Shown: in pieces, positions 1 to 64,000 of the stretch
How positions within the stretch are numbered: position 1 is the stretch's first letter
How the letters are laid out: the number at the start of each line of letters is the position of its first letter
Source of the DNA: Blastocatellia bacterium
GTDB taxonomy: Bacteria > Acidobacteriota > Blastocatellia > Chloracidobacteriales > JADJPF01
Assembly: GCA_025057015.1 (NCBI GenBank)
Contig: JANWYG010000017.1
Coordinates: forward strand, 1-64,000
Reading direction: 5' to 3'
Length of the DNA stretch: 64,000 nucleotides
Notes under the pieces: model-generated
What the model saw: only the letters and a program-made list of their open reading frames with translations
Database searches by the model: none
Told to the model about the DNA's origin: nothing
Made by a program: the position numbers and the translations under genes

Positions 1-207
1 ACTCTCAGTCTCGTAACTTAAATCTCTCGGTCGCTCTCTTTACTCTCTATTCGGTTTTCAAACATCAGCTGCCTGCCCCCAGGCTCCAAAAATCTATTCT
101 ATATCTCAATCACCTTACTACTGTCAACCCCTGAAAGCAGGCTTTAGAATTCAGTGCTCTCAGAGCAAAACTAGAGATTACAACGAAAAGGTCTACAAAG
201 TCAAGTA
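1..207. other. Leading non-coding stretch
   Basis: I see no convincing gene, RNA or hairpin terminator here. It lies downstream of the minus-strand flavin reductase gene, and a neighbouring gene may lie outside the window. Confidence 0.5.
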
Positions 208-714
208 CTATTTTTCCGACAACTCTTGAAGACGCCGATATCCGCGTGAGTACCAAACCAAAGGAGAGGCTTCAAGCCTACAAACTGCAGTATCTTCTAC
301 CTTACCGACAAAGATAGTGTGATCGCCTCCGTCATAAGCAGCATGCAAACTACAACTTAGCCACGCAACACAATTCCTAACCACTGGGACACCCGAACAC
401 ATCTCCCAATCTACGCCAGGCAAGAAGTTACCTTCTGGCCCCTCAAACCCAGCAGCCAGATCAGAAAGTCTGCTCTGCTCAGCTGCCAAAAAAACTACGC
501 CAAATTTGCCTTGAGCAAGAAGTATGCCATGCGTCCGCTTCCGTTTACCCACACAAACCAAGATGAGGGGAGGATCTAATGAAACAGACGTGAAAGAAGT
601 GGCCGTCATAGCATGTATCCTCTGGTTGTCAAGCGTCGTCACTAAAGTAACGCTAGCCGCCCACTTGCTCATCGTTTGCTTTAGTTGCTCAGCAGAAACC
701 ATAGCTTTTTTCAT
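208..714 (-). CDS. Flavin reductase-like FMN-binding protein
   Basis: A 168-residue protein of the flavin reductase (HpaC/Fre-like, split-barrel FMN-binding) family. These enzymes usually reduce FMN or FAD with NAD(P)H for a partner monooxygenase, or are short electron-transfer flavoproteins. The N-terminal WAASVTLVTT segment, the middle SLDPPLILVC stretch and the C-terminal GDHTIFVGKV motif are the family landmarks. The length fits a complete single domain. No monooxygenase partner is adjacent: the gene stands alone, divergent from the kinase gene. ATG at 714 or the ATG four codons later could both serve as start. Substrate and partner cannot be told from sequence. Confidence 0.85.
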   Translation of the reverse strand: MKKAMVSAEQLKQTMSKWAASVTLVTTLDNQRIHAMTATSFTSVSLDPPLILVCVGKRKRTHGILLAQGKFGVVFLAAEQSRLSDLAAGFEGPEGNFLPGVDWEMCSGVPVVRNCVAWLSCSLHAAYDGGDHTIFVGKVEDTAVCRLEASPLVWYSRGYRRLQELSEK

Positions 715-795
715 CCTTGCAAAGCGCTTAGTATAGGCGAGCGCTATTTTAGAATCAATTACAAAAATATGAAGACAGGAAGGCTATTTCTGCAT

Positions 796-815
796 AGAAT
801 ATTTAAGAATATTTA
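796..815. repeat. Tandem 10-bp repeat in a divergent promoter region
   Basis: AGAATATTTA occurs twice head to tail between the divergent flavin reductase and kinase genes. It is AT-rich and 42 nt upstream of the kinase ATG. It could be a regulator site or part of a promoter; only the repeat itself is observed. Confidence 0.4.
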
Positions 816-856
816 AACAATCCAGCTCTTAATACTTGTTATCGGGTTTAACTCCA

Positions 857-3292
857 ATGAGCGAACAAATGAAACCCTCTACATCAGACACTATATTGCA
901 ACCCGCCGCTGACAGCGGCAGTAAGCTGCTCAGAGACCTATCAGGGCTCACTATAGACGGAAAGTACTTACTAGAAAAGAGAATAGGCAGAGGAGGTATG
1001 GGAGCAGTCTATGTTGCCAAGCACACAAAATTTCAAAAGAAGCTCGCCATCAAAGTCCTCTCGCCCGACCTCGTCGAAGATGAAAATTCCTATAAACGCT
1101 TCGTAAATGAAGCAAATACTACAGCTAGCCTCAAACACCCTAACATAGTCTCTGTGTCAGACTTCGGACAAACCGAAGAGGGTATAGTCTACTTAGTAAT
1201 GGAGTATGTTGAAGGTGTTTCACTGCGGGACATCATCCATAGGGAAGGAAAACTGACCCTGGAACGAACGCTCGAATTCTGCAGACAACTGTGTGACGCC
1301 ATCTCGCTTGCCCATAAACGCGGTGTGATTCATCGCGATCTCAAGCCCGACAACGTGATGATAGAAGTGATAAATAACCGCGAGATAGTGCGCGTGCTCG
1401 ACTTCGGAATAGCAAAGCTAAAAGATGCAAACCAAAACATGACAAAGACCGGTAATGTTCTAGGCACGCCACACTACATGTCACCTGAACAGTGCAGCGG
1501 CGGAGAACTAGATCACAGATCTGACATCTATGCCCTCGGCGTAATCATATACGAGATGCTCTCAGGCCAGGTGCCGTTCGACGGCCCTACACCAGTAGCA
1601 ATAGTCGTACAACACGTCACTAAAAACCCACCCCTTCTACACGAAGTAAATAAAGCAATACCAGAACCGGTCTCCAGAGTAGTAATGAGGGCACTCGAAA
1701 AGAAGCCCGAAAATAGACAACAAAGTGCCGACGACATAGTTAAGGAGCTAGAAGCTGCAATAGAAATAGCTTCCGATCCAACGCTAGCCTCGGCAAATGC
1801 CGCTAGCTTCGCTACCCCGACAAGCGAAAAAACAGAAGTCAAGTGGAGAGCTATCTTCAAAGGTCCCATCGAAAATACCAAAGAAGGACAGCTTCGAGTC
1901 CTCGAAGGCTTACAAAAAAGACTTAACTTCTCTTATACAAAAGCAAAAGAACTGCTCGATAGTGCCCCGGCACTAGTCAAGCAGTCCAGCTCACAAAAAG
2001 AAGTAGAAGAGCTAGCAGAGAAACTACGTGCCATAGGTGCTGACATCAAGGTAGAACGTGTCGTAGATCCTTTGGAAAAAGAGACGAAGCTAATTCCAGT
2101 ATCAGAGAAAGAAAAAGATACTGTAGCTGTCAAAGCTGAAACTATTCAGGATCCTCTGATAGTTCAAGGTGCTGACATGTACGAAATCCAAAGGGAAATT
2201 CAAGCAAAAGCTACGGCAGTAATGAAGAAAATCCAAAGCGATACTATCCAAACACAACCCGAACCTCCTGTTAAGACAGAGTCTGCACAAGAAACAGTAG
2301 CTATAGCTAAAGAAACCACTGCACTTGATACGTCGCGGCTTTGGTTCGTACAGGCAGGCCTGCAGCTCTACGAAAACTTAGAAGAAGATGAAGTGATCTC
2401 GCGCATACGCAGCGGGATGTTTCGTGCAAATCACCAGGCTAGAAAAGGTAATGGCCCCTGGAGAGAGCTATCTTCTATACCGAAGTTTCGAGAGATCTTC
2501 GAGCAACGCAACCCCCACATGTTCGCCCTACAACAAGAAGAGGCTGAGCAACAGACTTCCGCAATACAAACTTTTTGGGCCAAGATGGCTGCTCTAGTCG
2601 CCAGCATGATGACTCTCACCTTCTTAATCAGCCTAATAATGCAATATTCCCAACGCAAACTGCTAGTAAATGAGCTAGAAGTTATACTTTCAAGTCCTAA
2701 AATGAAGGTGTATGACTTACCTCAGCGTGTAAGAAATGCTCTAAGAAACAGAGACCTCACTGTACCAAACGAAAACATACATATTATCGCTAATCCCATA
2801 GAGAAAACCGTAACCGTTAGGATAGATTACAAACTGGCCGTGATGTTCTTCATTCCGATGAATTATCAAGCAGTAGCCGAGCGTAGCGGAGTAGATATGA
2901 CTCTAGATGACCTTGCCCGTGCCTCAGAAGGTACAATCGAAGTAGTCGGTATCTCCCCCGAAGAAGTTGCTAGATATAAGAAAAAACAACGTGAAATGCA
3001 AGCAGCAGCACGGCTTGCCTCCTACAGAGGAGAGCCAGAAACCGTCAGAGAATACGAAGCTATGCAGCAACTACTCAAAGAGTGTGAAGACGGATTGAGA
3101 GAATTTGACGTCGTCGCTGTAGATGAGGAAGGACGCAAGGTCGAAACCAAAACTGTAAAGATCCGCGATCGAGAGTATACCCGTGAAGAGCTACAGGCCT
3201 ACGTAAGCAACCTACGTACTAAGGTGGAAGATCTTGAACGCATACTCAAAGAGCAGCGCCAAAAGAAAATAGAAGAGGAAGCAAATAAGTAA
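857..3292 (+). CDS. Membrane Ser/Thr kinase with L7/L12-CTD-like and GYF_2-like domains
   Basis: A Hanks-type protein kinase of about 811 residues. The kinase domain (about 36-300) has the glycine loop GRGGMG (44-49), catalytic HRDLKPDN (159-166), DFG (182-184) and the activation segment end TPHYMSPEQ, so it should be active. After it, residues about 345-402 resemble the ribosomal protein L7/L12 C-terminal domain (AKELLDSAPALVK, then EELAEKLRAIGADIKVE). Residues about 495-550 (WFVQAGLQLYENL to PWRELSSIP) resemble a GYF_2 domain. One membrane segment lies at about 576-596, followed by a charged, coiled-coil-rich C-terminus that is probably periplasmic. I prefer ATG 857; the frame extends to a TTG at 836 without a better ribosome site. 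The kinase call is firm; the two accessory-domain calls are from pattern alone. Confidence 0.93.
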   Translation: MSEQMKPSTSDTILQPAADSGSKLLRDLSGLTIDGKYLLEKRIGRGGMGAVYVAKHTKFQKKLAIKVLSPDLVEDENSYKRFVNEANTTASLKHPNIVSVSDFGQTEEGIVYLVMEYVEGVSLRDIIHREGKLTLERTLEFCRQLCDAISLAHKRGVIHRDLKPDNVMIEVINNREIVRVLDFGIAKLKDANQNMTKTGNVLGTPHYMSPEQCSGGELDHRSDIYALGVIIYEMLSGQVPFDGPTPVAIVVQHVTKNPPLLHEVNKAIPEPVSRVVMRALEKKPENRQQSADDIVKELEAAIEIASDPTLASANAASFATPTSEKTEVKWRAIFKGPIENTKEGQLRVLEGLQKRLNFSYTKAKELLDSAPALVKQSSSQKEVEELAEKLRAIGADIKVERVVDPLEKETKLIPVSEKEKDTVAVKAETIQDPLIVQGADMYEIQREIQAKATAVMKKIQSDTIQTQPEPPVKTESAQETVAIAKETTALDTSRLWFVQAGLQLYENLEEDEVISRIRSGMFRANHQARKGNGPWRELSSIPKFREIFEQRNPHMFALQQEEAEQQTSAIQTFWAKMAALVASMMTLTFLISLIMQYSQRKLLVNELEVILSSPKMKVYDLPQRVRNALRNRDLTVPNENIHIIANPIEKTVTVRIDYKLAVMFFIPMNYQAVAERSGVDMTLDDLARASEGTIEVVGISPEEVARYKKKQREMQAAARLASYRGEPETVREYEAMQQLLKECEDGLREFDVVAVDEEGRKVETKTVKIRDREYTREELQAYVSNLRTKVEDLERILKEQRQKKIEEEANK

Positions 3293-3303
3293 ACTCTTGA
3301 AAG

Positions 3304-4980
3304 CTAACCCTGCTCTGAAAATAACGCCTCTGAAAGAATCCGTCCTACGGAACAGTTCGGAGATTCTACCTTGAGCACGTATGAAAGAGTCGGAGCTATG
3401 TCCGTGGGACTTGCTTCAGCAGTATAGTTACCCGGCTTAATTCCCCTGCCGAAGAGTATGACTGGCACATGCGTATCATAATGATATGGCGAACCGTGAT
3501 CTGTGCCCATCTTCTCCTCATCACTCTCTGATATCAAGTAGAACGGCTCGGGTACGAGCAATACATCGCCGCTAGCCTTCGCATGAAAACCCGCTTGAAC
3601 ACGCCTACCAATAGGTGTACTGTCCAGCGATGAATGCGACAATAGCTGCGAACGCGTGTAGTAGTGAGCTATACCCGATACTGCCAGAAGGGTCTTGCCA
3701 ATAAACTCCTCTACCTCAGCCTGATTTAATCCCTTATCAGCTATGAGCTGAGTGTTCAAGTAGATCTGAGCATTGATGAAAGCAAGAACATAATCACCTT
3801 GGCCATAGCGCTTTGCAAGCTCTCGTTCGACAAGACCTACCAGCTCGCTCGCCTGTAGCCTACCGCCCTTGAGATGGTAACGCTTGCTGTAATCTGGATG
3901 TGGTGCAACACCATGATCGGCCGTAAACGCAATCACCGCGTTGCTTAGTCCAACTTGCTTATCGACGGTATCGAGCAACTCCGCAACTACCCGATCAAGC
4001 CGCAGTACCATATCCTGAACTTCCTGGCTATAAGGCCCAGCAGCATGACCGCACAGATCCAGTGACGAAAAGCTCACCGTCAGCAAATCCGGATGTTCAC
4101 CCAGCCCCAACTTTTCTTCTTTAAATAATGTCTTAACAAATTCAAGCAGGTACTCGTCCCCAAACGGCGTGCCCCTTAGCTGCTCATAATAGCTTTGATC
4201 AAGACGGTTGTTCCTACCAGCAACACGAATCGGAAAAACTGCCTTACCATTGGAGGCCCAGGCCCTCTCATAAGGAGCGTCATCTTCGTCGGAGATACTA
4301 TAGGCATCTTCAGGAAGAAGCCGCTCCCATAATTTGCCAAAGTAGCTGTCAGCGAGCCTACGAGTATTGAAATCTTCTACCCATTGCGGTAACCGATCCA
4401 AATAGTGTTTGCTGCTTATCATATTTCCCGTCCTAGTGTCGAACCAAAAGGCAGCCGTGCCAGCGTTACCAGCAGTAAGTATCGCTGAACGATCTTTGAG
4501 CGAAATCCCATAAGCACGAGATTTGAAATTGTTCGATAGCCGCAGCTGGTCAGCCAGTGTGCTAGCACTCAGCCTCTTCGGCGAAACAGGCGGATAGATC
4601 CCTTCCTTCGCAAAGGTAGCATCATAGACCGACTCCCTAAATTCCCCGGCCTCACGGTCATACCATTTATTAGCTATTATCCCGTGAGAAGATGGCAACG
4701 CTCCGGTGGCTATACTAGCATGCCCTACGGCAGTCTCCGTGTTCGAATAAGGATAATGAGCGTTGACAAATACCGCACCCGAAGAAAGTAGCCGCTTGAA
4801 ACCCTTTTGTCCGAACAGATGACTAAAACGCCACAGATAATCTGCGCGAAATTGATCTATTACAAGTATTAAGACCAGCTTAGGCCTATCTATAACTACT
4901 TTACCTGCAGTCCTTCTGCGAGCATGGCCGCCTACCGACAGCAAACTTAACATCAAAAAAACAATAGCTACTTTCTTCAT
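3304..4980 (-). CDS. Secreted alkaline phosphatase family protein (PafA-like)
   Basis: An exported metal-dependent phosphomonoesterase/phosphodiesterase of the alkaline phosphatase superfamily (type I phosphodiesterase/PafA group), about 558 residues. An N-terminal signal peptide (MKKVAIVFLMLSLLSVGG) is followed by the first metal ligand in VIDQFRADYL, the nucleophile-Thr region NTETAVGHASIATG, the SSLDLCGHAAGP metal site, TADHGVAPHP and the final GTDHGSPYHYDTHVP histidine cluster. All expected metal sites appear present. ATG 4980 is chosen because the signal peptide begins there and AAGGGTG lies just upstream; a GTG lies two codons earlier. The gene ends 11 nt from the convergent kinase gene. 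It probably scavenges phosphate in the periplasm, together with the 5'-nucleotidase pair next door. Confidence 0.9.
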   Translation of the reverse strand: MKKVAIVFLMLSLLSVGGHARRRTAGKVVIDRPKLVLILVIDQFRADYLWRFSHLFGQKGFKRLLSSGAVFVNAHYPYSNTETAVGHASIATGALPSSHGIIANKWYDREAGEFRESVYDATFAKEGIYPPVSPKRLSASTLADQLRLSNNFKSRAYGISLKDRSAILTAGNAGTAAFWFDTRTGNMISSKHYLDRLPQWVEDFNTRRLADSYFGKLWERLLPEDAYSISDEDDAPYERAWASNGKAVFPIRVAGRNNRLDQSYYEQLRGTPFGDEYLLEFVKTLFKEEKLGLGEHPDLLTVSFSSLDLCGHAAGPYSQEVQDMVLRLDRVVAELLDTVDKQVGLSNAVIAFTADHGVAPHPDYSKRYHLKGGRLQASELVGLVERELAKRYGQGDYVLAFINAQIYLNTQLIADKGLNQAEVEEFIGKTLLAVSGIAHYYTRSQLLSHSSLDSTPIGRRVQAGFHAKASGDVLLVPEPFYLISESDEEKMGTDHGSPYHYDTHVPVILFGRGIKPGNYTAEASPTDIAPTLSYVLKVESPNCSVGRILSEALFSEQG

Positions 4981-5125
4981 CAACACCCTTTCATAACTAC
5001 GAGATCTAAAAAGCCTACATATTGTCGAAGTTTAAATAACAAAGTTCAATACTTTCTAGTCAAACAAAATGCAAACCAACCTCTTGATGATTTCTCAAAC
5101 AGCATGGTATACAAAAGCTTTCAAT

Positions 5126-5860
5126 ATGAAAGCGCATATATTCTTCTTACTCATAGTACTCGCAAAAACAGTCATAGCACAAAGCAGCTACGTTTACTCC
5201 GTAACTCAGTCAAAGATAGACCCTAGCATCGGCGAAGCTGAAGACGTTGCCGAACTAATTGCTCCCTATACAGCCAAGCTACAGGCCGCGATGAATCAAG
5301 TCATAGGGTTTGCCCCAAAGACAATAGACAAACACGGGCCTGGCTCCGGCGCCCTAGGAAGACTAATGGCCGAAGTGCTAAAAGAAGCAGTCGCAAAGAG
5401 CCTACACATTAAGGTAGACCTTGGTGTTCAAAACCCAGGCGGCATCAGAGCAGAAATTCCCGCAGGTAACATAACCGTCGGAACTATATATCGCTTGATG
5501 CCTTTCGAAAACGAAATTGCCGTAGTAGATATGACAGGTCAACAACTAGAATTACTGTTTCAAGAAATGGGTAGCCGAATCAAAGACTTCGGTGCAGCTG
5601 TTGCCGGTGCTCACTTAACCTACAAAAACGGACAACTCGTTTCAGCAAAGATCTCAGGCAAGAAAATAGAACGCAACAAGATTTATAAAGTAGCCCTCAC
5701 AGACTACCTTCACAAAGGCGGTGGCGATTATCCCATTCTCTGGGAAGGGAAGAACTACCGCTCTGCAGGCCTAACTTTCAGAGATGCTTTGCTGAACTAC
5801 GTCAAGCAAAAACGCAAATTAATAGCTCCTAAAGACGCAAACATCAAGGTAGAAGAATAA
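5126..5860 (+). CDS. Exported 5'-nucleotidase C-terminal (substrate-binding) domain protein
   Basis: A stand-alone 5'_nucleotid_C domain of about 244 residues. In classic UshA-type enzymes this domain binds the nucleoside and follows the metallophosphatase domain in one chain. Visible landmarks are GALGRLMAEVLKEA, VQNPGGIRAEIPAG, LMPFENEIAVVDMTG and HKGGGDYPI. The reading frame is open from 5069, but the Sec signal peptide MKAHIFFLLIVLAKTVIAQ starts at the ATG at 5126, so that start is preferred. It overlaps the next gene, the catalytic half, by one base (TAATG), so the two are translationally coupled and very likely work as a complex. The gene order is reversed relative to the domain order in fused enzymes. 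Confidence 0.88.
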   Translation: MKAHIFFLLIVLAKTVIAQSSYVYSVTQSKIDPSIGEAEDVAELIAPYTAKLQAAMNQVIGFAPKTIDKHGPGSGALGRLMAEVLKEAVAKSLHIKVDLGVQNPGGIRAEIPAGNITVGTIYRLMPFENEIAVVDMTGQQLELLFQEMGSRIKDFGAAVAGAHLTYKNGQLVSAKISGKKIERNKIYKVALTDYLHKGGGDYPILWEGKNYRSAGLTFRDALLNYVKQKRKLIAPKDANIKVEE

Positions 5861-6756
5861 TGCTAAGACGCGAGTTTTTAACCTTACTAACTGCTGCCCT
5901 AGCCGCACCGATACGACCAGCAGCAACCGAGACCACTGTTACTATTCTCCATACTAACGATACTCACTCACAGATAGAACCGTTTCCGCAGGGCACGCGT
6001 AACGAAGGACTGGGTGGTGTCGCTAGACGGGCTCAATATGTCAGAAGAGTCAAAGAGCAAAATCCCAATACCCTACTTATCGACGCAGGTGATTTCTTTC
6101 AAGGCACGCCATACTTTAATTTCTATCGCGGCGAAGTAGAAATAAAAGCTATGTCAGCTATAGGCTACGACGTCGTAACTTTAGGAAATCACGACTTCGA
6201 CAACGGCGTCGAAGCCCTTGTAGCAGCACTCCAGCACGCAAGCTTCGACATAGTATGCTGTAATTACGACTTCGGCAGCACTCCACTTGCTAAAATCGTC
6301 AAACCTTATGTAGTCAAAAAGCTGGGGCAGATTAAAGTCGGGGTCTTCGGCTTGGGCATAGATTTCATTGGTCTAGTACTAGAAAAAAACCACAAAGGAA
6401 TACGCTATCTTGATCCCGTAGAATCCGCCCGCAAAGTGGTGGAAAAACTCCGCAATGAAGAAGCAGTAGACCTTGTAATAGCAGCTTCACATCTAGGTAC
6501 AAAATACGAAAAAGAGCCTCACCGAATGTCCGACCTGAAACTCGTCGAACAGGTCCGAGGCATAGATTTCATAGCAGGCGGGCATACGCATTCGTTTATG
6601 AAACAACCTGAAGTTTATCGACATCCGGACGGCAGCGAATCGATCCTCTTTCAAGTAGGCTTCGGCGGTATAAACGTCGGTCGAGTCGATTTCATGTTCC
6701 GTGAGCGCCAATTATTAGGCTGGAAAGCTAGCCTCGTAGAGCTTGCAAATGCCTGA
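5860..6756 (+). CDS. 5'-nucleotidase catalytic half, metallophosphatase
   Basis: A calcineurin-like metallophosphatase domain of the 5'-nucleotidase/UshA family, 298 residues. Metal-binding motifs are ILHTNDTHSQIEP, DAGDFFQGTPYFN, LGNHDFDNG and GGHTHSFM; all are intact. The N-terminus MLRREFLTLLTAALAAP has a twin-arginine pattern followed by a hydrophobic stretch, suggesting Tat export, whereas the partner encoded just upstream has an ordinary Sec signal. The protein ends where the fused enzyme would continue into the nucleotide-binding domain, which is supplied by the preceding gene. It overlaps both neighbours by one base (TAATG and TGATG), so it lies in a tight operon with the aminotransferase gene. 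Confidence 0.9.
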   Translation: MLRREFLTLLTAALAAPIRPAATETTVTILHTNDTHSQIEPFPQGTRNEGLGGVARRAQYVRRVKEQNPNTLLIDAGDFFQGTPYFNFYRGEVEIKAMSAIGYDVVTLGNHDFDNGVEALVAALQHASFDIVCCNYDFGSTPLAKIVKPYVVKKLGQIKVGVFGLGIDFIGLVLEKNHKGIRYLDPVESARKVVEKLRNEEAVDLVIAASHLGTKYEKEPHRMSDLKLVEQVRGIDFIAGGHTHSFMKQPEVYRHPDGSESILFQVGFGGINVGRVDFMFRERQLLGWKASLVELANA

Positions 6757-7913
6757 TGTTTTCTAGCCGTTTGCCTCCTTCACTCCAGCCAAACCGGCTC
6801 GCAAAAGCTCCGCGTCCGGAAAAGTTAATAGATCTGACTCAGTCTAATCCGACAGTCGTAAGCCTACCTTACGAGATAGAAGCTATACTACAAGCACTAC
6901 GAGATAAAAGAAACTTGCTTTACTTACCAGATCCAAAAGGATTACTCAGTGCAAGGCAAACAATAGCTGGCTACTACCACGATAAGTATGGAGCTAAGTT
7001 TGACGCTGAAAACGTATTTTTGACGGCCAGTACGAGTGAAGCCTATGCGCTACTTTTCAAATTGCTGTGCAACGCAGGCGATTGTGTACTGGTTCCTGCA
7101 CCTTCATATCCACTGTTTGAACACCTATGTCGCGCTGAAGCCGTCAGAACACTCCAGTACAGGCTGTACTATGATGGCAGCAGTTGGAGAATAGACTTTA
7201 ACTCGCTAAAAAGTGCCATACAACCAAATACGCGTGCCATAGTAGTCGTCAGTCCCAACAATCCTACTGGCTCCTGCATAAACTTCTCTGAGCTACAGCA
7301 GTTAATAGAGATCTGTAACGTCTATGACGTGGCGATAATTTGCGATGAAGTGTTTGCCGACTACTGTTACAACCCAGCTGTTGACAGAGTGACAACCGTA
7401 GCTGGAAACGAACACAGCCTAACCTTTGCTCTAGGTGGGCTATCTAAACTCGCCTGTCTGCCACAGCTTAAACTCGGCTGGATCATAGTCTCCGGCCGTA
7501 AGCAACTAGCTAGCGAGGCGATAACACGACTCGAATTTCTCTGCGATCTATACCTATCCGTTTCGTCTCCCGTACAGCACGCTCTTGGCAAGCTAATAGA
7601 TGCTACCCAACGGCTTCGTTGCACCCTACTTACTCGGCTCAAAGCTAATAGACAGCTAATCAGCAAGCTCTTCGCTTCATCAGCAGTTTCTCTACTTGCC
7701 TCAGAAGGTGGCTGGTACGCTTGTCTTAGAGTGCCGCACTTACTTGATGAGGAAGAAATGGTGCTCGAACTACTCAAACGCTCACTACTTGTTCATCCGG
7801 GGTACTTTTTCGACTTCGAGATGCAAGGTATACTAGTAGTCAGCTTGCTACCTGAAGCCTCAGAGTTTGCCTTAGGAATAGAAAAACTCAAGCAGTTCCT
7901 CGACGAGCTTTAG
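6756..7913 (+). CDS. PLP-dependent aminotransferase, class I/II
   Basis: A fold-type I aminotransferase of 385 residues. LIDLTQSNPTVVSLPYE near the N-terminus, the VVSPNNPTGS loop, IICDEVFADY and the lysine in GGLSKLACLPQLKLGW (Schiff-base Lys) define the family. The residue after the Lys loop that is usually Arg (LRLGW) is Lys here (LKLGW). It could act on aromatic, aspartate-type or histidinol-phosphate substrates; the sequence does not decide. The start codon overlaps the stop of the 5'-nucleotidase gene (TGATG), so the three genes are cotranscribed, although the metabolic link is not obvious. Confidence 0.88.
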   Translation: MFSSRLPPSLQPNRLAKAPRPEKLIDLTQSNPTVVSLPYEIEAILQALRDKRNLLYLPDPKGLLSARQTIAGYYHDKYGAKFDAENVFLTASTSEAYALLFKLLCNAGDCVLVPAPSYPLFEHLCRAEAVRTLQYRLYYDGSSWRIDFNSLKSAIQPNTRAIVVVSPNNPTGSCINFSELQQLIEICNVYDVAIICDEVFADYCYNPAVDRVTTVAGNEHSLTFALGGLSKLACLPQLKLGWIIVSGRKQLASEAITRLEFLCDLYLSVSSPVQHALGKLIDATQRLRCTLLTRLKANRQLISKLFASSAVSLLASEGGWYACLRVPHLLDEEEMVLELLKRSLLVHPGYFFDFEMQGILVVSLLPEASEFALGIEKLKQFLDEL

Positions 7914-7971
7914 CGTACTAAGTATTGCCACTTGAGTAGAAAAGATGTTAGCTTGTCCTGAGGAGCAGAGC

Positions 7972-8574
7972 ATGGCCACTGCAGCCATAGTCGCGATAGG
8001 AAACGAGACATTAAGCGGTAAGACCAAAGATGCAAATACTAGGTCTCCTATAGACGAACTGCGGAAACTCAGCCTAGCGCTGAAGCTAATAGTCGTCATA
8101 CCCGAAGACCCAGAACAGATCGCCAAAGTACTTCGCGAAGCCTCCTATCGTTACGACTATGTATTTACTTCGGGCGGCATAGAGCCTACGCATGATGATG
8201 CGACCTTGGCCGCTGTATACCAAGCCCTTTTCATATCAACGGTCCGTAACCCCAAGCTTGAAGAATCTATTTGCAAATACCTCGGCGACAAACTCACCGA
8301 AGAACACTTGATGATGGCTATACCGCAAGGCTCACCGCTTGTCACTGCCGAAGGTTTGAAGTGGCCAGCCCCGGTCTACAAGTACGTACTACCAGGCGTA
8401 CTTCGCTTCTTCCGCAAGACCTTCTCAGCTATACGTGAAAGGTTTCGCACTGCAGGCTGCTATCTCAAGGTCATTTGCACGATGCAAGACGAGTTTGAAA
8501 CAGAAAGACATCTGACTATAAACGACAACCCTAATATAACTGACGGAGATAACGTGAAGGCAACGATAGAATAA
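7972..8574 (+). CDS. Molybdopterin-binding (MoaB/CinA-N-like) domain protein
   Basis: A protein of about 200 residues with the MoCF_biosynth/CinA N-terminal fold. ATAAIVAIGNETLSGKTKDANT corresponds to the usual nucleotide/cofactor loop, and the conserved FTSGGIEPTHDDAT matches the TSGGxGPTHDD signature. The PKLEESICKYLG and MAIPQGSPLV segments fit the CinA-type continuation. The C-terminal CinA deamidase domain is absent. ATG 7972 is preferred because GAGGAG sits eight bases upstream; the frame extends to 7945. A role in pyridine nucleotide or molybdopterin metabolism is possible but not shown. It follows the aminotransferase gene by about 58 nt. Confidence 0.8.
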   Translation: MATAAIVAIGNETLSGKTKDANTRSPIDELRKLSLALKLIVVIPEDPEQIAKVLREASYRYDYVFTSGGIEPTHDDATLAAVYQALFISTVRNPKLEESICKYLGDKLTEEHLMMAIPQGSPLVTAEGLKWPAPVYKYVLPGVLRFFRKTFSAIRERFRTAGCYLKVICTMQDEFETERHLTINDNPNITDGDNVKATIE

Positions 8575-8649
8575 AACGGTGTTGAAAAGCGTTCATGCAG
8601 TTATTGCAACTAGTCGACAGCCGCATGATTTTAGATGCCAGGAGGAACT

Positions 8650-9030
8650 ATGAAGCACTCTGAAGGATTTTTGAAACTCGTAGAAGATGCAAAGACCAGG
8701 ATAAAGGAGTGTGACGCACATATAGTGAGAGAACGTCTTTTACGAGGAGAACAGTTCCATTTCATCGATGTAAGAGAAGACCATGAATGGAACGAAGGCC
8801 ACGCCGAAAGCGCTATTCATATAGGCCGCGGAATCATAGAACGAGACATCGAGCGGCTGATTCCGGACAAATCTGCTGAGATAGTGCTCTACTGCGGTGG
8901 CGGATACCGATCTGCCCTCGCAGCAGATAACTTACAGAAGATGGGATACACCAACGTCTATTCTATGAAAGGAGGCTATCGTGCCTGGACAGAAGCTGGT
9001 TATCCCGTCAATAAACCAATGGAAAGGTGA
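8650..9030 (+). CDS. Single-domain rhodanese-like protein
   Basis: A cytoplasmic rhodanese domain of about 126 residues. The core shows FIDVREDHEWNEGHAESAIHI, the active-site cysteine loop LYCGGGYRS and the C-terminal MKGGYRAWTEAGYPV. The intact Cys suggests sulfurtransferase activity with a persulfide intermediate; the donor and acceptor are unknown. ATG 8650 is preferred because AGGAGG lies at 8640-8645; another in-frame ATG at 8635 overlaps that site and is unlikely to be used. The next gene starts within a few bases, so the two are cotranscribed. Confidence 0.92.
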   Translation: MKHSEGFLKLVEDAKTRIKECDAHIVRERLLRGEQFHFIDVREDHEWNEGHAESAIHIGRGIIERDIERLIPDKSAEIVLYCGGGYRSALAADNLQKMGYTNVYSMKGGYRAWTEAGYPVNKPMER

Positions 9031-9035
9031 AAGAT

Positions 9036-10289
9036 ATGCCACTACTTTTACTAGCATTACTATTTCTCTTGACTGAGGTTGCAATTGCGCAGCGACCCTC
9101 CGATTCGTTTGATAATGCCGTATTTAATGCTCCTAAAGGTTGGCGCAGAGTAGAAAGTGGCGGTACTCTTATCTTCATTCCACAAGACCTGCGCTCAGGT
9201 GAACGCGTACTGATAGCACTACTTCCGAGCGAAGTGCTAAGCAGCAACTTTAGAGACTGGTTCAAAGCAAAGATCCGGCAAAGCTTACAAGACGGCGAAC
9301 GAATAGTTAAAGAAAGCGACCTCCTAGAACAACGCGTAGAAGAAGGATATGACACTCTGGTTAAACTCATAGAAACCCGCGACAGCGCAGGCTATAGCTA
9401 CCACCGCCTCTACTTAGGCGCTAGACCGGGTAATCGTGCTGAAATGGTGCTCTATCTAGCAAGCAGTGCAGAATTGTTTAAACGCTATGGCGATACATTC
9501 CAAGGGTTCGCATTAAGTCTGGACTATAAGAGCGCACGTAGCAGCGATATCAGCAAGGAGGCTACTAGCACATTGACTTCTCCACCAAAGATCAACAAAC
9601 CAACAGGAGGACTGTCAGGGCTATACACCGGCAATAAGTACCGCTTAAATTACAACGCGCTGACAAACACCTACGAGCATAAAAACGTGAACATACACTA
9701 CATATTCTCCCCCGACGGGCGAGTCTACCAGGGCCTGCCGAAGGGCGGAACGTTGGAAAACTTCGATATGGACTTGGCGACCCGCCTCGAGCCAAAGAAA
9801 GTAGGACGTTACGAGATCTCCGGCAATAAGATCACGCTCAGTTGGCCAGACTCTGCAGGCAGCCCGTCCGACTACAAACCTACATCCTGGGGAATGAAGA
9901 TAGGCGACACGCCTTTCTACCGCGTAAAGCCTTGGAACGGACTAAAGCTAGACGGCACTTACTCAGTTAAATCGTTCGTCAATACTTCGAGTAGAATAAG
10001 TGGAGAGGGAGGTATCGCCGGTGAAAACGTCTTGATCTTCCGCCGCGACGGTACCTTCGAATCTTCTGGATTTACCGGATATGCAGCTTCTACCTCAAAC
10101 GTAAACACAGCCGCAACTGTAAAGCGCAGCGGCCGAGGTAGCTATAAAATCACAGGCAATACGCTAGAACTAAAGTTCAATGACGGAACTACGCTCCGGT
10201 CTACTTTCTACGTTCACCCTCAGAACGAAAGCGAACCCAGACCTGGCTTGATAGTGATTGACGGTACTTATTACCTGCTGAGAGACTAA
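9036..10289 (+). CDS. Secreted protein of unknown function
   Basis: An exported protein of about 417 residues that I do not recognise. A clear signal peptide (MPLLLLALLFLLTEVAIAQ) starts at ATG 9036; a GTG at 9027 overlapping the rhodanese stop is the alternative. The N-terminal half (about 20-170) begins with FNAPKGWRRVESGGTLIFIP, a pattern of surface or periplasmic proteins with a PsbP/DUF-type fold. The second half is rich in Gly, Tyr and Ser, with two segments of the form GLYTGNKYRLNY and LDGTYSVKSFV, each followed by a hydrophobic FxxDGR/FRRDGTF strand, suggesting two related beta-sheet modules. No Cys pairs, catalytic motif or membrane segment is visible after the signal peptide. Confidence 0.75.
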   Translation: MPLLLLALLFLLTEVAIAQRPSDSFDNAVFNAPKGWRRVESGGTLIFIPQDLRSGERVLIALLPSEVLSSNFRDWFKAKIRQSLQDGERIVKESDLLEQRVEEGYDTLVKLIETRDSAGYSYHRLYLGARPGNRAEMVLYLASSAELFKRYGDTFQGFALSLDYKSARSSDISKEATSTLTSPPKINKPTGGLSGLYTGNKYRLNYNALTNTYEHKNVNIHYIFSPDGRVYQGLPKGGTLENFDMDLATRLEPKKVGRYEISGNKITLSWPDSAGSPSDYKPTSWGMKIGDTPFYRVKPWNGLKLDGTYSVKSFVNTSSRISGEGGIAGENVLIFRRDGTFESSGFTGYAASTSNVNTAATVKRSGRGSYKITGNTLELKFNDGTTLRSTFYVHPQNESEPRPGLIVIDGTYYLLRD

Positions 10290-10293
10290 ACTT

Positions 10294-10315
10294 GATGGCC
10301 GCATGGCCGGCCATC
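10294..10315. terminator. GC-rich hairpin between convergent transcripts
   Basis: GATGGCCG pairs with CGGCCATC around a CATGGC loop, just after the stop of the secreted-protein gene and before the minus-strand tRNA. No U-tract follows, so an intrinsic-terminator role is only a guess from its position. Confidence 0.4.
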
Positions 10316-10343
10316 ACTCAACCAGCCTACTACGAGGGCTAGA

Positions 10344-10426
10344 TGCGGATGAGAGGACTTGAACCTCCACCACCCGAAGGTGACAGCGTCCTGAGCGCTG
10401 CGCGTCTGCCATTCCGCCACATCCGC
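10344..10426 (-). tRNA. tRNA-Leu (CAG anticodon)
   Basis: An 83-nt tRNA on the minus strand. The acceptor stem pairs GCGGATG with CATCCGC and the discriminator base is A. The anticodon stem CAGCG/CGCTG holds the loop CTCAGGA, giving anticodon CAG. There is a long variable arm (class II tRNA) and a T-arm with the GGTTCAAGTCC pattern. CCA is not encoded, so it must be added after transcription. It decodes CTG, which is common in the island genes. Confidence 0.95.
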
Positions 10427-10477
10427 AAGCAACAGCTTAAAGTAAATTATATGCTGCCAAAACGCAAGACAAAACCG

Positions 10478-11239
10478 CTATTTCTTGGGCTCTACCTTCA
10501 CACGAACGCTAAAAGCCCCCTCGTTATCGCTTATATTCCCCTCGTTGACGCTTAGAAAGAGCTTCCCATCGCGAGATGCAACAAACTCTTTCTCTTTGCC
10601 TACGAAGATAAAATCGTCGTTGTCGTCGCCTATGACGGCTATAAGCGCTCCCGTCGGGCTACTAGCAAGCAGCTTGTCCTTATCCTCCAAAGACGGAATG
10701 CCTTCAGGACCAGACTCCCGCCCAGCCGACAGCTTGACTTTACCGGTCGCCGAAAGCGATATTTTATCGCCACGCTTTACCGTAACGTTTGCATAAGTCC
10801 ACTCTTCTCTAGCCGGTACGTTTACACTTACCTCTTTAGCTACCCCAGCTTCAGAACGAGGCGAAGTCTGACTAGACGAACTTGCGGCCGGTGGTAGTGA
10901 TTGCGCGCCACGAGCTGCACCTTCGGACGATCTCTCCTCCGAACTGCGCGAAGTACTCGCCGTCTGTCGCGTATCAGACGACCGTAAATCAGAGGAACGT
11001 ACTTCAGAAGAAGAGGTACTACGAGATTCAGTACTCGAAAACTCTATCGATTCAACGTCACGTACGTCAATACGCGCCTTGATAGGACCGCTGTAGGAGC
11101 CAAGCTTGATCTCTACAGTAAAGGCTCCTGCCGAATAATTGACCACGCGCCCTGACACTACCTCACCATTCTTGAGCTTGATTGTATCTGCAGTAGCAGC
11201 AGAACAAAGTATCGCTACCAAGAGTAATGCCCGTCTCAT
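10478..11239 (-). CDS. Secreted protein with C-terminal LecA/PA-IL-like domain
   Basis: An exported protein of about 253 residues. A signal peptide (MRRALLLVAILCSAATA) begins at ATG 11239. It is followed by a short beta domain (DTIKLKNGEVVSGRVVNY) like those in proteins that respond to surface or stress cues, then a Ser/Arg/Glu-rich linker (about 85-145) with many SSE/SSD repeats. The C-terminal domain (about 150-250) resembles the PA-IL galactophilic lectin family: VTVKRGDKISLSATG, GALIAVIGD and a closing NEGNISDNEGAFSVRV, which matches the usual calcium-binding end N-x-G-x-F. It lies 16 nt downstream of the carboxylase gene and is probably cotranscribed. Sugar binding is inferred, not shown. 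Confidence 0.72.
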   Translation of the reverse strand: MRRALLLVAILCSAATADTIKLKNGEVVSGRVVNYSAGAFTVEIKLGSYSGPIKARIDVRDVESIEFSSTESRSTSSSEVRSSDLRSSDTRQTASTSRSSEERSSEGAARGAQSLPPAASSSSQTSPRSEAGVAKEVSVNVPAREEWTYANVTVKRGDKISLSATGKVKLSAGRESGPEGIPSLEDKDKLLASSPTGALIAVIGDDNDDFIFVGKEKEFVASRDGKLFLSVNEGNISDNEGAFSVRVKVEPKK

Positions 11240-11255
11240 AACCACTTCCCTAACA

Positions 11256-12791
11256 CTATAAAGGAATGTTACCGTGTTTCCTCGGTGGATTACTATCACG
11301 CTTGTTTTCAAGCATCCTGAGGCCCCGAATAAGCCTCTTTCGAGTCTGCGATGGTATAATCACGTCATCGATAAAACCTCGCTGAGCGGCTACAAACGGC
11401 GAGGCAAACTTCTCCTGATACTCGGCTACCTTCTCCGCTCGCAGCCTTGCCGGATCCTCAGCTTCTGCCAGCTCTTGCCGATAGAGAATGTTGACTGCAC
11501 CCTCAGCACCCATGACAGCTATCTCAGCGGTCGGCCAAGCCAAATTCAAGTCAGCGCGTATGTGCTTAGACGCCATAACGCAATAAGCCCCACCATAAGC
11601 TTTGCGCGTGATGACCGTAAGCTTCGGAACCGTAGCTTCGGCAAAGGCATATAGCAGCTTTGCTCCATGACGGATTATCCCATGGTGCTCCTGCTGAACT
11701 CCGGGTAAAAATCCAGGCACGTCTTCGAACGTAACCAAGGGAATGTTGAAACAATCACAGAAACGTACAAACCTAGCAGCTTTGACCGAAGCATCTATAT
11801 CAAGCACGCCAGCAAGTACCGCCGGCTGGTTTGCTACTATACCGACAGAATAGCCGCCAAGTCTAGCAAAACCTATGACGATGTTCTTTGCAAAGTGCTC
11901 CTGTACTTCAAAAAAGTACCCATCATCAACTATGTGCCGTATGACTTTACGCATATCGTACGGCAGATTAGGATTGTCAGGAACCAAGCTATCAAGCTCC
12001 GTATCAGCCCGATCTTCCGGATCATCAGTAGGCTTGTACGGCGGGTCATCCATATTGTTCGAAGGAATAAAAGACAGAAGCTCTCTGATTATCTGTAGAC
12101 ACTCTTCCTCATCTTCTGCTGCAAAATGTGCCACGCCAGACCGCGTGTTGTGCGTCATAGCTCCGCCTAGCTCTTCTTTGGTCACTTCCTCATGAGTAAC
12201 AGCTTTGATCACGTCCGGCCCCGTGATGAACATGTAGCTTCCTTTAACCATCACGTTAAAATCAGTAATAGCAGGGCTATAGACAGCTCCACCTGCACAC
12301 GGCCCCATTATGGCCGATATCTGTGGCACTACACCCGAAGCAAGCGTGTTTCTGAGAAAGATCTCAGCATAACCAGCAAGCGAGGCAACTCCTTCCTGAA
12401 TCCGAGCACCACCTGAATCGTTCAGTCCTATGATCGGTGCCCCGTTCTTCATTGCCAAATCCATTATCTTGCAGATCTTCTCGGCGTTAGTTTCCGAAAG
12501 CGAGCCTCCAAAAACGGTAAAATCCTGTGCAAAAACGTAAACATCCCGACCGTCTATCAGTCCGTGACCAGCTACAACTCCATCTCCCGGATAGCGCTCC
12601 ATTTCGAAATCGCTACATCGGTGCAGCTTGAACCTGTCAAACTCCTGAAAACTTCCTTCATCAACTAGCCGCAGTATCCTTTCCCTTGCAGTCAGTAACC
12701 CCTGCTGCTTACGCTTCTGCAACCGTTCTTTGCCACCTCCAAGCTCCGCTTCTCGTTCCATCTGTCGCAACTTCTCTAGCTTGTCTTGCAT
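11256..12791 (-). CDS. Acyl-CoA carboxylase beta subunit (propionyl-CoA carboxylase type)
   Basis: The 511-residue carboxyltransferase subunit of a biotin-dependent acyl-CoA carboxylase. Family signatures include [30 protein letters not shown], the acyl-CoA oxyanion-hole region [12 protein letters not shown], and the second half with [22 protein letters not shown] and [11 protein letters not shown]. The length is typical of PccB/MmdA. It would transfer carboxyl from biotin carried by an alpha subunit or biotin carrier protein, neither of which is encoded nearby. The substrate is probably propionyl-CoA, linking fatty-acid and amino-acid breakdown to methylmalonyl-CoA; methylmalonyl-CoA decarboxylase is an alternative reading. 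Confidence 0.93.
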
Positions 12792-12925
12792 AATTCTTGC
12801 CCATCTTTACGTTGATTTTTGAAATAAGCAAAATACAATACTGCAACTACCTGTTGCAATCTACCAAAGTCGTTTTTTCAGCAGTATAGCAAATAACCAC
12901 AGCTTAGCTTGAAGGTCGGCAAAAA

Positions 12926-14023
12926 GTGAACAAGAAAGAACTAGACGAACTACTAAAGATAGCCGTAGAAGACGGTATTTCAGACGTGATCTTTGCCGCA
13001 GGCGAACCACCGCTTCTCAGATACAGCGGCAAGCTAATGAACGCTCGTAGCCAGCCCCTAGAACCCCAACAAACAGAACTTCTAGCTCGAATCATACTTC
13101 GAGAGCGAGGCATGGAAACCGAACTAGACCGCATGGACGCAGAACTAGATCGCTTCCGCGAAGTCTCATACGAGCTACCAGGCATAGGACGCTTCCGAGT
13201 GAGTATCTTTCGCTCCTGCGGCGCTCTGAGACTCGTGCTACGCGTAATCCCCCTAGAAGTACGCTCTTTTGCCGAGCTTAACCTCCCACTAGAATTAGAA
13301 CAGATAGCTTCCCTCAGCAGAGGATTAGTGCTAGTAACCGGCGCTACCGGACAAGGCAAGTCAACTACCGTATCAGCAATCCTAGAACATATCAACAAAA
13401 CCCGTAAGGTGCACATAATCACCATCGAAGACCCGATAGAATACACCTACGGCAAGCGTTCCGCATTGATCACTCAACGAGAAATAGGCGAAGACGTACC
13501 TGACTACCGTACCGCCATTAGACAAGCGCTGCGACAGAGCCCCGATGTAATCATGATCGGAGAAGCACGCGACAAAGAGACTTTCGAAGCCGCTCTTTCA
13601 GCCTCTGAAACCGGCCATTTAGTCATCACCACACTACACACTACCGATACAATCAACACGATTAGCAGAATCCTCAGCATGTACCCACAAGACGAGAGGA
13701 CAGAACTGCGACAAAGATTGGCATTAAACCTAGCTGGTATAATCAGCCTACGCCTCCTGCCTAGAAAAGACTCTAGCGCACGCATCCCAGCTGTAGAACT
13801 GCTCCGAAACACTCCAGCCATCGCCGAGTGCCTGCGCAGACAAGATAGACTCCAAGACCTCTACCAGCACATGCAACGAGGCCGAGATTATTACGGGATG
13901 CGTACCTTCGATCAACACCTGCTGGAACTTTATAAAGCAGCTAAAATCGACCTCGAAACCGCCCTCGCCGCTGCTTCTAAACCTACAGAACTCGAACGAA
14001 CTATCGCCCTCAAAGAAGAATGA
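12926..14023 (+). CDS. PilT/PilU-family type IV pilus ATPase
   Basis: A 365-residue secretion-type ATPase of the PilT/PilU group that powers pilus retraction or related movement at the inner membrane. The Walker A motif GATGQGKST, the Asp box IEDPIEY, Walker B DVIMIGEARD and the His box TGHLVITTLHT are all present. The N-terminal GISDVIFAAGEPPLLRYSG matches the PilT N-domain. Start is GTG at 12926, with GAAGG about 10 bases upstream. It precedes the pseudopilin operon by 236 nt of regulatory DNA, so it is functionally related but perhaps separately transcribed. PilT and PilU cannot be separated here. Confidence 0.9.
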   Translation: MNKKELDELLKIAVEDGISDVIFAAGEPPLLRYSGKLMNARSQPLEPQQTELLARIILRERGMETELDRMDAELDRFREVSYELPGIGRFRVSIFRSCGALRLVLRVIPLEVRSFAELNLPLELEQIASLSRGLVLVTGATGQGKSTTVSAILEHINKTRKVHIITIEDPIEYTYGKRSALITQREIGEDVPDYRTAIRQALRQSPDVIMIGEARDKETFEAALSASETGHLVITTLHTTDTINTISRILSMYPQDERTELRQRLALNLAGIISLRLLPRKDSSARIPAVELLRNTPAIAECLRRQDRLQDLYQHMQRGRDYYGMRTFDQHLLELYKAAKIDLETALAAASKPTELERTIALKEE

Positions 14024-14043
14024 TGAGAAGTCGGTTACATATC

Positions 14044-14064
14044 TTTGTTACAAAATGTAACAAA
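14044..14064. promoter_or_regulatory. 9-bp perfect inverted repeat, candidate operator
   Basis: TTTGTTACA and TGTAACAAA face each other across three A residues in the gap between the PilT-type gene and the pseudopilin operon. The AT-rich symmetric form suits a dimeric regulator. A weak terminator for the upstream gene is the alternative, but no U-tract follows. Confidence 0.45.
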
Positions 14065-14149
14065 ATACATGTACCATTTCCAGAGACAGCCCCTACCTAT
14101 AGAGCGGCAACTTACTGAACGACAAGGATATCTCTAGCATATCGATATT

Positions 14150-14166
14150 TTGGTTCAAAATTTGCA
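14150..14166 (+). promoter_or_regulatory. Sigma-54-type promoter candidate for the pseudopilin operon
   Basis: TTGGTTCAAAATTTGCA has the GG-N10-GC spacing of -24/-12 promoters and agrees with 11 of the 14 specified consensus positions. It lies about 94 nt upstream of the first pilin-like start, leaving a leader of about 80 nt. Sigma-54 control of pilin genes is established in other bacteria. Confidence 0.55.
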
Positions 14167-14259
14167 CTTTTGTAGAAAAGCTAAACGCAGCCAAAGTTGG
14201 TCTCTGCACGCAAAAGGTGAACAACGAGAACTTTTAAAACTTCTTCTGGGAAGGAACTT

Positions 14260-14931
14260 ATGAAACAGCAAGGATTTAGCTTAGCAGAACTTATAGTAGT
14301 GCTGGCAATAATAGCAATCCTATCAGCGATGTTTGTCATATCGCTCAATCCACAACGGAGAATGGTTAAGACCGAAGATGCAGCTGCGGCACTATACAGC
14401 GTCCTGCGCCAAGCACGTATACTTGCCGTCACCAGACGCCAATACTACGCCGTAGTGATAAATCCCACTGCCACTGCAGCCAGTACTACGCTCAGCAACG
14501 GAGTCTGGCCATCTGGTCAGTTGTGCCCAGAACATAGCGTCTGCTTAATAGACATGGGTGCTTTGTCATCTGGCGATGAGCGGCTAGTCCTATCCCGGCG
14601 CTTCGCAAGAGACATAAACATCAATAACACTGCTGAATTACCTGCTTCGTCGGCCATGCCGCAGCCAGAAAGATTCTTCAACGAGCCAACTGTTACTGGG
14701 ATTACTGTAGTCGGCTATTTCGATCCCTCTGGCAGAGCTGTTAACGCCGCCGATAACACAGGCATACCAGTGTATGCTAGATTCGCCTTCTCAGCTAACG
14801 ATGCTAAAGTCTCAGCTGGCCCTACGTTGCTACGTGCCGTTACCCTCTATGGAGCAAGCGGCGGCTTGAAGGGATGGAGATATAACCCACACAGCTCACC
14901 TGCAGCATGGATAGGTGAAAGAAAGTGGTAA
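14260..14931 (+). CDS. GspH/FimT-type pseudopilin
   Basis: A minor pilin-like protein of 223 residues. The N-terminus MKQQG then FSLAELIVVLAIIAIL is a class III leader cut after Gly, with the conserved Glu at position 5 of the mature protein and an N-terminal hydrophobic helix. The rest is a soluble, beta-rich pilin head. The family (GspH/FimT) helps to prime assembly of type IV pili or type II secretion pseudopili. It starts at ATG 14260 after a GGGAAGGA ribosome site and is the first of four pilin-like genes in one operon. Confidence 0.9.
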   Translation: MKQQGFSLAELIVVLAIIAILSAMFVISLNPQRRMVKTEDAAAALYSVLRQARILAVTRRQYYAVVINPTATAASTTLSNGVWPSGQLCPEHSVCLIDMGALSSGDERLVLSRRFARDININNTAELPASSAMPQPERFFNEPTVTGITVVGYFDPSGRAVNAADNTGIPVYARFAFSANDAKVSAGPTLLRAVTLYGASGGLKGWRYNPHSSPAAWIGERKW

Positions 14932-14946
14932 GTAAGGAGAATAAGC

Positions 14947-15588
14947 ATGAAAGAAGTCAATACGAAACAAAAAGGGTTCTCACTAGTTGAAGTTCTCATA
15001 GCAATGATGATAGTGATGGTAGGGTTACTAGCACTATCAGGTGCATTGCTAATTGGTATAACCCTACCGGGACGTGCAAGAAAGCAAGAAATCGCCAAAT
15101 ACATGGCTATGGCCATTATGGAAAGCATCATAGCCGCCAAAGAGTCACCAAGAGAGGGCTTTCCAAACTTTCAATCCCTAAGCAATACAGCTGGTGGCCG
15201 ATTCGACAATGGAAATTTCCATCCGATGTTCACTGCCGGGCCAGATGGCGTCTATGGCACCTGCGATGACGGCTCTACCACTTTTAACTGCAGTGGCGGT
15301 GGAGTTCCTGCAGGCTCCAGCGTCGTCCGATTATCAGCAGATCCCGGCTCCGATGGACAATATGACTCTAACCTTTACGCTACATCTCCCCCACCTAACG
15401 ACCTTATAATGGTACTTTCTGACTTCACCCGCAGGGTTACCATAACAGACACCACTGAAACCTTTGGCTCAGAAACCCGCGTCGTAGCCAAAGACGTCAC
15501 AGTCGAAGTGCGCTACGGGACCCCAAGCGGAATAAGGGAGACAATAACTCTAAGAGCTAGATTAACCGACTTCAGCAGACTTCAATAG
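14947..15588 (+). CDS. PilV/GspI-type minor pilin
   Basis: A prepilin of 213 residues. After a short charged leader ending in KQKG comes FSLVEVLIAMMIVMVGLLALSG, the type IV prepilin cleavage site and membrane helix with Glu5 present. The helix and the following AKYMAMAIMESI segment are typical of PilV. The C-terminal domain contains a pair of cysteines in TCDDGSTTFNCSGGG that could form a disulfide. It is 15 nt downstream of the previous pilin gene and part of the same operon. It probably joins the minor-pilin initiation complex. Confidence 0.87.
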   Translation: MKEVNTKQKGFSLVEVLIAMMIVMVGLLALSGALLIGITLPGRARKQEIAKYMAMAIMESIIAAKESPREGFPNFQSLSNTAGGRFDNGNFHPMFTAGPDGVYGTCDDGSTTFNCSGGGVPAGSSVVRLSADPGSDGQYDSNLYATSPPPNDLIMVLSDFTRRVTITDTTETFGSETRVVAKDVTVEVRYGTPSGIRETITLRARLTDFSRLQ

Positions 15589-15604
15589 CCTTAGGAGCTA
15601 GATT

Positions 15605-16789
15605 ATGAAAGAAAAAGGATTCTCATTAGCCGAACTACTCGTAGCAATGGCACTCTTTCTAGTGCTGCTCGTTCCGATAATGTCCTTCTTGAACGCTGGC
15701 CGTGCCGCTCGCTCTACTTCAATCCGACTTACCGAAGTCGAGCATAACGTCCGCGCAGCCCTGCAATCGATAGGGCGCGATATACAAAACGCAGGGTATG
15801 GACTGGCTCCTACCATCCCTGTAGGCTCAAGCGATATACTCCGCTTGCTTACTCACACCGGTATTGCCTCCCCGTATCAGGTAACCCCAATAATACCAGG
15901 CAACAACCTGAACCGAGTTGATACGGAAGGCGCAACCCCTACTGCAACGTCTAATTTAACAGACCAAATTACCCTACTTTACGCCGATCCGACATTTAAC
16001 TTCGGGATGCCAGTAAGCGGAAACGTCGGTGGCAGCAACTCTTCAAGAACTTTTACTCCGATGACACCCATACCTGCAGCCTTCAACACCCTAGTACCAG
16101 GTGACCTCGTCGTGCTAGCAATGGGAACTGAGGTGGCTATGGGATACGTAAGCACCAATACCGGTTCGGTGATAAATTTCTCGTCGGGCGATCCCTTTAA
16201 CTTAAACCAACCTGGCAGCGGACCAATTTCAACCATTGCGGCACTCCCACAACAGCCCGGTCAAGTCTCCCTCTACAAGCTGGTAATGATAACTTATTAT
16301 CTAGATCGCAACGGCAACCTGATTAGAAGGGAACGTATTCCCCCACCACATACCAATTTCGACAATCTCCATACCAACGTTACTACCCTCTCACCAGCAA
16401 GTATTGATCTACCCTCCCAACACTCGTATACCTGCCGAAGTACAGGCACTCCTCCTGTAGATGGTACTTGCTACTTCGACAATATAATAGCTACCGGTAT
16501 AGAAAATCTGCAGTTTACATATTACCTGCACGTCCCGCAGACAGGCCTTACAGCAGGGCCCCTAGATGATCCTAGCCCCAGAGCTGTCACGCCTAGTACT
16601 TTCCCAGGTAGATTACTTGATATCCGACAAGTAAACGTATCCATTACTGCTAGAGCTTCCGAAAAGGATGCGAGGCTCAAAGATCGCTTTAGCACTACAA
16701 CCTTCAGACGTGGATATCTCTATCGGTTCTCAGCTAATGCTACCTTCAACACTAGAAACTTTTATGGTTCCGACTTCCGTCCTAACTAA
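15605..16789 (+). CDS. PilW-type minor pilin
   Basis: A prepilin of 394 residues with leader MKEKG, mature N-terminus FSLAELLVAMALFLVLLV (Glu5 present) and the PilW-like continuation RAALQSIGRDIQNAGYGL. The large soluble domain holds long loops and ends in a typical VNVSITARASEKD strand. The length is within the PilW range. A GGAGCTAG ribosome site overlaps the intergenic 16 nt. Together with the PilV-like and PilX-like neighbours it would form the pilus tip complex. Confidence 0.87.
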   Translation: MKEKGFSLAELLVAMALFLVLLVPIMSFLNAGRAARSTSIRLTEVEHNVRAALQSIGRDIQNAGYGLAPTIPVGSSDILRLLTHTGIASPYQVTPIIPGNNLNRVDTEGATPTATSNLTDQITLLYADPTFNFGMPVSGNVGGSNSSRTFTPMTPIPAAFNTLVPGDLVVLAMGTEVAMGYVSTNTGSVINFSSGDPFNLNQPGSGPISTIAALPQQPGQVSLYKLVMITYYLDRNGNLIRRERIPPPHTNFDNLHTNVTTLSPASIDLPSQHSYTCRSTGTPPVDGTCYFDNIIATGIENLQFTYYLHVPQTGLTAGPLDDPSPRAVTPSTFPGRLLDIRQVNVSITARASEKDARLKDRFSTTTFRRGYLYRFSANATFNTRNFYGSDFRPN

Positions 16790-16825
16790 GGCATTATTTA
16801 CAAATATTTAAGGAGATTTTAGGCT

Positions 16826-19800
16826 ATGAAACGTCTAAAGAAATACCTCGAAAAAATGAAGCGTGGTCGTAGCCAGAAAAACGCACAACAAAAAGAGCGT
16901 GGCTCTGCGATAGCTATAGTGTCGCTAGTATTGGCGCTGCTTACCGTCTACGTGAGCACAGCATTGACTGTTTCAACAACAGACGCCGTAGCCTCAAACT
17001 TCGAGGCAGCACAAAGGCGTGCATTCTATAGCGCTTATTCCAAGCTAGAGCAGATGACCGCAGACTTCGGCGGCCTATTTGCAGCCTCACTCTCACCAAG
17101 CTACGACAGCATGTGCCAAGTAGTACTCAAGAATCTACCATCACAGGTGCTCTATGATGGCAGCTTCCGGCTCCTACTGCCGAACGCAAGTTGCGGTGGC
17201 TCAGGTACTTGCTCTGCCTCTTACTCTGGTAAATACCTCGATGGAACAAACATCTACGACTTAGGCTGGGTAAATAGCAACCATTCGTTCTGTATGGTAG
17301 ACGTGTGTAATCCCGGCGCCGCACCAGTGTGCAGTTTCCCACCTAGGCCTAACACGACTACCCAGATCACCAAGGGCGAGTACGCAGGCTTACAAGGCTT
17401 CGTCCGTCGCTATAGGATGAGCGCAGCAGCTGCTAGCACTAATCGCGGCGGTGCAGACATACAAATTACCCGCGACTTTGACAATATCCTGCTGCCGCTC
17501 TTCCAGTTTGGCATATTCACCGACAGCGACTTCGAGCTCTACGATCCGCCACGCTGGTCCTTCGGCGGCTGGATACATACCAACGGGGACTTCTATGTAA
17601 CCGGTAATAACAGCGGTTTCAATCCCCCAGATAGAACAGCTTTCTCAAGATTCATAATCAATTCTTCAGGTGAACTAGAACGGAGCGACGCTAAGATTAC
17701 CGTATCTAGGCACGTAATCGTTGGAGCTAGAAAAGATGGCTCAACCAGTACAGGCGATGTACTAAGAGTCTACCGAGCTTCAACAAACATCAACGACACT
17801 ACCCTAGTTCTTAGCATAAACACAGGGGGAGGTAGTGCCGTACAAGGCTCAAACCTGTCTAACTGCAACGGTGTAGCTCAAGCCGAACCCGACTCCGGTA
17901 CAAGCCTTTGCGGGCCTTTTAGCGGAAATGCTCTGGTAAGAGTCGGTGCGCCACGCCTCAGGCTGCCGATACAAGCAGCGCTCGCAGCTAACCCCATAGC
18001 CCTCATTCAACGCGGACTTGTCGGTGAACCGCAGCAAATGATAGACGCAAAGTACTACTACAAAGCAAGCATCAGAATAACGCTTGCGGACTATCAGAAC
18101 CAGCTACCCAGGACGATGATGCCGGGCGACAACCCCGCTAATCCCACCGGCCCACACGGCGGCATATGGCTCGACGGGCCCGATCCGTGGCTTGCACAAA
18201 ACGTAGGAACGCACCCTGCATTAGGTCCCAACATCATCACCACTAACTGCAGTGGCGGCCCCTGCTGGTACTACCAGAGAGATGACGGCACTACCTCGAT
18301 TTTATTACCTGGCCAAACGAGTGGTACTCCTCAGCTTAACCGCCGAGTACCCATCCCACGCGGGTATCAGCCGAAGATCAAAAATACTACCTCCGGTCGC
18401 CCGACAGGAGCACGCGTAAATGGCAACCGCATCCATGGTTGGCTGAAGGTTGAGCTGCTCAGGTTTAACGCAGCCGGCAGCCTAGTCCGCACCTACGACA
18501 TAACCGAAGAGTTTGCTAATTTGGGCCTCACCGTGCCTTACAAGGGAAACAACACCACAGCGTTCTACTATCCTCGTAGTACCCCTGGCTTCCCGGCACA
18601 GATACCGGTGCCTGCAAACTCCACAGGGCCGTTCCCGGATGAAAATTCAGTCATCCACCTGCAGCGCTTCGCCGTACCTTACTCAGACGTAAGAAACCCA
18701 GCTTCGCTGCCAGCTCTGCCTACAAGCCTGTCGCTAGGAACTCCAGCAGGCGCTGGTGATGCTACGCTCAGACCAGCCCTCGACGAAATAACCGGTATAC
18801 CTGGATTTTTCGACTACTACTCGAGCATGTCGCTTAGAGGTTACAATGACAACAGCATAAGGATGTTCGGGATAGTTGATGATCAACATAATGTTCCTGC
18901 TCCAATTCCTAGTGGTTTCATCGGCTATATGAGCAGGTTTGCAGGTGGTCCAACCCCTGCGGCCGTAGAACTCTACTCTGAGCCCCAGTATGACTCCGGC
19001 GGCTACTACACACATGCTCCCGGAAACCCTATTCTAGGTAACCCAATAGCGCTACCGCAAACCTTGACCTCGTCCCATGCTCTACAGATAGATTACAGTG
19101 CTCCAGCAACAACACCAAGCACATCCAGACAGCCAGGTCCTACCGACGGCCTAGCTGAAAACATCAATCTTCCGAAGAGCAGAACCAGCACGCTTACCGA
19201 TCCTTTCAACGCCGTTCTTTCGCTTCGAGGTGAAAGCACGTGGTACTTCTGCGCTGATGCAACTTGTAACAATCCTCTTTCTGACAGGCGATTGATCCCG
19301 TTCCCGATCAACATTTACGACCCGCGCGAAGGGTTGCCGCACGAAGCTCCCTTCAATGCTTTCCCAAGCGATCCGCCAGTTCCTGGACTTAACACGACCG
19401 CGGTAAACAAAAACGGCGTGATGAACCTGGTCGAGATCGACATGGGCAATCTCGGCAGATTGCTGAGAGGTGACTTTAACAATCTATTCGCTCAGATGGG
19501 CGATACGGCCTACAGAATAGCCACTGGTAACTCGCTAACTGCGGCTGACATTCGAGACAACATCGACATCCGTCAGGACAACGGTTGGGTGATATACATC
19601 TCGGATCGTCGCGGCGATGACCCAGTACTACAGAACAAGTACACGGCTATCGGTGCTGGCATGCCTGCGGGCGTAGCTGCTTCGATAACAGCAGGGACGC
19701 CCAGCCACATCGGCAACGGTGAATATCACCGCGAGAACGTAGTATGGAATCCAGGTGGTAATATAAGTAGTGGCAACGAAGCCTTTATTCCTCCCACTGG

Positions 19801-20920
19801 TAGCTGTACGCCAGATGGACTTGACAGAGGCAAATCTCCGCAAGACTCAAACAACAACTGCATAATCGAACGCGAAGGGCCTGGTAACTGGAGCGAGACT
19901 GCACCGGTCAACGCCTCCTTTACTGCTGATCAAGCCACAGGATGGACGGGCTTTGGAGCACCACTCGCAGGGCAGGTACGATACGGTAACATGATAGCAA
20001 TGACGCAGGTACCTAGCGTAGACAGGCCTTCCTGGAGCGTAAGGCCACCGCTCAACCAGTCTGCTACGCCGCCTAAAGTCGAGATATTCAGGCGCGCTGT
20101 CAGGTTGGTCAATGCGGCTAATCTCTTCCCAACAGGGCCTGTCATAAGAACTACAGGCTGCATAGGCTCTCCGCTTGGCGTTACGATAGCAACCGAAAAC
20201 CCGGTCTATGTCTTCGGCAACTACAACGCTCCGGCAGGCGCTGGCGTAGATATGGATGCTTTCCCTGGTCTTGCGGTCAATGCTAGTACTTCTGGTTTAC
20301 CCACACCCACAACGCAGTTCAACGGGAACAACTTAGCTACTTGCGGAACTAACTGCCACGTACCGGCTGCTATAGTTGCTGACGCTGTGTCGCTACTTTC
20401 GAATCCGTTTGTAGGTACAGCTAACGCGAACTGGACGAACTTTGCTGGCTGGTTAGACAGCAGGAGCTTCGTAACGCCTTATCAGGCGATTGGACTACGT
20501 CCGGCAAGGCACACTGTCTATCGGTTCGCCATGGTAGCTGGCTTTACGCCGAGCTGGAATCCAAACTTCTGGGGCAACCACAATACCCATCAAGGTACAA
20601 GTCCGGCTTATTCTTCAGGTGCGCTTAACAACTTCCCACGCTTCCTAGAAGACTGGGCACAAAACGGAGCTGCTGCTCAGGCCTGTGTCTACGCTGGGTC
20701 GCTCATCAGGATGTACAAGAGCCGCCAGGCAAACGGTGCGTTCAAGCGCAATTCATCGTCTAGCACGCATCCTCATCTAGACTACGTCTATCGTCCACCG
20801 AATCGCGACTGGTCATTCGACTTGGACTTCAATGTTCCTTGCCTGCTACCGCCAGGATCGCCGTTCTTACAGATGATCGACTTCAAGAGCTTCCATCAAG
20901 GAGCGATACAAAGGCCGTAA
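16826..20920 (+). CDS. Giant PilX-like pilus-associated protein
   Basis: A 1364-residue protein in the PilX position of the minor-pilin operon. The N-terminus is a basic stretch of about 27 residues, then GSAIAIVSLVLALLTVYVS, a hydrophobic helix like that of PilX proteins, which unlike ordinary pilins often lack Glu5. The helix continues into the amphipathic EAAQRRAFYSAYSKLEQ segment. The exposed part is enormous (PilX is usually 150-300 residues), rich in Gly, Pro, Asn and Thr, with many cysteine pairs (for example CGGSGTCSAS, CSGGPCWY) and a GGWIHTNGDFYVTG motif seen in PilX-associated extracellular domains. It probably forms a surface or tip adhesin; that is inference. A hairpin terminator follows the gene. 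Confidence 0.82.
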   Translation: MKRLKKYLEKMKRGRSQKNAQQKERGSAIAIVSLVLALLTVYVSTALTVSTTDAVASNFEAAQRRAFYSAYSKLEQMTADFGGLFAASLSPSYDSMCQVVLKNLPSQVLYDGSFRLLLPNASCGGSGTCSASYSGKYLDGTNIYDLGWVNSNHSFCMVDVCNPGAAPVCSFPPRPNTTTQITKGEYAGLQGFVRRYRMSAAAASTNRGGADIQITRDFDNILLPLFQFGIFTDSDFELYDPPRWSFGGWIHTNGDFYVTGNNSGFNPPDRTAFSRFIINSSGELERSDAKITVSRHVIVGARKDGSTSTGDVLRVYRASTNINDTTLVLSINTGGGSAVQGSNLSNCNGVAQAEPDSGTSLCGPFSGNALVRVGAPRLRLPIQAALAANPIALIQRGLVGEPQQMIDAKYYYKASIRITLADYQNQLPRTMMPGDNPANPTGPHGGIWLDGPDPWLAQNVGTHPALGPNIITTNCSGGPCWYYQRDDGTTSILLPGQTSGTPQLNRRVPIPRGYQPKIKNTTSGRPTGARVNGNRIHGWLKVELLRFNAAGSLVRTYDITEEFANLGLTVPYKGNNTTAFYYPRSTPGFPAQIPVPANSTGPFPDENSVIHLQRFAVPYSDVRNPASLPALPTSLSLGTPAGAGDATLRPALDEITGIPGFFDYYSSMSLRGYNDNSIRMFGIVDDQHNVPAPIPSGFIGYMSRFAGGPTPAAVELYSEPQYDSGGYYTHAPGNPILGNPIALPQTLTSSHALQIDYSAPATTPSTSRQPGPTDGLAENINLPKSRTSTLTDPFNAVLSLRGESTWYFCADATCNNPLSDRRLIPFPINIYDPREGLPHEAPFNAFPSDPPVPGLNTTAVNKNGVMNLVEIDMGNLGRLLRGDFNNLFAQMGDTAYRIATGNSLTAADIRDNIDIRQDNGWVIYISDRRGDDPVLQNKYTAIGAGMPAGVAASITAGTPSHIGNGEYHRENVVWNPGGNISSGNEAFIPPTGSCTPDGLDRGKSPQDSNNNCIIEREGPGNWSETAPVNASFTADQATGWTGFGAPLAGQVRYGNMIAMTQVPSVDRPSWSVRPPLNQSATPPKVEIFRRAVRLVNAANLFPTGPVIRTTGCIGSPLGVTIATENPVYVFGNYNAPAGAGVDMDAFPGLAVNASTSGLPTPTTQFNGNNLATCGTNCHVPAAIVADAVSLLSNPFVGTANANWTNFAGWLDSRSFVTPYQAIGLRPARHTVYRFAMVAGFTPSWNPNFWGNHNTHQGTSPAYSSGALNNFPRFLEDWAQNGAAAQACVYAGSLIRMYKSRQANGAFKRNSSSSTHPHLDYVYRPPNRDWSFDLDFNVPCLLPPGSPFLQMIDFKSFHQGAIQRP

Positions 20921-20950
20921 AGCAATTAAACTAACCGAACAAAGACAACA

Positions 20951-20985
20951 AAGCCTAGAGGGAGCTAATCCTTCTAGGCTTTTGT
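20951..20985 (+). terminator. Intrinsic terminator of the pseudopilin operon
   Basis: AAGCCTAGA pairs with TCTAGGCTT across a short loop, followed directly by T residues. It lies 31 nt after the stop of the PilX-like gene, the usual place for a rho-independent terminator. Confidence 0.8.
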
Positions 20986-21118
20986 CGCATTCGATGAGCT
21001 GGACAAGAGTTAGGCACCGTGTCCGTTTCCGTTCAATTTTGAAACAGCAAATTGCAAAAAGTTCATTAAGTGCCCTTTAAAGATGGTAAAATCCGAGACA
21101 AAACCGTCCATCTGATAG

Positions 21119-21166
21119 AAAGGAGGTTAATGACCTAAGGGGCGCCGTCCTTTAGGCAAGAGCATT
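21119..21166 (+). promoter_or_regulatory. Leader with strong SD, three-codon ORF and hairpin
   Basis: A near-perfect anti-SD complement (AAAGGAGG, about 21119-21126) is followed not by the gene but by ATG ACC TAA at 21130-21138. A hairpin of CCTAAGG with CCTTTAGG (21134-21156) lies between it and the true start at 21167. A ribosome loaded here would read two codons and stop inside the hairpin, which could control access to the gene start. The function is inferred. Confidence 0.45.
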
Positions 21167-21844
21167 ATGTCAACAAACCCTCAGAGGCCACCATATAAAA
21201 CTGCTGCAAAGAAGCCACAAACCAACCGGCCCACCTATCAAACGATACCTGATGAATCACCTGAGAAGCCTGGCAAGTATTTACCAATAGTCGTAGGTGT
21301 GACTGTGCTTGCGGTAGTTGCCAGCATCCTCTACAACGTAGTTTTCAAGTCGGCGACCATAGAACTTTTGAAGCCGTCAAACGGAGAGGAAATAGCTGCA
21401 AAGGATCTTACTTTCGAGTGGCGCTGTAGCAAGCCAGACGCAGACTTAGTGCTAGAAGTTTACGAAGAAGGTGAGTTAGTTTTGCGGCAATTTGTGACCG
21501 ATAGTACTGCGCAAAAAGATAATCTCCAGCTTTCTCAGAACAGCTTTAAACCGCATTTGGAGCAAGCTGTTCTTCTCAAACCCAACACGAAATACACTTG
21601 GCGAGTGTCACCGAATCCAGATCGACCGCAGAAGTATAAGTTTGCGGAACTACCTTACGGCACCTTCTACATCACGTCTGCGATAGAAACTACGGACAAA
21701 GAAGCGGAAGCTAGTGGTGGCAGCCAGAAACCTGTCGAACAGGCACCTCCTTCTGAGACAGCAACACCTCAGCCGACTACGCCGAAGAGCACCCAGTCAC
21801 CTTCAAGAGTTGAATTTGGTCCTGGAATTATGCCCGCATTCTGA
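21167..21844 (+). CDS. Single-pass membrane protein with a beta-sandwich-like domain
   Basis: A 225-residue protein I cannot assign to a named family. Residues 1-38 are basic and proline-rich (cytoplasmic), and about 39-60 (YLPIVVGVTVLAVVASILY) is one membrane helix. Residues about 66-170 look like a fibronectin III-like beta sandwich: IELLKPSNGEEIAAKDLTFEW to LKPNTKYTWRVSP is the pattern of domains with a W-core and tyrosine corner. The C-terminus is a Thr/Pro/Gln-rich tail. No signal peptidase or lipoprotein site is seen. It sits alone between two terminators behind an unusual leader. Confidence 0.75.
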   Translation: MSTNPQRPPYKTAAKKPQTNRPTYQTIPDESPEKPGKYLPIVVGVTVLAVVASILYNVVFKSATIELLKPSNGEEIAAKDLTFEWRCSKPDADLVLEVYEEGELVLRQFVTDSTAQKDNLQLSQNSFKPHLEQAVLLKPNTKYTWRVSPNPDRPQKYKFAELPYGTFYITSAIETTDKEAEASGGSQKPVEQAPPSETATPQPTTPKSTQSPSRVEFGPGIMPAF

Positions 21845-21850
21845 ATGCTA

Positions 21851-21900
21851 CTGACGCAGCGACGCTGGAAGCGTTGTATGCGTCAGAACTGCTATTTTTT
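21851..21900 (+). terminator. Hairpin terminator after the membrane protein gene
   Basis: CTGACGCA at 21851-21858 pairs with TGCGTCAG at 21879-21886, and an inner ACGCT/AGCGT stem extends it. A run of six T follows after eight bases, somewhat late for a classical terminator. Confidence 0.6.
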
Positions 21901-22029
21901 GAGCTTACCTTCTCAAAACTGTACTAGCCAAAGCACCCAAAACGCGTTTGTTTTTAGTAGAGAAGGGAAGAGGATGCGTTGAGCGAGCGGCTATTGCAGT
22001 CGAAGAGGGATTACCGGTAAGCTTGTAGT

Positions 22030-22959
22030 ATGAGCAAGAGAAGTTTACCGGTACTTAGTGCTACGATTGGCAAGTTCAAGAGCTTGAAAGAGCCACCTGG
22101 TCCAAAACCGCCTTGGTTAAAGATCAGGTTTACGGGGGATGCAAACTATCATTCGGTGCGGCATCTGGTAGAAGATTTAAGCCTTCACACGGTTTGCCAA
22201 GAGGCTCGTTGCCCGAACATTTTTGAATGTTTTTCGAACCGTACTGCGACTTTTATGATTCTCGGCGGAGTATGCACTAGGCACTGCGGGTTTTGTGCGG
22301 TATCTAAAGGCAAGCCGATGGAGGTTGATCTTGAGGAACCCCGGCATGTAGCTGAGGCTGTAAAGCGGTTGGGGTTAAGGCATGCGGTGATTACGTCCGT
22401 CAACAGGGATGACTTACCGGATGGAGGGGCTAGCCACTTTGTAGAGACGATAAGGTGGGTACGCAAGCTCAACGAAGGTTGTCGGGTAGAAGTGCTGATA
22501 CCTGACTTTTGTGGCAACTGGCAAGCGCTCGCAGAGGTAATGTCTGCCAAGCCTGATGTCCTCAACCACAACACGGAGACCGTACCTAGGTTATATCGTC
22601 GGGTGAGGCCGGATGCGCGTTATGAGCGGAGTCTTGAATTACTAAAGCGAGCTGCTAGCTATCGCAAGGACTATCCGGTAGTGACTAAATCTGGGATAAT
22701 GTGCGGCTTAGGTGAAACGCGCGAGGAGCTACTGCAGACGATGTCTGATCTAAGGTCAGTTGACTGTGACGTATTGACGCTGGGGCAGTACCTTAGGCCA
22801 ACGATGCGGCATTTACCGGTTGAACGGTTTTACACCCCGCAGGAGTTTGCAGAGCTAAAGGCTATCGGGTTAGAGATGGGGTTTAAGCATGTTGAGGCAG
22901 GTCCTTTGGTACGCAGTTCTTACCATGCGCATGAGCACACATCGCAGTTACCGTCGTAG
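22030..22959 (+). CDS. lipA: Lipoyl synthase
   Basis: A 309-residue radical SAM enzyme that inserts two sulfurs into protein-bound octanoate to make the lipoyl cofactor of 2-oxoacid dehydrogenases. It has both required iron-sulfur sites: the auxiliary cluster cysteines in CQEARCPNIFEC and the radical SAM CxxxCxxC in CTRHCGFC. TATFMILGG precedes the latter as in other LipA proteins, and the C-terminal GPLVRSSYHA contains the conserved RSSY that ligates the auxiliary cluster. No octanoyltransferase gene is adjacent. The ATG at 22030 has no strong ribosome site. Confidence 0.96.
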   Translation: MSKRSLPVLSATIGKFKSLKEPPGPKPPWLKIRFTGDANYHSVRHLVEDLSLHTVCQEARCPNIFECFSNRTATFMILGGVCTRHCGFCAVSKGKPMEVDLEEPRHVAEAVKRLGLRHAVITSVNRDDLPDGGASHFVETIRWVRKLNEGCRVEVLIPDFCGNWQALAEVMSAKPDVLNHNTETVPRLYRRVRPDARYERSLELLKRAASYRKDYPVVTKSGIMCGLGETREELLQTMSDLRSVDCDVLTLGQYLRPTMRHLPVERFYTPQEFAELKAIGLEMGFKHVEAGPLVRSSYHAHEHTSQLPS

Positions 22960-23024
22960 CAAGCCAAGCAGCCCTGTTTTCTACTCACAACCAGTTCTCT
23001 TCCCAAAAGCTTATGGGAGGGGAA

Positions 23025-24098
23025 ATGCAAGTAGAACTAGTGGCATTGCAACTAGTAACAGGGCTAGGGCACGTGCGGATAATGCAGCTTCTGAGGCGAT
23101 TTCAGACTGCGGCAGGTGTGTTTAGAGCCAGAAGGTGCGAACTGGAAGCTGAAGGACTGCAGGCTGCTAGCATCACCGAGATAACATCTCGTGCTACTTT
23201 GGCCAAGGCTGAGAGCTTGGTCAAAAGGCTCGAAGCCATGCAGGCTCGTCTTGTGACCGTATACGATGAAGATTATCCGCAGCTACTTCGCGAGATAGTC
23301 GATCCGCCACCGCTGCTTTATTGTCTGGGTAATCTAGCAGCGCTCAAGCATCCCAGCGTGGCAATAGTTGGTTCGCGGCGTGCTTCGTTTTACGGCCGGC
23401 ATGCTGCCGAAATACTGTCTTTTGAGTTAGCGAGCTATGGAGTAACGGTAGTCTCAGGGTTAGCCCGGGGCATCGACGAAATGGCGCATACGGCGGCTCT
23501 GGAGGCTGGCGGTCAGACAGTCGCTGTGTTGGGCAGCGGACTTGACTGCATATATCCCAAAGAGAACGCTGGATTAGCTGAACGTATAGCCTGTCAGGGA
23601 GCATTGTTAACAGAGCTACCGTTAGGAACGCCTCCTCTTGCACAGAATTTTCCTTACCGCAACAGGATCATTTCTGGAATATCGCTAGGAGTGGTAGTAG
23701 TAGAGGCAGCCGAGCGTTCAGGCTCGCTGATCACGGCCAGGCTGGCTACGGAGCAAAACCGTGAGGTATTTGCTGTACCTGGTCAGATCACTTCGCCAGG
23801 ATCATTTGGCCCGCACACACTGATAAAAGATGGGGCGAAGTTGGTACATACGGTAATGGACATAATAGACGAGTTACCGAATCAAGATATAGCCCGCTGC
23901 ACGCTATCTACAGCCGAAGAGTTGACTGAGCTGGAAAGAAAAGTGTATACCTCTCTTGACTTCTTCACCGCTAAGCATGTAGACGATTTAGTAAGCGAGG
24001 AGCTTGAACCGGCCACTGTAGCAAGCTGTTTAACAGCTTTAGAGCTAAAGGGCTATGTCAAGCGGTCTGCAGGCAAATACTACAGCAAGGTCAAATAG
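23025..24098 (+). CDS. dprA: DNA-processing protein DprA
   Basis: A DprA/Smf protein of about 357 residues that loads RecA on incoming single-stranded DNA during natural transformation. The Rossmann-like core shows VAIVGSRRASFYG, VVSGLARGIDEMAH, VAVLGSGLDCIYP and the NFPYRNRIISG and SGSLITARLA motifs. An N-terminal SAM-like and a C-terminal winged-helix-like segment flank it. ATG 23025 sits closely behind GGGAGGGG; ATG 23013 is the alternative. The stop abuts the topA start, so the two are cotranscribed. With the type IV pilus genes it suggests competence, but no ComEC or other Com gene is in view. Confidence 0.93.
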   Translation: MQVELVALQLVTGLGHVRIMQLLRRFQTAAGVFRARRCELEAEGLQAASITEITSRATLAKAESLVKRLEAMQARLVTVYDEDYPQLLREIVDPPPLLYCLGNLAALKHPSVAIVGSRRASFYGRHAAEILSFELASYGVTVVSGLARGIDEMAHTAALEAGGQTVAVLGSGLDCIYPKENAGLAERIACQGALLTELPLGTPPLAQNFPYRNRIISGISLGVVVVEAAERSGSLITARLATEQNREVFAVPGQITSPGSFGPHTLIKDGAKLVHTVMDIIDELPNQDIARCTLSTAEELTELERKVYTSLDFFTAKHVDDLVSEELEPATVASCLTALELKGYVKRSAGKYYSKVK

Positions 24099-26522
24099 AT
24101 GAAGGGGCTAGTAGTAGTAGAATCGCCCGCAAAGGCGAAGACGATAAACAAATATCTTGGCGAAAACTTCAAAGTTATGGCCTCGATAGGCCATATTAAG
24201 GACCTACCGGAGAAGGAGCTTGGAATAGATATACAAAACGGCTTCGAACCTACGTATCAACTCATTCCTGACTCGAAGAAAAAGAACAACAAGAAGATAG
24301 TAGCTGAGCTAAAGGCAGCAGCCAGAGAGTCGGATGCGATCTATCTTGCGGCTGATCCCGATCGCGAAGGCGAGGCGATCTGTCAACATTTGAGCGAAGA
24401 GTTAGTAAAGGACAAAAAAAAACCCGTCTACCGCGTACTATTTAACGAGATAACGCCGAGTTCCATAACAGAAGCGTTTAAGAATCCTGGGCAGATAGAT
24501 CCGAACAAAGTAGAAGCTCAGCAAGCACGGCGCATACTCGACAGGCTGGTTGGTTATCAAATCAGCCCGATGTTATGCCGCAAGGTCGGGGGCAAGCTTT
24601 CCGCTGGGCGGGTACAAAGCGTAGCGTTGAGGCTGATAGTAGAGCGCGAGCAAGAGATAGCCGAGTTTATACCCGTAGAGTACTGGACTGTGACGGCAAA
24701 CCTGTCGGCTAGTATGACTGAACCGCCGTCATTTGACGCTAAGCTATTTCGGATATCTGGCAAATTAGTCAAGACAAGCGAATTCGAAAGCCACAAACAG
24801 TCAGAGATACATATTCGTGATGCTGAGACAGCAAACAAAATAGTAGCTGAGATCAAGTCGGCACAACCACTTGTAGTTCAAGAGATCTCCACCAAAGAGA
24901 AGCGCCGCAATCCTGTACCTCCTTTCATCACTTCAAAGTTGCAACAAGAGGCTTCAAGACGACTACGCTTCCCGGTCAAGAAGACCATGGAGATAGCTCA
25001 ACAGCTCTATGAAGGCGTAGAACTTGCTGACGGTGAAGTGGTAGGCCTTATAACCTACATGCGAACAGACTCGACACGTGTGTCTGAAACAGCCATAGCT
25101 GAGGTGCGTGATTACATTCGCAAGAGGTACGGAGCCGAGTATTTGCCGCAAAGCGCCAACGTGTATGTCAACAAGAAGAACGCTCAAGACGCACACGAGG
25201 CTATTAGACCTACTTCTGTACATAGGACGCCGGAATCAGTAGCACCGTACCTAAGTAAGGACGAACTAGCCTTATACAAACTTATCTGGCAACGGTTTGT
25301 CGCCTCACAGATGGCTGCAGCGATATTTGATGAGACGGTAGCTGATATAGCTGCAGGTGAGAAGTATCTGCTAAGGGCCACAGGGCTTGTGATGAAATTC
25401 GCCGGCTTCACGAAAGTGTATGAGGAAGGTAAAGACGATCGCGAAGAAGCTGACGAAGAACGCAAGCTGCCGAAGCTAGAAAAAGGCGAGCAGTTGACGT
25501 TGAATTCCATCAAAGCAGAGCAAAACTTTACCAAACCACCTGCACGTTATACAGAAGCGACGCTCGTAAAAGCGCTCGAAGAAAAGGGTATAGGACGGCC
25601 ATCCACATATGCACAAATAATTTCCGTGATACAGATGCGCAAGTATGTAGAGAAGCAGCAAGACGGACGGTTCAAGCCTACAGAACTTGGCATTTTAGTA
25701 AACGATGTACTGGTCAGCAATTTTGACAGGCTGTTTGACGTAAATTACACGGCACAGCTGGAAGAGCGCCTAGATGAGATTGAGGAAGGGAAGCTTAACT
25801 GGCGCAGCGCAATAAGCGAGTTTTACAAGAAGTTCAAAGTTGACTTGGAAGCCGCCGAAAGAAACATCACCGAAGCGAAAACTACTGGCCATCCGACCGA
25901 GGAGACGTGTCACAAATGCGGTGAGAAGATGGTAGAAAAGCTCGGTCGGTTCGGCAAGTATCTAAGTTGCACGAATCCTGCTTGCAAGGCAACTCGCGAT
26001 CTAGATCTTGTAGCGGCAACTGATCAGAATGGCACTCAGCTTTGTCAAGAGTGTGGGCAGAAGATGGTGCTCAAGCGAAGCAAGTATGGCTTGTTTTGGG
26101 CATGTACCAGCTATCCAGAGTGCAAAGCGACGAAATCGTTCGTAGCACAGAGTGCCCAAGCAAGCAGAGTTTCGGCTGACGAAACTTGTCCGAAATGTAA
26201 CGGACAGTTAGTGATAAAAACCAGCAAAGCTGGGCAGTTTACGGCCTGCTCTAACTATCCGGACTGCAAGTATATCAAGCAGGAAAGCACGGGTATAAAC
26301 TGTCCGCAGCCAGGCTGTGGAGGCGAGATAGTAGTCAAGCGATCCAAGCGAGGCCGAGTTTTCTATGGCTGCAACAACTACCCTAACTGCACGATAGTCT
26401 ATTGGGACAAACCAGTTGCTCAAGCTTGTCCACAATGCAACCATCAATTCATGTTGGAGAAAAAAAAGCAGTTAAAATGCCCTGCTGATTCTTGCGGGCT
26501 TGCCTTACCACGTCAAAATTGA
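24099..26522 (+). CDS. topA: DNA topoisomerase I
   Basis: A type IA topoisomerase of 807 residues that relaxes negative supercoils. The TOPRIM start VVVESPAKAKTI, the acidic DPDREGEAI motif and the catalytic tyrosine in ITYMRTDSTR are intact. The C-terminus carries five zinc-ribbon modules, each with CxxC or similar pairs (first CHKCG to CTNPAC, last CPQCN to CPADSC), more than the usual three or four. It follows dprA without a gap, a dprA-topA pairing seen in many bacteria. Confidence 0.97.
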   Translation: MKGLVVVESPAKAKTINKYLGENFKVMASIGHIKDLPEKELGIDIQNGFEPTYQLIPDSKKKNNKKIVAELKAAARESDAIYLAADPDREGEAICQHLSEELVKDKKKPVYRVLFNEITPSSITEAFKNPGQIDPNKVEAQQARRILDRLVGYQISPMLCRKVGGKLSAGRVQSVALRLIVEREQEIAEFIPVEYWTVTANLSASMTEPPSFDAKLFRISGKLVKTSEFESHKQSEIHIRDAETANKIVAEIKSAQPLVVQEISTKEKRRNPVPPFITSKLQQEASRRLRFPVKKTMEIAQQLYEGVELADGEVVGLITYMRTDSTRVSETAIAEVRDYIRKRYGAEYLPQSANVYVNKKNAQDAHEAIRPTSVHRTPESVAPYLSKDELALYKLIWQRFVASQMAAAIFDETVADIAAGEKYLLRATGLVMKFAGFTKVYEEGKDDREEADEERKLPKLEKGEQLTLNSIKAEQNFTKPPARYTEATLVKALEEKGIGRPSTYAQIISVIQMRKYVEKQQDGRFKPTELGILVNDVLVSNFDRLFDVNYTAQLEERLDEIEEGKLNWRSAISEFYKKFKVDLEAAERNITEAKTTGHPTEETCHKCGEKMVEKLGRFGKYLSCTNPACKATRDLDLVAATDQNGTQLCQECGQKMVLKRSKYGLFWACTSYPECKATKSFVAQSAQASRVSADETCPKCNGQLVIKTSKAGQFTACSNYPDCKYIKQESTGINCPQPGCGGEIVVKRSKRGRVFYGCNNYPNCTIVYWDKPVAQACPQCNHQFMLEKKKQLKCPADSCGLALPRQN

Positions 26523-26614
26523 CCTGCCAAGTTGACAGTGTAAACTCGGTATGCTAACTTTGCTTCTTTTACAAGGTTGCGTCAGTATAGTGGGCTGAGG
26601 CGACATAGCTTTCA

Positions 26615-27787
26615 GTGGAGGACAGTTTGAAAAACAAAGGTAATTTTCTATTCACCTCAGAGTCAGTCACCGAAGGCCATCCAGACAAGATAGCTGACCA
26701 AATCTCTGATGCCGTACTCGATGAGGTATTAAGACACGATCCAAAAGGCAGAGTAGCCTGCGAGACTTTACTAGCCACCGGACTAGTACTCATCGCCGGA
26801 GAAATAACCACAAAAGCGAATGTAGACTACGTGCGGATAGCTCGTGAAACTATCGAGCAAGTAGGCTATACCCGTGCCAAATACGGCTTTGATGCATACA
26901 CTTGTTCGGTAATAACGGCGATGAACCGCCAATCGCCTGACATAGCTATGGGCGTAGATAGCGGCGGCGCCGGTGATCAAGGGCTGATGTTTGGATTTGC
27001 TTGCAACGAAACCATAGAACTAATGCCAATGCCGATAGAAATGGCACATAAGTTGACCAAACGGCTCTCACAAGTTCGCAAGGAAGGGACGCTAGACTAT
27101 CTTCGGCCTGATGGCAAATCACAAGTCACCATAGAATACCGCAATGGCAAACCAGCAAGAATAGACACAGTAGTAGTCTCGTCTCAACACAGCGAGAAAG
27201 TCTCCAACGAGACTATTAAAGCAGAAATATTAGAGCATGTAATCCGGCCCGTCATTTACGAGGTTTCGCCTGAAATGATGGACAGCAAAACGAAGATTTA
27301 CATCAATCCGACAGGCAGGTTCGTAATAGGCGGCCCGCAAGGTGATACCGGCCTTACAGGACGCAAAATCATCGTCGACACTTATGGTGGTTACGCTCCA
27401 CATGGCGGCGGTGCTTTTTCAGGCAAGGATCCGACGAAAGTAGACCGTTCGGCAACCTATATGGCACGTTATATAGCAAAAAACATAGTTGCTGCTGGAA
27501 TAGCTGAAAAATGCCTCGTTCAACTGGCCTACGCCATAGGTATAGCTGAGCCGGTATCGATATATATCGACACTTATGACACTTCAAAGATAGACGACGA
27601 GCTGTTGATCGAGCTAGTCAGGGCTCACTTTCAGCTTACGCCAAAAGGCATAATAGAGACATTACAACTGCAACGGCCTATCTACAAGAAGACTGCTGCA
27701 TATGGTCACTTTGGCCGCAACGAACCAGAATTCACTTGGGAACGAATAGATAAAGCTGAGCAGTTGCGCTACGATGCTAAACTATGA
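26615..27787 (+). CDS. metK: S-adenosylmethionine synthetase
   Basis: A 390-residue enzyme making S-adenosylmethionine from methionine and [23 protein letters not shown] at the N-terminus, [10 protein letters not shown] and the phosphate loop [16 protein letters not shown] are the classic MetK signatures. The frame opens at GTG 26615, but a TTG at 26627 lies just behind GGAGGA and may be the true start, which would remove four residues. I see no SAM riboswitch in the 92 nt upstream. It is 12 nt from ahcY, linking synthesis of the methyl donor with removal of its by-product. Confidence 0.97.
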
Positions 27788-27799
27788 GGGAGAAACTGA

Positions 27800-29071
<1,272 letters not shown>

Positions 29072-29094
29072 TCGTTTCCAGCAGGCGATTACTT

Positions 29095-30441
29095 ATGCCC
29101 GTTTATTTTGGTACGGACGGAATAAGGGCAGTAGCAGGCAAGTTTCCGCTAACGCCTCGAGCCGTGAAAATGCTAGGCCAGGCACTAGGTACCTTGCTTG
29201 CAGCTAGATATAAACCCGCACGCATCATTTTAGGTCGCGATACACGCGAGTCGGGCATTTGGATCGCTCGCTCGCTTATAGACGGCTTGTCTTCCGCCGG
29301 CTGTGAAGTCATAAGCGCCGGTATCATCACTACACCCGGCGTCGCATACATAACTCGACTGGGCTTCTCAGCCGGTATCGTAGTTTCTGCCTCACATAAT
29401 CCATACACAGACAACGGGATAAAGATCTTCTCAGCCGACGGCACAAAGCTATCCGAAAACGACGAGCTCGCCGTAGAAGCCGTACTATATGACTACAATC
29501 ATCAACTGGATGACGAACCTCCTACAACAGAAGCACTGTCGATTGAGGAAGATAACAAACTCGTTGATCACTACATCGAATTCCTAGCAGAAGCAGCTCA
29601 AAGACTTTCGCTCAAAGGTAAGCGTATAGGCGTCGACTGCGCAAACGGTGCTGCTACGGGTATAGCACCACAACTCTTGCGCCGCCTTGGTGCTGAAGTA
29701 TACACCATAGGATGTTCGCCAAACGGGCGGAACATAAACGCCGGCTGCGGCTCGCTCCACCTTGAAGCACTTTCAGCTTTGGTTAAAGCCAAACAGCTAG
29801 ATCTAGGCATCGCATTTGATGGTGATGCTGACCGCGTGCTGCTAGTAGACGCTACAGGCTCAGCCGTAGATGGCGATAAGATACTGCTTATACTAGCTAA
29901 GTATTTGAAAATGCAGGGCAAGCTTCAGCACAACACCGTAGTTGCTACTCTTATGAGCAATTTTGGCCTCGAGCGTGCTCTTGCAGCCCACGGTCTGAAG
30001 CTTCACCGCGTAGCTGTTGGAGACAAATACGTCTTTGACGCATTGCGTAAATATGGCTTTTCCCTCGGCGGAGAACAGTCCGGTCACGTCATTATCCCAG
30101 CTATAAGCCCTGCCGGAGATGGAATACTTACAGCTATCTGCGTCCTAAAAGCTTTACAAGAGCTGAAGACTGATTTTCATGCTGCAACAGAAGAGATGAT
30201 AAGTTGCCCGCAGATGCTCATCAATGTCAACGTGCGCCATAAGATAGACTTCTCAGAACTACCAAGAGTAGCTGCAGCATTAGCTGACGCCGAGCAAAAA
30301 CTGCAAGGCAGCGGACGTGTGCTACTACGATATTCCGGAACAGAAATGCTCGCAAGGGTAATGGTCGAAGGCGAAGACCGCTCCCTAGTTGAACAACTAG
30401 CCTCGTCTCTAGCCGAGACCATAAGACAGGAGATAGGTTGA
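29095..30441 (+). CDS. glmM: Phosphoglucosamine mutase
   Basis: An alpha-D-phosphohexomutase of about 448 residues that converts glucosamine-6-phosphate to glucosamine-1-phosphate for peptidoglycan precursors. FGTDGIRA at the N-terminus, the phosphoserine loop [12 protein letters not shown], the metal loop [13 protein letters not shown], the sugar-binding GGEQSGHVI and the phosphate-binding RYSGTE are intact, with the GlmM-type serine loop. The frame is open from 29053 inside ahcY, but ATG 29095 gives the standard [11 protein letters not shown] start. It ends one base before ispG. Confidence 0.96.
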
Positions 30442-30442
30442 A

Positions 30443-31621
30443 ATGTTCCCCAATACTAGAAGAAGAAAGAGTGTACAGGTCGATGTAGGCGGAGTGAAGA
30501 TAGGAGGAGATGCTCCTATAGTCGTGCAGTCAATGACCAATACCGATACCTGTGATGTCAAAGCAACCGCCGATCAAATAGAGACACTCTACAAAGCCGG
30601 CTCCAGCATAGTCCGCATTACGGTTAACACCAAAGAAGCCGCAGCGGCCGTCCCTGATATCTATGAAGAACTTTACAAAAGAGGCCTAACAGTGCCCATA
30701 GTAGGCGACTTTCACTACAACGGGCATATCTTGCTCACCGAGTACAAGGAATGCGCCAGATTGCTAGCAAAGTATCGGATAAACCCAGGTAATGTTGGCT
30801 TCGGAAAATGGCACGACAAAAACTTTTTGATGATGATAGATGCCGCCCTAGAGCACAACAAACCTGTCAGAATAGGCGTTAATTGGGGTTCACTAGACCA
30901 GCGGTTGCTTACAAGACTGATGGATGAAAACAGAGACTCTGGCAAGAGCTCTGACGAAATAGTCCTCGATGCTATGGTCATCAGTGCCATAGAGTCAGCC
31001 GAACAAGCCGAAGCTCACGGTCTACCTAGCAATAAGATTATCCTGAGCGCAAAAGTTTCGGAAATAGACAAACTCGTGCGAGTCTACCGCTCGCTAGCTG
31101 AGAAAACCGAATACGCACTGCATTTAGGCCTTACAGAAGCAGGTCTTGGCACAGCCGGTATTATCAAGAGCGCTATAGGTATCGGCATACTGCTACACGA
31201 AGGCATAGGCGATACTATACGTGTAAGCCTAACACCACGACCCGGTGGTCGCCGAGAAGAAGAAGTCGAAGTAGCAAAAGAGATCCTTCAAGCAATGGGC
31301 CTTTCGGCCTACGGATTTGAAGTTACCGCTTGTCCAGGTTGTGGCAGAACGACAAGCGAAGAATTTCAGATACTTGCCGCTAAGCTATCGGACTATGTCA
31401 AAAGCCTGAAGGTCAAGAATCGGCTAAAAATAGCGGTGATGGGATGTGTAGTAAACGGTCCCGGAGAAAGCAAGTACAGCGACATAGGCGTAAGTTTACC
31501 CGGCACCGGCGAAGGCGATAAATGCGTCGTCTTCTTCAAAGGTAAAAAGTACAAAACTGTCCCTGTAAAAGAAGTAGAAGCTGTAGTTAAGTCTTTAGTT
31601 GAATCAGTAGTAGAAATCTAA
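30443..31621 (+). CDS. ispG: 4-hydroxy-3-methylbut-2-enyl diphosphate synthase
   Basis: A 392-residue iron-sulfur enzyme of the MEP isoprenoid pathway that converts MEcPP to [20 protein letters not shown] near the N-terminus, [16 protein letters not shown] and the C-terminal cluster ligands ACPGCGRTT and [10 protein letters not shown] are present. The length matches bacterial GcpE without the plant-type insertion. It is one base downstream of glmM, so the two are cotranscribed. Confidence 0.97.
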
Positions 31622-31707
31622 ATGACCACAGTAGCTATTAGCACGAAAGGCCGTCACACAAATTTGACCAGAAGCTATGTGCTCAGAGTTAAGGAGGGAA
31701 GCAGAGG

Positions 31708-32988
31708 ATGCGTAAGGTTGCAATTATAGATGGCTGCAGGACGCCATTTGTGAAAGCTGGCGGAAAGTTTGCAGCGCTAAGTGCCCTCGATCTAGGCAAA
31801 AGCTGCGTTACAGAGTTAATCAACCGTACGGAAATCAACGCTTCCGATATCGGGGAAATAGTCTATGGAGTAGCCATAGCCAAACCTAGCGTACCGAACA
31901 TAGCTCGTGAGATAGCGCTCGCCATAGGCCTACCAAAAACCATTCCAGCACATACTGTTCAGATGGCCTGTGCTACAAGCTTACGTACTGCTGCCATCGC
32001 TGCATTGTCTATAGCGCTAGGAGAGAACCAATTGGCTATCGCCGGCGGTGCAGAGTCGCTTTCAGACCTGCCTATTACCGTCTCTGAGCCGTTTCGCAAG
32101 CTTGTACTTGAAGCAAACACTAAGAAATCGCAGCAGGAAGCAATGTATACGCTTCTGCAAGCGAAGTTACAGGATCTACTGCCTCAGCCTATGACCATCG
32201 CTGAGCCCTACACCGGATTGACTATGGGCGAGCACTGTGAACTGATGAACAGGCAATGGTCGGTAAGCCGTAGCGAACAAGATGAATATGCATTACGCAG
32301 TCACGCTCTGGCAGCTTTGGCCATCGCCGACGGTCGCATCCCTGCCGAACTCTTCCCCGTGTACGCGCCGCCAGACTATATCCCAGTAGTTGAAGACGAT
32401 ATCGTGCGCAAAACCGAAGATCGTGAAAAAGTTACTTCGCTTAAACCGGTTTTTGATCCTGATTACGGGACGGTGACAGCAGCAAATTCTAGCCCTTTGA
32501 CCGACGGAGCGGCTGCGCTCTTACTGGCAGACGAAGAGTATGCCAAAGCCCACGGATACCGACCTAAAGCATACATCAAGGCTTGGGCATTTAGCGGGTT
32601 AGATCCCGACGATGGACTGTTACTTGGGCCCGTTTACGCTACAGCGAAGCTACTTGAAAGGACAGGTTTATCGCTAGCTGAAATCGATCTCATAGAGATG
32701 CACGAAGCATTTGCCGGTCAGGTACTATGCAATCTGAAAGCGTTTGCTTCAACAGATTTTGCACGCAAAAAACTAGGTCGTAGCTCCGCTCTCGGCGAAA
32801 TTCCGCTAGAGCGATTAAACGTCTGCGGCGGCTCGATAGCTCTAGGTCATCCATTTGCAGCTACAGGTGCTAGAATGCTCACTTCGCTTGCAAGCGAAAT
32901 GGCACGTCGTGAAGCTCGATACGGACTAGCGACGGCCTGCGCTGCCGGAGCACTTGGAGCTAGCATCTTGCTCGAAAGAGAACAGTAG
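31708..32988 (+). CDS. fadI: 3-ketoacyl-CoA thiolase (FadI-like)
   Basis: A 426-residue thiolase that cleaves 3-ketoacyl-CoA in beta-oxidation. The reactive cysteine lies in VQMACATSLRTA, the catalytic histidines in MHEAFAGQ and GGSIALGHPFAATGAR, and the second cysteine in ACAAGALGAS. The last motif deviates from the common CxGGGxG, having CAAGALG. The gene is paired with a trifunctional alpha subunit 11 nt downstream, in the fadI-fadJ order. AAGGAGGG lies ahead of the start. Confidence 0.9.
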   Translation: MRKVAIIDGCRTPFVKAGGKFAALSALDLGKSCVTELINRTEINASDIGEIVYGVAIAKPSVPNIAREIALAIGLPKTIPAHTVQMACATSLRTAAIAALSIALGENQLAIAGGAESLSDLPITVSEPFRKLVLEANTKKSQQEAMYTLLQAKLQDLLPQPMTIAEPYTGLTMGEHCELMNRQWSVSRSEQDEYALRSHALAALAIADGRIPAELFPVYAPPDYIPVVEDDIVRKTEDREKVTSLKPVFDPDYGTVTAANSSPLTDGAAALLLADEEYAKAHGYRPKAYIKAWAFSGLDPDDGLLLGPVYATAKLLERTGLSLAEIDLIEMHEAFAGQVLCNLKAFASTDFARKKLGRSSALGEIPLERLNVCGGSIALGHPFAATGARMLTSLASEMARREARYGLATACAAGALGASILLEREQ

Positions 32989-32999
32989 GAGATCCAAAG

Positions 33000-35093
33000 A
33001 TGAACATCTTCAAGATGACAGTTGAAGAAGACCGAATTGCTACAGTAACGGTAGACCTACCGGGCGAGAAATATAACGTTCTTAACGAACAAGCACTAAG
33101 AGAGCTTGAGGCCATACTCGACGAGTTTGAGCGCAGTCGGGAGCTTGCAGCTATCGTCATTTTGAGCGCCAAGGAAGATAATTTCCTCGTCGGAGCCGAT
33201 ATTTCGCTTTTTTCGCAGTTTCAGTCAGAAGATGCTGCATACCAAGGCGCAAGAGCAGTACAGAAACTCTTCTCGCGCTTGAGAAACAGTTCTAAGCCCA
33301 CGGTTTGTGCTATCGGTGGAGTATGCGTAGGAGGAGGGCTAGAAATAGCCCTGAACTGTCACTATCGGTTGGCTTCAGACCATCCAAAAACAAGCTTCGC
33401 ACTACCTGAAGTAAAACTTGGCTTGCTACCTGGCGCTACAGGCACGCAGCTTATACTAAGGCAAGTAAGTCCGCCCGAGCTAGCTTTAGAAATGCTGCTT
33501 ACTGGCAAGACTATCTATCCTGCCAGAGCAAAGGCCATCGGTTTGATAGACGAGATAGTGCCTAAAGAACTGCTGGCGACAATCGCAAAGACTCGGGCTA
33601 TCGAGCTTGCTGACAGACGGCGCAAAGCACGCCCTATCGATCTAACTACGCCGCTAAGATACGAGAAGTCTTTACTAGCAGTTGCCGAAGAGAAAGTGGC
33701 TCAACAAAAACTTTATCCTGCACCAAAACGCATCCTAGAAGTAGTACGCACAGGTCTCGAAGAAGGCTTCGAAGCGGGCCTTGAAGCTGAAGCTAAGGCC
33801 TTCGGAGAGCTGGTTGTATCAACTACTGCCCGCAACTTAATACACTTATTCTTCGCTTCAAATGAAGCCAAGAAGGATAACTCAGTTGCTGCTCAGCCTA
33901 GGGAAGTCAGCAAGATAGGTATACTCGGAGCAGGCTTGATGGGTGCAGGCATAGCAGCTGTTGCCGTTGATTCAGGCTATATGGTTAGGATGAAGGACAA
34001 AGAGTATGAAGCAGTGGGCCGTGGATTGAAGTATTTGGCCGGCGTACTTAGAGAAAAATATGAAAGGCGACGCGAAGGCCAACGCGAAATAGACCATCGC
34101 CTTGCTCTGGCCTCAGGTACAATTGACTATACGGGCTTTAAGACGGTCGACTTCGTCATCGAAGCTGTATTTGAAGATGTAAAGCTGAAGCATGAAGTGA
34201 TTAAAGAAGTAGAAGCTTACCTACCTGAAAGAGCAATATTTGCTTCAAACACTTCTGCAATACCCATCACTTTGCTTTCACAGGCATCGACACGCCGCGA
34301 TCGTTTCATAGGTATGCACTTTTTCTCACCCGTACATAAGATGTCCCTAGTCGAGATAATAACCACTCAGGAGACATCGGATGAGACCACAGCGACTACC
34401 TTTGAGCTGGCACGCCGACTTGGCAAGACTCCGATAATTGTACGCGACGGCGTTGGCTTTTACACCTCGCGCGTCTTTGGGCGTTATGTCTGCGAGGGCC
34501 ATTTTGCGCTGGAAGAAGGCTATCGTATAGAAGACATAGACGCCGCAGCTACACGTATAGGCTTTCCAGTAGGCCCGATCACAGTCACTGACGAAGTTGG
34601 CATAGATGTAGCAGCAAAAGCAGGCAAGGTAATGCAGCAAGTCTTCGGTAGCAGGATGAAAAGCAGCGACTCGATAGCTAAACTAGTTGCCGAAGGTCGC
34701 TTAGGACGTAAAAACGGTCGAGGATTTTATCTATACACCGAAGGTAAAAAAGGCGGTGTCGACTATGGAGTTTACGCTTTGCTGCCCCACGGATATGAAC
34801 GCAAGCCAGCTGATCTCGATGAGTTATCTGAACGCTTGCTTTTAGCCTTCATAAACGAAGCTGTCTACTGCCTGCAAGAGGGTATACTACGCAGTGCCCG
34901 CGATGGCGACGTCGGTGGTGTGTTAGGCATAGGCTTTCCGCCGATGCTCGGCGGCCCGTTCCGTTACATTGATTACGAGGGAGCTGACAAACTAGTTAGT
35001 CGACTTAAAAAGCTTGCAGAAAAGTACGGCGAACGCTTCGAACCTGCTGCTATGCTCGTAGAAATCGCTCAAACTGGCCGTAAGTTCTACTGA
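33000..35093 (+). CDS. fadJ: Fatty-acid oxidation alpha subunit: enoyl-CoA hydratase / 3-hydroxyacyl-CoA dehydrogenase
   Basis: A 697-residue bifunctional enzyme. Residues about 1-200 are a crotonase domain (VGADISLF, GGVCVGGGLEIALNCHYRLA and ALPEVKLGLLPGATGTQ, which carry the catalytic glutamates). Residues about 305-490 are the NAD-binding 3-hydroxyacyl-CoA dehydrogenase (ILGAGLMGAGIAAVAVD, and the HFFSPVHKMSLVEI active-site histidine), followed by two C-terminal dehydrogenase repeats. With the upstream thiolase it forms the beta-oxidation complex. The stop overlaps the 3' end of the convergent BNR-repeat gene by seven bases. Confidence 0.94.
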   Translation: MNIFKMTVEEDRIATVTVDLPGEKYNVLNEQALRELEAILDEFERSRELAAIVILSAKEDNFLVGADISLFSQFQSEDAAYQGARAVQKLFSRLRNSSKPTVCAIGGVCVGGGLEIALNCHYRLASDHPKTSFALPEVKLGLLPGATGTQLILRQVSPPELALEMLLTGKTIYPARAKAIGLIDEIVPKELLATIAKTRAIELADRRRKARPIDLTTPLRYEKSLLAVAEEKVAQQKLYPAPKRILEVVRTGLEEGFEAGLEAEAKAFGELVVSTTARNLIHLFFASNEAKKDNSVAAQPREVSKIGILGAGLMGAGIAAVAVDSGYMVRMKDKEYEAVGRGLKYLAGVLREKYERRREGQREIDHRLALASGTIDYTGFKTVDFVIEAVFEDVKLKHEVIKEVEAYLPERAIFASNTSAIPITLLSQASTRRDRFIGMHFFSPVHKMSLVEIITTQETSDETTATTFELARRLGKTPIIVRDGVGFYTSRVFGRYVCEGHFALEEGYRIEDIDAAATRIGFPVGPITVTDEVGIDVAAKAGKVMQQVFGSRMKSSDSIAKLVAEGRLGRKNGRGFYLYTEGKKGGVDYGVYALLPHGYERKPADLDELSERLLLAFINEAVYCLQEGILRSARDGDVGGVLGIGFPPMLGGPFRYIDYEGADKLVSRLKKLAEKYGERFEPAAMLVEIAQTGRKFY

Positions 35094-38000
35094 GAAGTAG
35101 TAACAACAGCAGGCAGAGCTGCCTGTCGCACAGCTTCGTTTATAGCAGGGATCTCTTCGCTTAAAACTCTGCGTAGCTCTCCTAGCCTGGCGTTGATGCG
35201 TTGCGATAATGACTCATACACCCGATAAGCTTGTTCTGTCGGCGCCGCCTCTGCATCGTCTACGACATTAGCCAAGCTCGCCAACTTATCGTTCAGCCTT
35301 ATAGGATAGTTCAGCGGATCTTGATTGCTTTTGCTCTTTGTCTGATAGAGCGATTCTTCTATCGCTACAAGCTGTTCTTTAAGAGACTGTATCCCCGCAA
35401 TAAGTTGTGTCGAATTCATCTTCTTGAGCTTCTCTGAGAGCTCGTCAAGCTGTTTGCTTATATCCCTTATCTGGAGTATCGCCGAGTGAGTCTCGTTTAG
35501 TTTCGAGGTAATCCTAAGACCTAGCTCGACCTGCTGACGATAATCCTCTAGGGAAGTTGGCAAGTTTGGATGAGGTTTTATTTCGACATCTTCGGTTTTA
35601 GCAACTCCGTCGGCAGTGATCCTTATCTGGTAGCGACCTGGAACTACGCGAGGGCCGCGAAGTGTGCCACTCCAAAGTAGCATTCCTGGAAAGCTTTTCG
35701 GCTCAGCGTAACGCATATCCCAGACAAAACGGTTAAGGCCTGCTTTAGCCGTTACTTTACCAGGCGGTGGAAAGTCTTTCTGCCCATCTTCGCTGCCTGC
35801 TTCTAGCGAAAACGTCCTAACCAAAGCTCCAGAACTGTCGAATATTTCTATTTTCAAATCCTTAGCCGGAGACTTTAGAAAGTAGTAGACGACGACTCCA
35901 CCAGTAGGATTTTGACCAAGCGTAGAAGCAAGCGGCAATGACGCGGCAGGAGCTACAGTTCGATAGGCATCTTCAGGTTTGAAGATATAAAAATCGCCCC
36001 AATCTCCCTGCTGTTGCAGTATCGATAGGTCATCTAGTATCCAGAAGCTACGACCTTGAGTAGCAACTACAAGGTCACGTTCCCGTTTGTGCACGGCCAT
36101 ATCGGTAATAGGCACTACTGGCAGGTTGAGCTGCAACGACTGCCATTTCCTACCATCATCGAAAGATACATACACGCCAGTTTCAGTACCAGCATACAGC
36201 AATCCTGTTCGATGCGGATCCTCGCGTACCACTCTAGTAAAAGCCGTGTCAGGTATACCGTCTACTATCTTCACCCAGGTATTACCGTAGTCAGTCGTTT
36301 TGTAGATATAAGGTCTGAAATCATCCCACTTATACATAGTAGCGGCCAGGTAAGCTTTTGCTGGATCGTGTGGGGAAGCTTCTATGGAGTTTATCTGTAT
36401 CCACTGCGGCAGCCCCTTTGGGGTAACATTTGACCAACTTTTACCGCCGTCACGGGTTAGATGAACTAGGCCATCATCCGAACCTGCCCATATGACGCCC
36501 TTTGCAAGTGGCGATTCAGCCAAAGCAAAGATGGTACAGTAGTACTCTACGCCGGTATTGTCTTTAGTTATCGGACCGCCTGAAGGTCCTAGCTTCGACA
36601 AGTCAGCACGCGTGAGGTCTGGACTAATAACTTGCCAACTACTGCCCTCATCGGTAGATCTAAATAGCACGTTTGCTGCAGCGTACAACTCATGAGGTTC
36701 ATGCTGTGAGATCATAACAGGGAAGTTCCATTGAAAGCGATATTTCTGTTCACCAGCGCCTGCTCCAATAGGGTTATCTGGCCAAACGCTCACATTCCTA
36801 GTTAGACGCGTACGGTGATCGTAACGCTCCAGCAGTCCGCCATAAGATCCGGCAAAGACGATGTTAGAGTCTTTAGGGTGTGGCGCTATCCAACCAGACT
36901 CACCACCGCCTACTTCATGCCAGTCTTTGACTCCTATTCCGAGACCGTGCGAGCGGCTGGCTATCCTAACAGTAGTGTTGTCCTGCTGTGCACCATAGAT
37001 GTGATAGGGAAAGTCATAGTCTATGGCCACGCGGTAAAACTGTGCTGTCGGTTGATCTAACTCAGTCCAACTCAGACCACCATTTGTAGTAACACAAGCG
37101 CCACCATCGTTACCGTTTATCATTCTCTGAGAATTATCAGGCGCTATCCACAGGTCGTGATTATCAACGTGCGGTGTTGGTATCACAGTAAAACTCTTCC
37201 CGCCATCTTTTGATTTATGGAAATTCACATTGAGCACGTAGACTGTGTCAGCATCCCGTGTATCAGCGCAGATACGAGTATAGTACCAAGCACGTTGACG
37301 AAGGTTCCGGTCGTCACTAAGCTTCGTCCAAGTTTCGCCACCATCGTCGGAGCGAAACACACCTCCGTCTTCGGCTTCGATGATTGCCCAGACACGCTCA
37401 GGCCGCACGCCCGAAACAGCCACGCCTATCTTTCCTATAAGACCTTTCGGCAGCCCAGGCCGACGCGTAAGTTCCTTCCAAGTATCGCCACCATCGGTTG
37501 ATTTAAATAAGCCACCGTCAGGCCCACCGCTCTCTAGGCTATAAGGCGTCCTTATTACTTGCCACAGAGCCGCATAGATCACGTTCGGATTGGTGGGATC
37601 AAGTACTAAATCGATAGCTCCAGCACAGTCACTGCGATAGAGTACCTTCTGCCAAGATTTCCCACCATCGGTAGAGCGAAAGACGCCGCGCTCAGGATTC
37701 GGTCCAAAAGCATGCCCGAGTGCAGCAACATAGACGACATCAGGATTGCGGGGATGAATTCGCACGCGCGCTATGTGCCGCGTGTTCTCTAAGCCTATAG
37801 CCCGCCAAGTCTTGCCCGCATCAGTAGACTTATAAACACCGTCGCCATGCGAGACGTTACCGCGTATAGGCGATTCACCCATGCCTACATAGACTACGTT
37901 TGGATCAGACTGCGCAACAGCTATAGCTCCCACCGAACCAGTCTTGAAGTAACCGTCAGACACAGGCCACCAGTTAAGCCCACCATCCGTCGTCTTCCAC

Positions 38001-38179
38001 ACACCGCCACCAGTAGCTCCAAAGTAGTAAACCTCAGGCTGCGAAACAACACCACTAACCGCCGTTACGCGTCCTCCACGATAAGGGCCTATCGATCGCC
38101 ATTTTAGCGATTTCCAAAGAGGCTCGTCTTGTCCAAGTGCAAAGCAAGAAAGCAGCAATAAGACTAAGATAATTCTCAT
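35087..38179 (-). CDS. Secreted sortilin/BNR-repeat (VPS10-like) protein
   Basis: An exported protein of 1030 residues with a signal peptide (MRIILVLLLLSCFALGQ). I count about 11 Asp-box/BNR repeats of the form S-x-D-x-G-x-x-W, for example KSTDAGKTWRAI, RSTDGGKSWQKV, RSDDGGETWTKL and KTTDYGNTWVKI. They build a beta-propeller, probably the ten-bladed VPS10/sortilin type. A beta domain (about 760-860, IEIFDSSGALVRTFSL) and a helical coiled-coil tail follow. Such proteins are often labelled glycosyl hydrolases, but no catalytic residues are evident, and protein or sugar binding at the cell surface is equally likely. The family is expanded in Acidobacteriota. Confidence 0.87.
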   Translation of the reverse strand: MRIILVLLLLSCFALGQDEPLWKSLKWRSIGPYRGGRVTAVSGVVSQPEVYYFGATGGGVWKTTDGGLNWWPVSDGYFKTGSVGAIAVAQSDPNVVYVGMGESPIRGNVSHGDGVYKSTDAGKTWRAIGLENTRHIARVRIHPRNPDVVYVAALGHAFGPNPERGVFRSTDGGKSWQKVLYRSDCAGAIDLVLDPTNPNVIYAALWQVIRTPYSLESGGPDGGLFKSTDGGDTWKELTRRPGLPKGLIGKIGVAVSGVRPERVWAIIEAEDGGVFRSDDGGETWTKLSDDRNLRQRAWYYTRICADTRDADTVYVLNVNFHKSKDGGKSFTVIPTPHVDNHDLWIAPDNSQRMINGNDGGACVTTNGGLSWTELDQPTAQFYRVAIDYDFPYHIYGAQQDNTTVRIASRSHGLGIGVKDWHEVGGGESGWIAPHPKDSNIVFAGSYGGLLERYDHRTRLTRNVSVWPDNPIGAGAGEQKYRFQWNFPVMISQHEPHELYAAANVLFRSTDEGSSWQVISPDLTRADLSKLGPSGGPITKDNTGVEYYCTIFALAESPLAKGVIWAGSDDGLVHLTRDGGKSWSNVTPKGLPQWIQINSIEASPHDPAKAYLAATMYKWDDFRPYIYKTTDYGNTWVKIVDGIPDTAFTRVVREDPHRTGLLYAGTETGVYVSFDDGRKWQSLQLNLPVVPITDMAVHKRERDLVVATQGRSFWILDDLSILQQQGDWGDFYIFKPEDAYRTVAPAASLPLASTLGQNPTGGVVVYYFLKSPAKDLKIEIFDSSGALVRTFSLEAGSEDGQKDFPPPGKVTAKAGLNRFVWDMRYAEPKSFPGMLLWSGTLRGPRVVPGRYQIRITADGVAKTEDVEIKPHPNLPTSLEDYRQQVELGLRITSKLNETHSAILQIRDISKQLDELSEKLKKMNSTQLIAGIQSLKEQLVAIEESLYQTKSKSNQDPLNYPIRLNDKLASLANVVDDAEAAPTEQAYRVYESLSQRINARLGELRRVLSEEIPAINEAVRQAALPAVVTTSQ

Positions 38180-38245
38180 TTTTTCTTAAACTTTCTGTTG
38201 ATATAAAGTCTCAAATAACACACAGACTAAAATAAGGAGAAAAAG

Positions 38246-39058
38246 ATGAAAAAGATAGCAATTCTAGCAATTTTTGCCATTTTCTCACTTGTCGCAGTAG
38301 TATTTATTGCACGCAGTCAGCTTAGGAAAGATCTCCAAAAATTGACTATTAACGTAGAAGGTGTAGAAAGATTTGCCTATATTGTCGAGCCTAAAAGTGA
38401 CGTACCTGCCTCAGGATTACCCTTGGTGCTTGTCTTTCACGGGCACGGTGGAACAGCTCTACATGCGGCAAGGAAGTACCGAATACATGAAGCTTGGCCA
38501 CAAGCAATGGTAGCGTATTTACAAGGCATACCAGGAGTAGCAGGGATAACCGACCCTGAAGGCAAGCAAAACGGATGGCAGAAGAACCCTGGTGAACTCA
38601 ATGACAGAGATCTCAAGTTTGTCGATGCATTCCTAGCTGAAATAAAGCTTCGTGCTAAGATCGATACAAGCAGGATATACGCCTTAGGACACTCTAACGG
38701 CGGACGTTTCGCACACGTATTATGGCACCAACGAGGCAACCAAATAGCAGCTGTAGCGTCCTGCGGTGGGCACGGCGGCACTTTGATATATACTTGTATT
38801 CCAAGATCGATATTTGTTATAGCTGGACAAGAAGATCCACTAGTTCCGTTCCAGGGACAGATGCTGTTTGTGGAAGCCGCAAGACAAGTATTACAGACTG
38901 ATCCTTCAAAAGCTATCAAAAATGGTTATGCAAGCATAGAGCCAGGTGCAAACGGGCTTGAACTCGGTACTTACCTGCACCCAGGTGGCCACGAGTGGCC
39001 GAAGGCAGCTACACCCTTCGTAATCGAGTTTTTCAAACGACATAGCATCAAGCAGTAG
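38246..39058 (+). CDS. Secreted alpha/beta hydrolase, LpqC/PHB-depolymerase-like esterase
   Basis: A 270-residue hydrolase with an N-terminal membrane anchor or signal (MKKIAILAIFAIFSLVAVVF). The fold shows the oxyanion region LVLVFHGHGG, the nucleophile elbow ALGHSNGG, an acid-bearing AGQEDPLVPF and a C-terminal GGHEWP histidine, a full Ser-Asp-His triad. Relatives include feruloyl esterases and polyhydroxybutyrate depolymerases; the substrate is unknown. AAGGAG precedes the start. A 141-nt piece of this gene, about 90% identical, recurs at 48578-48718 inside the island downstream. Confidence 0.88.
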   Translation: MKKIAILAIFAIFSLVAVVFIARSQLRKDLQKLTINVEGVERFAYIVEPKSDVPASGLPLVLVFHGHGGTALHAARKYRIHEAWPQAMVAYLQGIPGVAGITDPEGKQNGWQKNPGELNDRDLKFVDAFLAEIKLRAKIDTSRIYALGHSNGGRFAHVLWHQRGNQIAAVASCGGHGGTLIYTCIPRSIFVIAGQEDPLVPFQGQMLFVEAARQVLQTDPSKAIKNGYASIEPGANGLELGTYLHPGGHEWPKAATPFVIEFFKRHSIKQ

Positions 39059-39102
39059 CCGTAGCTTGACCAATAAGAGACGGTTGTTATAAATACATCT
39101 GC

Positions 39103-39115
39103 GGAAAGGGGGTGA
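39103..39115 (+). promoter_or_regulatory. Extended Shine-Dalgarno of rpsU
   Basis: GGAAAGGGGGTGAT lies seven bases ahead of the GTG start and matches the full anti-SD complement GAAAGGAGGTGAT except for one A-to-G change, which still allows a G-U pair. It is much longer than the ribosome sites of neighbouring genes. Confidence 0.6.
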
Positions 39116-39122
39116 TTTAAGG

Positions 39123-39320
39123 GTGGCTGAGATTCACGTAGCAGAAGGCGAGAGTATAGAAAGTGCTCTACGTCGCTTCAAGCGCAAGGTGCAACAAGAA
39201 GACATCATTAAAGACATTAAGAAACACACCTTTTATCTCAAGCCCGGAGAGAAACGGCGCATCAAATCAGCACTTGCCAGAAAACGAAACCGCAAGAAAC
39301 AGCGCCGGGAAATGGAATGA
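39123..39320 (+). CDS. rpsU: 30S ribosomal protein bS21
   Basis: A 65-residue basic protein of the small ribosomal subunit that sits near the 3' end of 16S rRNA and aids initiation. AEGESIESALRRFKRKVQQ and the basic tail RIKSALARKRNRKKQRR are diagnostic. It starts at GTG 39123. It is the last host gene before the restriction-modification island, and the left island edge falls in the 81 nt after it. Confidence 0.93.
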   Translation: MAEIHVAEGESIESALRRFKRKVQQEDIIKDIKKHTFYLKPGEKRRIKSALARKRNRKKQRREME

Positions 39321-39326
39321 ACTTCT

Positions 39327-39359
39327 AGCGGTTGCTAAGGTCTCTTCTTTGCAACCGCT
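39327..39359 (+). terminator. Hairpin after rpsU
   Basis: AGCGGTTGC pairs perfectly with GCAACCGCT over a 15-nt loop, seven bases after the rpsU stop. There is no U-tract, so it may be a stabilising stem or a weak terminator. Confidence 0.5.
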
Positions 39360-39401
39360 CCAAATAGCACATCGCAGTAGAGAAAGTTCTGCAACACACC
39401 T

Positions 39402-41027
39402 ATGTCAAAACAAAAGAGCAAGGTACAGCCGAGCTGGCTACCACTCTTCGGCTACGAAGCCGAGCTTTGGCGCATGGCCGACGCGTTGCGCGGCTCGATG
39501 GATGCAGCTGAATACAAGCACGTCGTGCTCGGCCTTATCTTCCTTAAATACATTGCTGATGCCTTCGAGGAATACCATGCCCAGCTTGAAGCTGAACGAG
39601 TTGAAGGTGCTGATCCCGAAGATCCCGACGAGTATCGCGGGAAAAACATCTTCTGGGTGCCGTCGGAGGCTCGCTGGCAGCGCCTGCGCCAGAATGCTCG
39701 ACAGCCCACCATCGGCCAGATCGTGGACGAAGCCATGGAAGCCGTCGAACAAGACAATCCCGCGCTTAAGGGAGTGCTTCCGAAGGACTACGCCCGACCA
39801 GCGCTCGACAAACAACGCCTCGGCCAGCTCGTTGACCTGATAAGCAACATCACGGTTGGGAACGAGTCTGCCCGCGATAAAGACGTGCTCGGGCGTGTGT
39901 ATGAGTACTTCCTTTCGCAATTCGCCAGCGCCGAAGGACGTAAGGGTGGCGAGTTTTATACGCCGCGCTGCGTAGTCAAGCTTCTGGTCGAAATGCTAGA
40001 GCCCTACCGCGGCCGCGTCTATGACCCATGCTGCGGTTCGGGTGGAATGTTCGTTCAATCAGTAGAGTTTATCCTTGCTCATGCCACTGGGAACGGCAAC
40101 GGCGGTAAAGCGAAAGCCGATATCTCCATCTATGGCCAGGAATCGAACTATAACACCTGGCGCTTGGCGAAAATGAACCTTGCCATTCGCGGCATCGACG
40201 CCCAGATCGCCCACGGTGACACCTTCCACAACGATAAATTTCCAGACCTCAAAGCCGATTTCATCCTCGCTAATCCGCCATTCAACATGAAGGCATGGGG
40301 AGGCGAGCGCCTGCGCAACGATAAACGCTGGAAGTACGGCGTGCCGCCCGCCGGCAACGCCAACTTCGGCTGGGTGCAGCACATCATCCACCACCTGTCG
40401 CCAGTAGGCGTGGCAGGCTTTGTGCTGGCCAACGGCTCCATGTCTTCCAACCAGTCAGGCGAAGGCGAAATCCGCAAAAACATCATCGAGGCAGACCTGA
40501 TAGATTGCATGATTGCTCTGCCGGGGCAACTGTTCTATTCGACCCAGATCCCAGTCTGTTTATGGTTTCTGGCTCGCGATAAAAGCGGTCGCCCTCCTTC
40601 CGGACACAAGCACCCGTTGCGCGACCGGCGCGGGGAGGTGCTTTTCATCGATGCCCGCAAGATGGGTTGCATGGTAGACCGTACCCACCGAGAACTCACC
40701 GACGAAGAGATTGCCCGCATCGCCAACACCTACCACGCCTGGCGTACCTTCGGCCCTCACCCCGACCCTCTCCCAAGGGGAGAGGGCGTCCTGCTTTACC
40801 GCGACATACCCGGCTTCTGCAAGAGCGCCACGCTGGAAGAGATCCGCAAGCACGGCCACGTGCTCACGCCAGGCCGCTACGTCGGCGCAGAGACCAAAGA
40901 CGATGATGACGAACTCTTCGAAGAGAAGATGCAGCGCCTCGTCGCCGAACTGCGCAAGCAGCAGGCCGACGCAGCCCGGCTGGATGCTGCGATCGAGAAA
41001 AACCTGAAAGAGCTGGGCTTCTTATGA
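39402..41027 (+). CDS. hsdM: Type I restriction-modification DNA methyltransferase (M subunit)
   Basis: A 541-residue N6-adenine methyltransferase subunit. The N-terminal HsdM helical domain ([20 protein letters not shown]) is followed by the SAM-binding motif [10 protein letters not shown] (about 207-216) and the catalytic ANPPFN (about 289-294); both are intact. Together with an S subunit it would methylate adenines in a bipartite target. At about 451-462 a short peptide [11 protein letters not shown] interrupts the conserved region before [14 protein letters not shown]. It is encoded by a palindromic repeat inserted in frame. The gene starts 81 nt after rpsU. Confidence 0.95.
40754..40788 (+). 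repeat. Palindromic repeat element inserted in frame in hsdM
   Basis: A CCCTCACCCCGA arm precedes a CCCTCTCCC-AA-GGGGAGAGGG palindrome. It is translated as [11 protein letters not shown] and keeps the hsdM frame. It belongs to the same type as the repeats flanking the DUF559 insert at 49586 and 49988. Confidence 0.75.
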
Positions 41028-41159
41028 TAAGGATATACCAGCATTTAGCCGCCATAGTAAACGCAGCGTTTATTATGGGAAGGAATACGACTCTGTGATA
41101 AACGCAGGCAACAGCAAGCAGCAGCGAGCAGGTCGGCATGGTATTTAGGAGCAGGAGTT

Positions 41160-43226
41160 ATGAAACTGATTGGCTTTCGAGTTCAGAACTACAAAAAAAT
41201 CGCTGACACAGATTGGATTACTGTTCGCAATTTGACTGCTTTCGTTGGCAAGAACGAGGCAGGAAAGTCTGCACTTTTTCGCGGGCTCTCAAAACTGAAC
41301 CCATCAGATGGTGAAAAGTATGATGGGCTTAAGGAATTTCCCAGACGGCGGTATACCAATGAGTTCAAAAGGCAGGATTGGCCAGTCGCAAGCGGCAAAT
41401 TTGAACTTGAACCCAGTGAGTGAGAGGAACTCAGTAAGATATGCTCTGAGCTTTCCGACACCAAGCATGTGATCTGCACCCGACACTACTCACGGAAATT
41501 GGACATCGAATTTGAGCCGACGCCCTCTATCTCGCCGCTAACTTGGTCGGAATTCACTACCACTCTGGAACGCCTGGGAAAAGATATAGGCGATCTCACT
41601 GCCCCTGAAGGCAAGGGGGATGTTCTGGGCGCTACAAAGACGACTCTTCTGAAAACTCTTACCCAACTAAAGAATAGTAAATCAGCAAGCAATCCTACAG
41701 AGGTAGTATCCAAAGCAGAAGTTCAATCGCTCATCAACGCTATAGCCTCACAAGCTAACGAAGAATGGCAGCGGCAAACCCTGCAATCTATCAAGGAAGA
41801 GGCAGAGGAAATGTTGAAGCGAGCCTCTTTTCAGGAAAACCTCAACCGTGCCAAGAAATGGATCGAAGAGAATCTCCCCAAGTTCATCTACTTTGATCGC
41901 TACGATGTGATTGACAGTGCTGTTCACCTTCCGAGCTTTGTTCACCAACTCAACCAACAGCCAGTGCCGCCTCGGGTTCGCACAACCCGTTGCCTTTTCG
42001 AATACGTTGGACTCGATATCCAGCACTTAGCGTCACTTGGGCGTCATCATTCAAGCACAGCTTCAAACGAGACGATCCGGCGATATGTTGATGAGCGCGC
42101 CATTTATCTCTCCTCGGCCTCTAGCGCTATGACCAGAAAATTTCAGGATTGGTGGGAGCAACGCCGGCATAAGTTTCATTACCAGGTAGACGGCGACTTC
42201 TTCCGTATCTGGGTTTCGGACGATCTTGACGATAGCGAGATAGAGCTGGACCAACGCAGCTTAGGCATGCAGTACTTCTTTTCCTTTTTTACCGTGTTCC
42301 TTGCTGAGGCGAAAGATGCGCATCAAAAAGCGATTTTACTGTTGGATGAACCCGGCTTGCACATGCACGGGACAGCCCAGGCGAAGGTGGTCAAATTTCT
42401 CGAGAAGCTTGCTCAAGATAATCAGACGATGTACACGACACACTCGCCGTTTATGATTGATGCAGATCATCTGGAGCGGATACGGGTTGTATACGAGGAT
42501 AAAGACGGGACCACCAAAGTTTCCGAAGATGTTTGGCCACGTGACAAGGATGCGCTTTTTCCTCTGCAAGCGGCTCTCGGTTACCAACTTGTCCAATCAC
42601 TGTTTATTGCCAAACGGCAGCTCATAGTGGAAGGGCCGACGGACTATTCGATACTCAAAGCTTTCAACCAAGCCATTCGGCAACGAGGAGAAACTTCTCT
42701 GCGTGATGATGTGATCATCGTTCCGTCAGGAGGTTTAAGCAAATTACTCCCACTTGCGAGCATGCTAATCGGTCATACCGTTGAGGTAGTTGCACTCCTG
42801 GACGGAGACGAACCTGGGCGCAAAGAAGGAAATAAACTAACCCGGAAATTGCTTGCAGGCGAAGCGGGACGTTGCCTTTTCATCGGCGACTTCTTGGAGG
42901 GCAAACCAGAGGCAGAACTTGAAGACATATTCCCGGAAGAGGTGTACCTGGAAGCCGTAAGGGAAGCCTATTCATTACAGGATTTGGGTTTCGGTGAAGA
43001 AGAGAACGCCAAAGAAGGGGTCGTGAACAAGGTCAAGACCTTGTTTGAGCGCAGGAGCCTTGGTCAGTTCGAGAAGTGGCTTCCCGCTGCTGTCTTGCGG
43101 GACTGGATTACCTCAAAACCTGAGAAATTCCCAGATGCGGTATGGCAAACTGTTACGCAGATATTTGAAGCAGTGAATAAAGCGTTTAACGCTAACATCT
43201 CAAAGGAGCTCGGCTATGGGGAGTGA
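41160..43226 (+). pseudogene. OLD-family ATPase/TOPRIM nuclease with an in-frame stop
   Basis: Two pieces in one frame, separated only by TGA at 41421-41423 (codon 88 of 688). The N-terminal piece has the ATPase loop FVGKNEAGKSALF. After the stop, residues continue without break (EELSKICSEL onward), with Walker B ILLLDEPGLHMHG (about 393) and a C-terminal TOPRIM nuclease (LIVEGPTDYSIL and ALLDGDEPGRK). OLD proteins are ATP-dependent nucleases that often act in defence. A single CGA-to-TGA change would explain the break. An internal restart at 41469 could make the C-terminal part. The end overlaps hsdS by 11 nt. Confidence 0.85.
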
Positions 43227-44531
43227 GTGGGGAGAAATGCCTTTCAGTGAGGCCGTACTAATAAATCCACCCGTGCAGTTAGAGCCTGGCTATAGTTATC
43301 CATTCGTGAATATGTCGGCATTATCGCCCGAGTTACGACACGTTCGGGCGACAGAAGTACGAGAATTTACAGGCAGCGGCTCGCGTTTTCAACATGGAGA
43401 TACCCTAATGGCGCGTATCACACCTTGTTTAGAGAATGGCAAGATTTGTCGCTACTACGCTTCGCCGAAACTAGTACTGGTCATGGCTCAACAGAGTTTA
43501 TTGTCGTTAGAGGGCGACCAGGTGTCACAGATACTGACTTCGCTTACTACCTTACAAAGTCCGATGACGTGCGTAAATACGCGATTAGCCAGATGACAGG
43601 CACTTCTGGTCGCCAGAGGGTGCCGACTGACTCCCTGAGTCATTTGAACGTCTTAATTCCTTCCCTCCCTGAGCAGCGCGCCACTGCGCACATCCTCGGC
43701 ACGCGGGATGACAAGATCGAGCTGAACCGTCGCATGAGCCAGACGTTGGAGGCGATGGCGCGGGCGCTACTCAAGGCGTGGTTTGTGGATTTCGAGCCGG
43801 TCCGCGCCAAGATAGAAGGCCACTGGCGCCGCGGTGAGTCCCTGCCCGGCATGCCCGCCGAGCTCTACGACCTCTTCCCCGACCGCCTTGTCTCCTCCGA
43901 ACTGGGCGAGATACCGGAGGGGTGGAGAGTGGTAGCCCTACCCGAACTCATCGAGATTAATCCACCTCGCACGCTTCGCAAAAGCGACTTTGCACCCTAT
44001 TTAGACATCGCCAACATGCCTACGCAAGGCCACGCGCCAGAAGCTGTAATCGAGCGGCCTTTTGGTTCGGGAATGCGCTTGATTAATGGGGACACCCTTC
44101 TTGCACGAATCACACCATGCCTTGAAAATGGCAAAACGGCGTACGTGGACTTTCTGCAAGAGGGACAGGTCGGCTGGGGATCAACAGAATACATTATTTT
44201 GAGACCGAAGCCGCCTTTACCACCAGAATTTGCTTATTGCCTTGCGCGCGACACAGAATTTCGGGAATTTGCTATTCAGAGCATGACCGGAACGAGTGGC
44301 CGGCAACGAGTACAACCAGATTCACTTTCTCATTTCAAGCTACCATGTGCTCCTCAACCTGTAGCGAAAGCATTTGGACGCGCAATTGACGGGTTATTCG
44401 CTCGCTCATCGGCAGCGATACGCGAATCCCGCACCCTTGCTGCGCTGCGCAATGCGCTGCTGCCCAAACTGATTCGCGGCGAAATTCGCGTGAAGGATGC
44501 GGAGCGGTTTTTGAAGGAGCGAGGGCTATGA
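43216..44531 (+). pseudogene. hsdS: Type I specificity subunit hsdS, first copy, one frameshift
   Basis: An S subunit with two target-recognition domains (TRDs). TRD1 starts MGSEWGEMPFSEAVLINPP and runs to GKICRYYASPK; the frame then slips by one between about 43470 and 43490 and resumes in STGHGSTEFIVVRG. From there it is open through the central conserved region (DDKIELNRRMSQTLEAMARA), TRD2 (GWRVVALPELIEINPPRTL) and the tail LPKLIRGEIRVKDAERFLKE. One lost base (or two gained) is enough. TRD2 is nearly the same as that of the second hsdS at 48962, while TRD1 is unrelated to it. The tail overlaps the next gene by ATGA. Confidence 0.88.
44460..44531 (+). repeat. hsdS tail repeat, copy A (end of first hsdS)
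   Basis: The last 72 nt of hsdS, encoding LPKLIRGEIRVKDAERFLK plus ERGL and a stop. The TGA overlaps the ATG of the GIY-YIG gene as ATGA. Confidence 0.9.
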
Positions 44532-45379
44532 GCAATAGCAAAGGCTTTTCTGTCCGTATTTTCATTCCTTCAGGAGAACCGGAGGGGCTGCGCATTATTG
44601 AAAAGTCCAACTGGACTGGGCAGGGACTTATTTTCCCTCGCGTGTTACTACCGGACGTCAAACGACGAGAGGAAATCAAGCGCACCGGCGTTTATATTCT
44701 TTGGGGACCGAGCGAGTCGAGCCAACTACCCAGAGTCTATATCGGTCAAGGCGATGATGTGCTTCAACGAATAGAACAGCATGCGCGGCAGAAGGATTTT
44801 TGGACGCATGCAGCAGTCTTCACAAGCAAGGACCTTAACCTCAACAGGGCACACGTTCAATACATCGAGGCAAGGTTGGTGGTTCTGGCGTCTGAAGCCA
44901 AGCGAGCAGAGCTCGACAATAGCAATTCACCTCAGGAGCCGTCCCTATCAGAGGCGGACCGGGCCGACGCAGAAGCGTTTCTTCAGGATATGCTCCTCTG
45001 CTTGCCCTTGGTGGGAGCTAACTTCTTCGAGAAAGCCAAGCCGGGCCCAAAGAGCAAAAAGGATTTGTTTATTAGAGGCAAAGGCATCGAAGCCCGTGGC
45101 GTTGATGGCATAGAAGGGTTTACAGTACGTGCCGGATCACAGGCAGTCAAAGATGCATCCCCTTCTACTCATGCCTACCTGCGCGAAATGAGAGCTACCT
45201 TGATTCAGCAAGGTGTTCTCGTTGATAAAGGCAGATTTTATGAGTTTGCGCAAGATTATGTTTTCAGTTCTCCCTCTATGGCGGCTGGTGTCGTGCTTGG
45301 CCGCAATGCAAATGGTCGTATCGAATGGAAAGATACAAGAGGGCGCACACTGAAGGAAATCCAGGAGGAAGCAAAATGA
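44528..45379 (+). CDS. GIY-YIG nuclease family protein with DUF4357
   Basis: A 283-residue protein. The GIY-YIG endonuclease domain (about 50-125) shows GVYILWG, RVYIGQGDDVLQRIEQH with the catalytic Arg and His spacing, and the Glu in YIEARLV. The C-terminal half (about 195-283) is a DUF4357 domain (FTVRAGSQAVKDAS, then VFSSPSMAAGVVLGRNANG and EWKDTRGRTLKEI). This architecture is frequently found beside type I R-M genes and is presumed to be an accessory defence nuclease; its target is unknown. The ATG overlaps the hsdS stop (ATGA), so it is translationally coupled. It is the first cassette of the array and appears intact. Confidence 0.87.
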   Translation: MSNSKGFSVRIFIPSGEPEGLRIIEKSNWTGQGLIFPRVLLPDVKRREEIKRTGVYILWGPSESSQLPRVYIGQGDDVLQRIEQHARQKDFWTHAAVFTSKDLNLNRAHVQYIEARLVVLASEAKRAELDNSNSPQEPSLSEADRADAEAFLQDMLLCLPLVGANFFEKAKPGPKSKKDLFIRGKGIEARGVDGIEGFTVRAGSQAVKDASPSTHAYLREMRATLIQQGVLVDKGRFYEFAQDYVFSSPSMAAGVVLGRNANGRIEWKDTRGRTLKEIQEEAK

Positions 45380-45427
45380 GGGCTGGTGCTATCAAACTTG
45401 TCTGCCTCCCCGCTTTACTCAAACATG

Positions 45428-45499
45428 CTGCCCAAACTGATTCGTGGTGAAATTCGCGTGAAGGATGCGGAGAGGTTTTTGGAGGAGAGGAGGTCATGA
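45428..45499 (+). repeat. hsdS tail repeat, copy B
   Basis: 72 nt colinear with copy A and encoding LPKLIRGEIRVKDAERFLE plus ERRS and a stop. An ATG directly in front (45425) makes it a 24-codon ORF. The TGA overlaps the ATG of the DUF3800 gene. The rest of hsdS is absent. Confidence 0.9.
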
Positions 45500-46392
45500 C
45501 ACACCCTAAGGTCACCCACGTTGGCTTTGCTGACGAGTCGAACTGGAATAAAGGACGGTTCCGGAGTATTGGCCTAGTTACCGCGCCTCTCGAATACATC
45601 ACACCTTTAAACGATAAGCTAAAAGAACTTCTGAGGAGTTCAAATCTAAAAGAGTTTAAGTGGGCGAATCTGGATAGAACTAGAACTAAGGAATGCTGCG
45701 CAGCGCAAAAACTCTGTCGCTTTGCTATTGAGAAAGCTCTGCAGCAACTCCTCAGAGTAGATATATTGATCTGGGACATTGAGGACAGTCGTCATAAACT
45801 GATAGGTCGAGACAACATAGCCAATCTGCAGCGAATGTATTATCACCTTTTTCGAAATGTCTTGAGGCTGCGCTGGCCTGACTATGCGGTTTGGAGACTT
45901 CATCCTGATGAGCATACAGCTTTGAATTGGAAAACGGTTCAGGACTACTTAGAACTTGTTAGCACAAGGGTGGAGCCCGACCCCTCCCTCTTCCCTGATG
46001 ACATATCCCAAATGCGTTTGCTCACAGAGTTCTCTGTTAAGGAAATCCTATCTGTCGTTTCAAGCGAACATCCACTGCTTCAACTTGCCGATCTATTTGC
46101 TGGATTGGCAGTTTTCTCATGGGAAAAGTCCAGTGAGTATAAACGATGGCTATCGAGTAGCTCAAAGCAAATTCTTTTACTCAACGAACAAACAGAGCCT
46201 ATGGAGCTATCTCAGCGTACGGAGGCGCGTTTCAGAGTCTTGAGGCAGTTCGACGAATTGTGCAAGCAGCGAAAACTTAGCGTGAGTTTGCAAAGTAGTA
46301 AAGGGCTTCGCACATTCAACCCAGAAAAACCAATCAATTTTTGGATGTACGAGCCTCAACATCCTGAGGATAAGGCACCAGTTCGCAAGTAG
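45496..46392 (+). CDS. DUF3800 protein (RNase H-fold, defence-associated)
   Basis: A 298-residue DUF3800 protein. Its N-terminal HVGFADESNWNKGRFRSIG is the family D-E-S signature. EFKWANLDRTRTK and VDILIWDIEDSRH follow the family pattern, and a conserved C-terminal acidic site occurs in LLQLADLFAGL. DUF3800 members have a predicted RNase H-like nuclease fold and occur often in mobile and defence loci; no activity can be assigned here. The start overlaps the stop of tail copy B (ATGA) with GGAGGAGAGGAGG just upstream, so it should be well translated. It appears intact. Confidence 0.87.
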   Translation: MTHPKVTHVGFADESNWNKGRFRSIGLVTAPLEYITPLNDKLKELLRSSNLKEFKWANLDRTRTKECCAAQKLCRFAIEKALQQLLRVDILIWDIEDSRHKLIGRDNIANLQRMYYHLFRNVLRLRWPDYAVWRLHPDEHTALNWKTVQDYLELVSTRVEPDPSLFPDDISQMRLLTEFSVKEILSVVSSEHPLLQLADLFAGLAVFSWEKSSEYKRWLSSSSKQILLLNEQTEPMELSQRTEARFRVLRQFDELCKQRKLSVSLQSSKGLRTFNPEKPINFWMYEPQHPEDKAPVRK

Positions 46393-46522
46393 ATCTATGG
46401 CCAATCACCTGAGTGAATCATCTGCAAACCAGACGCCCTAACCGGAATTCTTAACCTTGGGGAGGTGCTCTTGTCCCAGAATTACACCTGTCCAGTCCCT
46501 TGCCGCGCTGCGTGACGCGCTG

Positions 46523-46594
46523 CTGCCGAGGCTGATTTGTGACGAAATTCGCGTGAAGGATGCGGAGCAGTTTTCGAAGGAGTACGACCTATGA
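46523..46594 (+). repeat. hsdS tail repeat, copy C
   Basis: 72 nt encoding LPRLICDEIRVKDAEQFSK plus EYDL and a stop, colinear with copy A. hsdS homology continues about 25 nt further upstream (SLAALRDAL). The TGA overlaps the ATG of the DUF3644 gene. Confidence 0.9.
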
Positions 46595-47667
46595 AGCAAG
46601 AGCCCAAGCTCCTCTTGAAAAAGGCAATTGACTCGTTGGTACTTTCAATCGAACTTTTCAACCGGCCACACGATCAGGGACGCATTAGCAGCACGTTGAC
46701 TCTGCTGGATCACGCCTTTGAAATGCTGATGAAGGCGGCAATCCTGCACCGAGGAGGGCGCATCCGTGAGAAGCGAGCCAAAGAGACCATAGGGTTTGAC
46801 GCCTGTGTGCGGCGTTCGCTTAACGACGGCAGGATCAAGTATCTGACGGAAGAGCAGGCTTTTGTCCTAACGGACCATCAACGGCCTGCGAGACGCGGCC
46901 CAGCACCACCTGCTGGACATCTCTGAAGGTCAACTCTACGTCCACGTGCAGTCAGGGGTCACACTTTTCCGTAATCTACTGAAGACCGTTTTTGATCAGT
47001 GCCTCGCTTCTCATCTGCCAAAGCGCGTACTCCCAGTTTCGACCTCTCCTCCCACCGATCTGGCAATGCTTTTCGACTCCGAGGTCGAGGAGATCAAAAA
47101 ACTCCTCCGACCTAGGCAACGACGCTGGATTAAAGCCCTGGCACGCCTGCGGTCACTTGTAGTTCTGGATGCAGCAATCCGCGGAGAGAAGGTCAGCCTA
47201 GCGACTATGACCTAAGGCGAATCGGCCAAGAGCTCTCCCAGGGCAAAGCATGGACAGACTTGTTTCAGGGTATTGCTGCTATAGAGATTACAACAGAAGG
47301 CACTGCGCTGAATCTGTCCCTTCGTTTGTCAAAGAAAGAAGGTGTCCCGATTCAGCTAGTTCCTGAGGGAACGCCTGGAGCATCGGTCGTCGTTGTGAAG
47401 CGGGTTGATGAGTTGAGATTTTATAACCTCGGAGCAAAACAACTTGCAGAGCATCTTAAGCTAACGGTGCCGAAGGTAGTCGCAATCGTAGAATATCTGG
47501 ATCTTCGGAATGATCCAGAGTGCCACAAAGAAATTAAGATTGGCAAAACATCATTCAAACGATATTCCCAGAAGGCCACTTATAAGATCAAAGAGACTCT
47601 TGAACAGAAGAGTATCGAAGAGATTTGGAGTAAGCACGGTAGGAAGAGGAGAGGAGCTAAGAGATGA
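46591..47667 (+). pseudogene. DUF3644 gene with two frameshifts
   Basis: The first frame (46591 to about 46870) gives LLLKKAIDSLVLSIELFNRP and STLTLLDHAFEMLMKAAILH, the DUF3644 N-terminus. The protein then continues one frame over as INGLRDAAQHHLLDISEGQLYV and through VTLFRNLLKTVFDQCLA, and at about 47210 returns to the first frame for RIGQELSQGKAWTDLFQG and a helix-turn-helix-like end (GAKQLAEHLKLTVPKVVAIVEYL). Total length would be about 358 residues, typical of the family. The function is unknown; relatives occur in defence islands. Two indels make it inactive unless they arise from sequence error. Confidence 0.8.
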
Positions 47668-47794
47668 ACGCGTTCCTCAGATCCACCAGAGCACGAACTG
47701 TTTTCATTTGTGCGGAATCGCTCGGTTGGTCGGTAACATACAGTCCCGAAATTAAACTCGCTCAGTCCCTCGCCACCTTGTGCGCAATGCGCTA

Positions 47795-47866
47795 CTGCCG
47801 AAGCTGATTCGTGGTGAAATTCGCGTGAAGGATGCGGAGTCATTTCTGCAAGAGAGGGGACTATGA
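47795..47866 (+). repeat. hsdS tail repeat, copy D
   Basis: 72 nt encoding LPKLIRGEIRVKDAESFLQ plus ERGL and a stop, colinear with the other copies. Degenerate hsdS homology (SLATL) extends upstream to about 47764 with a 2-nt shift. The TGA overlaps the ATG of the RAYT relic. Confidence 0.9.
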
Positions 47867-48577
47867 GCTATGACCCTGTGCCAAACACCACCGCCGCAGC
47901 ATTCGCCTGAGGGGATACTACTGCGCAGCCGTGGAGTATTTCGTCACCATCCGCACGCACGACCGCGTGTTTGTTTGGCGAGGCGGTGGATGGCAAAATG
48001 CGGTTAAGTGCAATGGGACAGATTGTTCAACAATTCTAGTCGGAAATACACCATCATTTTCTGCACGCCGAATCAGATGAATTCGTGTTGATGCCCAATC
48101 ACATTCACGGCATCTTGGTTATCACTGATACCAACAGCACGGCATGCCCCCAAAACCCCCAACATCACGCTCTATGCCGCCGCAAAGCCAATTGGTCACA
48201 ACACAACCGAATATCACTTCAACATCCCCCATCACCACAACAAATGCCAACGTCGTCATAAATCCCAACATCACGTATGTCACAATAAAACCAACTGCCG
48301 CTGCTGCAAATCAAACTTCACGACAAAATCTCGCCATTACGTTATGGATCGAACTATTCGAGAAACTGGTTGCAGGCTCCATCCCACTACATTCGTCCAT
48401 TCAAGCCTACTACAACGCAACGCATTAACGCTTTGCGTGATACCTATAGCTTGACTTGTCTGACAACGTAACTACTATGAACACATCATCTGCGACGAAC
48501 AATTGCGTGGCTATGTCCGTCGAGATATCCGCAACGATCTGCTGCGATGGATGTTTGATTGCGCAAATCCAAACGCT
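47863..48577 (+). pseudogene. Relic of a RAYT (REP-associated tyrosine) transposase
   Basis: Nucleotide similarity to the intact gene at 50713-51429 runs over the whole length, but stops and frameshifts abound. Recognisable pieces are HHRRSIRLRGY at the 5' end, VLMPNHIHGILVITDTN with the HUH histidines, and NYYEHII plus RWMFDCANPNA near the end. The central part is replaced by low-complexity Thr/Asn/Pro-coding sequence, and a CACGGCATGCCCCC remnant (48138-48151) matches the palindrome within the intact copy. It ends abruptly at the junction with the duplicated hydrolase fragment. Confidence 0.82.
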
Positions 48578-48718
48578 ACTTTGATATATACTTGTATTCC
48601 ACGATCGATATTTGTTATAGCTGGACAAGAAGATTTTTAGTTCCGTTCCAGGAACAAGTGATGTTTGTGGAAACCGCAAGACAAGTATTACAGACCGACC
48701 CTTCAAAAGCCATCAAAA
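48578..48718 (+). pseudogene. Duplicated 141-nt fragment of the upstream esterase gene
   Basis: This stretch matches 38780-38920 of the alpha/beta hydrolase gene at roughly 90% identity (both begin CTTTGATATATACTTGTATT and end near CTTCAAAAGC[C/T]ATCAAAA). It has at least one single-base deletion. It corresponds to the region coding for the acid residue of the hydrolase. It has no start or stop of its own. Confidence 0.9.
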
Positions 48719-48754
48719 GCTGAGTAAGACAGGGTAGTACAAGTATTCTAGGTC

Positions 48755-48971
48755 CCATACTTGTTCGACCTTCTCGGCGCGGCAGATTCCCGCCAGGAGC
48801 GCGAACTGAAGCAAGCCCTCATAGATCACACTCGGCGCTTTCTTCTGAGGAGCGGGGCGCAGGCTTTGCTTTTGTCGGGCGGCAGGTCTTGCTCGAAGTT
48901 GGCTATTGCGATTTCTATGTGAATTTGCTCTTTTACTACCTCGAAACCGGCGAGTTAGGCGATGGCAAGTG
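48755..48971 (+). pseudogene. Relic of a DUF1016/YhcG PD-(D/E)XK nuclease
   Basis: Frame one gives PYLFDLLGAADSRQERELKQ and ALIDHTRRFLL, then a one-base slip near 48852 leads to GAGFAFVGRQVLLEVGYCDF and YVNLLFYYLETG. These match the DUF1016 C-terminal nuclease domain up to the LLFYHL motif; the catalytic continuation (usually VVIELK) is missing. The end overlaps the second hsdS start. DUF1016 genes between hsdM and hsdS are common in type I loci, so this is probably the leftover of a second locus. Confidence 0.75.
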
Positions 48972-50716
48972 AGTGGATAACACGCAAGATTGGTTCTATT
49001 GGTCGTGTGGTGACGGGTAAGACACCACCTACTTCTGATCCTTCCAACTTTGGTGGAGACTATTTGTTCATTACCATTCCAGATCTCAATGGCCGGGTTT
49101 TTATTGATAGCAGCGAACGAACACTGTCAGAAAAAGGTGCCGAAACCTTGAGATCCTGTTTACTACCGCCTGGCTCAGTAATGATGTCCTGTATTGCTAC
49201 AGTAGGGAAATGTGGTATTACAACACAACCCAGCTTCACGAATCAGCAAATCAACAGCGTCATCCCGGAAGATGGTACTGACCCACGATTTCTGTACTAT
49301 GTTTTCACGCAGCTCGGTCACGAGCTGGAGTCCGCCGGTGGTGGCGGCTCTGTTTACACCAACGTCTCTAAGAGACGATTTTCTGAAATCGAAATCACAA
49401 TACCAACGGACGTTAATGAGCAACGCGCCATTGCCCATATTCTCGGCACGCTGGACGACAAGATCGAGCTGAACCGCTGCATGAGCCAGACGCTCGAGGC
49501 AATGGCGCGGGCGCTCTTTAAGTCGTGGTTCATTGATTTTGACCCCGTCAAAAGGAACCTGGCAAGAAAGGGGGATCAACATCAACCCTCACCTCAGGCC
49601 CTTCTCCAAGAGGGGAGAAGCTCGTACCGTGGCGGATATCATTTTGCCAGGCTTGTTGAAACTGCACGGGCATTGCACAAAAAACAAACACCGGCAGAGG
49701 AAATCTTCTGGGAATTAGTTCGCAATCGGCGGTTTCTTAGACTGAAGTTTTGGCGACAACACCAGATCGGCAATCACATCGCCTACTTCTATTGTCACGA
49801 CCATCGCTTGTTGATCGAGTTGGACGGGAGCATACATTCCACCAAGCAAGAAAAAGACACCAAGCGCGATGCTTGGATGAAGGCAAAGGGCTTCAAGGTT
49901 CTTCGTTTCAAAAACGAACAACTGCTGGACGATCCCGAATCGGTTCTGACTGCGATTGCCCAGGTGGTCGAAGGATCGGACAAGATTCTCCCTTCTCCCA
50001 GAGGGAGAAGGGTTGGGGATGAGGGTGTAGTCGAAGGCAATGCCTTCGACCACTTGTTCCCCGACCGCCTGGTTTCCTCCGAGCTGGGTGAAATTCCCGA
50101 GGGGTGGGAGGTGGTGGCACTACCAGAACTTATCGACATCAACCCACCTCGTACACTTCGCAAAAGCAAGCTCGCGCCGTATTTGGAAATGGCCAACCTA
50201 CCTACGCAAGGTCACGCACCGGAAACCGTAATTGAACGACCTTTTTTTGGCTCAGGAATGCGTTTCATTAACGGCGACACCCTTGTCGCACGAATTACAC
50301 CCTGCCTCGAGAAGGGCAAAATCGCGTATGTGGATTTCTTACAAGACGGACAAGTAGGCTGGGGTTCAACAGAATATATTGTTTTGAGACCGAAGCCGCC
50401 TCTGCCAGCTGAATTTGCGTACTGCCTTGCACGCAGCACGGAATTTCGGGAATTTGCTATTCAGAGCATGACTGGAACGACCGGTCGGCAACGTGTGCAG
50501 CCAGATGCGCTTTCTCATTTCAAGCTACCACGCATTCCGGAACCCGTAGCGGAGGCATTTGGACGGATAGCCAATGGGCTATTCATTCGCTCATCTGCTG
50601 TCATTCGAGAATCCCGCACACTTGCCGCCCTGCGCAACGCGTTGCTACCGAAGCTGATTCGTGGCGAAATTCGCGTGAAGGATGCGGAGAGGTTTTTGAA
50701 GGAGAGGGGATTATGA
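48962..50716 (+). CDS. hsdS: Type I specificity subunit hsdS, second copy, with inserted DUF559 domain
   Basis: An open S subunit of 584 residues, well above the usual 400-450. TRD1 (about 1-150: EWITRKIGSIGRVVTGKTPP to FSEIEITIPTDVNEQRAIAH) differs from the first hsdS. The central conserved region (DDKIELNRCMSQTLEAMARA) follows, then at about 200-360 a Vsr-like DUF559 endonuclease domain bordered by repeat-coded peptides. TRD2 (about 372-540, GWEVVALPELIDINPPRTL) and the tail repeat close the protein; TRD2 is almost the same as in the first copy. With hsdM it could still direct methylation, if the insert in the inter-TRD linker is tolerated. The ATG overlaps a DUF1016 relic. Confidence 0.88.
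   Translation: MASEWITRKIGSIGRVVTGKTPPTSDPSNFGGDYLFITIPDLNGRVFIDSSERTLSEKGAETLRSCLLPPGSVMMSCIATVGKCGITTQPSFTNQQINSVIPEDGTDPRFLYYVFTQLGHELESAGGGGSVYTNVSKRRFSEIEITIPTDVNEQRAIAHILGTLDDKIELNRCMSQTLEAMARALFKSWFIDFDPVKRNLARKGDQHQPSPQALLQEGRSSYRGGYHFARLVETARALHKKQTPAEEIFWELVRNRRFLRLKFWRQHQIGNHIAYFYCHDHRLLIELDGSIHSTKQEKDTKRDAWMKAKGFKVLRFKNEQLLDDPESVLTAIAQVVEGSDKILPSPRGRRVGDEGVVEGNAFDHLFPDRLVSSELGEIPEGWEVVALPELIDINPPRTLRKSKLAPYLEMANLPTQGHAPETVIERPFFGSGMRFINGDTLVARITPCLEKGKIAYVDFLQDGQVGWGSTEYIVLRPKPPLPAEFAYCLARSTEFREFAIQSMTGTTGRQRVQPDALSHFKLPRIPEPVAEAFGRIANGLFIRSSAVIRESRTLAALRNALLPKLIRGEIRVKDAERFLKERGL
49586..49620 (+). repeat. Left palindromic repeat of the DUF559 insert
   Basis: A CCCTCACCTCAGG arm, then CTTCTCC and GGAGAAG facing each other. 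The order is arm then palindrome, as in the hsdM copy. Confidence 0.75.
49988..50026 (-). repeat. Right palindromic repeat of the DUF559 insert, inverted
   Basis: CCCTTCTCCC and GGGAGAAGGG face each other, followed by TTGGGGATGAGGG, the reverse complement of the arm in the left copy. The two repeats are therefore in opposite orientation. Confidence 0.78.
50645..50716 (+). repeat. hsdS tail repeat, copy E (end of second hsdS)
   Basis: 72 nt whose translation is identical to copy A over all 23 residues. The TGA overlaps the ATG of the intact RAYT transposase gene. Confidence 0.9.
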
Positions 50717-51429
50717 CCTACGACCCAGACAAACACCACCGCCGCAGCATCCGCCTGAAAGGATACGATTATGCGCAGCCGGGGGCGTATTTCATCACCA
50801 TCGTCACGCAGGATCGGGAATGTTTGTTTGGCGATGTGGTGGATGGAAAAATGCGGTTGAACGCAATGGGGCAGATTGTTCAACAATGCTGGCAGGACAT
50901 ACCCTGTCATTTCCCGCATGCCGAATTGGATGCATTTGTGGTGATGCCCAACCATATTCACGGCATCGTCGTCATCACCGATACCAATGTAGGGGCCTGG
51001 CATGTAGGGACACGGCATGCCGTGCCCCTACACCATGCGACGCCCATACCACCACCCCCGATGCCACCACAAGATCCGATACCATTGTCAAACCCAACGC
51101 CGCCACATGATGCCGTGCTGCCACGAAATATTCCCACGTCGCCAAACGTCAACACACCACGAACCGAACAATTCGGCAAACCAGTTGCCAGCACCATTCC
51201 CACCATCATTCGTTCATTCAAATCTGCCGTAACGCAACGCATTAACGCCCTGTGTAGCAACCCTGGCGCGCCCGTCTGGCAACGGAACTACTACGAACAC
51301 ATCATCCGCGATGAACAATCGCTTAGCCACATACGCCAATACATCCGCGACAATCCGCTGCGGTGGATGTTTGATCGCGTAAATCCAAACGCTACCACCT
51401 ACGACGTCGAAAACACATGGCACATCTGA
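50713..51429 (+). CDS. RAYT transposase (IS200/Y1-type, HUH)
   Basis: A 238-residue REP-associated tyrosine transposase. The N-terminus KHHRRSIRLKGYDYAQPGAY plus FITIVTQ is the family start, VVMPNHIHGIVVI carries the HUH histidines and NYYEHIIRDEQSLSHIRQYI the nucleophilic tyrosine. Relatives nick single-stranded palindromic REP sequences. Residues about 95-150 are a Pro-rich insert, part of which is encoded by a 28-bp palindrome (51004-51031). The start overlaps the hsdS stop (ATGA), and the end overlaps the hsdR start by 13 nt, so the gene sits exactly between hsdS and hsdR. Confidence 0.88.
   Translation: MTYDPDKHHRRSIRLKGYDYAQPGAYFITIVTQDRECLFGDVVDGKMRLNAMGQIVQQCWQDIPCHFPHAELDAFVVMPNHIHGIVVITDTNVGAWHVGTRHAVPLHHATPIPPPPMPPQDPIPLSNPTPPHDAVLPRNIPTSPNVNTPRTEQFGKPVASTIPTIIRSFKSAVTQRINALCSNPGAPVWQRNYYEHIIRDEQSLSHIRQYIRDNPLRWMFDRVNPNATTYDVENTWHI
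51004..51031. repeat. REP-like palindrome inside the RAYT gene
   Basis: GTAGGGA, CACGGCATGCCGTG, CCCCTAC: a 28-bp palindrome with a single mismatched pair. A partial copy (GTAGGGGCC) begins at 50989. It is translated in frame, and the RAYT relic holds a remnant of it at the matching place. Confidence 0.75.
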
Positions 51430-54400
51430 CTGAACCTGACGTTGAACAAGCCACCTTAGCTTGGCTGGAAGCCCTCGGCTAGTGCATTGCTCGAGGTGCA
51501 GACATTGGGTCGGACATATCTGTGGCTGAGCGGTGCGACTACGGTGAAATGGTGCTGACACAGCGCCTGCGCGACGGGCTTATGCGACTGAATCCCGACT
51601 TGCCTGCCGAGGTACTGGGCGATGCTTACCGTAAACTCACACGCCCCGAAGGCGCCGACCTGTTCCAGCGCAACCATGCCATGCACCGCATGTTGGTTGA
51701 TGGTGTAACAGTTGAATATCGTGCTGCTCAAGGCGACAACCGCGGTGCCCAGGTGCGCGTTCTTGACTTTGACGACCCTGAGAACAACGACTGGCTGGCG
51801 GTCAACCGGTTTGCCGTCGTTGAAAACAGGCGTAGCCGCCGCCCTGATGTCGTGCTGTTTATTCAACGGCCTGCCGGTAGCAGTCATTGAACTGAAAAAC
51901 CCCGCCGATGAAAATGCCACACTCTGGACGGCATTCCAGCAACTTCAAACCTATCATCAGGCGGAGATCCCTTCGCTGTTCGCAACAAATGAGGTGCTGG
52001 TTATTTCCGACGGCGTCGAGGCGCAGGTCGGTCCCCGGGAGCAGGGTGGGAGTGGTTCAAACCCTGGCGCACCATCAGCGGCGAAATGCCCGCGCCGGAG
52101 ACGATGCCCCAGTTGCAGGTGGTGCTCGAAGGCTTGTTTGATAAACGACACTTTCTCGATCTGTTGTGTGACTTCATCATCTTCGAGGATGACGGCAGCA
52201 GACGGCTTGCCAAGAAGATGGCGGGTTACCACCAGTTTCACGCCGTGCAGGTGGCGGTGAGCGAGACACTCCGTGCGGCAAAACTGGCGCGTACAGGCGA
52301 GGCTGCCGAACCGCCAGGCCGCTACGAAGCAGGGCGCAAACCGGGTGGCAAACGGGGGGACCGACGCATCGGCGTCGTCTGGCACACCCAAGGCTCGGGC
52401 AAGAGCCTGACGATGGCTTTCTACCGCCGGCTGCATCATCCGCGAGCCGGCAATGGAGAACCCGACTGTTGTTGTCCTCACCGACAGAAACGACCTGGAC
52501 GATCAGCTCTTCGGCACCTTTTCGCGCTGTCAGGGCCTCTTGCGCCAACCGCCCGTGCAAGCCGAAAGCCGTGCGCATCTGCACCAGCTTCTCTCCGTGC
52601 AAGCGGGCGGTGTCGTTTTCACCACCATCCAGAAATTCTTCCCCGAGGAAAAAGGCGATCGCCACCCGACGCTCTCCGAGCGGCGCAACCTCGTGGTGAT
52701 TGCCGATGAAGCGCACCGCAGCCAATACGACTTCATTGATGGCTTCGCCCGCATGTGCGATGCATACCCCACGCCTCGTTCATCGGTTTTACCAGCACGC
52801 CGATTGAACTTGCCGACGCGAACACCCGCGCAGTTTTCGGCGACTACATCTCCATCTACGACATCCAGCGCGCAGTGGAAGACGGTGCAACGGTCCCGAT
52901 CTACTACGAAAGCAGGTTGGCAAAACTCGATTTGCCGGAGGAACTCAAGCCGAAGGTGGACGAAGAATTCGAGGAGGTCACCGAGGAGGAAGAAGTCGAG
53001 CGGAAAGAACGGCTCAAGACCAAGTGGGCGCAGCTTGAGGCATTTGTCGGCACAGAAAAACGCTTGCGGCTCGTCGCTCAGGACATCGTTGACCACTTTG
53101 AGAAACGACTGGAGGCGATGGATGGCAAGGCAATGATCGTCTGCATGAGCCGTCGGATCTGCGTGGCCCTCTACCGCGAGATCGTGAAACTCAAGCCTTC
53201 GTGGCACGATGGGGACGACACCCGTGGAGCAATCAAGGTCGTGATGACCGGCTCGGCGTCCGATCCGCTCGACTGGCAGCAGCACGTCAGAGACAAGGCG
53301 CGGCGCGAGCTGCTTGCCAACCGCTTTTGCGATCCGAACGATCAGCTCCGGATTGTGCTGGTGCGTGATATGTGGCTCACGGGATTTGATTGTCCGAGCT
53401 TGCACACGATGTACATAGACAAGCCGATGCGTGCGCATGGACTGACGCAGGCCGTAGCGCGTGTTAATCGCGTATTTCGTGACAAAGCTGGTGGCCTAGT
53501 AGTGGATTACCTTGGACTGGCGCATGAACTCAAGGCTGCGCTCGCAGCCTACACCGAGAGCGGAGGCACTGGCCGTACAGCACTCAGTCAGAACGAGGCT
53601 GTTACGGTTATGCTCAAGAAGTAGAGGTGTGCTGCGATCTCTTCCATGGATTCGATCGTTCGCAGTGGATAGAAGGCACAGCTAAGCAGCGGCTCATTCT
53701 GTTGCCTGCTGCACAAGAGCACATTTTGGCTCAGGAGAACGGCAAAGATCGCTACATTCGTGCAGTGCGGGAACTGTCGCAGGCGTTTGCGCTTGCCGTG
53801 CCGCATATGAAGAGGCACTGCGCATTCGCAACGACTTAGGCTTCTTTCAAGCCGTTCAAGCTGTTCTCACAAGAGCGTGTCGGGAGAAGCTCGTCCGGAA
53901 GCAGAGCTAGATCATGCAGTCCGACAAATTATCTCCCGTGCCGTGCTCTCTGAGGGTGTGCTGGATATCTTTGCCGCAGCCGGACTGAAGAAACCTGATA
54001 TTTCGATTCTTTCCGATGAATTCCTAACAGAAGTACGAGGCATGCCACAAAAGAATCTTGCCGTCGAGTTGTTGCAGAAGTTGCTCAAAGGTGAAATCAA
54101 AGCTCGGCGCCATAAGAACATTGTACAGGCTCGTTCTTTCGCTGAGCTATTGGAGCAGACGATTCGCAGGTATCAGACCCGTGCTATCGAGGCAACACAA
54201 GTGATCGAGGAACTGATTGCGCTTGCAAAGGACATCCGAGAGGCTAACGCCCGCGGAGAGAAGCCCGGGCTTACTGAAGAAGTGCTTGCCTTCTATGATG
54301 CGCTAGAGACAAACGAAAGTGCTGTGAAAGTGCTAGGCGACGAGACACTGCGGACGATCCGCCCGCGAATTAGTCGCCACCGTCCGCAAGAACGTCACCA

Positions 54401-54558
54401 TTGACTGGATGCTGCGCGAAAATGTCCGCGCTCAACTGCGGGTGCTGGTCAAGCGCATTCTCCGCAAATACGGCTCCCCGACCGACAAGCAGGAGAAGGC
54501 CACACAGACAGTGCTCGAGCAAGCCGAGGCACTGTCTGTGCAGTGGACAGCAATATGA
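51417..54558 (+). pseudogene. hsdR: Type I restriction endonuclease R subunit, heavily decayed
   Basis: The remains of an hsdR of about 1040 codons. It opens with MAHLTEPDVEQATLAWLEALG and meets TAG at 51480, then resumes in the same frame. Homology hops between frames near 51870, 52045, 52425, 52770, 53620, 53810, 53870 and 54360. Recognisable parts are the nuclease motif RPDVVLF then [13 protein letters not shown], Walker [11 protein letters not shown], the DEAH box [21 protein letters not shown], the helicase end [18 protein letters not shown] and a C-terminal helical part ending [15 protein letters not shown]. No functional restriction translocase can be made. Confidence 0.93.
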
Positions 54559-54579
54559 CAGTTTGCTAAAGTTTTAGTT

Positions 54580-54986
54580 ATGGAAAGATTGAAGACACGT
54601 CTTCCTACAGCAAAAGAAATTCATGAACTGGTGGCATTTCTCCCACAGTTATAAAGGACGGCTTGTCACCCATCCTACGATGGGGCGGAGACTCACAGGG
54701 GAAGGATGGCACCAAGACTCTTCCATGGCCTGAATACGAACCGATTGTCCTGATATTTTTTCAAGTGGCTTCTCGTGAATGCTGGATTGATTATAACTAC
54801 CATCCCGAAAAAGCTCGGCAGATGATTGAAGATGCTGGGCAAGTTAAGGCAGCAGACATAATGCAAATCAAAACCATGCTAACCTACTGTGTCCGAGGAG
54901 AGCGATTTTGTGACGGGCATTGGGGCCGGATGATACAGGAAGGATACGTTCGCCGTCTGTTGGAACGGCTAATGGAGTTAATCTAA
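54580..54986 (+). pseudogene. DUF6508-like gene with one frameshift
   Basis: ATG 54580 begins MERLKTRLPTAKEIHELVAF and hits TAA at about 54652. The protein continues in another frame as DGLSPILRWGGDSQG through ASRECWIDYNYHPEKARQMI to RGERFCDGHWGRMIQEGYVR. The combined length would be about 134 residues. I associate the C-terminal part with DUF6508, a small domain of unknown function; that assignment is from memory of the pattern. It is the last gene of the island, with 26 nt to the next gene. Confidence 0.6.
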
Positions 54987-55011
54987 AAGTTAAACCTGCT
55001 GAAGTTGAAGT

Positions 55012-58000
55012 CTACAAGGTGAAGTGGTGAGAGTCGTTTTCCTCGACCAGTTTGACAAGCAGTGCATAGACTTCGCGCTTATCAGCTAAGAAAGTATCTC
55101 TATCGACCGTAAGGTCTTCGCAGATTTGTTCTATACATGCCACGCTAGAACGCAGGCAAGTATAAGCATCTTCACGGTGGCCTTCTGCAAGGTAGATACG
55201 CCCCAACACGTAGTAACTTTGCCAGAGAACGGTATTTGCTGAGAGTTGTTCGGCGAGAGTGTGTGCTTGTTGAGCGTAAAACTTAGCGTCGGCAAGTGAT
55301 TGACGTTCGAGGTAAATTTCCGCTATAGCCACTAGCACGCCGACTGCGGCAGTTTTATTGCCTGCATCACGCAGTTGTTGCAAAGAAAGCTTCAAGGTTT
55401 CGAGTGCTTGATCGTGGCTATCGCTGGCTTTGAGGATAAGACCTAGGCAGACGCGGGACAATGACTCGAACTGTCGTTCTCCTATCTCGCGTGAAAGTTC
55501 CATAGCACGTATGATACAGTCGATAGCTTGGCGATAATTACCTTGCAAGCGTTGTAGTTCCGCACAATTATAGAGTTCTATTGCCTGTCCGCGACGTCTG
55601 TTTAGTTTGCTTGCCATCCTCAAAGCTTGCTCAAACTGAGGCTTTGCCTGCTCGAACGCTCGCTGTTGCAGCAAAAGCTGACCTTTTATCGAGAGTGCTA
55701 TCATCTCCAGTATTGGTGCGCCGGCACGGCGAGCTAGCAGATAAGCCTGGTCGATAGCGCCGAGTGAGCGACGAAACTTACCACTTCTGATAAGCATATA
55801 GGCCATCTCTTGCAGAGCTTTTGCCTCATATTTCGGCTGATTATTTGCGCGTGCATAATCTGCAGCCTTTTCCAGCTCGAGTACTGCGCGGTCGTGTTCG
55901 CCTAATCGATCCAGCGCAACGCCTGTCACGCACATACAGGCTGCTCGGGTGGCGTGATCTTGCAGTTTGTCTGCTATTGCAGTAGCCAATTTACAGTATT
56001 CCAAGGCTATGGAATATCTACCAAGGGCTTCGCTAGCCTCAGCTAATCCCGTAAGGCAACGAGCTTCGAGAGCAGGATCCAGATTTTTCGAAAGCTTCAT
56101 AGCCAACTCAAAATGCTCAAGAGCTGCTTCAGCTTTGCCTACAACAACGAGCATCTCACCATAACCTAACTCTAACAGGGTGAGCCGTCTAACCACGTCA
56201 GGTTCAGAGCTATTGAACAATCCTAAACGCTCAGCAGAATCTGCACCCCAACTGTAGTAGCGCAATGCACGGTCTACGTCTAGCGTTTGCCAAGCGGCTT
56301 GGGCAGCTTCAAGCGAGCATCTAAAACTGAGCTCGTGGTTACTGCAGGCATGCAAGTGTTCCAATCTTTCGCTGACAGCTCTGGGATAGAGCTGTTCAAG
56401 GGCATCTGCAGCAGCACTATGCAGTGAACGTCGCAATCTTCGGTTAAGCTTTGAGTAAAGGCTACGGCGCAGCAAGCCATAACTAAACTCATAGAGCTCC
56501 TCATCGACACCTTCTACTTCCACTATCACTTGTGCTTTTAGAGCAGCATCTATATGACCAAGCAGGGTATCTTCATCAATGCTCACCACAGCTTGCAACA
56601 GTTCGAAACTGAACCTTTGGCCAAGTACCGAAGCGCGTTGCAGAAGCTCAAGGGTATCGGGTTCCAGTTTACCAAACAATGCTTCTACCACGTCCTGCAC
56701 TGCGCGAGGGAGGATAAGCTCGTCAACTTCTTCGCAACGCCAGACACGCTCACTGAAGGTAATCTTGCCTTCATCCAGCATGCAGCGGGTTATTTCACTT
56801 ACAAAATACGGGTTACCCCCAGTCTCTCTATGCAATAGTCTAATAAAAGACGGCGGAAAAATTGATCGAGCAAAGACAGTCTCCAGGTAACTTTCTACTT
56901 CAGCCAGAGTAAACGGCTGTAATTCGAGGGTTTCACTACCACTACGGCTCGCATTGCGCAGCCAAATTCTTACAGGGTGTTTGTCGCCTAGTCCTTCTGT
57001 ACGCGCACAGCCTATCAACAACAGTCGCCTTTGTTGGGATTGGCTCAGCAAGTATGCAAGCAATTCCAGACTAATTTCGTCTGCCCACTGCAGATCTTCC
57101 AGCAATAACACCAGCGGGCGCTGTTGTGCAAGTGCCCAAAAGACTTTAGTCAGGTAGTCGAATAACAAATATCGCTGTGAGGCTCCAGCTTGCAGAGCAG
57201 ACACAAGAGAGCTGAAGCCTTCGCTTTCGTGAAAATCTGCTATAACTTTGTCTGCAAGCGAACCGAACCACTCGCGCACTTGGTCTATCGAGTCATCTAT
57301 CATCGGTGCTAGGTACGAATGCAAGCCATCGTAGATAGTCTTACAAGGTGCAGCTTGACTGGATTGGTGAAAGCGGCCACGTAACAGCGTCACATCTTTA
57401 CCCGAGAGTTTGCGTCGGAACTCTTCGGCGAGCCGTTTCTTACCTATGCCTATACCGCCGGTAATAAAGATACTTCGGCTTTGATTCATCAAAGAGCGTT
57501 CGAACTCTCTATTGAGTCGCTCCAGCTCGGATTTACGGCCGATGAAAGCATTCCAATTACAGTTTGGACTTGCTTCAAGTAGCGTCTGTACGTGCTTAAC
57601 CCATTCGATTCTAGCGCCGCCGCGACTTTTAGCATATTTCAATCCAGTAGTAGCCTGAGTTATAAGTTCAGTTCCACTTTCGCCGTCACCAGGAAATTGG
57701 GCTACTGCAGCAGAAAACTTTACCTGTAGTTTTTGTTCAGAGCTGTCCAACTCAAACACACATTCTGTTTCTGCACGCTTAAGAAGCTCCGTGCCAAGTT
57801 TGAGTGCCGACTTTCCTTCAGTTCCGGGAAGCACTAAGAGAAACTCATCGCCTTGGTACCTGCCGATGAGCGCTGTTTTAGGCAAAGCTGTTGTCAACCA
57901 CTTACTAAACTGCGAGAGTATACGGTCTCCGACGCTGAAACCGTAGCGCTGGTTTACCAGTTTGAACCCATCTATTCCAAGCAAGATGATAGAGATACGC

Positions 58001-59082
58001 TCACCTTTGGACTTGCAGTTCTGTAGCTCTGAGTCCAGCCGTAAACTGATATAAGCGTTATTATAGACATCGGTAAGACTGTCATAGACAAGGCTACCTG
58101 CACGGCGCAACCGCTGCGAAGTGCTCGGTTGAACATGATGATGTCCAGTAGTAAGCCTGGGCAAGGCCCGGGGAGTAAGCAGAAACTCTGAGGTATGTCG
58201 TCCTTTACGAGCACCAGAGTATATCTGTTGGAATAATTCTCGTGCCGAAGCGTGTCTTTTTTCTGGCTCTTTCTCCAAAGCCCGCAGCACAGCTTCATCT
58301 ACCCCCTCCGGGATCTCAGGCCGGATGCTACGTATGCCAGGTGGTTGCTTCTCGATATGTGCAAGCAACAGATCTATTACATTATCGGCATCAAAAGGTA
58401 GTCTTCCGGTAAGCATCTCATAGGTAATAACGCCAAGCGAGTAGATATCACAGCGCGAGGTCACATTTTGCTCACGTATCTGCTCAGGGGACATGTAGTG
58501 GGGCGTTCCCACTAAGTAGCCTGTCTTTGTCAACCTACCTTTGTAAGCTGTATCGTTTATGTTAGTCAGTTTTGCTACTCCGAAGTCGACGACCTTGACC
58601 ACCTCCGAACCATCCCTGAGCCGATGTAGAAGTATGTTAGAAGGTTTCAGGTCACGGTGTATCAGTCCCTCAGCATGAGCTGCATTAACAGCTTCGCAGA
58701 TAGGTTGCAACAACTCAAGAGTACGCTCTAGTCCAAGAGCACCTTTTTGCTCCATTTCCTTTTCTAGCGACGAGCCTTCTAGCAGTTCCATCACAAGATA
58801 CATCAAACCATCTCTGGTCGATCCAAAGTCAAACACTGAGACTATGTTCGGATGCTTGATCTTTGCAGCAATACGTGCTTCCAGCTCGAAACGCCGCAAG
58901 TCAACCTCGCTCATCGGTGCTACGGTGTTGAGCACTTTGACGGCAACACGATCACCTATGTGCTTGCGCCTCGCCAGATAGACCGTTGCCATACCACCAA
59001 TGCCGATGCGAGACTCTATATGATATTTACCGTCGAGAAGCCGTCCGAGCAGAGGGTCTTCAATTTGTATAGATTCTGACAT
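55012..59082 (-). CDS. Ser/Thr kinase fused to GGDEF-like, AAA ATPase and TPR domains
   Basis: A giant cytoplasmic signalling protein of about 1356 residues. The kinase domain (about 10-285) has GIGGMATVYLA, IHRDLKPSN, DFGVAKL and GTPHYMSPEQ, all intact. A GGDEF-like domain (about 330-485) contains DSLTDVYNN, LLGIDGFKLVNQRYG and RYQGDEFLLVLPG: the first Gly of GGDEF is Gln. A STAND-type ATPase follows, with Walker A GGIGIGKKRL (Lys where Ser/Thr is usual) and Walker B LVLLLEDLQWAD. The C-terminal third (about 900-1330) consists of TPR repeats. ATG 59082 is preferred to a GTG three codons earlier. It is divergent from the FHA gene, which could read its phosphothreonines. Confidence 0.9.
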   Translation of the reverse strand: MSESIQIEDPLLGRLLDGKYHIESRIGIGGMATVYLARRKHIGDRVAVKVLNTVAPMSEVDLRRFELEARIAAKIKHPNIVSVFDFGSTRDGLMYLVMELLEGSSLEKEMEQKGALGLERTLELLQPICEAVNAAHAEGLIHRDLKPSNILLHRLRDGSEVVKVVDFGVAKLTNINDTAYKGRLTKTGYLVGTPHYMSPEQIREQNVTSRCDIYSLGVITYEMLTGRLPFDADNVIDLLLAHIEKQPPGIRSIRPEIPEGVDEAVLRALEKEPEKRHASARELFQQIYSGARKGRHTSEFLLTPRALPRLTTGHHHVQPSTSQRLRRAGSLVYDSLTDVYNNAYISLRLDSELQNCKSKGERISIILLGIDGFKLVNQRYGFSVGDRILSQFSKWLTTALPKTALIGRYQGDEFLLVLPGTEGKSALKLGTELLKRAETECVFELDSSEQKLQVKFSAAVAQFPGDGESGTELITQATTGLKYAKSRGGARIEWVKHVQTLLEASPNCNWNAFIGRKSELERLNREFERSLMNQSRSIFITGGIGIGKKRLAEEFRRKLSGKDVTLLRGRFHQSSQAAPCKTIYDGLHSYLAPMIDDSIDQVREWFGSLADKVIADFHESEGFSSLVSALQAGASQRYLLFDYLTKVFWALAQQRPLVLLLEDLQWADEISLELLAYLLSQSQQRRLLLIGCARTEGLGDKHPVRIWLRNASRSGSETLELQPFTLAEVESYLETVFARSIFPPSFIRLLHRETGGNPYFVSEITRCMLDEGKITFSERVWRCEEVDELILPRAVQDVVEALFGKLEPDTLELLQRASVLGQRFSFELLQAVVSIDEDTLLGHIDAALKAQVIVEVEGVDEELYEFSYGLLRRSLYSKLNRRLRRSLHSAAADALEQLYPRAVSERLEHLHACSNHELSFRCSLEAAQAAWQTLDVDRALRYYSWGADSAERLGLFNSSEPDVVRRLTLLELGYGEMLVVVGKAEAALEHFELAMKLSKNLDPALEARCLTGLAEASEALGRYSIALEYCKLATAIADKLQDHATRAACMCVTGVALDRLGEHDRAVLELEKAADYARANNQPKYEAKALQEMAYMLIRSGKFRRSLGAIDQAYLLARRAGAPILEMIALSIKGQLLLQQRAFEQAKPQFEQALRMASKLNRRRGQAIELYNCAELQRLQGNYRQAIDCIIRAMELSREIGERQFESLSRVCLGLILKASDSHDQALETLKLSLQQLRDAGNKTAAVGVLVAIAEIYLERQSLADAKFYAQQAHTLAEQLSANTVLWQSYYVLGRIYLAEGHREDAYTCLRSSVACIEQICEDLTVDRDTFLADKREVYALLVKLVEENDSHHFTL

Positions 59083-59244
59083 ATAGAGCACTCTTTAAAC
59101 GTTAGGATCAGGGCATAGGTTTAAGTCTAGCATAAATCTACAACTTCGGTTGAACAAGTTAGCCGACTAGCATAGTATCTTCTTCACAGGGCTTCTCTAT
59201 TCAAGGTAGAATGGGACATATTTCGACTGATGGACTAGACGAGA

Positions 59245-61179
59245 ATGAAAATTATCTTGACCCATCTGCGGGGGATCTACGCTGGCAACAAGACAGAATA
59301 CGAAGGAACGGTACTAAAAATAGGGCGGGATCCTAGAGAGTGCGGGCTTGTTTATGGTGGCAACAGTGAACTAGGTGTCTCGCGGCTACACGCAAAGCTC
59401 CTCGTAGAAGCAGACAAAGTCTATGTAGAAGACCTAAAAAGCCGTAACGGCACTTTTCTTGACGGAGTGCAGGTACGAGAAAAGACCCTAGTACTTCCAG
59501 GCTCTGTACTACAGTTTGGTCCTGAGGGTCCGGCCCTAAGGGTCGAGTATGAACCCCAGCAACAATTTCTGATAGTTTGCAAAAAATGTGGTGCCGGCTA
59601 CTCTGAACCGATGAATTTTTGCCGTAAGTGCGGGCATCCTCTGCAAGCTTCTGAACACCTAGCTAAAGGCAGCTCTGAATGCAGCGGCTGCGGTGCAAAG
59701 CTCACCGGCCAAGAACGCTTCTGTCCAGCCTGTGGCACTGCTGTCAAACAGGAGCCTGCAGACGCCGCACCAGTTCAGCCACCAACAGCGGCAATTTCCG
59801 TAAAGGACGCACGCAAAATGCTGGGAATGGGACACCAAGCTACTACCACGTCACCTGAACCAGAATCTCCGGAAAAACGCGTCTCCGGAAAATTACGACC
59901 GCCTATAGAAAGTACAAGCGGGCAACAAAAGCGGAAAGGCCGTAAGACTACTACCTCGCCTAGGTTACAGGATACGACTCGCTCATCTGAAACCGACCCA
60001 CAACATAATAAGTCGTTACGTACACAGCAAATAGAAGTATTACCCGAGATAGCTCCAGAAGTCACTCCAAAGCCTTCTGCTCAGCCCATCTCTCAACCGG
60101 CTTTCAATAAAGACGAGGTTGCTACCGCCTACAAAAGAGCGCAAGAGCATGCCCTAGCTGGGCGACTTACGCAAGCAGTAGATGCTTGTACGCAAATACT
60201 CTCAGTCGCAAAAGAGCATGCAGGAGCATATGCACTACTCGGACAATGCTTAACAGAGCTAAAGCGATTGCCAGAAGCCATAGAAGCTCTTGAAAAGGCA
60301 GTCTCCTTAAAGCCTTCAGCGGAAACATACATAGCCCTCAGCCAGAGCTATCTACGACTTGGACGATACGAAGATGCAGCTCTTGCAGCACGCAACGCCA
60401 TCAGGCTAAATCAATCCATGCCCGAAGCCTACTACACAATAGGGCAAGCACTATTAGAAATGGGCCAGTTGATCAAAGCATACGAAGCCTTCCAGCATGC
60501 TCTAAGCGTACGTGATGACTATCCGGACGCATACCTCGGCATAGCAGCAGTTGAATTGAGACGGCGGAATTTTGATGCGGCTTTGACAGCTTGTCGCAAA
60601 GCAATCAAGGCACAACCTAAAGCAGCACAGAACTTTTGCATGCTAGGTCAAATACTTCGTGCTATGGGCAAGCACCAAGACGCATACTTGGCATTGCAAG
60701 ATGCCTTAAAGTTAGACCCTAGACATGCGCCAGCATTTAACTACATAGCACTTAATTTTCGGTCTCAGAACCGACTAGAAGAAGCTGAAACCGCCTGCAG
60801 AAAGGGCCTTAAGATAGATCCCGATTGCCCTGAACTATACAACACTCTCGGACTAATTCAGTGCGATGCCGGCAACTACGAAAAAGGTGTTCTATCCTAT
60901 GAAAAAGCCATAGCACTTCGACCAAATTACGCAGAAGCACACAACAACATCGGCTTATGCAAATTCAAGTTGAAGGACTACTCGGCTGCTGTGGCTTGCT
61001 TTGAAAAAGCCGTAGAGCTTGAACCAAACTCAGCACTCGCTAGGTTCAATCTAGCAATGGCATACTACAAGCTGAAAGACAAGCAGAACGTCCGGAAGCA
61101 GTACGAACTGCTGCACAAGCTGGATCGCAGTCGAGCTGCTCAGCTCCACAAAAAGATAAAGTCGCTTCTAGAAGAATAA
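59245..61179 (+). CDS. FHA, double zinc-ribbon and TPR protein
   Basis: A 644-residue soluble protein. The N-terminal FHA domain (about 20-95: LKIGRDPREC, SRLHAKLLVE, LKSRNGTFLDG) binds phosphothreonine peptides. Two zinc ribbons follow (CKKCGAGYSEPMNFCRKCG and CSGCGAKLTGQERFCPACG), then a Ser/Thr/Pro-rich linker (about 175-290). At least ten TPR repeats make up the C-terminal half (for example AYKRAQEHALAGRLTQAVDA, and the Pro-terminated ALRPNYAEAHNNIGLCKFKL type). It probably works as a scaffold that recognises products of the neighbouring kinases. It is four bases from the next kinase gene, so the two are cotranscribed. Confidence 0.9.
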   Translation: MKIILTHLRGIYAGNKTEYEGTVLKIGRDPRECGLVYGGNSELGVSRLHAKLLVEADKVYVEDLKSRNGTFLDGVQVREKTLVLPGSVLQFGPEGPALRVEYEPQQQFLIVCKKCGAGYSEPMNFCRKCGHPLQASEHLAKGSSECSGCGAKLTGQERFCPACGTAVKQEPADAAPVQPPTAAISVKDARKMLGMGHQATTTSPEPESPEKRVSGKLRPPIESTSGQQKRKGRKTTTSPRLQDTTRSSETDPQHNKSLRTQQIEVLPEIAPEVTPKPSAQPISQPAFNKDEVATAYKRAQEHALAGRLTQAVDACTQILSVAKEHAGAYALLGQCLTELKRLPEAIEALEKAVSLKPSAETYIALSQSYLRLGRYEDAALAARNAIRLNQSMPEAYYTIGQALLEMGQLIKAYEAFQHALSVRDDYPDAYLGIAAVELRRRNFDAALTACRKAIKAQPKAAQNFCMLGQILRAMGKHQDAYLALQDALKLDPRHAPAFNYIALNFRSQNRLEEAETACRKGLKIDPDCPELYNTLGLIQCDAGNYEKGVLSYEKAIALRPNYAEAHNNIGLCKFKLKDYSAAVACFEKAVELEPNSALARFNLAMAYYKLKDKQNVRKQYELLHKLDRSRAAQLHKKIKSLLEE

Positions 61180-61182
61180 GCT

Positions 61183-64000
61183 ATGCTTTTTTGTCCTGCC
61201 TGCAAGACAAAATACGACGAACCAAACCGCCGGCGTTGTGTGAACGATTTCACACCACTGGAAGAATTCGCAGAGCAAGATGAACCATCACTTTTAGCAG
61301 GACGCTATCGCATAATACGCAAGATAGGCGCCGGTGGTATGGCAGTAGTCTTCTTAGCCGAGCGGGTGCACATAGGCGATCTAGCCGCTGTGAAGGTAAT
61401 GAACCGTTCTGTAGCAGGACGTCCAGAAGCATTAGCACAGTTTGAAGCTGAGGCTAGATTAGCTGCTGCTGCAAGTCACCCAAATGTTGTGCAGATATAC
61501 GACTTCGGCGTCAAACCTGATGGCTTACCTTACCTTGTAATGGAATATATTGAAGGGCCAACACTAGCCGAAGAGCTTAAACAATATGGCACCTTCAGTA
61601 TCGAACGGGCATTAGAGGTGTTTCAACCAATATGTTCAGCGGTAGCCGCTGCTCACGCTGGGGGGCTCATACACCGAGACCTAAAACCTTCGAATGTCAT
61701 CTTACAAAGGCTAAAAGGTGGTGCTGAAGTTGTTAAGGTGCTCGACTTTGGCATAGCTACTGAGCAGGCACTATCCACTGAAACTGCCGCAGTCGGAACT
61801 TTGGGATATATGTCCTTAGAACAAGTGCGAGGTGAAAAGCTAGATCAGCGTTCAGACATATATAGCCTGGCGGTAATATTCTACGAAATGCTAACAGCCC
61901 AACTGCCTTACCCAGCCACTACAGCAACTCAGCTGTTAGTAAGTATGGCTAGACAAAACCCAGTTCCGCTCAAGTCGCTAAGACCTGATTTGCCGTCACG
62001 ACTCGAAGCTGTGCTGAATCGAGCGCTATCGCGTGAGCGCAAAGAACGTCCTAGCTCAGCCCTACAGCTGTACAACGAACTAGCAGAAGCAGTATGTTCT
62101 AGAACAATCCAGATTCCGAAATCCAAGGAAAAGGCAGACACGCTAGCACAACCCATAGCAGTTACTACAGCTGCACATCCAGCAGTCACAGTCTGGTTAG
62201 GAGAAGCAGGCACTCTTAACTTGGAATGCTGTATAGGCAGAGAGCGCGAAATACAGATGTTATGTAGCGAGCTCGATTCGCCATCTATGCTGCCAGTATT
62301 AATATTGTCCGAACCCGGTGTAGGTAAGACACGCCTTCTAACCGAATATCAATCCGTTACCGAAGCAGCCGGAGTTACAGTACTAAATGCCCGCTTTTAT
62401 GACTACGGCGGCAGCCAACTGGCTCCATACCAAGTATTTTTAGACATGCTGCGAGCTTGCCTTTTAGGAGAACGGCCATCATCTGCAGCAGAAGCTTCAG
62501 AAAGTAGCCAAAAATTGACAGAGTTAGCACAAGCTATTCAAACACACACCGGTATAGTACTACCAGAGTTGGCATTCAACGCTGCAGGGTTAGCCGGGTC
62601 TACTGACAAGTGGAAGCTATTCGAAGCACTGATGAGCATCTACAGACGACTTGCACGAGGAACTAAGCTGGTTTTTATCTTCGATGATTTGCACTTTGCA
62701 GACTCACTGAGCCTGGAACTAATAGCATATATAGTGCGCAACCGTGCCGATGCGCAAATACAGATAGTAGCTTCAGCGTTACTTGAAGAAGCAAAATCTC
62801 CAAGCAGCCACCTCAGCGAATGGCTTTGCAAGCAGATAGGCCGTTCTGGCTATAGGGAAATGCTGCTACAAGGCATTCCACGCGAACGCGCCAGCGAGTT
62901 CATGGCTGCTGTATTCGGCCAAATAGAGATAGCTGACAGAGAGCTGGATTACCTATGGCAGGAAACTCAAGGCGTACCGCTCTATTTAGTCGAACTGATC
63001 GAACATCTAATACTGTCTAGCAGGATAATAAAGGATGAAAATGTCTGGCGAGTAAAGTGGCTTGGAGAACTACAAGTGCCTCCCTCAGTAAGCAATCTTA
63101 TAAACGCCAAGCTCCGCAACTATGATCCAGACGTGCAGGAAGTCTTACGACATGCCGCAGTAATAGGCGATACTTTCGATTTCGATACTCTGGCAGCAAC
63201 CCTCGATATGCAAGAGGAATTGATAGAAGAAGCTTTAGAGGAAGGCCTACGAGGCTGGTTACTTAAACGTGCCGGTGCTGATGAATTCAGCTTTCGCAAT
63301 AGCTTAATACGCCGTGCACTTTACAATTCTATGGCCATAGCCGAACGCCGTAAGGTACACAGCAGCGTTGCTGAAGCCATAGCTAGATCTGCCGGCAAGC
63401 GCATAGAGCGTATTGCCGGGCAGGTAGCTTACCATTATTTTTATGGCGGACAATGGGTAAAAGCAATCAAACCAGCTTTTTCGGCTGCAGAAGTTGCACA
63501 TAAGCGCGAGGCTTTTGACGAAGCTGCCCGCTACTATCGGTACGCAATAGAGGCTGCCGAACAACTCCCAGAGCACCAGCAAACAGACAGCATCTTAGAG
63601 CGCAGCTACGTAGGACTGGCTGAGTCACTCGTACATCTTGGCAAGCTTGATGAAGGTGAGCGCGTGATAGCAAAACTCTATGAACTAGCTGGAAAGCGTC
63701 GTGATGCTTGCCTACGTGCTTGGGGTGAGTTGCTAGCAAGCAGACTTAATCATTTTCGCGGCAATCTCAAACGCGCAGTCGAACTTGCTCGGCTAGGCTT
63801 AGAATCAATTACTGAAGCAGGTAAAAAAGACGTTGAACTTTATCGCCGCATATTACAACAGTTAGGATATACGCTTTGCGAGACAGGAGAAATAGCCGAA
63901 GCGACAGAGTATATGCAGCGCGCTGTAGAAGTAGCTACAGAAGGTCCCGAGCCACGTCTGGCAGGTTGGGCACTCTCGTGGCTTGGGCTGATGAACGCCT
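61183..64000 (+). CDS. Ser/Thr kinase with AAA ATPase and TPR domains (3' end outside window)
   Basis: An open frame from ATG 61183 to the window end, at least 939 codons. The N-terminus starts with a half zinc ribbon (MLFCPACKTKYDE). The kinase domain follows with IGAGGMAVVFLAE, LIHRDLKPSN and DFGIA; the activation segment end is GTLGYMSLEQ rather than the common GTPxYMSPEQ. From about residue 350 comes a STAND-type ATPase: the conserved entry IGREREIQML, Walker A SEPGVGKTRLL and Walker B LVFIFDDLHFAD, all intact. The last part (about 760 onward) is helical with TPR-like repeats. It parallels the giant kinase at 55012 but lacks its GGDEF part and keeps a canonical Walker A. Confidence 0.92.
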   Translation, partial: MLFCPACKTKYDEPNRRRCVNDFTPLEEFAEQDEPSLLAGRYRIIRKIGAGGMAVVFLAERVHIGDLAAVKVMNRSVAGRPEALAQFEAEARLAAAASHPNVVQIYDFGVKPDGLPYLVMEYIEGPTLAEELKQYGTFSIERALEVFQPICSAVAAAHAGGLIHRDLKPSNVILQRLKGGAEVVKVLDFGIATEQALSTETAAVGTLGYMSLEQVRGEKLDQRSDIYSLAVIFYEMLTAQLPYPATTATQLLVSMARQNPVPLKSLRPDLPSRLEAVLNRALSRERKERPSSALQLYNELAEAVCSRTIQIPKSKEKADTLAQPIAVTTAAHPAVTVWLGEAGTLNLECCIGREREIQMLCSELDSPSMLPVLILSEPGVGKTRLLTEYQSVTEAAGVTVLNARFYDYGGSQLAPYQVFLDMLRACLLGERPSSAAEASESSQKLTELAQAIQTHTGIVLPELAFNAAGLAGSTDKWKLFEALMSIYRRLARGTKLVFIFDDLHFADSLSLELIAYIVRNRADAQIQIVASALLEEAKSPSSHLSEWLCKQIGRSGYREMLLQGIPRERASEFMAAVFGQIEIADRELDYLWQETQGVPLYLVELIEHLILSSRIIKDENVWRVKWLGELQVPPSVSNLINAKLRNYDPDVQEVLRHAAVIGDTFDFDTLAATLDMQEELIEEALEEGLRGWLLKRAGADEFSFRNSLIRRALYNSMAIAERRKVHSSVAEAIARSAGKRIERIAGQVAYHYFYGGQWVKAIKPAFSAAEVAHKREAFDEAARYYRYAIEAAEQLPEHQQTDSILERSYVGLAESLVHLGKLDEGERVIAKLYELAGKRRDACLRAWGELLASRLNHFRGNLKRAVELARLGLESITEAGKKDVELYRRILQQLGYTLCETGEIAEATEYMQRAVEVATEGPEPRLAGWALSWLGLMNA

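Follow-up and report, generated by a model that had tools for sequence, protein, structure and literature searches.

The locus and its product

The window, by which is meant the whole 64,000-nucleotide stretch that was analysed, is the start of a 420-kb contig in a Blastocatellia genome of 3.33 Mb and 23 contigs. Near its left end lies a gene for a Ser/Thr kinase of 811 amino acids (857-3292, with ATG at 857 and the stop codon at 3290-3292; this and all features that follow are on the plus strand). The mechanically called open reading frame begins at a TTG at 836; ATG 857 is preferred as the start and is backed by relatives with matching MSKK...TSD beginnings. The kinase domain (971-1738; PF00069 at 184.6 bits) is of the Hanks, PknB-like type: P-loop, catalytic lysine, HRD and DFG are all present, in the motifs GRGGMG, AIK, HRDLKPDN and DFG, and PknB supplies its best solved relatives (6.5e-67). 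After it come, in order, a module resembling the C-terminal domain of ribosomal protein bL12 (residues 329-403, 1841-2065), a linker modelled at low confidence, a GYF-like segment (residues 493-548, 2333-2500), a single predicted membrane-spanning segment (residues 577-595, 2585-2641; Kyte-Doolittle maximum 2.17 over 19 residues) and an extracytoplasmic C-terminal region ending in a long helix (2642-3289). Helices and strands are predicted for that last region (model pTM 0.34), which has no Pfam match under E 0.05; pLDDT falls below 50 in the linkers, residues 83-124 and 133-170 of the C-terminal fragment model. The protein shares with PknB-type receptor kinases its kinase domain, its one membrane span and its extracytoplasmic region, but the L12-like and GYF-like domains of its linker and a C-terminal region without a family are its own. 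The preliminary description of this DNA, made from the letters alone, had called the domain string unusual, and the rarity of the combination is borne out.

That description also named a GYF_2-like domain, of which the name and the fold have fared differently. PF14237 (GYF_2) has no match in the genome at E up to 10 and none to the segment, so that the assignment by profile is rejected. What remains is a tentative GYF-like predicted fold with low sequence support: Foldseek pairs the segment, modelled inside the larger C-terminal fragment, with 7ruq (prob 1.00 but E 0.17) and VIA-align superposes 8z9y_E on it (Z 6.3, model residues 172-227).

The genome is rich in kinases of this class, with 58 kinase-domain matches at E ≤1e-10 (two open frames are hit twice) in 3.3 Mb; among these matches the module is seen only in the kinase at 857-3292. 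In two related genomes (G002 and G003, loci L037 and L038) the kinase gene lies, as judged by eye, beside recA, an HU-like/PilZ-like gene and a PP2C-like gene. A PP2C-type phosphatase near the kinase there is what an ordinary signalling locus might contain; no PP2C-type gene is seen in the first 8 kb of the window. A search of phage records returned 57 matches, none reaching 80% query coverage, and the five listed among them cover the kinase part.

The bL12-like module

The genome has its own separate bL12 gene (C3:113435). The preliminary description had placed an L7/L12 C-terminal-like module in the kinase at 1889-2065, and had named a structure prediction and a search for other such kinases as the ways of checking it. 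The module is there, and its quoted motifs lie where they were said to, in frame and in one open reading frame. The end at 2065 holds; the start does not, since the domain runs from 1841 and its first strand (1841-1888) had been missed. AlphaFold2, run with four sequences, predicts the module at pLDDT 91.7 and pTM 0.73, with strands at 5-13, 48-53 and 71-78 and helices at 18-32, 36-44 and 56-68, that is, the beta-alpha-alpha-beta-alpha-beta order of L12. Foldseek with this model puts L12 and ClpS chains at its top ranks, and VIA-align superposes it on 1ctf over 68/68 residues (Z 10.2, rmsd 2.0). When all of the C-terminal part is modelled (490 residues), the module in it superposes nearly as well (Z 9.9).

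Sequence comparison points the same way. PF00542 matches the whole protein at 26.7 bits, above its cut-off of 25.9, the excised segment at 32.8 bits and the same place in a whole-genome search at 32.6 bits; of the kinase relatives, one (K4) falls below the cut-off (16.2 bits) and another (K2) has no match among the matches listed. When the 87-residue segment alone is the phmmer query, bL12 chains of solved ribosomes come first (8rdw_D at 6e-5, 1ctf at 1e-3). Aligned by hhalign with 14 bL12 C-terminal domains, which were chosen by a text pattern requiring some factor-binding residues, four kinase modules score 40.6, a value that none of 200 column shuffles attains (mean 10.3, maximum 18.1). Leaving out the window's row lowers the score to 30.2, still above a shuffle maximum of 16.1 (0/200 as high). 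The similarity is one of family and not "almost position by position", as had been put: 15 of 55 positions are identical to E. coli L7/L12 64-118, and only 8 to 11 in the other four kinases. The kinase modules have drifted from bL12, the window kinase being the most bL12-like of the five. Like the bL12 C-terminal domain, the module has the fold, the order of elements and a profile score above the cut-off; it differs in being about four residues longer (model residues 5-76 against the 68 of 1ctf) and in its setting, the N-terminal dimer/stalk domain of bL12 being absent and a kinase domain preceding the module instead. A genuine L7/L12-type domain thus sits in a membrane Ser/Thr kinase.

Distribution and relatives

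Among the 14 genomes of the order, five kinases carry the module, and all come from three of the four genomes in the window's family. The family genome without a module kinase is G001 (83% complete); the family also includes 'Blastocatellia bacterium nzgw73' and 'Acidobacteria bacterium NC_groundwater_1571'. A scan of named genomes with the C-terminal alignment of the kinase yielded at least three loci, and one with the whole kinase no match. The module also heads a second family of membrane proteins, whose open frames measure 485 to 641 residues and which occurs in 6 of the 14 genomes. Across the 162 genomes of the class, scores run from 95.3 to 120 bits for these 11 modules and drop to 32.6 at the next match; outside the order, none of the genomes searched has anything at module level. 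The representative of the second family in the window's genome (L036:1476-2930, minus strand, G000:C9) starts with the module, followed by a proline-rich stretch and by membrane segments close to DUF4190; five further genomes of the order have relatives of it.

Second-family modules score 38.0 against bL12 by hhalign (0/200 shuffles as high). Kinase and second-family modules align with each other at 72.4, closer than either to bL12 (40.6 and 38.0). In a tree of 29 rows the modules of the kinases group together (98/89), as do those of the second family (100/97), in two clades that are not joined, with bL12 and other fusions standing apart; the alignment is short and the branches are long. Within the kinases, 23 of 80 module columns are invariant among four sequences. 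Conservation is higher in the module than in the linkers, and most of the invariant columns downstream of the kinase domain fall inside the module.

A wider view of the phylum was obtained with two profiles. A six-row profile matches in 235 of 297 sampled genomes at E ≤1e-3; its 30 loci comprise the window kinase and two second-family proteins, 24 distinct bL12 proteins and three copies with identical sequence (L048, L060 and L061), which were collapsed. PF00542 matches in 366 of 396 genomes, 24 of which have at least two matches. Of these additional sites eight were read, and none of the eight is a kinase. Two are bL12 itself. An AAA+ protein and a membrane protein each carry two copies; the rest are an Hsp70-like protein, a possible lipoprotein and two proteins with the helix-pair part only. 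Plasmid records gave no match to the second-family module and 16 to the kinase module, of which 15 are annotated rplL and one carries no annotation.

Several of these fusions deserve a description of their own. An AAA+ ATPase (L122:899-2512, minus strand, G128:C58) has two L12-type domains in front, the second of which keeps the factor-binding residues. One protein (L126:1747-3456, G077:C54) joins a zinc ribbon, an L12-type domain and an Hsp70-like ATPase. A ricin-B-type lectin, probably secreted (L071:860-1672, G004:C80), has at its end a bL12 C-terminal domain that is close to canonical (98.7 bits). At L127:1655-2986 and L128:1007-1465 (minus strand) the L12 domain is represented by its helix pair alone, ahead of a membrane segment; such partial matches occur in frames of 429-473 residues in nine genomes (G031 included) and of 91-153 residues in six.

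The factor-binding site

The site by which bL12 binds IF2, EF-Tu, EF-G and RF3 is described as a conserved patch of positive charge on helices 4 and 5 (PMC6753160). Over positions 64-89 the window kinase has the same net charge as E. coli, +2, and the four relatives have +1, +1, 0 and 0. The residues followed here, which we take to be those that bind the factors, are K65, I69, K70, R73, G79, L80 and K84 (E. coli numbering). In an unfiltered set of 41 distinct full-length bL12 proteins, G79, L80 and K84 are present in 41/41 and K65, I69, K70 and R73 in 40/41, the last row being gapped at those four positions. At the seven places the window kinase reads Q, L, E, Q, S, Y and K, and so keeps one residue, K84; the other four kinases keep none, K84 being lost too. 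From the residue table and the net charge, the specific bL12 site is gone and yet a charged helix pair remains, in the window kinase only. The L12 domain of the G128 AAA+ protein keeps 7/7, so that retention within a fusion is possible, and that of the G004 lectin keeps 6/7, with Q at position 70.

What the module may do

Fold, family resemblance, location, conservation in relatives and loss of most factor-binding residues are computed properties of the module; what it does must be argued from them. Chance similarity of a helical, charged sequence might be suspected of a domain so short, whose whole-protein score barely clears the cut-off (26.7 against 25.9) and whose profile also weakly matches an apparent succinyl-CoA synthetase (identified by eye) in G001. 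The shuffles that never reach the observed score, the L12 fold of the predicted and superposed structure, the profile match, and the gap across the class between the weakest module (95.3 bits) and the next match (32.6 bits) leave that explanation with a negligible probability, and we hold it refuted. The fold itself admits another identity, a ClpS-like domain recognising N-terminal degrons: bL12 and ClpS have a common fold, ClpS 9b1p superposing on the module at the same Z of 10.2 as 1ctf, so that structure alone does not discriminate between them. Sequence does, and a ClpS origin is rejected on it. The kinase modules score 15.3 against the ClpS proteins of the order (15.5 with a ten-row alignment), within the range of 100 shuffles of the ten-row alignment (maximum 17.6) and to be compared with 40.6 for bL12, and the NDD and H motifs of those ClpS proteins are absent from the module. 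ClpS is found in 12 of the 14 genomes of the order. The window's genome has no ClpS match, a point in favour of a ClpS-like module; against it, G002 and G003 hold both ClpS and module kinases. The ClpS adaptor is accordingly of the same fold class as the module, with no sequence relation to it, and a degron-recognising module is very improbable.

With the bL12 affinity granted, the module might be supposed to bind translational GTPases as bL12 does, the kinase sensing or phosphorylating translation factors, as the preliminary description had proposed. The shared fold, K84 and the unchanged net charge of the window kinase speak for such docking; it is not supported by the residues themselves, K65, K70, R73 and G79 having become Q, E, Q and S in the window kinase and all seven positions being lost in the four others, against their retention in 40 or 41 of 41 bL12 proteins. 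Canonical factor docking is made less likely by this loss, to the point that we consider it improbable; the unchanged net charge leaves room for another acidic partner. With the catching residues mostly gone, the module has the look of a docking domain that was borrowed, which falls short of a proven link between the kinase and protein synthesis. It might also dock nothing, and serve as a passive spacer or as a stabilising element in the juxtamembrane linker. The low-confidence linkers that come after it would suit such a role, but the module is conserved above those linkers (23 of 80 columns invariant) and is common to an otherwise different protein, and we regard the spacer role as unlikely.

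The explanation that we favour, and think probably correct, is that an L7/L12-type fold in the cytoplasmic linker of a receptor kinase has been repurposed as a candidate docking domain. A copy of the L7/L12 C-terminal fold would have been built in between the kinase domain and the membrane-proximal GYF-like domain, where it would dock a protein and so bring a substrate or a scaffold to the kinase. Docking would use a surface other than the GTPase site of bL12, perhaps one that includes the GLQ and AEKLR positions, whose conservation is specific to the kinases, and the partner need not be a translation factor. The presence of this module at the head of a second membrane protein family fits a reusable adaptor, and the related L12-type domains of AAA+, Hsp70-like, lectin and membrane proteins in the phylum are counted on the same side; the five kinase sequences on which this explanation is based come from one family. 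A more elaborate proposal, which we offer as a long shot, is that an L12-derived, lineage-specific docking domain couples the receptor kinase and the second, proline-rich membrane protein family in one signalling system, the two being joined by the module or by the GYF-like domain on the proline-rich stretch, possibly around a non-translational GTPase.

Ribosomal stalk domains off the ribosome

Reuse of the L12/ClpS domain away from the ribosome is known. Published descriptions place L12/ClpS-domain insertions in vWA (vWA-propeller) proteins (PMC7159879), the domain in the cytoplasmic part of single-span HTH membrane proteins (PMC12419801) and in one orthocaspase (PMC8283722), and bL12 domains in larger unrelated phage proteins, in which the elongation-factor residues are said to be kept (PMC6375957). 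The vWA and HTH membrane proteins, as described there, reuse the same domain with other partners in the chain, a Ser/Thr kinase taking their place here; the phage proteins embed the L12 domain in like manner, but the module kinases lose the factor residues. Our literature searches, which may have missed papers printing only L7/L12, turned up no description of an L12 domain in a Ser/Thr kinase, and a word search of the main text of a 2005 survey of prokaryotic kinase architectures (PMC1262709) found no mention of L12, ribosomal or GYF. Such reuse having been described already for other proteins, the specialist should be only moderately surprised.

This kinase clearly illustrates how a ribosomal stalk domain is reused in a signalling protein, with its original binding site worn away. 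A PF00542 match outside bL12 must therefore not be taken as a link to translation. For the Acidobacteriota receptor kinase itself, the module is a defined segment with which to seek the partner.

Follow-up and report, generated by a model that had tools for sequence, protein, structure and literature searches.

Short heterologous DNA segments are reported to be captured through double illegitimate recombination in Acinetobacter baylyi (Harms et al., 2016, cited in PMC8116780). In homology-facilitated illegitimate recombination (HFIR), one end of the incoming DNA pairs by homology while the other joins at a few shared bases, and partial target duplications carrying a foreign allele are possible; in transformable bacteria the process is RecA-dependent and uses segments of 3-10 bp (PMC6382021). 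In the RptR island, DarTG2 is embedded between hsdS and hsdR, a site called a potential recombination hotspot (PMC12255303). Here, we describe a 141-nt piece of an esterase gene inside a type I restriction-modification (R-M) island, found in a 64,000-nt stretch of DNA (the window) from a host that, by its relatives, is a member of the Acidobacteriota close to Blastocatellia records. This scrap is probably a genuine, ordinary but informative scar of illegitimate recombination in a decaying defence island. Like the Acinetobacter captures, it is a short piece with two near-homology-free joints; unlike them, it measures 141 nt, comes from the flank of the same locus and has a diverged allele as its source. 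Compared with HFIR, it is known from its outcome alone and the overlap is merely 2 nt; such a 2-nt joint is seen at its left edge, and the homologous anchor would be expected in hsdR or the right flank. As in the RptR island, different genes lie between hsdS and hsdR, but the window stacks several accessory genes, each behind its own hsdS tail, in an island that is decaying.

All three genes of a type I R-M locus, hsdM, hsdS and hsdR, were found (Table 1), with hsdS and RAYT (REP-associated tyrosine transposase-like) genes each duplicated between the left and right parts of the island. Restriction has probably been lost, since hsdR is broken; with hsdM and hsdS2 open and hsdR in several frames, the locus is possibly a methylation-only remnant. 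The hsdS2 product is an unusual S subunit in which an endonuclease-like DUF559 domain (residues 231-336) separates the two halves, and the intact RAYT copy scores 72 bits against NCBIfam REP_Tyr_transpos (cut-off 80). The immediate left neighbour of the island is the resident esterase gene, whose stop codon lies 343 nt upstream of hsdM; a small ORF between the two (about 39123-39321) reads, by eye, as ribosomal protein S21. The esterase gene encodes an alpha/beta hydrolase of PHB-depolymerase/feruloyl-esterase-like type (NCBIfam matches under cut-off to PHB-depolymerase-type esterases; PDB relatives are feruloyl esterases).

Table 1. Coordinates of the island, its esterase neighbour and RAYT-like genes at R-M loci (window positions unless another contig or locus is given).
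Feature	Coordinates	Strand	Remarks
Intact resident esterase-like gene	38246..39058	+	270 aa; source homolog of the scrap at 38780-38921
hsdM, type I DNA methyltransferase, left unit	39402..41027	+	Pfam HsdM_N + N6_Mtase; PADLOC MTase_I
OLD-like AAA/TOPRIM gene	41160..43226	+	two ORFs (41160-41423, 41469-43226)
hsdS1, left unit	43425..44531	+	without 5' part; 87% aa identity to hsdS2 residues 364-584
DUF4357 gene	44528..45379	+	PADLOC candidate PDC-S14; ATGA overlap with hsdS1
Stray hsdS tail, copy 2	45426..45500	+	leads into DUF3800 gene 45496-46392
Stray hsdS tail, copy 3	46499..46582	+	leads into DUF3644 relic (PDC-S19) from 46591
Stray hsdS tail, copy 4, with RAYT relic	47781..48579	+	tail 47781-47866; 3'-truncated RAYT relic up to scrap
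Scrap	48578..48718	+	esterase codons 179-225; frameshifting indel patch near 48634-48638
DUF1016/YhcG nuclease gene, 3' part	48719..48961	+	from about codon 197 of 377; frameshifted relic
hsdS2, right unit	48962..50716	+	DUF559 domain mid-gene
RAYT2	50713..51429	+	REP-associated tyrosine transposase-like; ATGA overlap with hsdS2
hsdR, right unit	51417..54640	+	broken frames (pseudogene)
RAYT-like genes at R-M loci	window 50713-51429, 47863-48579; G000:C5 4894-5476; L072 (G016) 2466-3203; G006:C2 237598-238131		

Self-BLAST of the window aligned the scrap with the resident gene, in the same orientation, at 90.8% identity over 142 columns with one gap (E 3.7e-48, 189 bits). This bears out an earlier sequence-only reading, which had claimed a 141-nt match of about 90%, lying between a RAYT relic and a DUF1016 relic (here found to its left and, as DUF1016/YhcG, to its right); far from dropping to chance on full alignment, as that reading had allowed, the identity holds. 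Chance similarity was ruled out by a control in which 20 triplet-shuffled islands were matched against the flanks, the top match reaching 36 bits versus 189 for the real pair. A paralogue within the same genome was likewise rejected as the source, a third copy being absent from genome G000 (3.33 Mb, 23 contigs), and a search of the island for other pieces of the window's host flanks returned none besides the scrap, which has no function of its own.

Both edges of the scrap are sharp. On the left, the RAYT relic gives way to the esterase at codon 179, and the two share no more than 2 nt: the sequence is AATCCAAACGCTAC-CACC in intact RAYT, AATCCAAACGCTAC-TTTG in the relic and GGCGGCAC-TTTG in the esterase, the common part being 'AC'. 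On the right, the esterase stops at ...GCCATCAAAA (codon 225) and DUF1016 homology starts from the very next base, 48719, which aligns to about codon 197 of a 377-aa DUF1016/YhcG protein of G016, a genome of another family in the same class. The joints carry 0-2 nt of homology and cut both partner genes mid-frame, and no filler, target duplication or shared flank was seen at them. Esterase identity extends past neither edge, which speaks against the recent tandem rearrangement with shared flanks that had been named as a possible refutation of a foreign origin. The frame of the RAYT relic reads on into the scrap up to a TAG (48545-48637), a chance chimeric frame.

We consider it about 55% probable that the scrap is a recombination scar, left when a relative's esterase-plus-R-M segment was joined to the island and the joint was cut short by a deletion. 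In the donor, a close relative, the same locus would have held the esterase gene and, behind it, an R-M unit of the relative's own. Between the RAYT gene of the present strain and esterase codon 179 of the relative, a crossover almost free of homology (at 'AC') would have produced a head-to-tail pair of island units with the foreign esterase 3' part in between, and a deletion, later or simultaneous, would have run from esterase codon 225 to the DUF1016 gene of the incoming unit so that 141 nt remain. No simpler history makes use of the linkage; its route may have been, for example, HFIR during uptake of the relative's DNA, HFIR being a known way to such joints (PMC6382021). Against this history stands its need for two events, not one. 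Its main rival is a one-step capture, in which a break in a two-unit island was repaired by rejoining RAYT to the DUF1016 relic through double illegitimate recombination, taking in a 141-nt esterase piece, foreign or local, as filler. Such an event would yield both junctions at once and would leave ends that abut exactly, with no other sequence on either side, and short heterologous segments are reportedly captured in A. baylyi (Harms et al., 2016, as above). A random piece would, however, rarely be the island-flanking gene, since the 1-kb zones at the island edges amount to about 2 kb of the 3.3 Mb, and a foreign piece would by chance have to be the relative's same locus; we regard this capture as unlikely.

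The substitutions in the scrap resemble those of a gene under purifying selection. Six changes relative to the resident gene are silent (codons 187, 199, 205, 218, 219 and 223) and four are replacements (codons 204, 206, 207 and 211), with one short indel patch at codon 198, which counts as a single decay event. All four replacements fall at columns that are variable among 11 orthologs, and conserved residues are unchanged apart from the indel patch. Nei-Gojobori estimates are dS 0.22, dN 0.039 and omega 0.18 (bootstrap 95% 0.03-0.81; P(omega>=1) 0.0135), for a small sample of only 10 informative changes in 46 codons. In simulations whose selection strength is our own assumption, pure neutral decay produced the pattern with a probability of 0.002-0.003; the value was 0.02-0.025 when the resident gene took a quarter of the changes, and about 0.8 when selection acted on all of them. 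With the indel codon as an 11th change, these became 0.01-0.016, 0.08-0.09 and about 0.96, respectively. Because the differences are mostly silent and conserved residues are kept, the scrap's divergence probably built up while the gene was still functional in a related strain. The pattern is moderate evidence that the scrap is a related strain's allele and not a decayed local copy, although either allele could be the native one.

A local tandem duplication in the present strain, with subsequent decay of the surplus esterase copy, would explain the shared orientation, the use of the nearest flank gene and the one decay event in the scrap. It would leave the selection signature unaccounted for, and the dS between hsdS1 and hsdS2 (0.94) far exceeds that of the esterase pair (0.22), so both pairs are unlikely to stem from a single local duplication; we judge this explanation improbable. 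Omega, the placement of replacements at variable columns and the greater divergence of the hsdS pair all favour the foreign allele that the sequence-only reading had preferred over a fresh local copy.

A single R-M unit, hsdM-Fic-DUF1016-hsdS-RAYT-hsdR with a shortened hsdR, is present in G016 (contig C52, locus L072). From 48719 to hsdR, the window is collinear with the 3' part of this unit, with 87% nucleotide identity over 50609-51454 (hsdS tail and RAYT2) and 80-93% in parts of hsdR, and the scrap therefore lies exactly at the boundary of two units: by this comparison, what lies to its right corresponds to the 3' part of one unit and what lies to its left to a second. Linkage and the G016 unit order argue for the earlier proposal that a relative with an R-M unit beside its esterase gene contributed part of the island, and the presence of foreign DNA from this locus's own flank suggests that mobile elements were not the only route: at least one part of the island would have come in when the chromosome recombined with that of a close relative. 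The companion proposal, that an R-M unit inserted in or beside the donor's esterase gene and that the scrap is an untouched insertion edge, is not supported, and we rate it highly improbable. It would fit the linkage and the foreign allele pattern, but it calls for an intact unit end beside an interrupted gene, and here the right neighbour DUF1016 is itself present only from about codon 197 and RAYT is 3'-cut; as DUF1016 is cut mid-gene, the right joint is a deletion-type junction, and with the RAYT side also starting mid-gene neither joint is an insertion edge. An assembly chimera, two strains misjoined in a metagenome-derived contig, is just as hard to credit: the 23-contig genome does fit a draft or metagenome assembly in which strain mixtures can be misjoined, but misjoins by short-read assemblers need a shared stretch and both joints have only 0-2 nt.

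Relatives of the esterase were sought in 162 genomes of the class and in the GTDB R220 contig collection, and none closer than 62% amino acid identity was found. The contig search with the esterase sequence alone returned no relative, and that with an esterase alignment kept 80 loci, the closest at 61-62%. In a search for interrupted esterases, these 61-62% identical proteins were the nearest orthologs, and the island was absent beside them; their neighbourhoods shared with the window only the esterase, generic kinases, sialidase-type repeats and transposases. A truncated esterase in G029 (from codon 175) was rejected as an interrupted gene, as it merely meets a contig end. IMG/VR was scanned for a 29-nt stretch that the two copies share exactly, with 0 matches, and neither a donor genome, a second genome of the genus nor a strain with the uncollapsed joint was found in the 162 class genomes and GTDB R220 contigs.

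More interesting than the scrap, which is ordinary in kind, are the stacked hsdS tails. The window holds five copies of the final 75-108 nt of hsdS, at the ends of hsdS1 (44424-44531) and hsdS2 (50609-50717) and in the stray copies of Table 1, three tails without an hsdS body; each of the five leads into a different accessory gene start. The tail carries a purine-rich, ribosome-binding-like stretch just upstream of the next start. A comparable pair of hsdS tails is present in genome G076 (contig C33; L059 7147-7234), where about 115 nt of an hsdR 5' relic is fused near CCTGCGCGA to an hsdS tail (L059 7147-7400), and behind it come a second gene for an OLD-like ATPase and a further hsdR; this is an independent tandem joint in another family, analogous to that of the window. 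The scrap, the stacked tails and the G076 case together suggest a testable route by which accessory defence genes gather between hsdS and hsdR. As a tentative and still doubtful generalization, type I R-M loci of this class may grow at one chromosomal site by repeated end-to-end fusion of related strains' alleles, each fusion adding an accessory defence gene behind its own hsdS tail, and the scrap would mark a fusion that took in a flanking host gene.

In several type I R-M loci a RAYT-like gene follows hsdS directly and precedes hsdR (Table 1), and RAYT may be a fixed R-M accessory gene at such loci. A literature search on RAYT inside R-M loci found nothing relevant. Of 30 RAYT loci fetched, only two, those of the window and of G016, have an hsdS tail nearby, and by place RAYT stands beside hsdS additionally in G006 and in a second locus of the window's genome.
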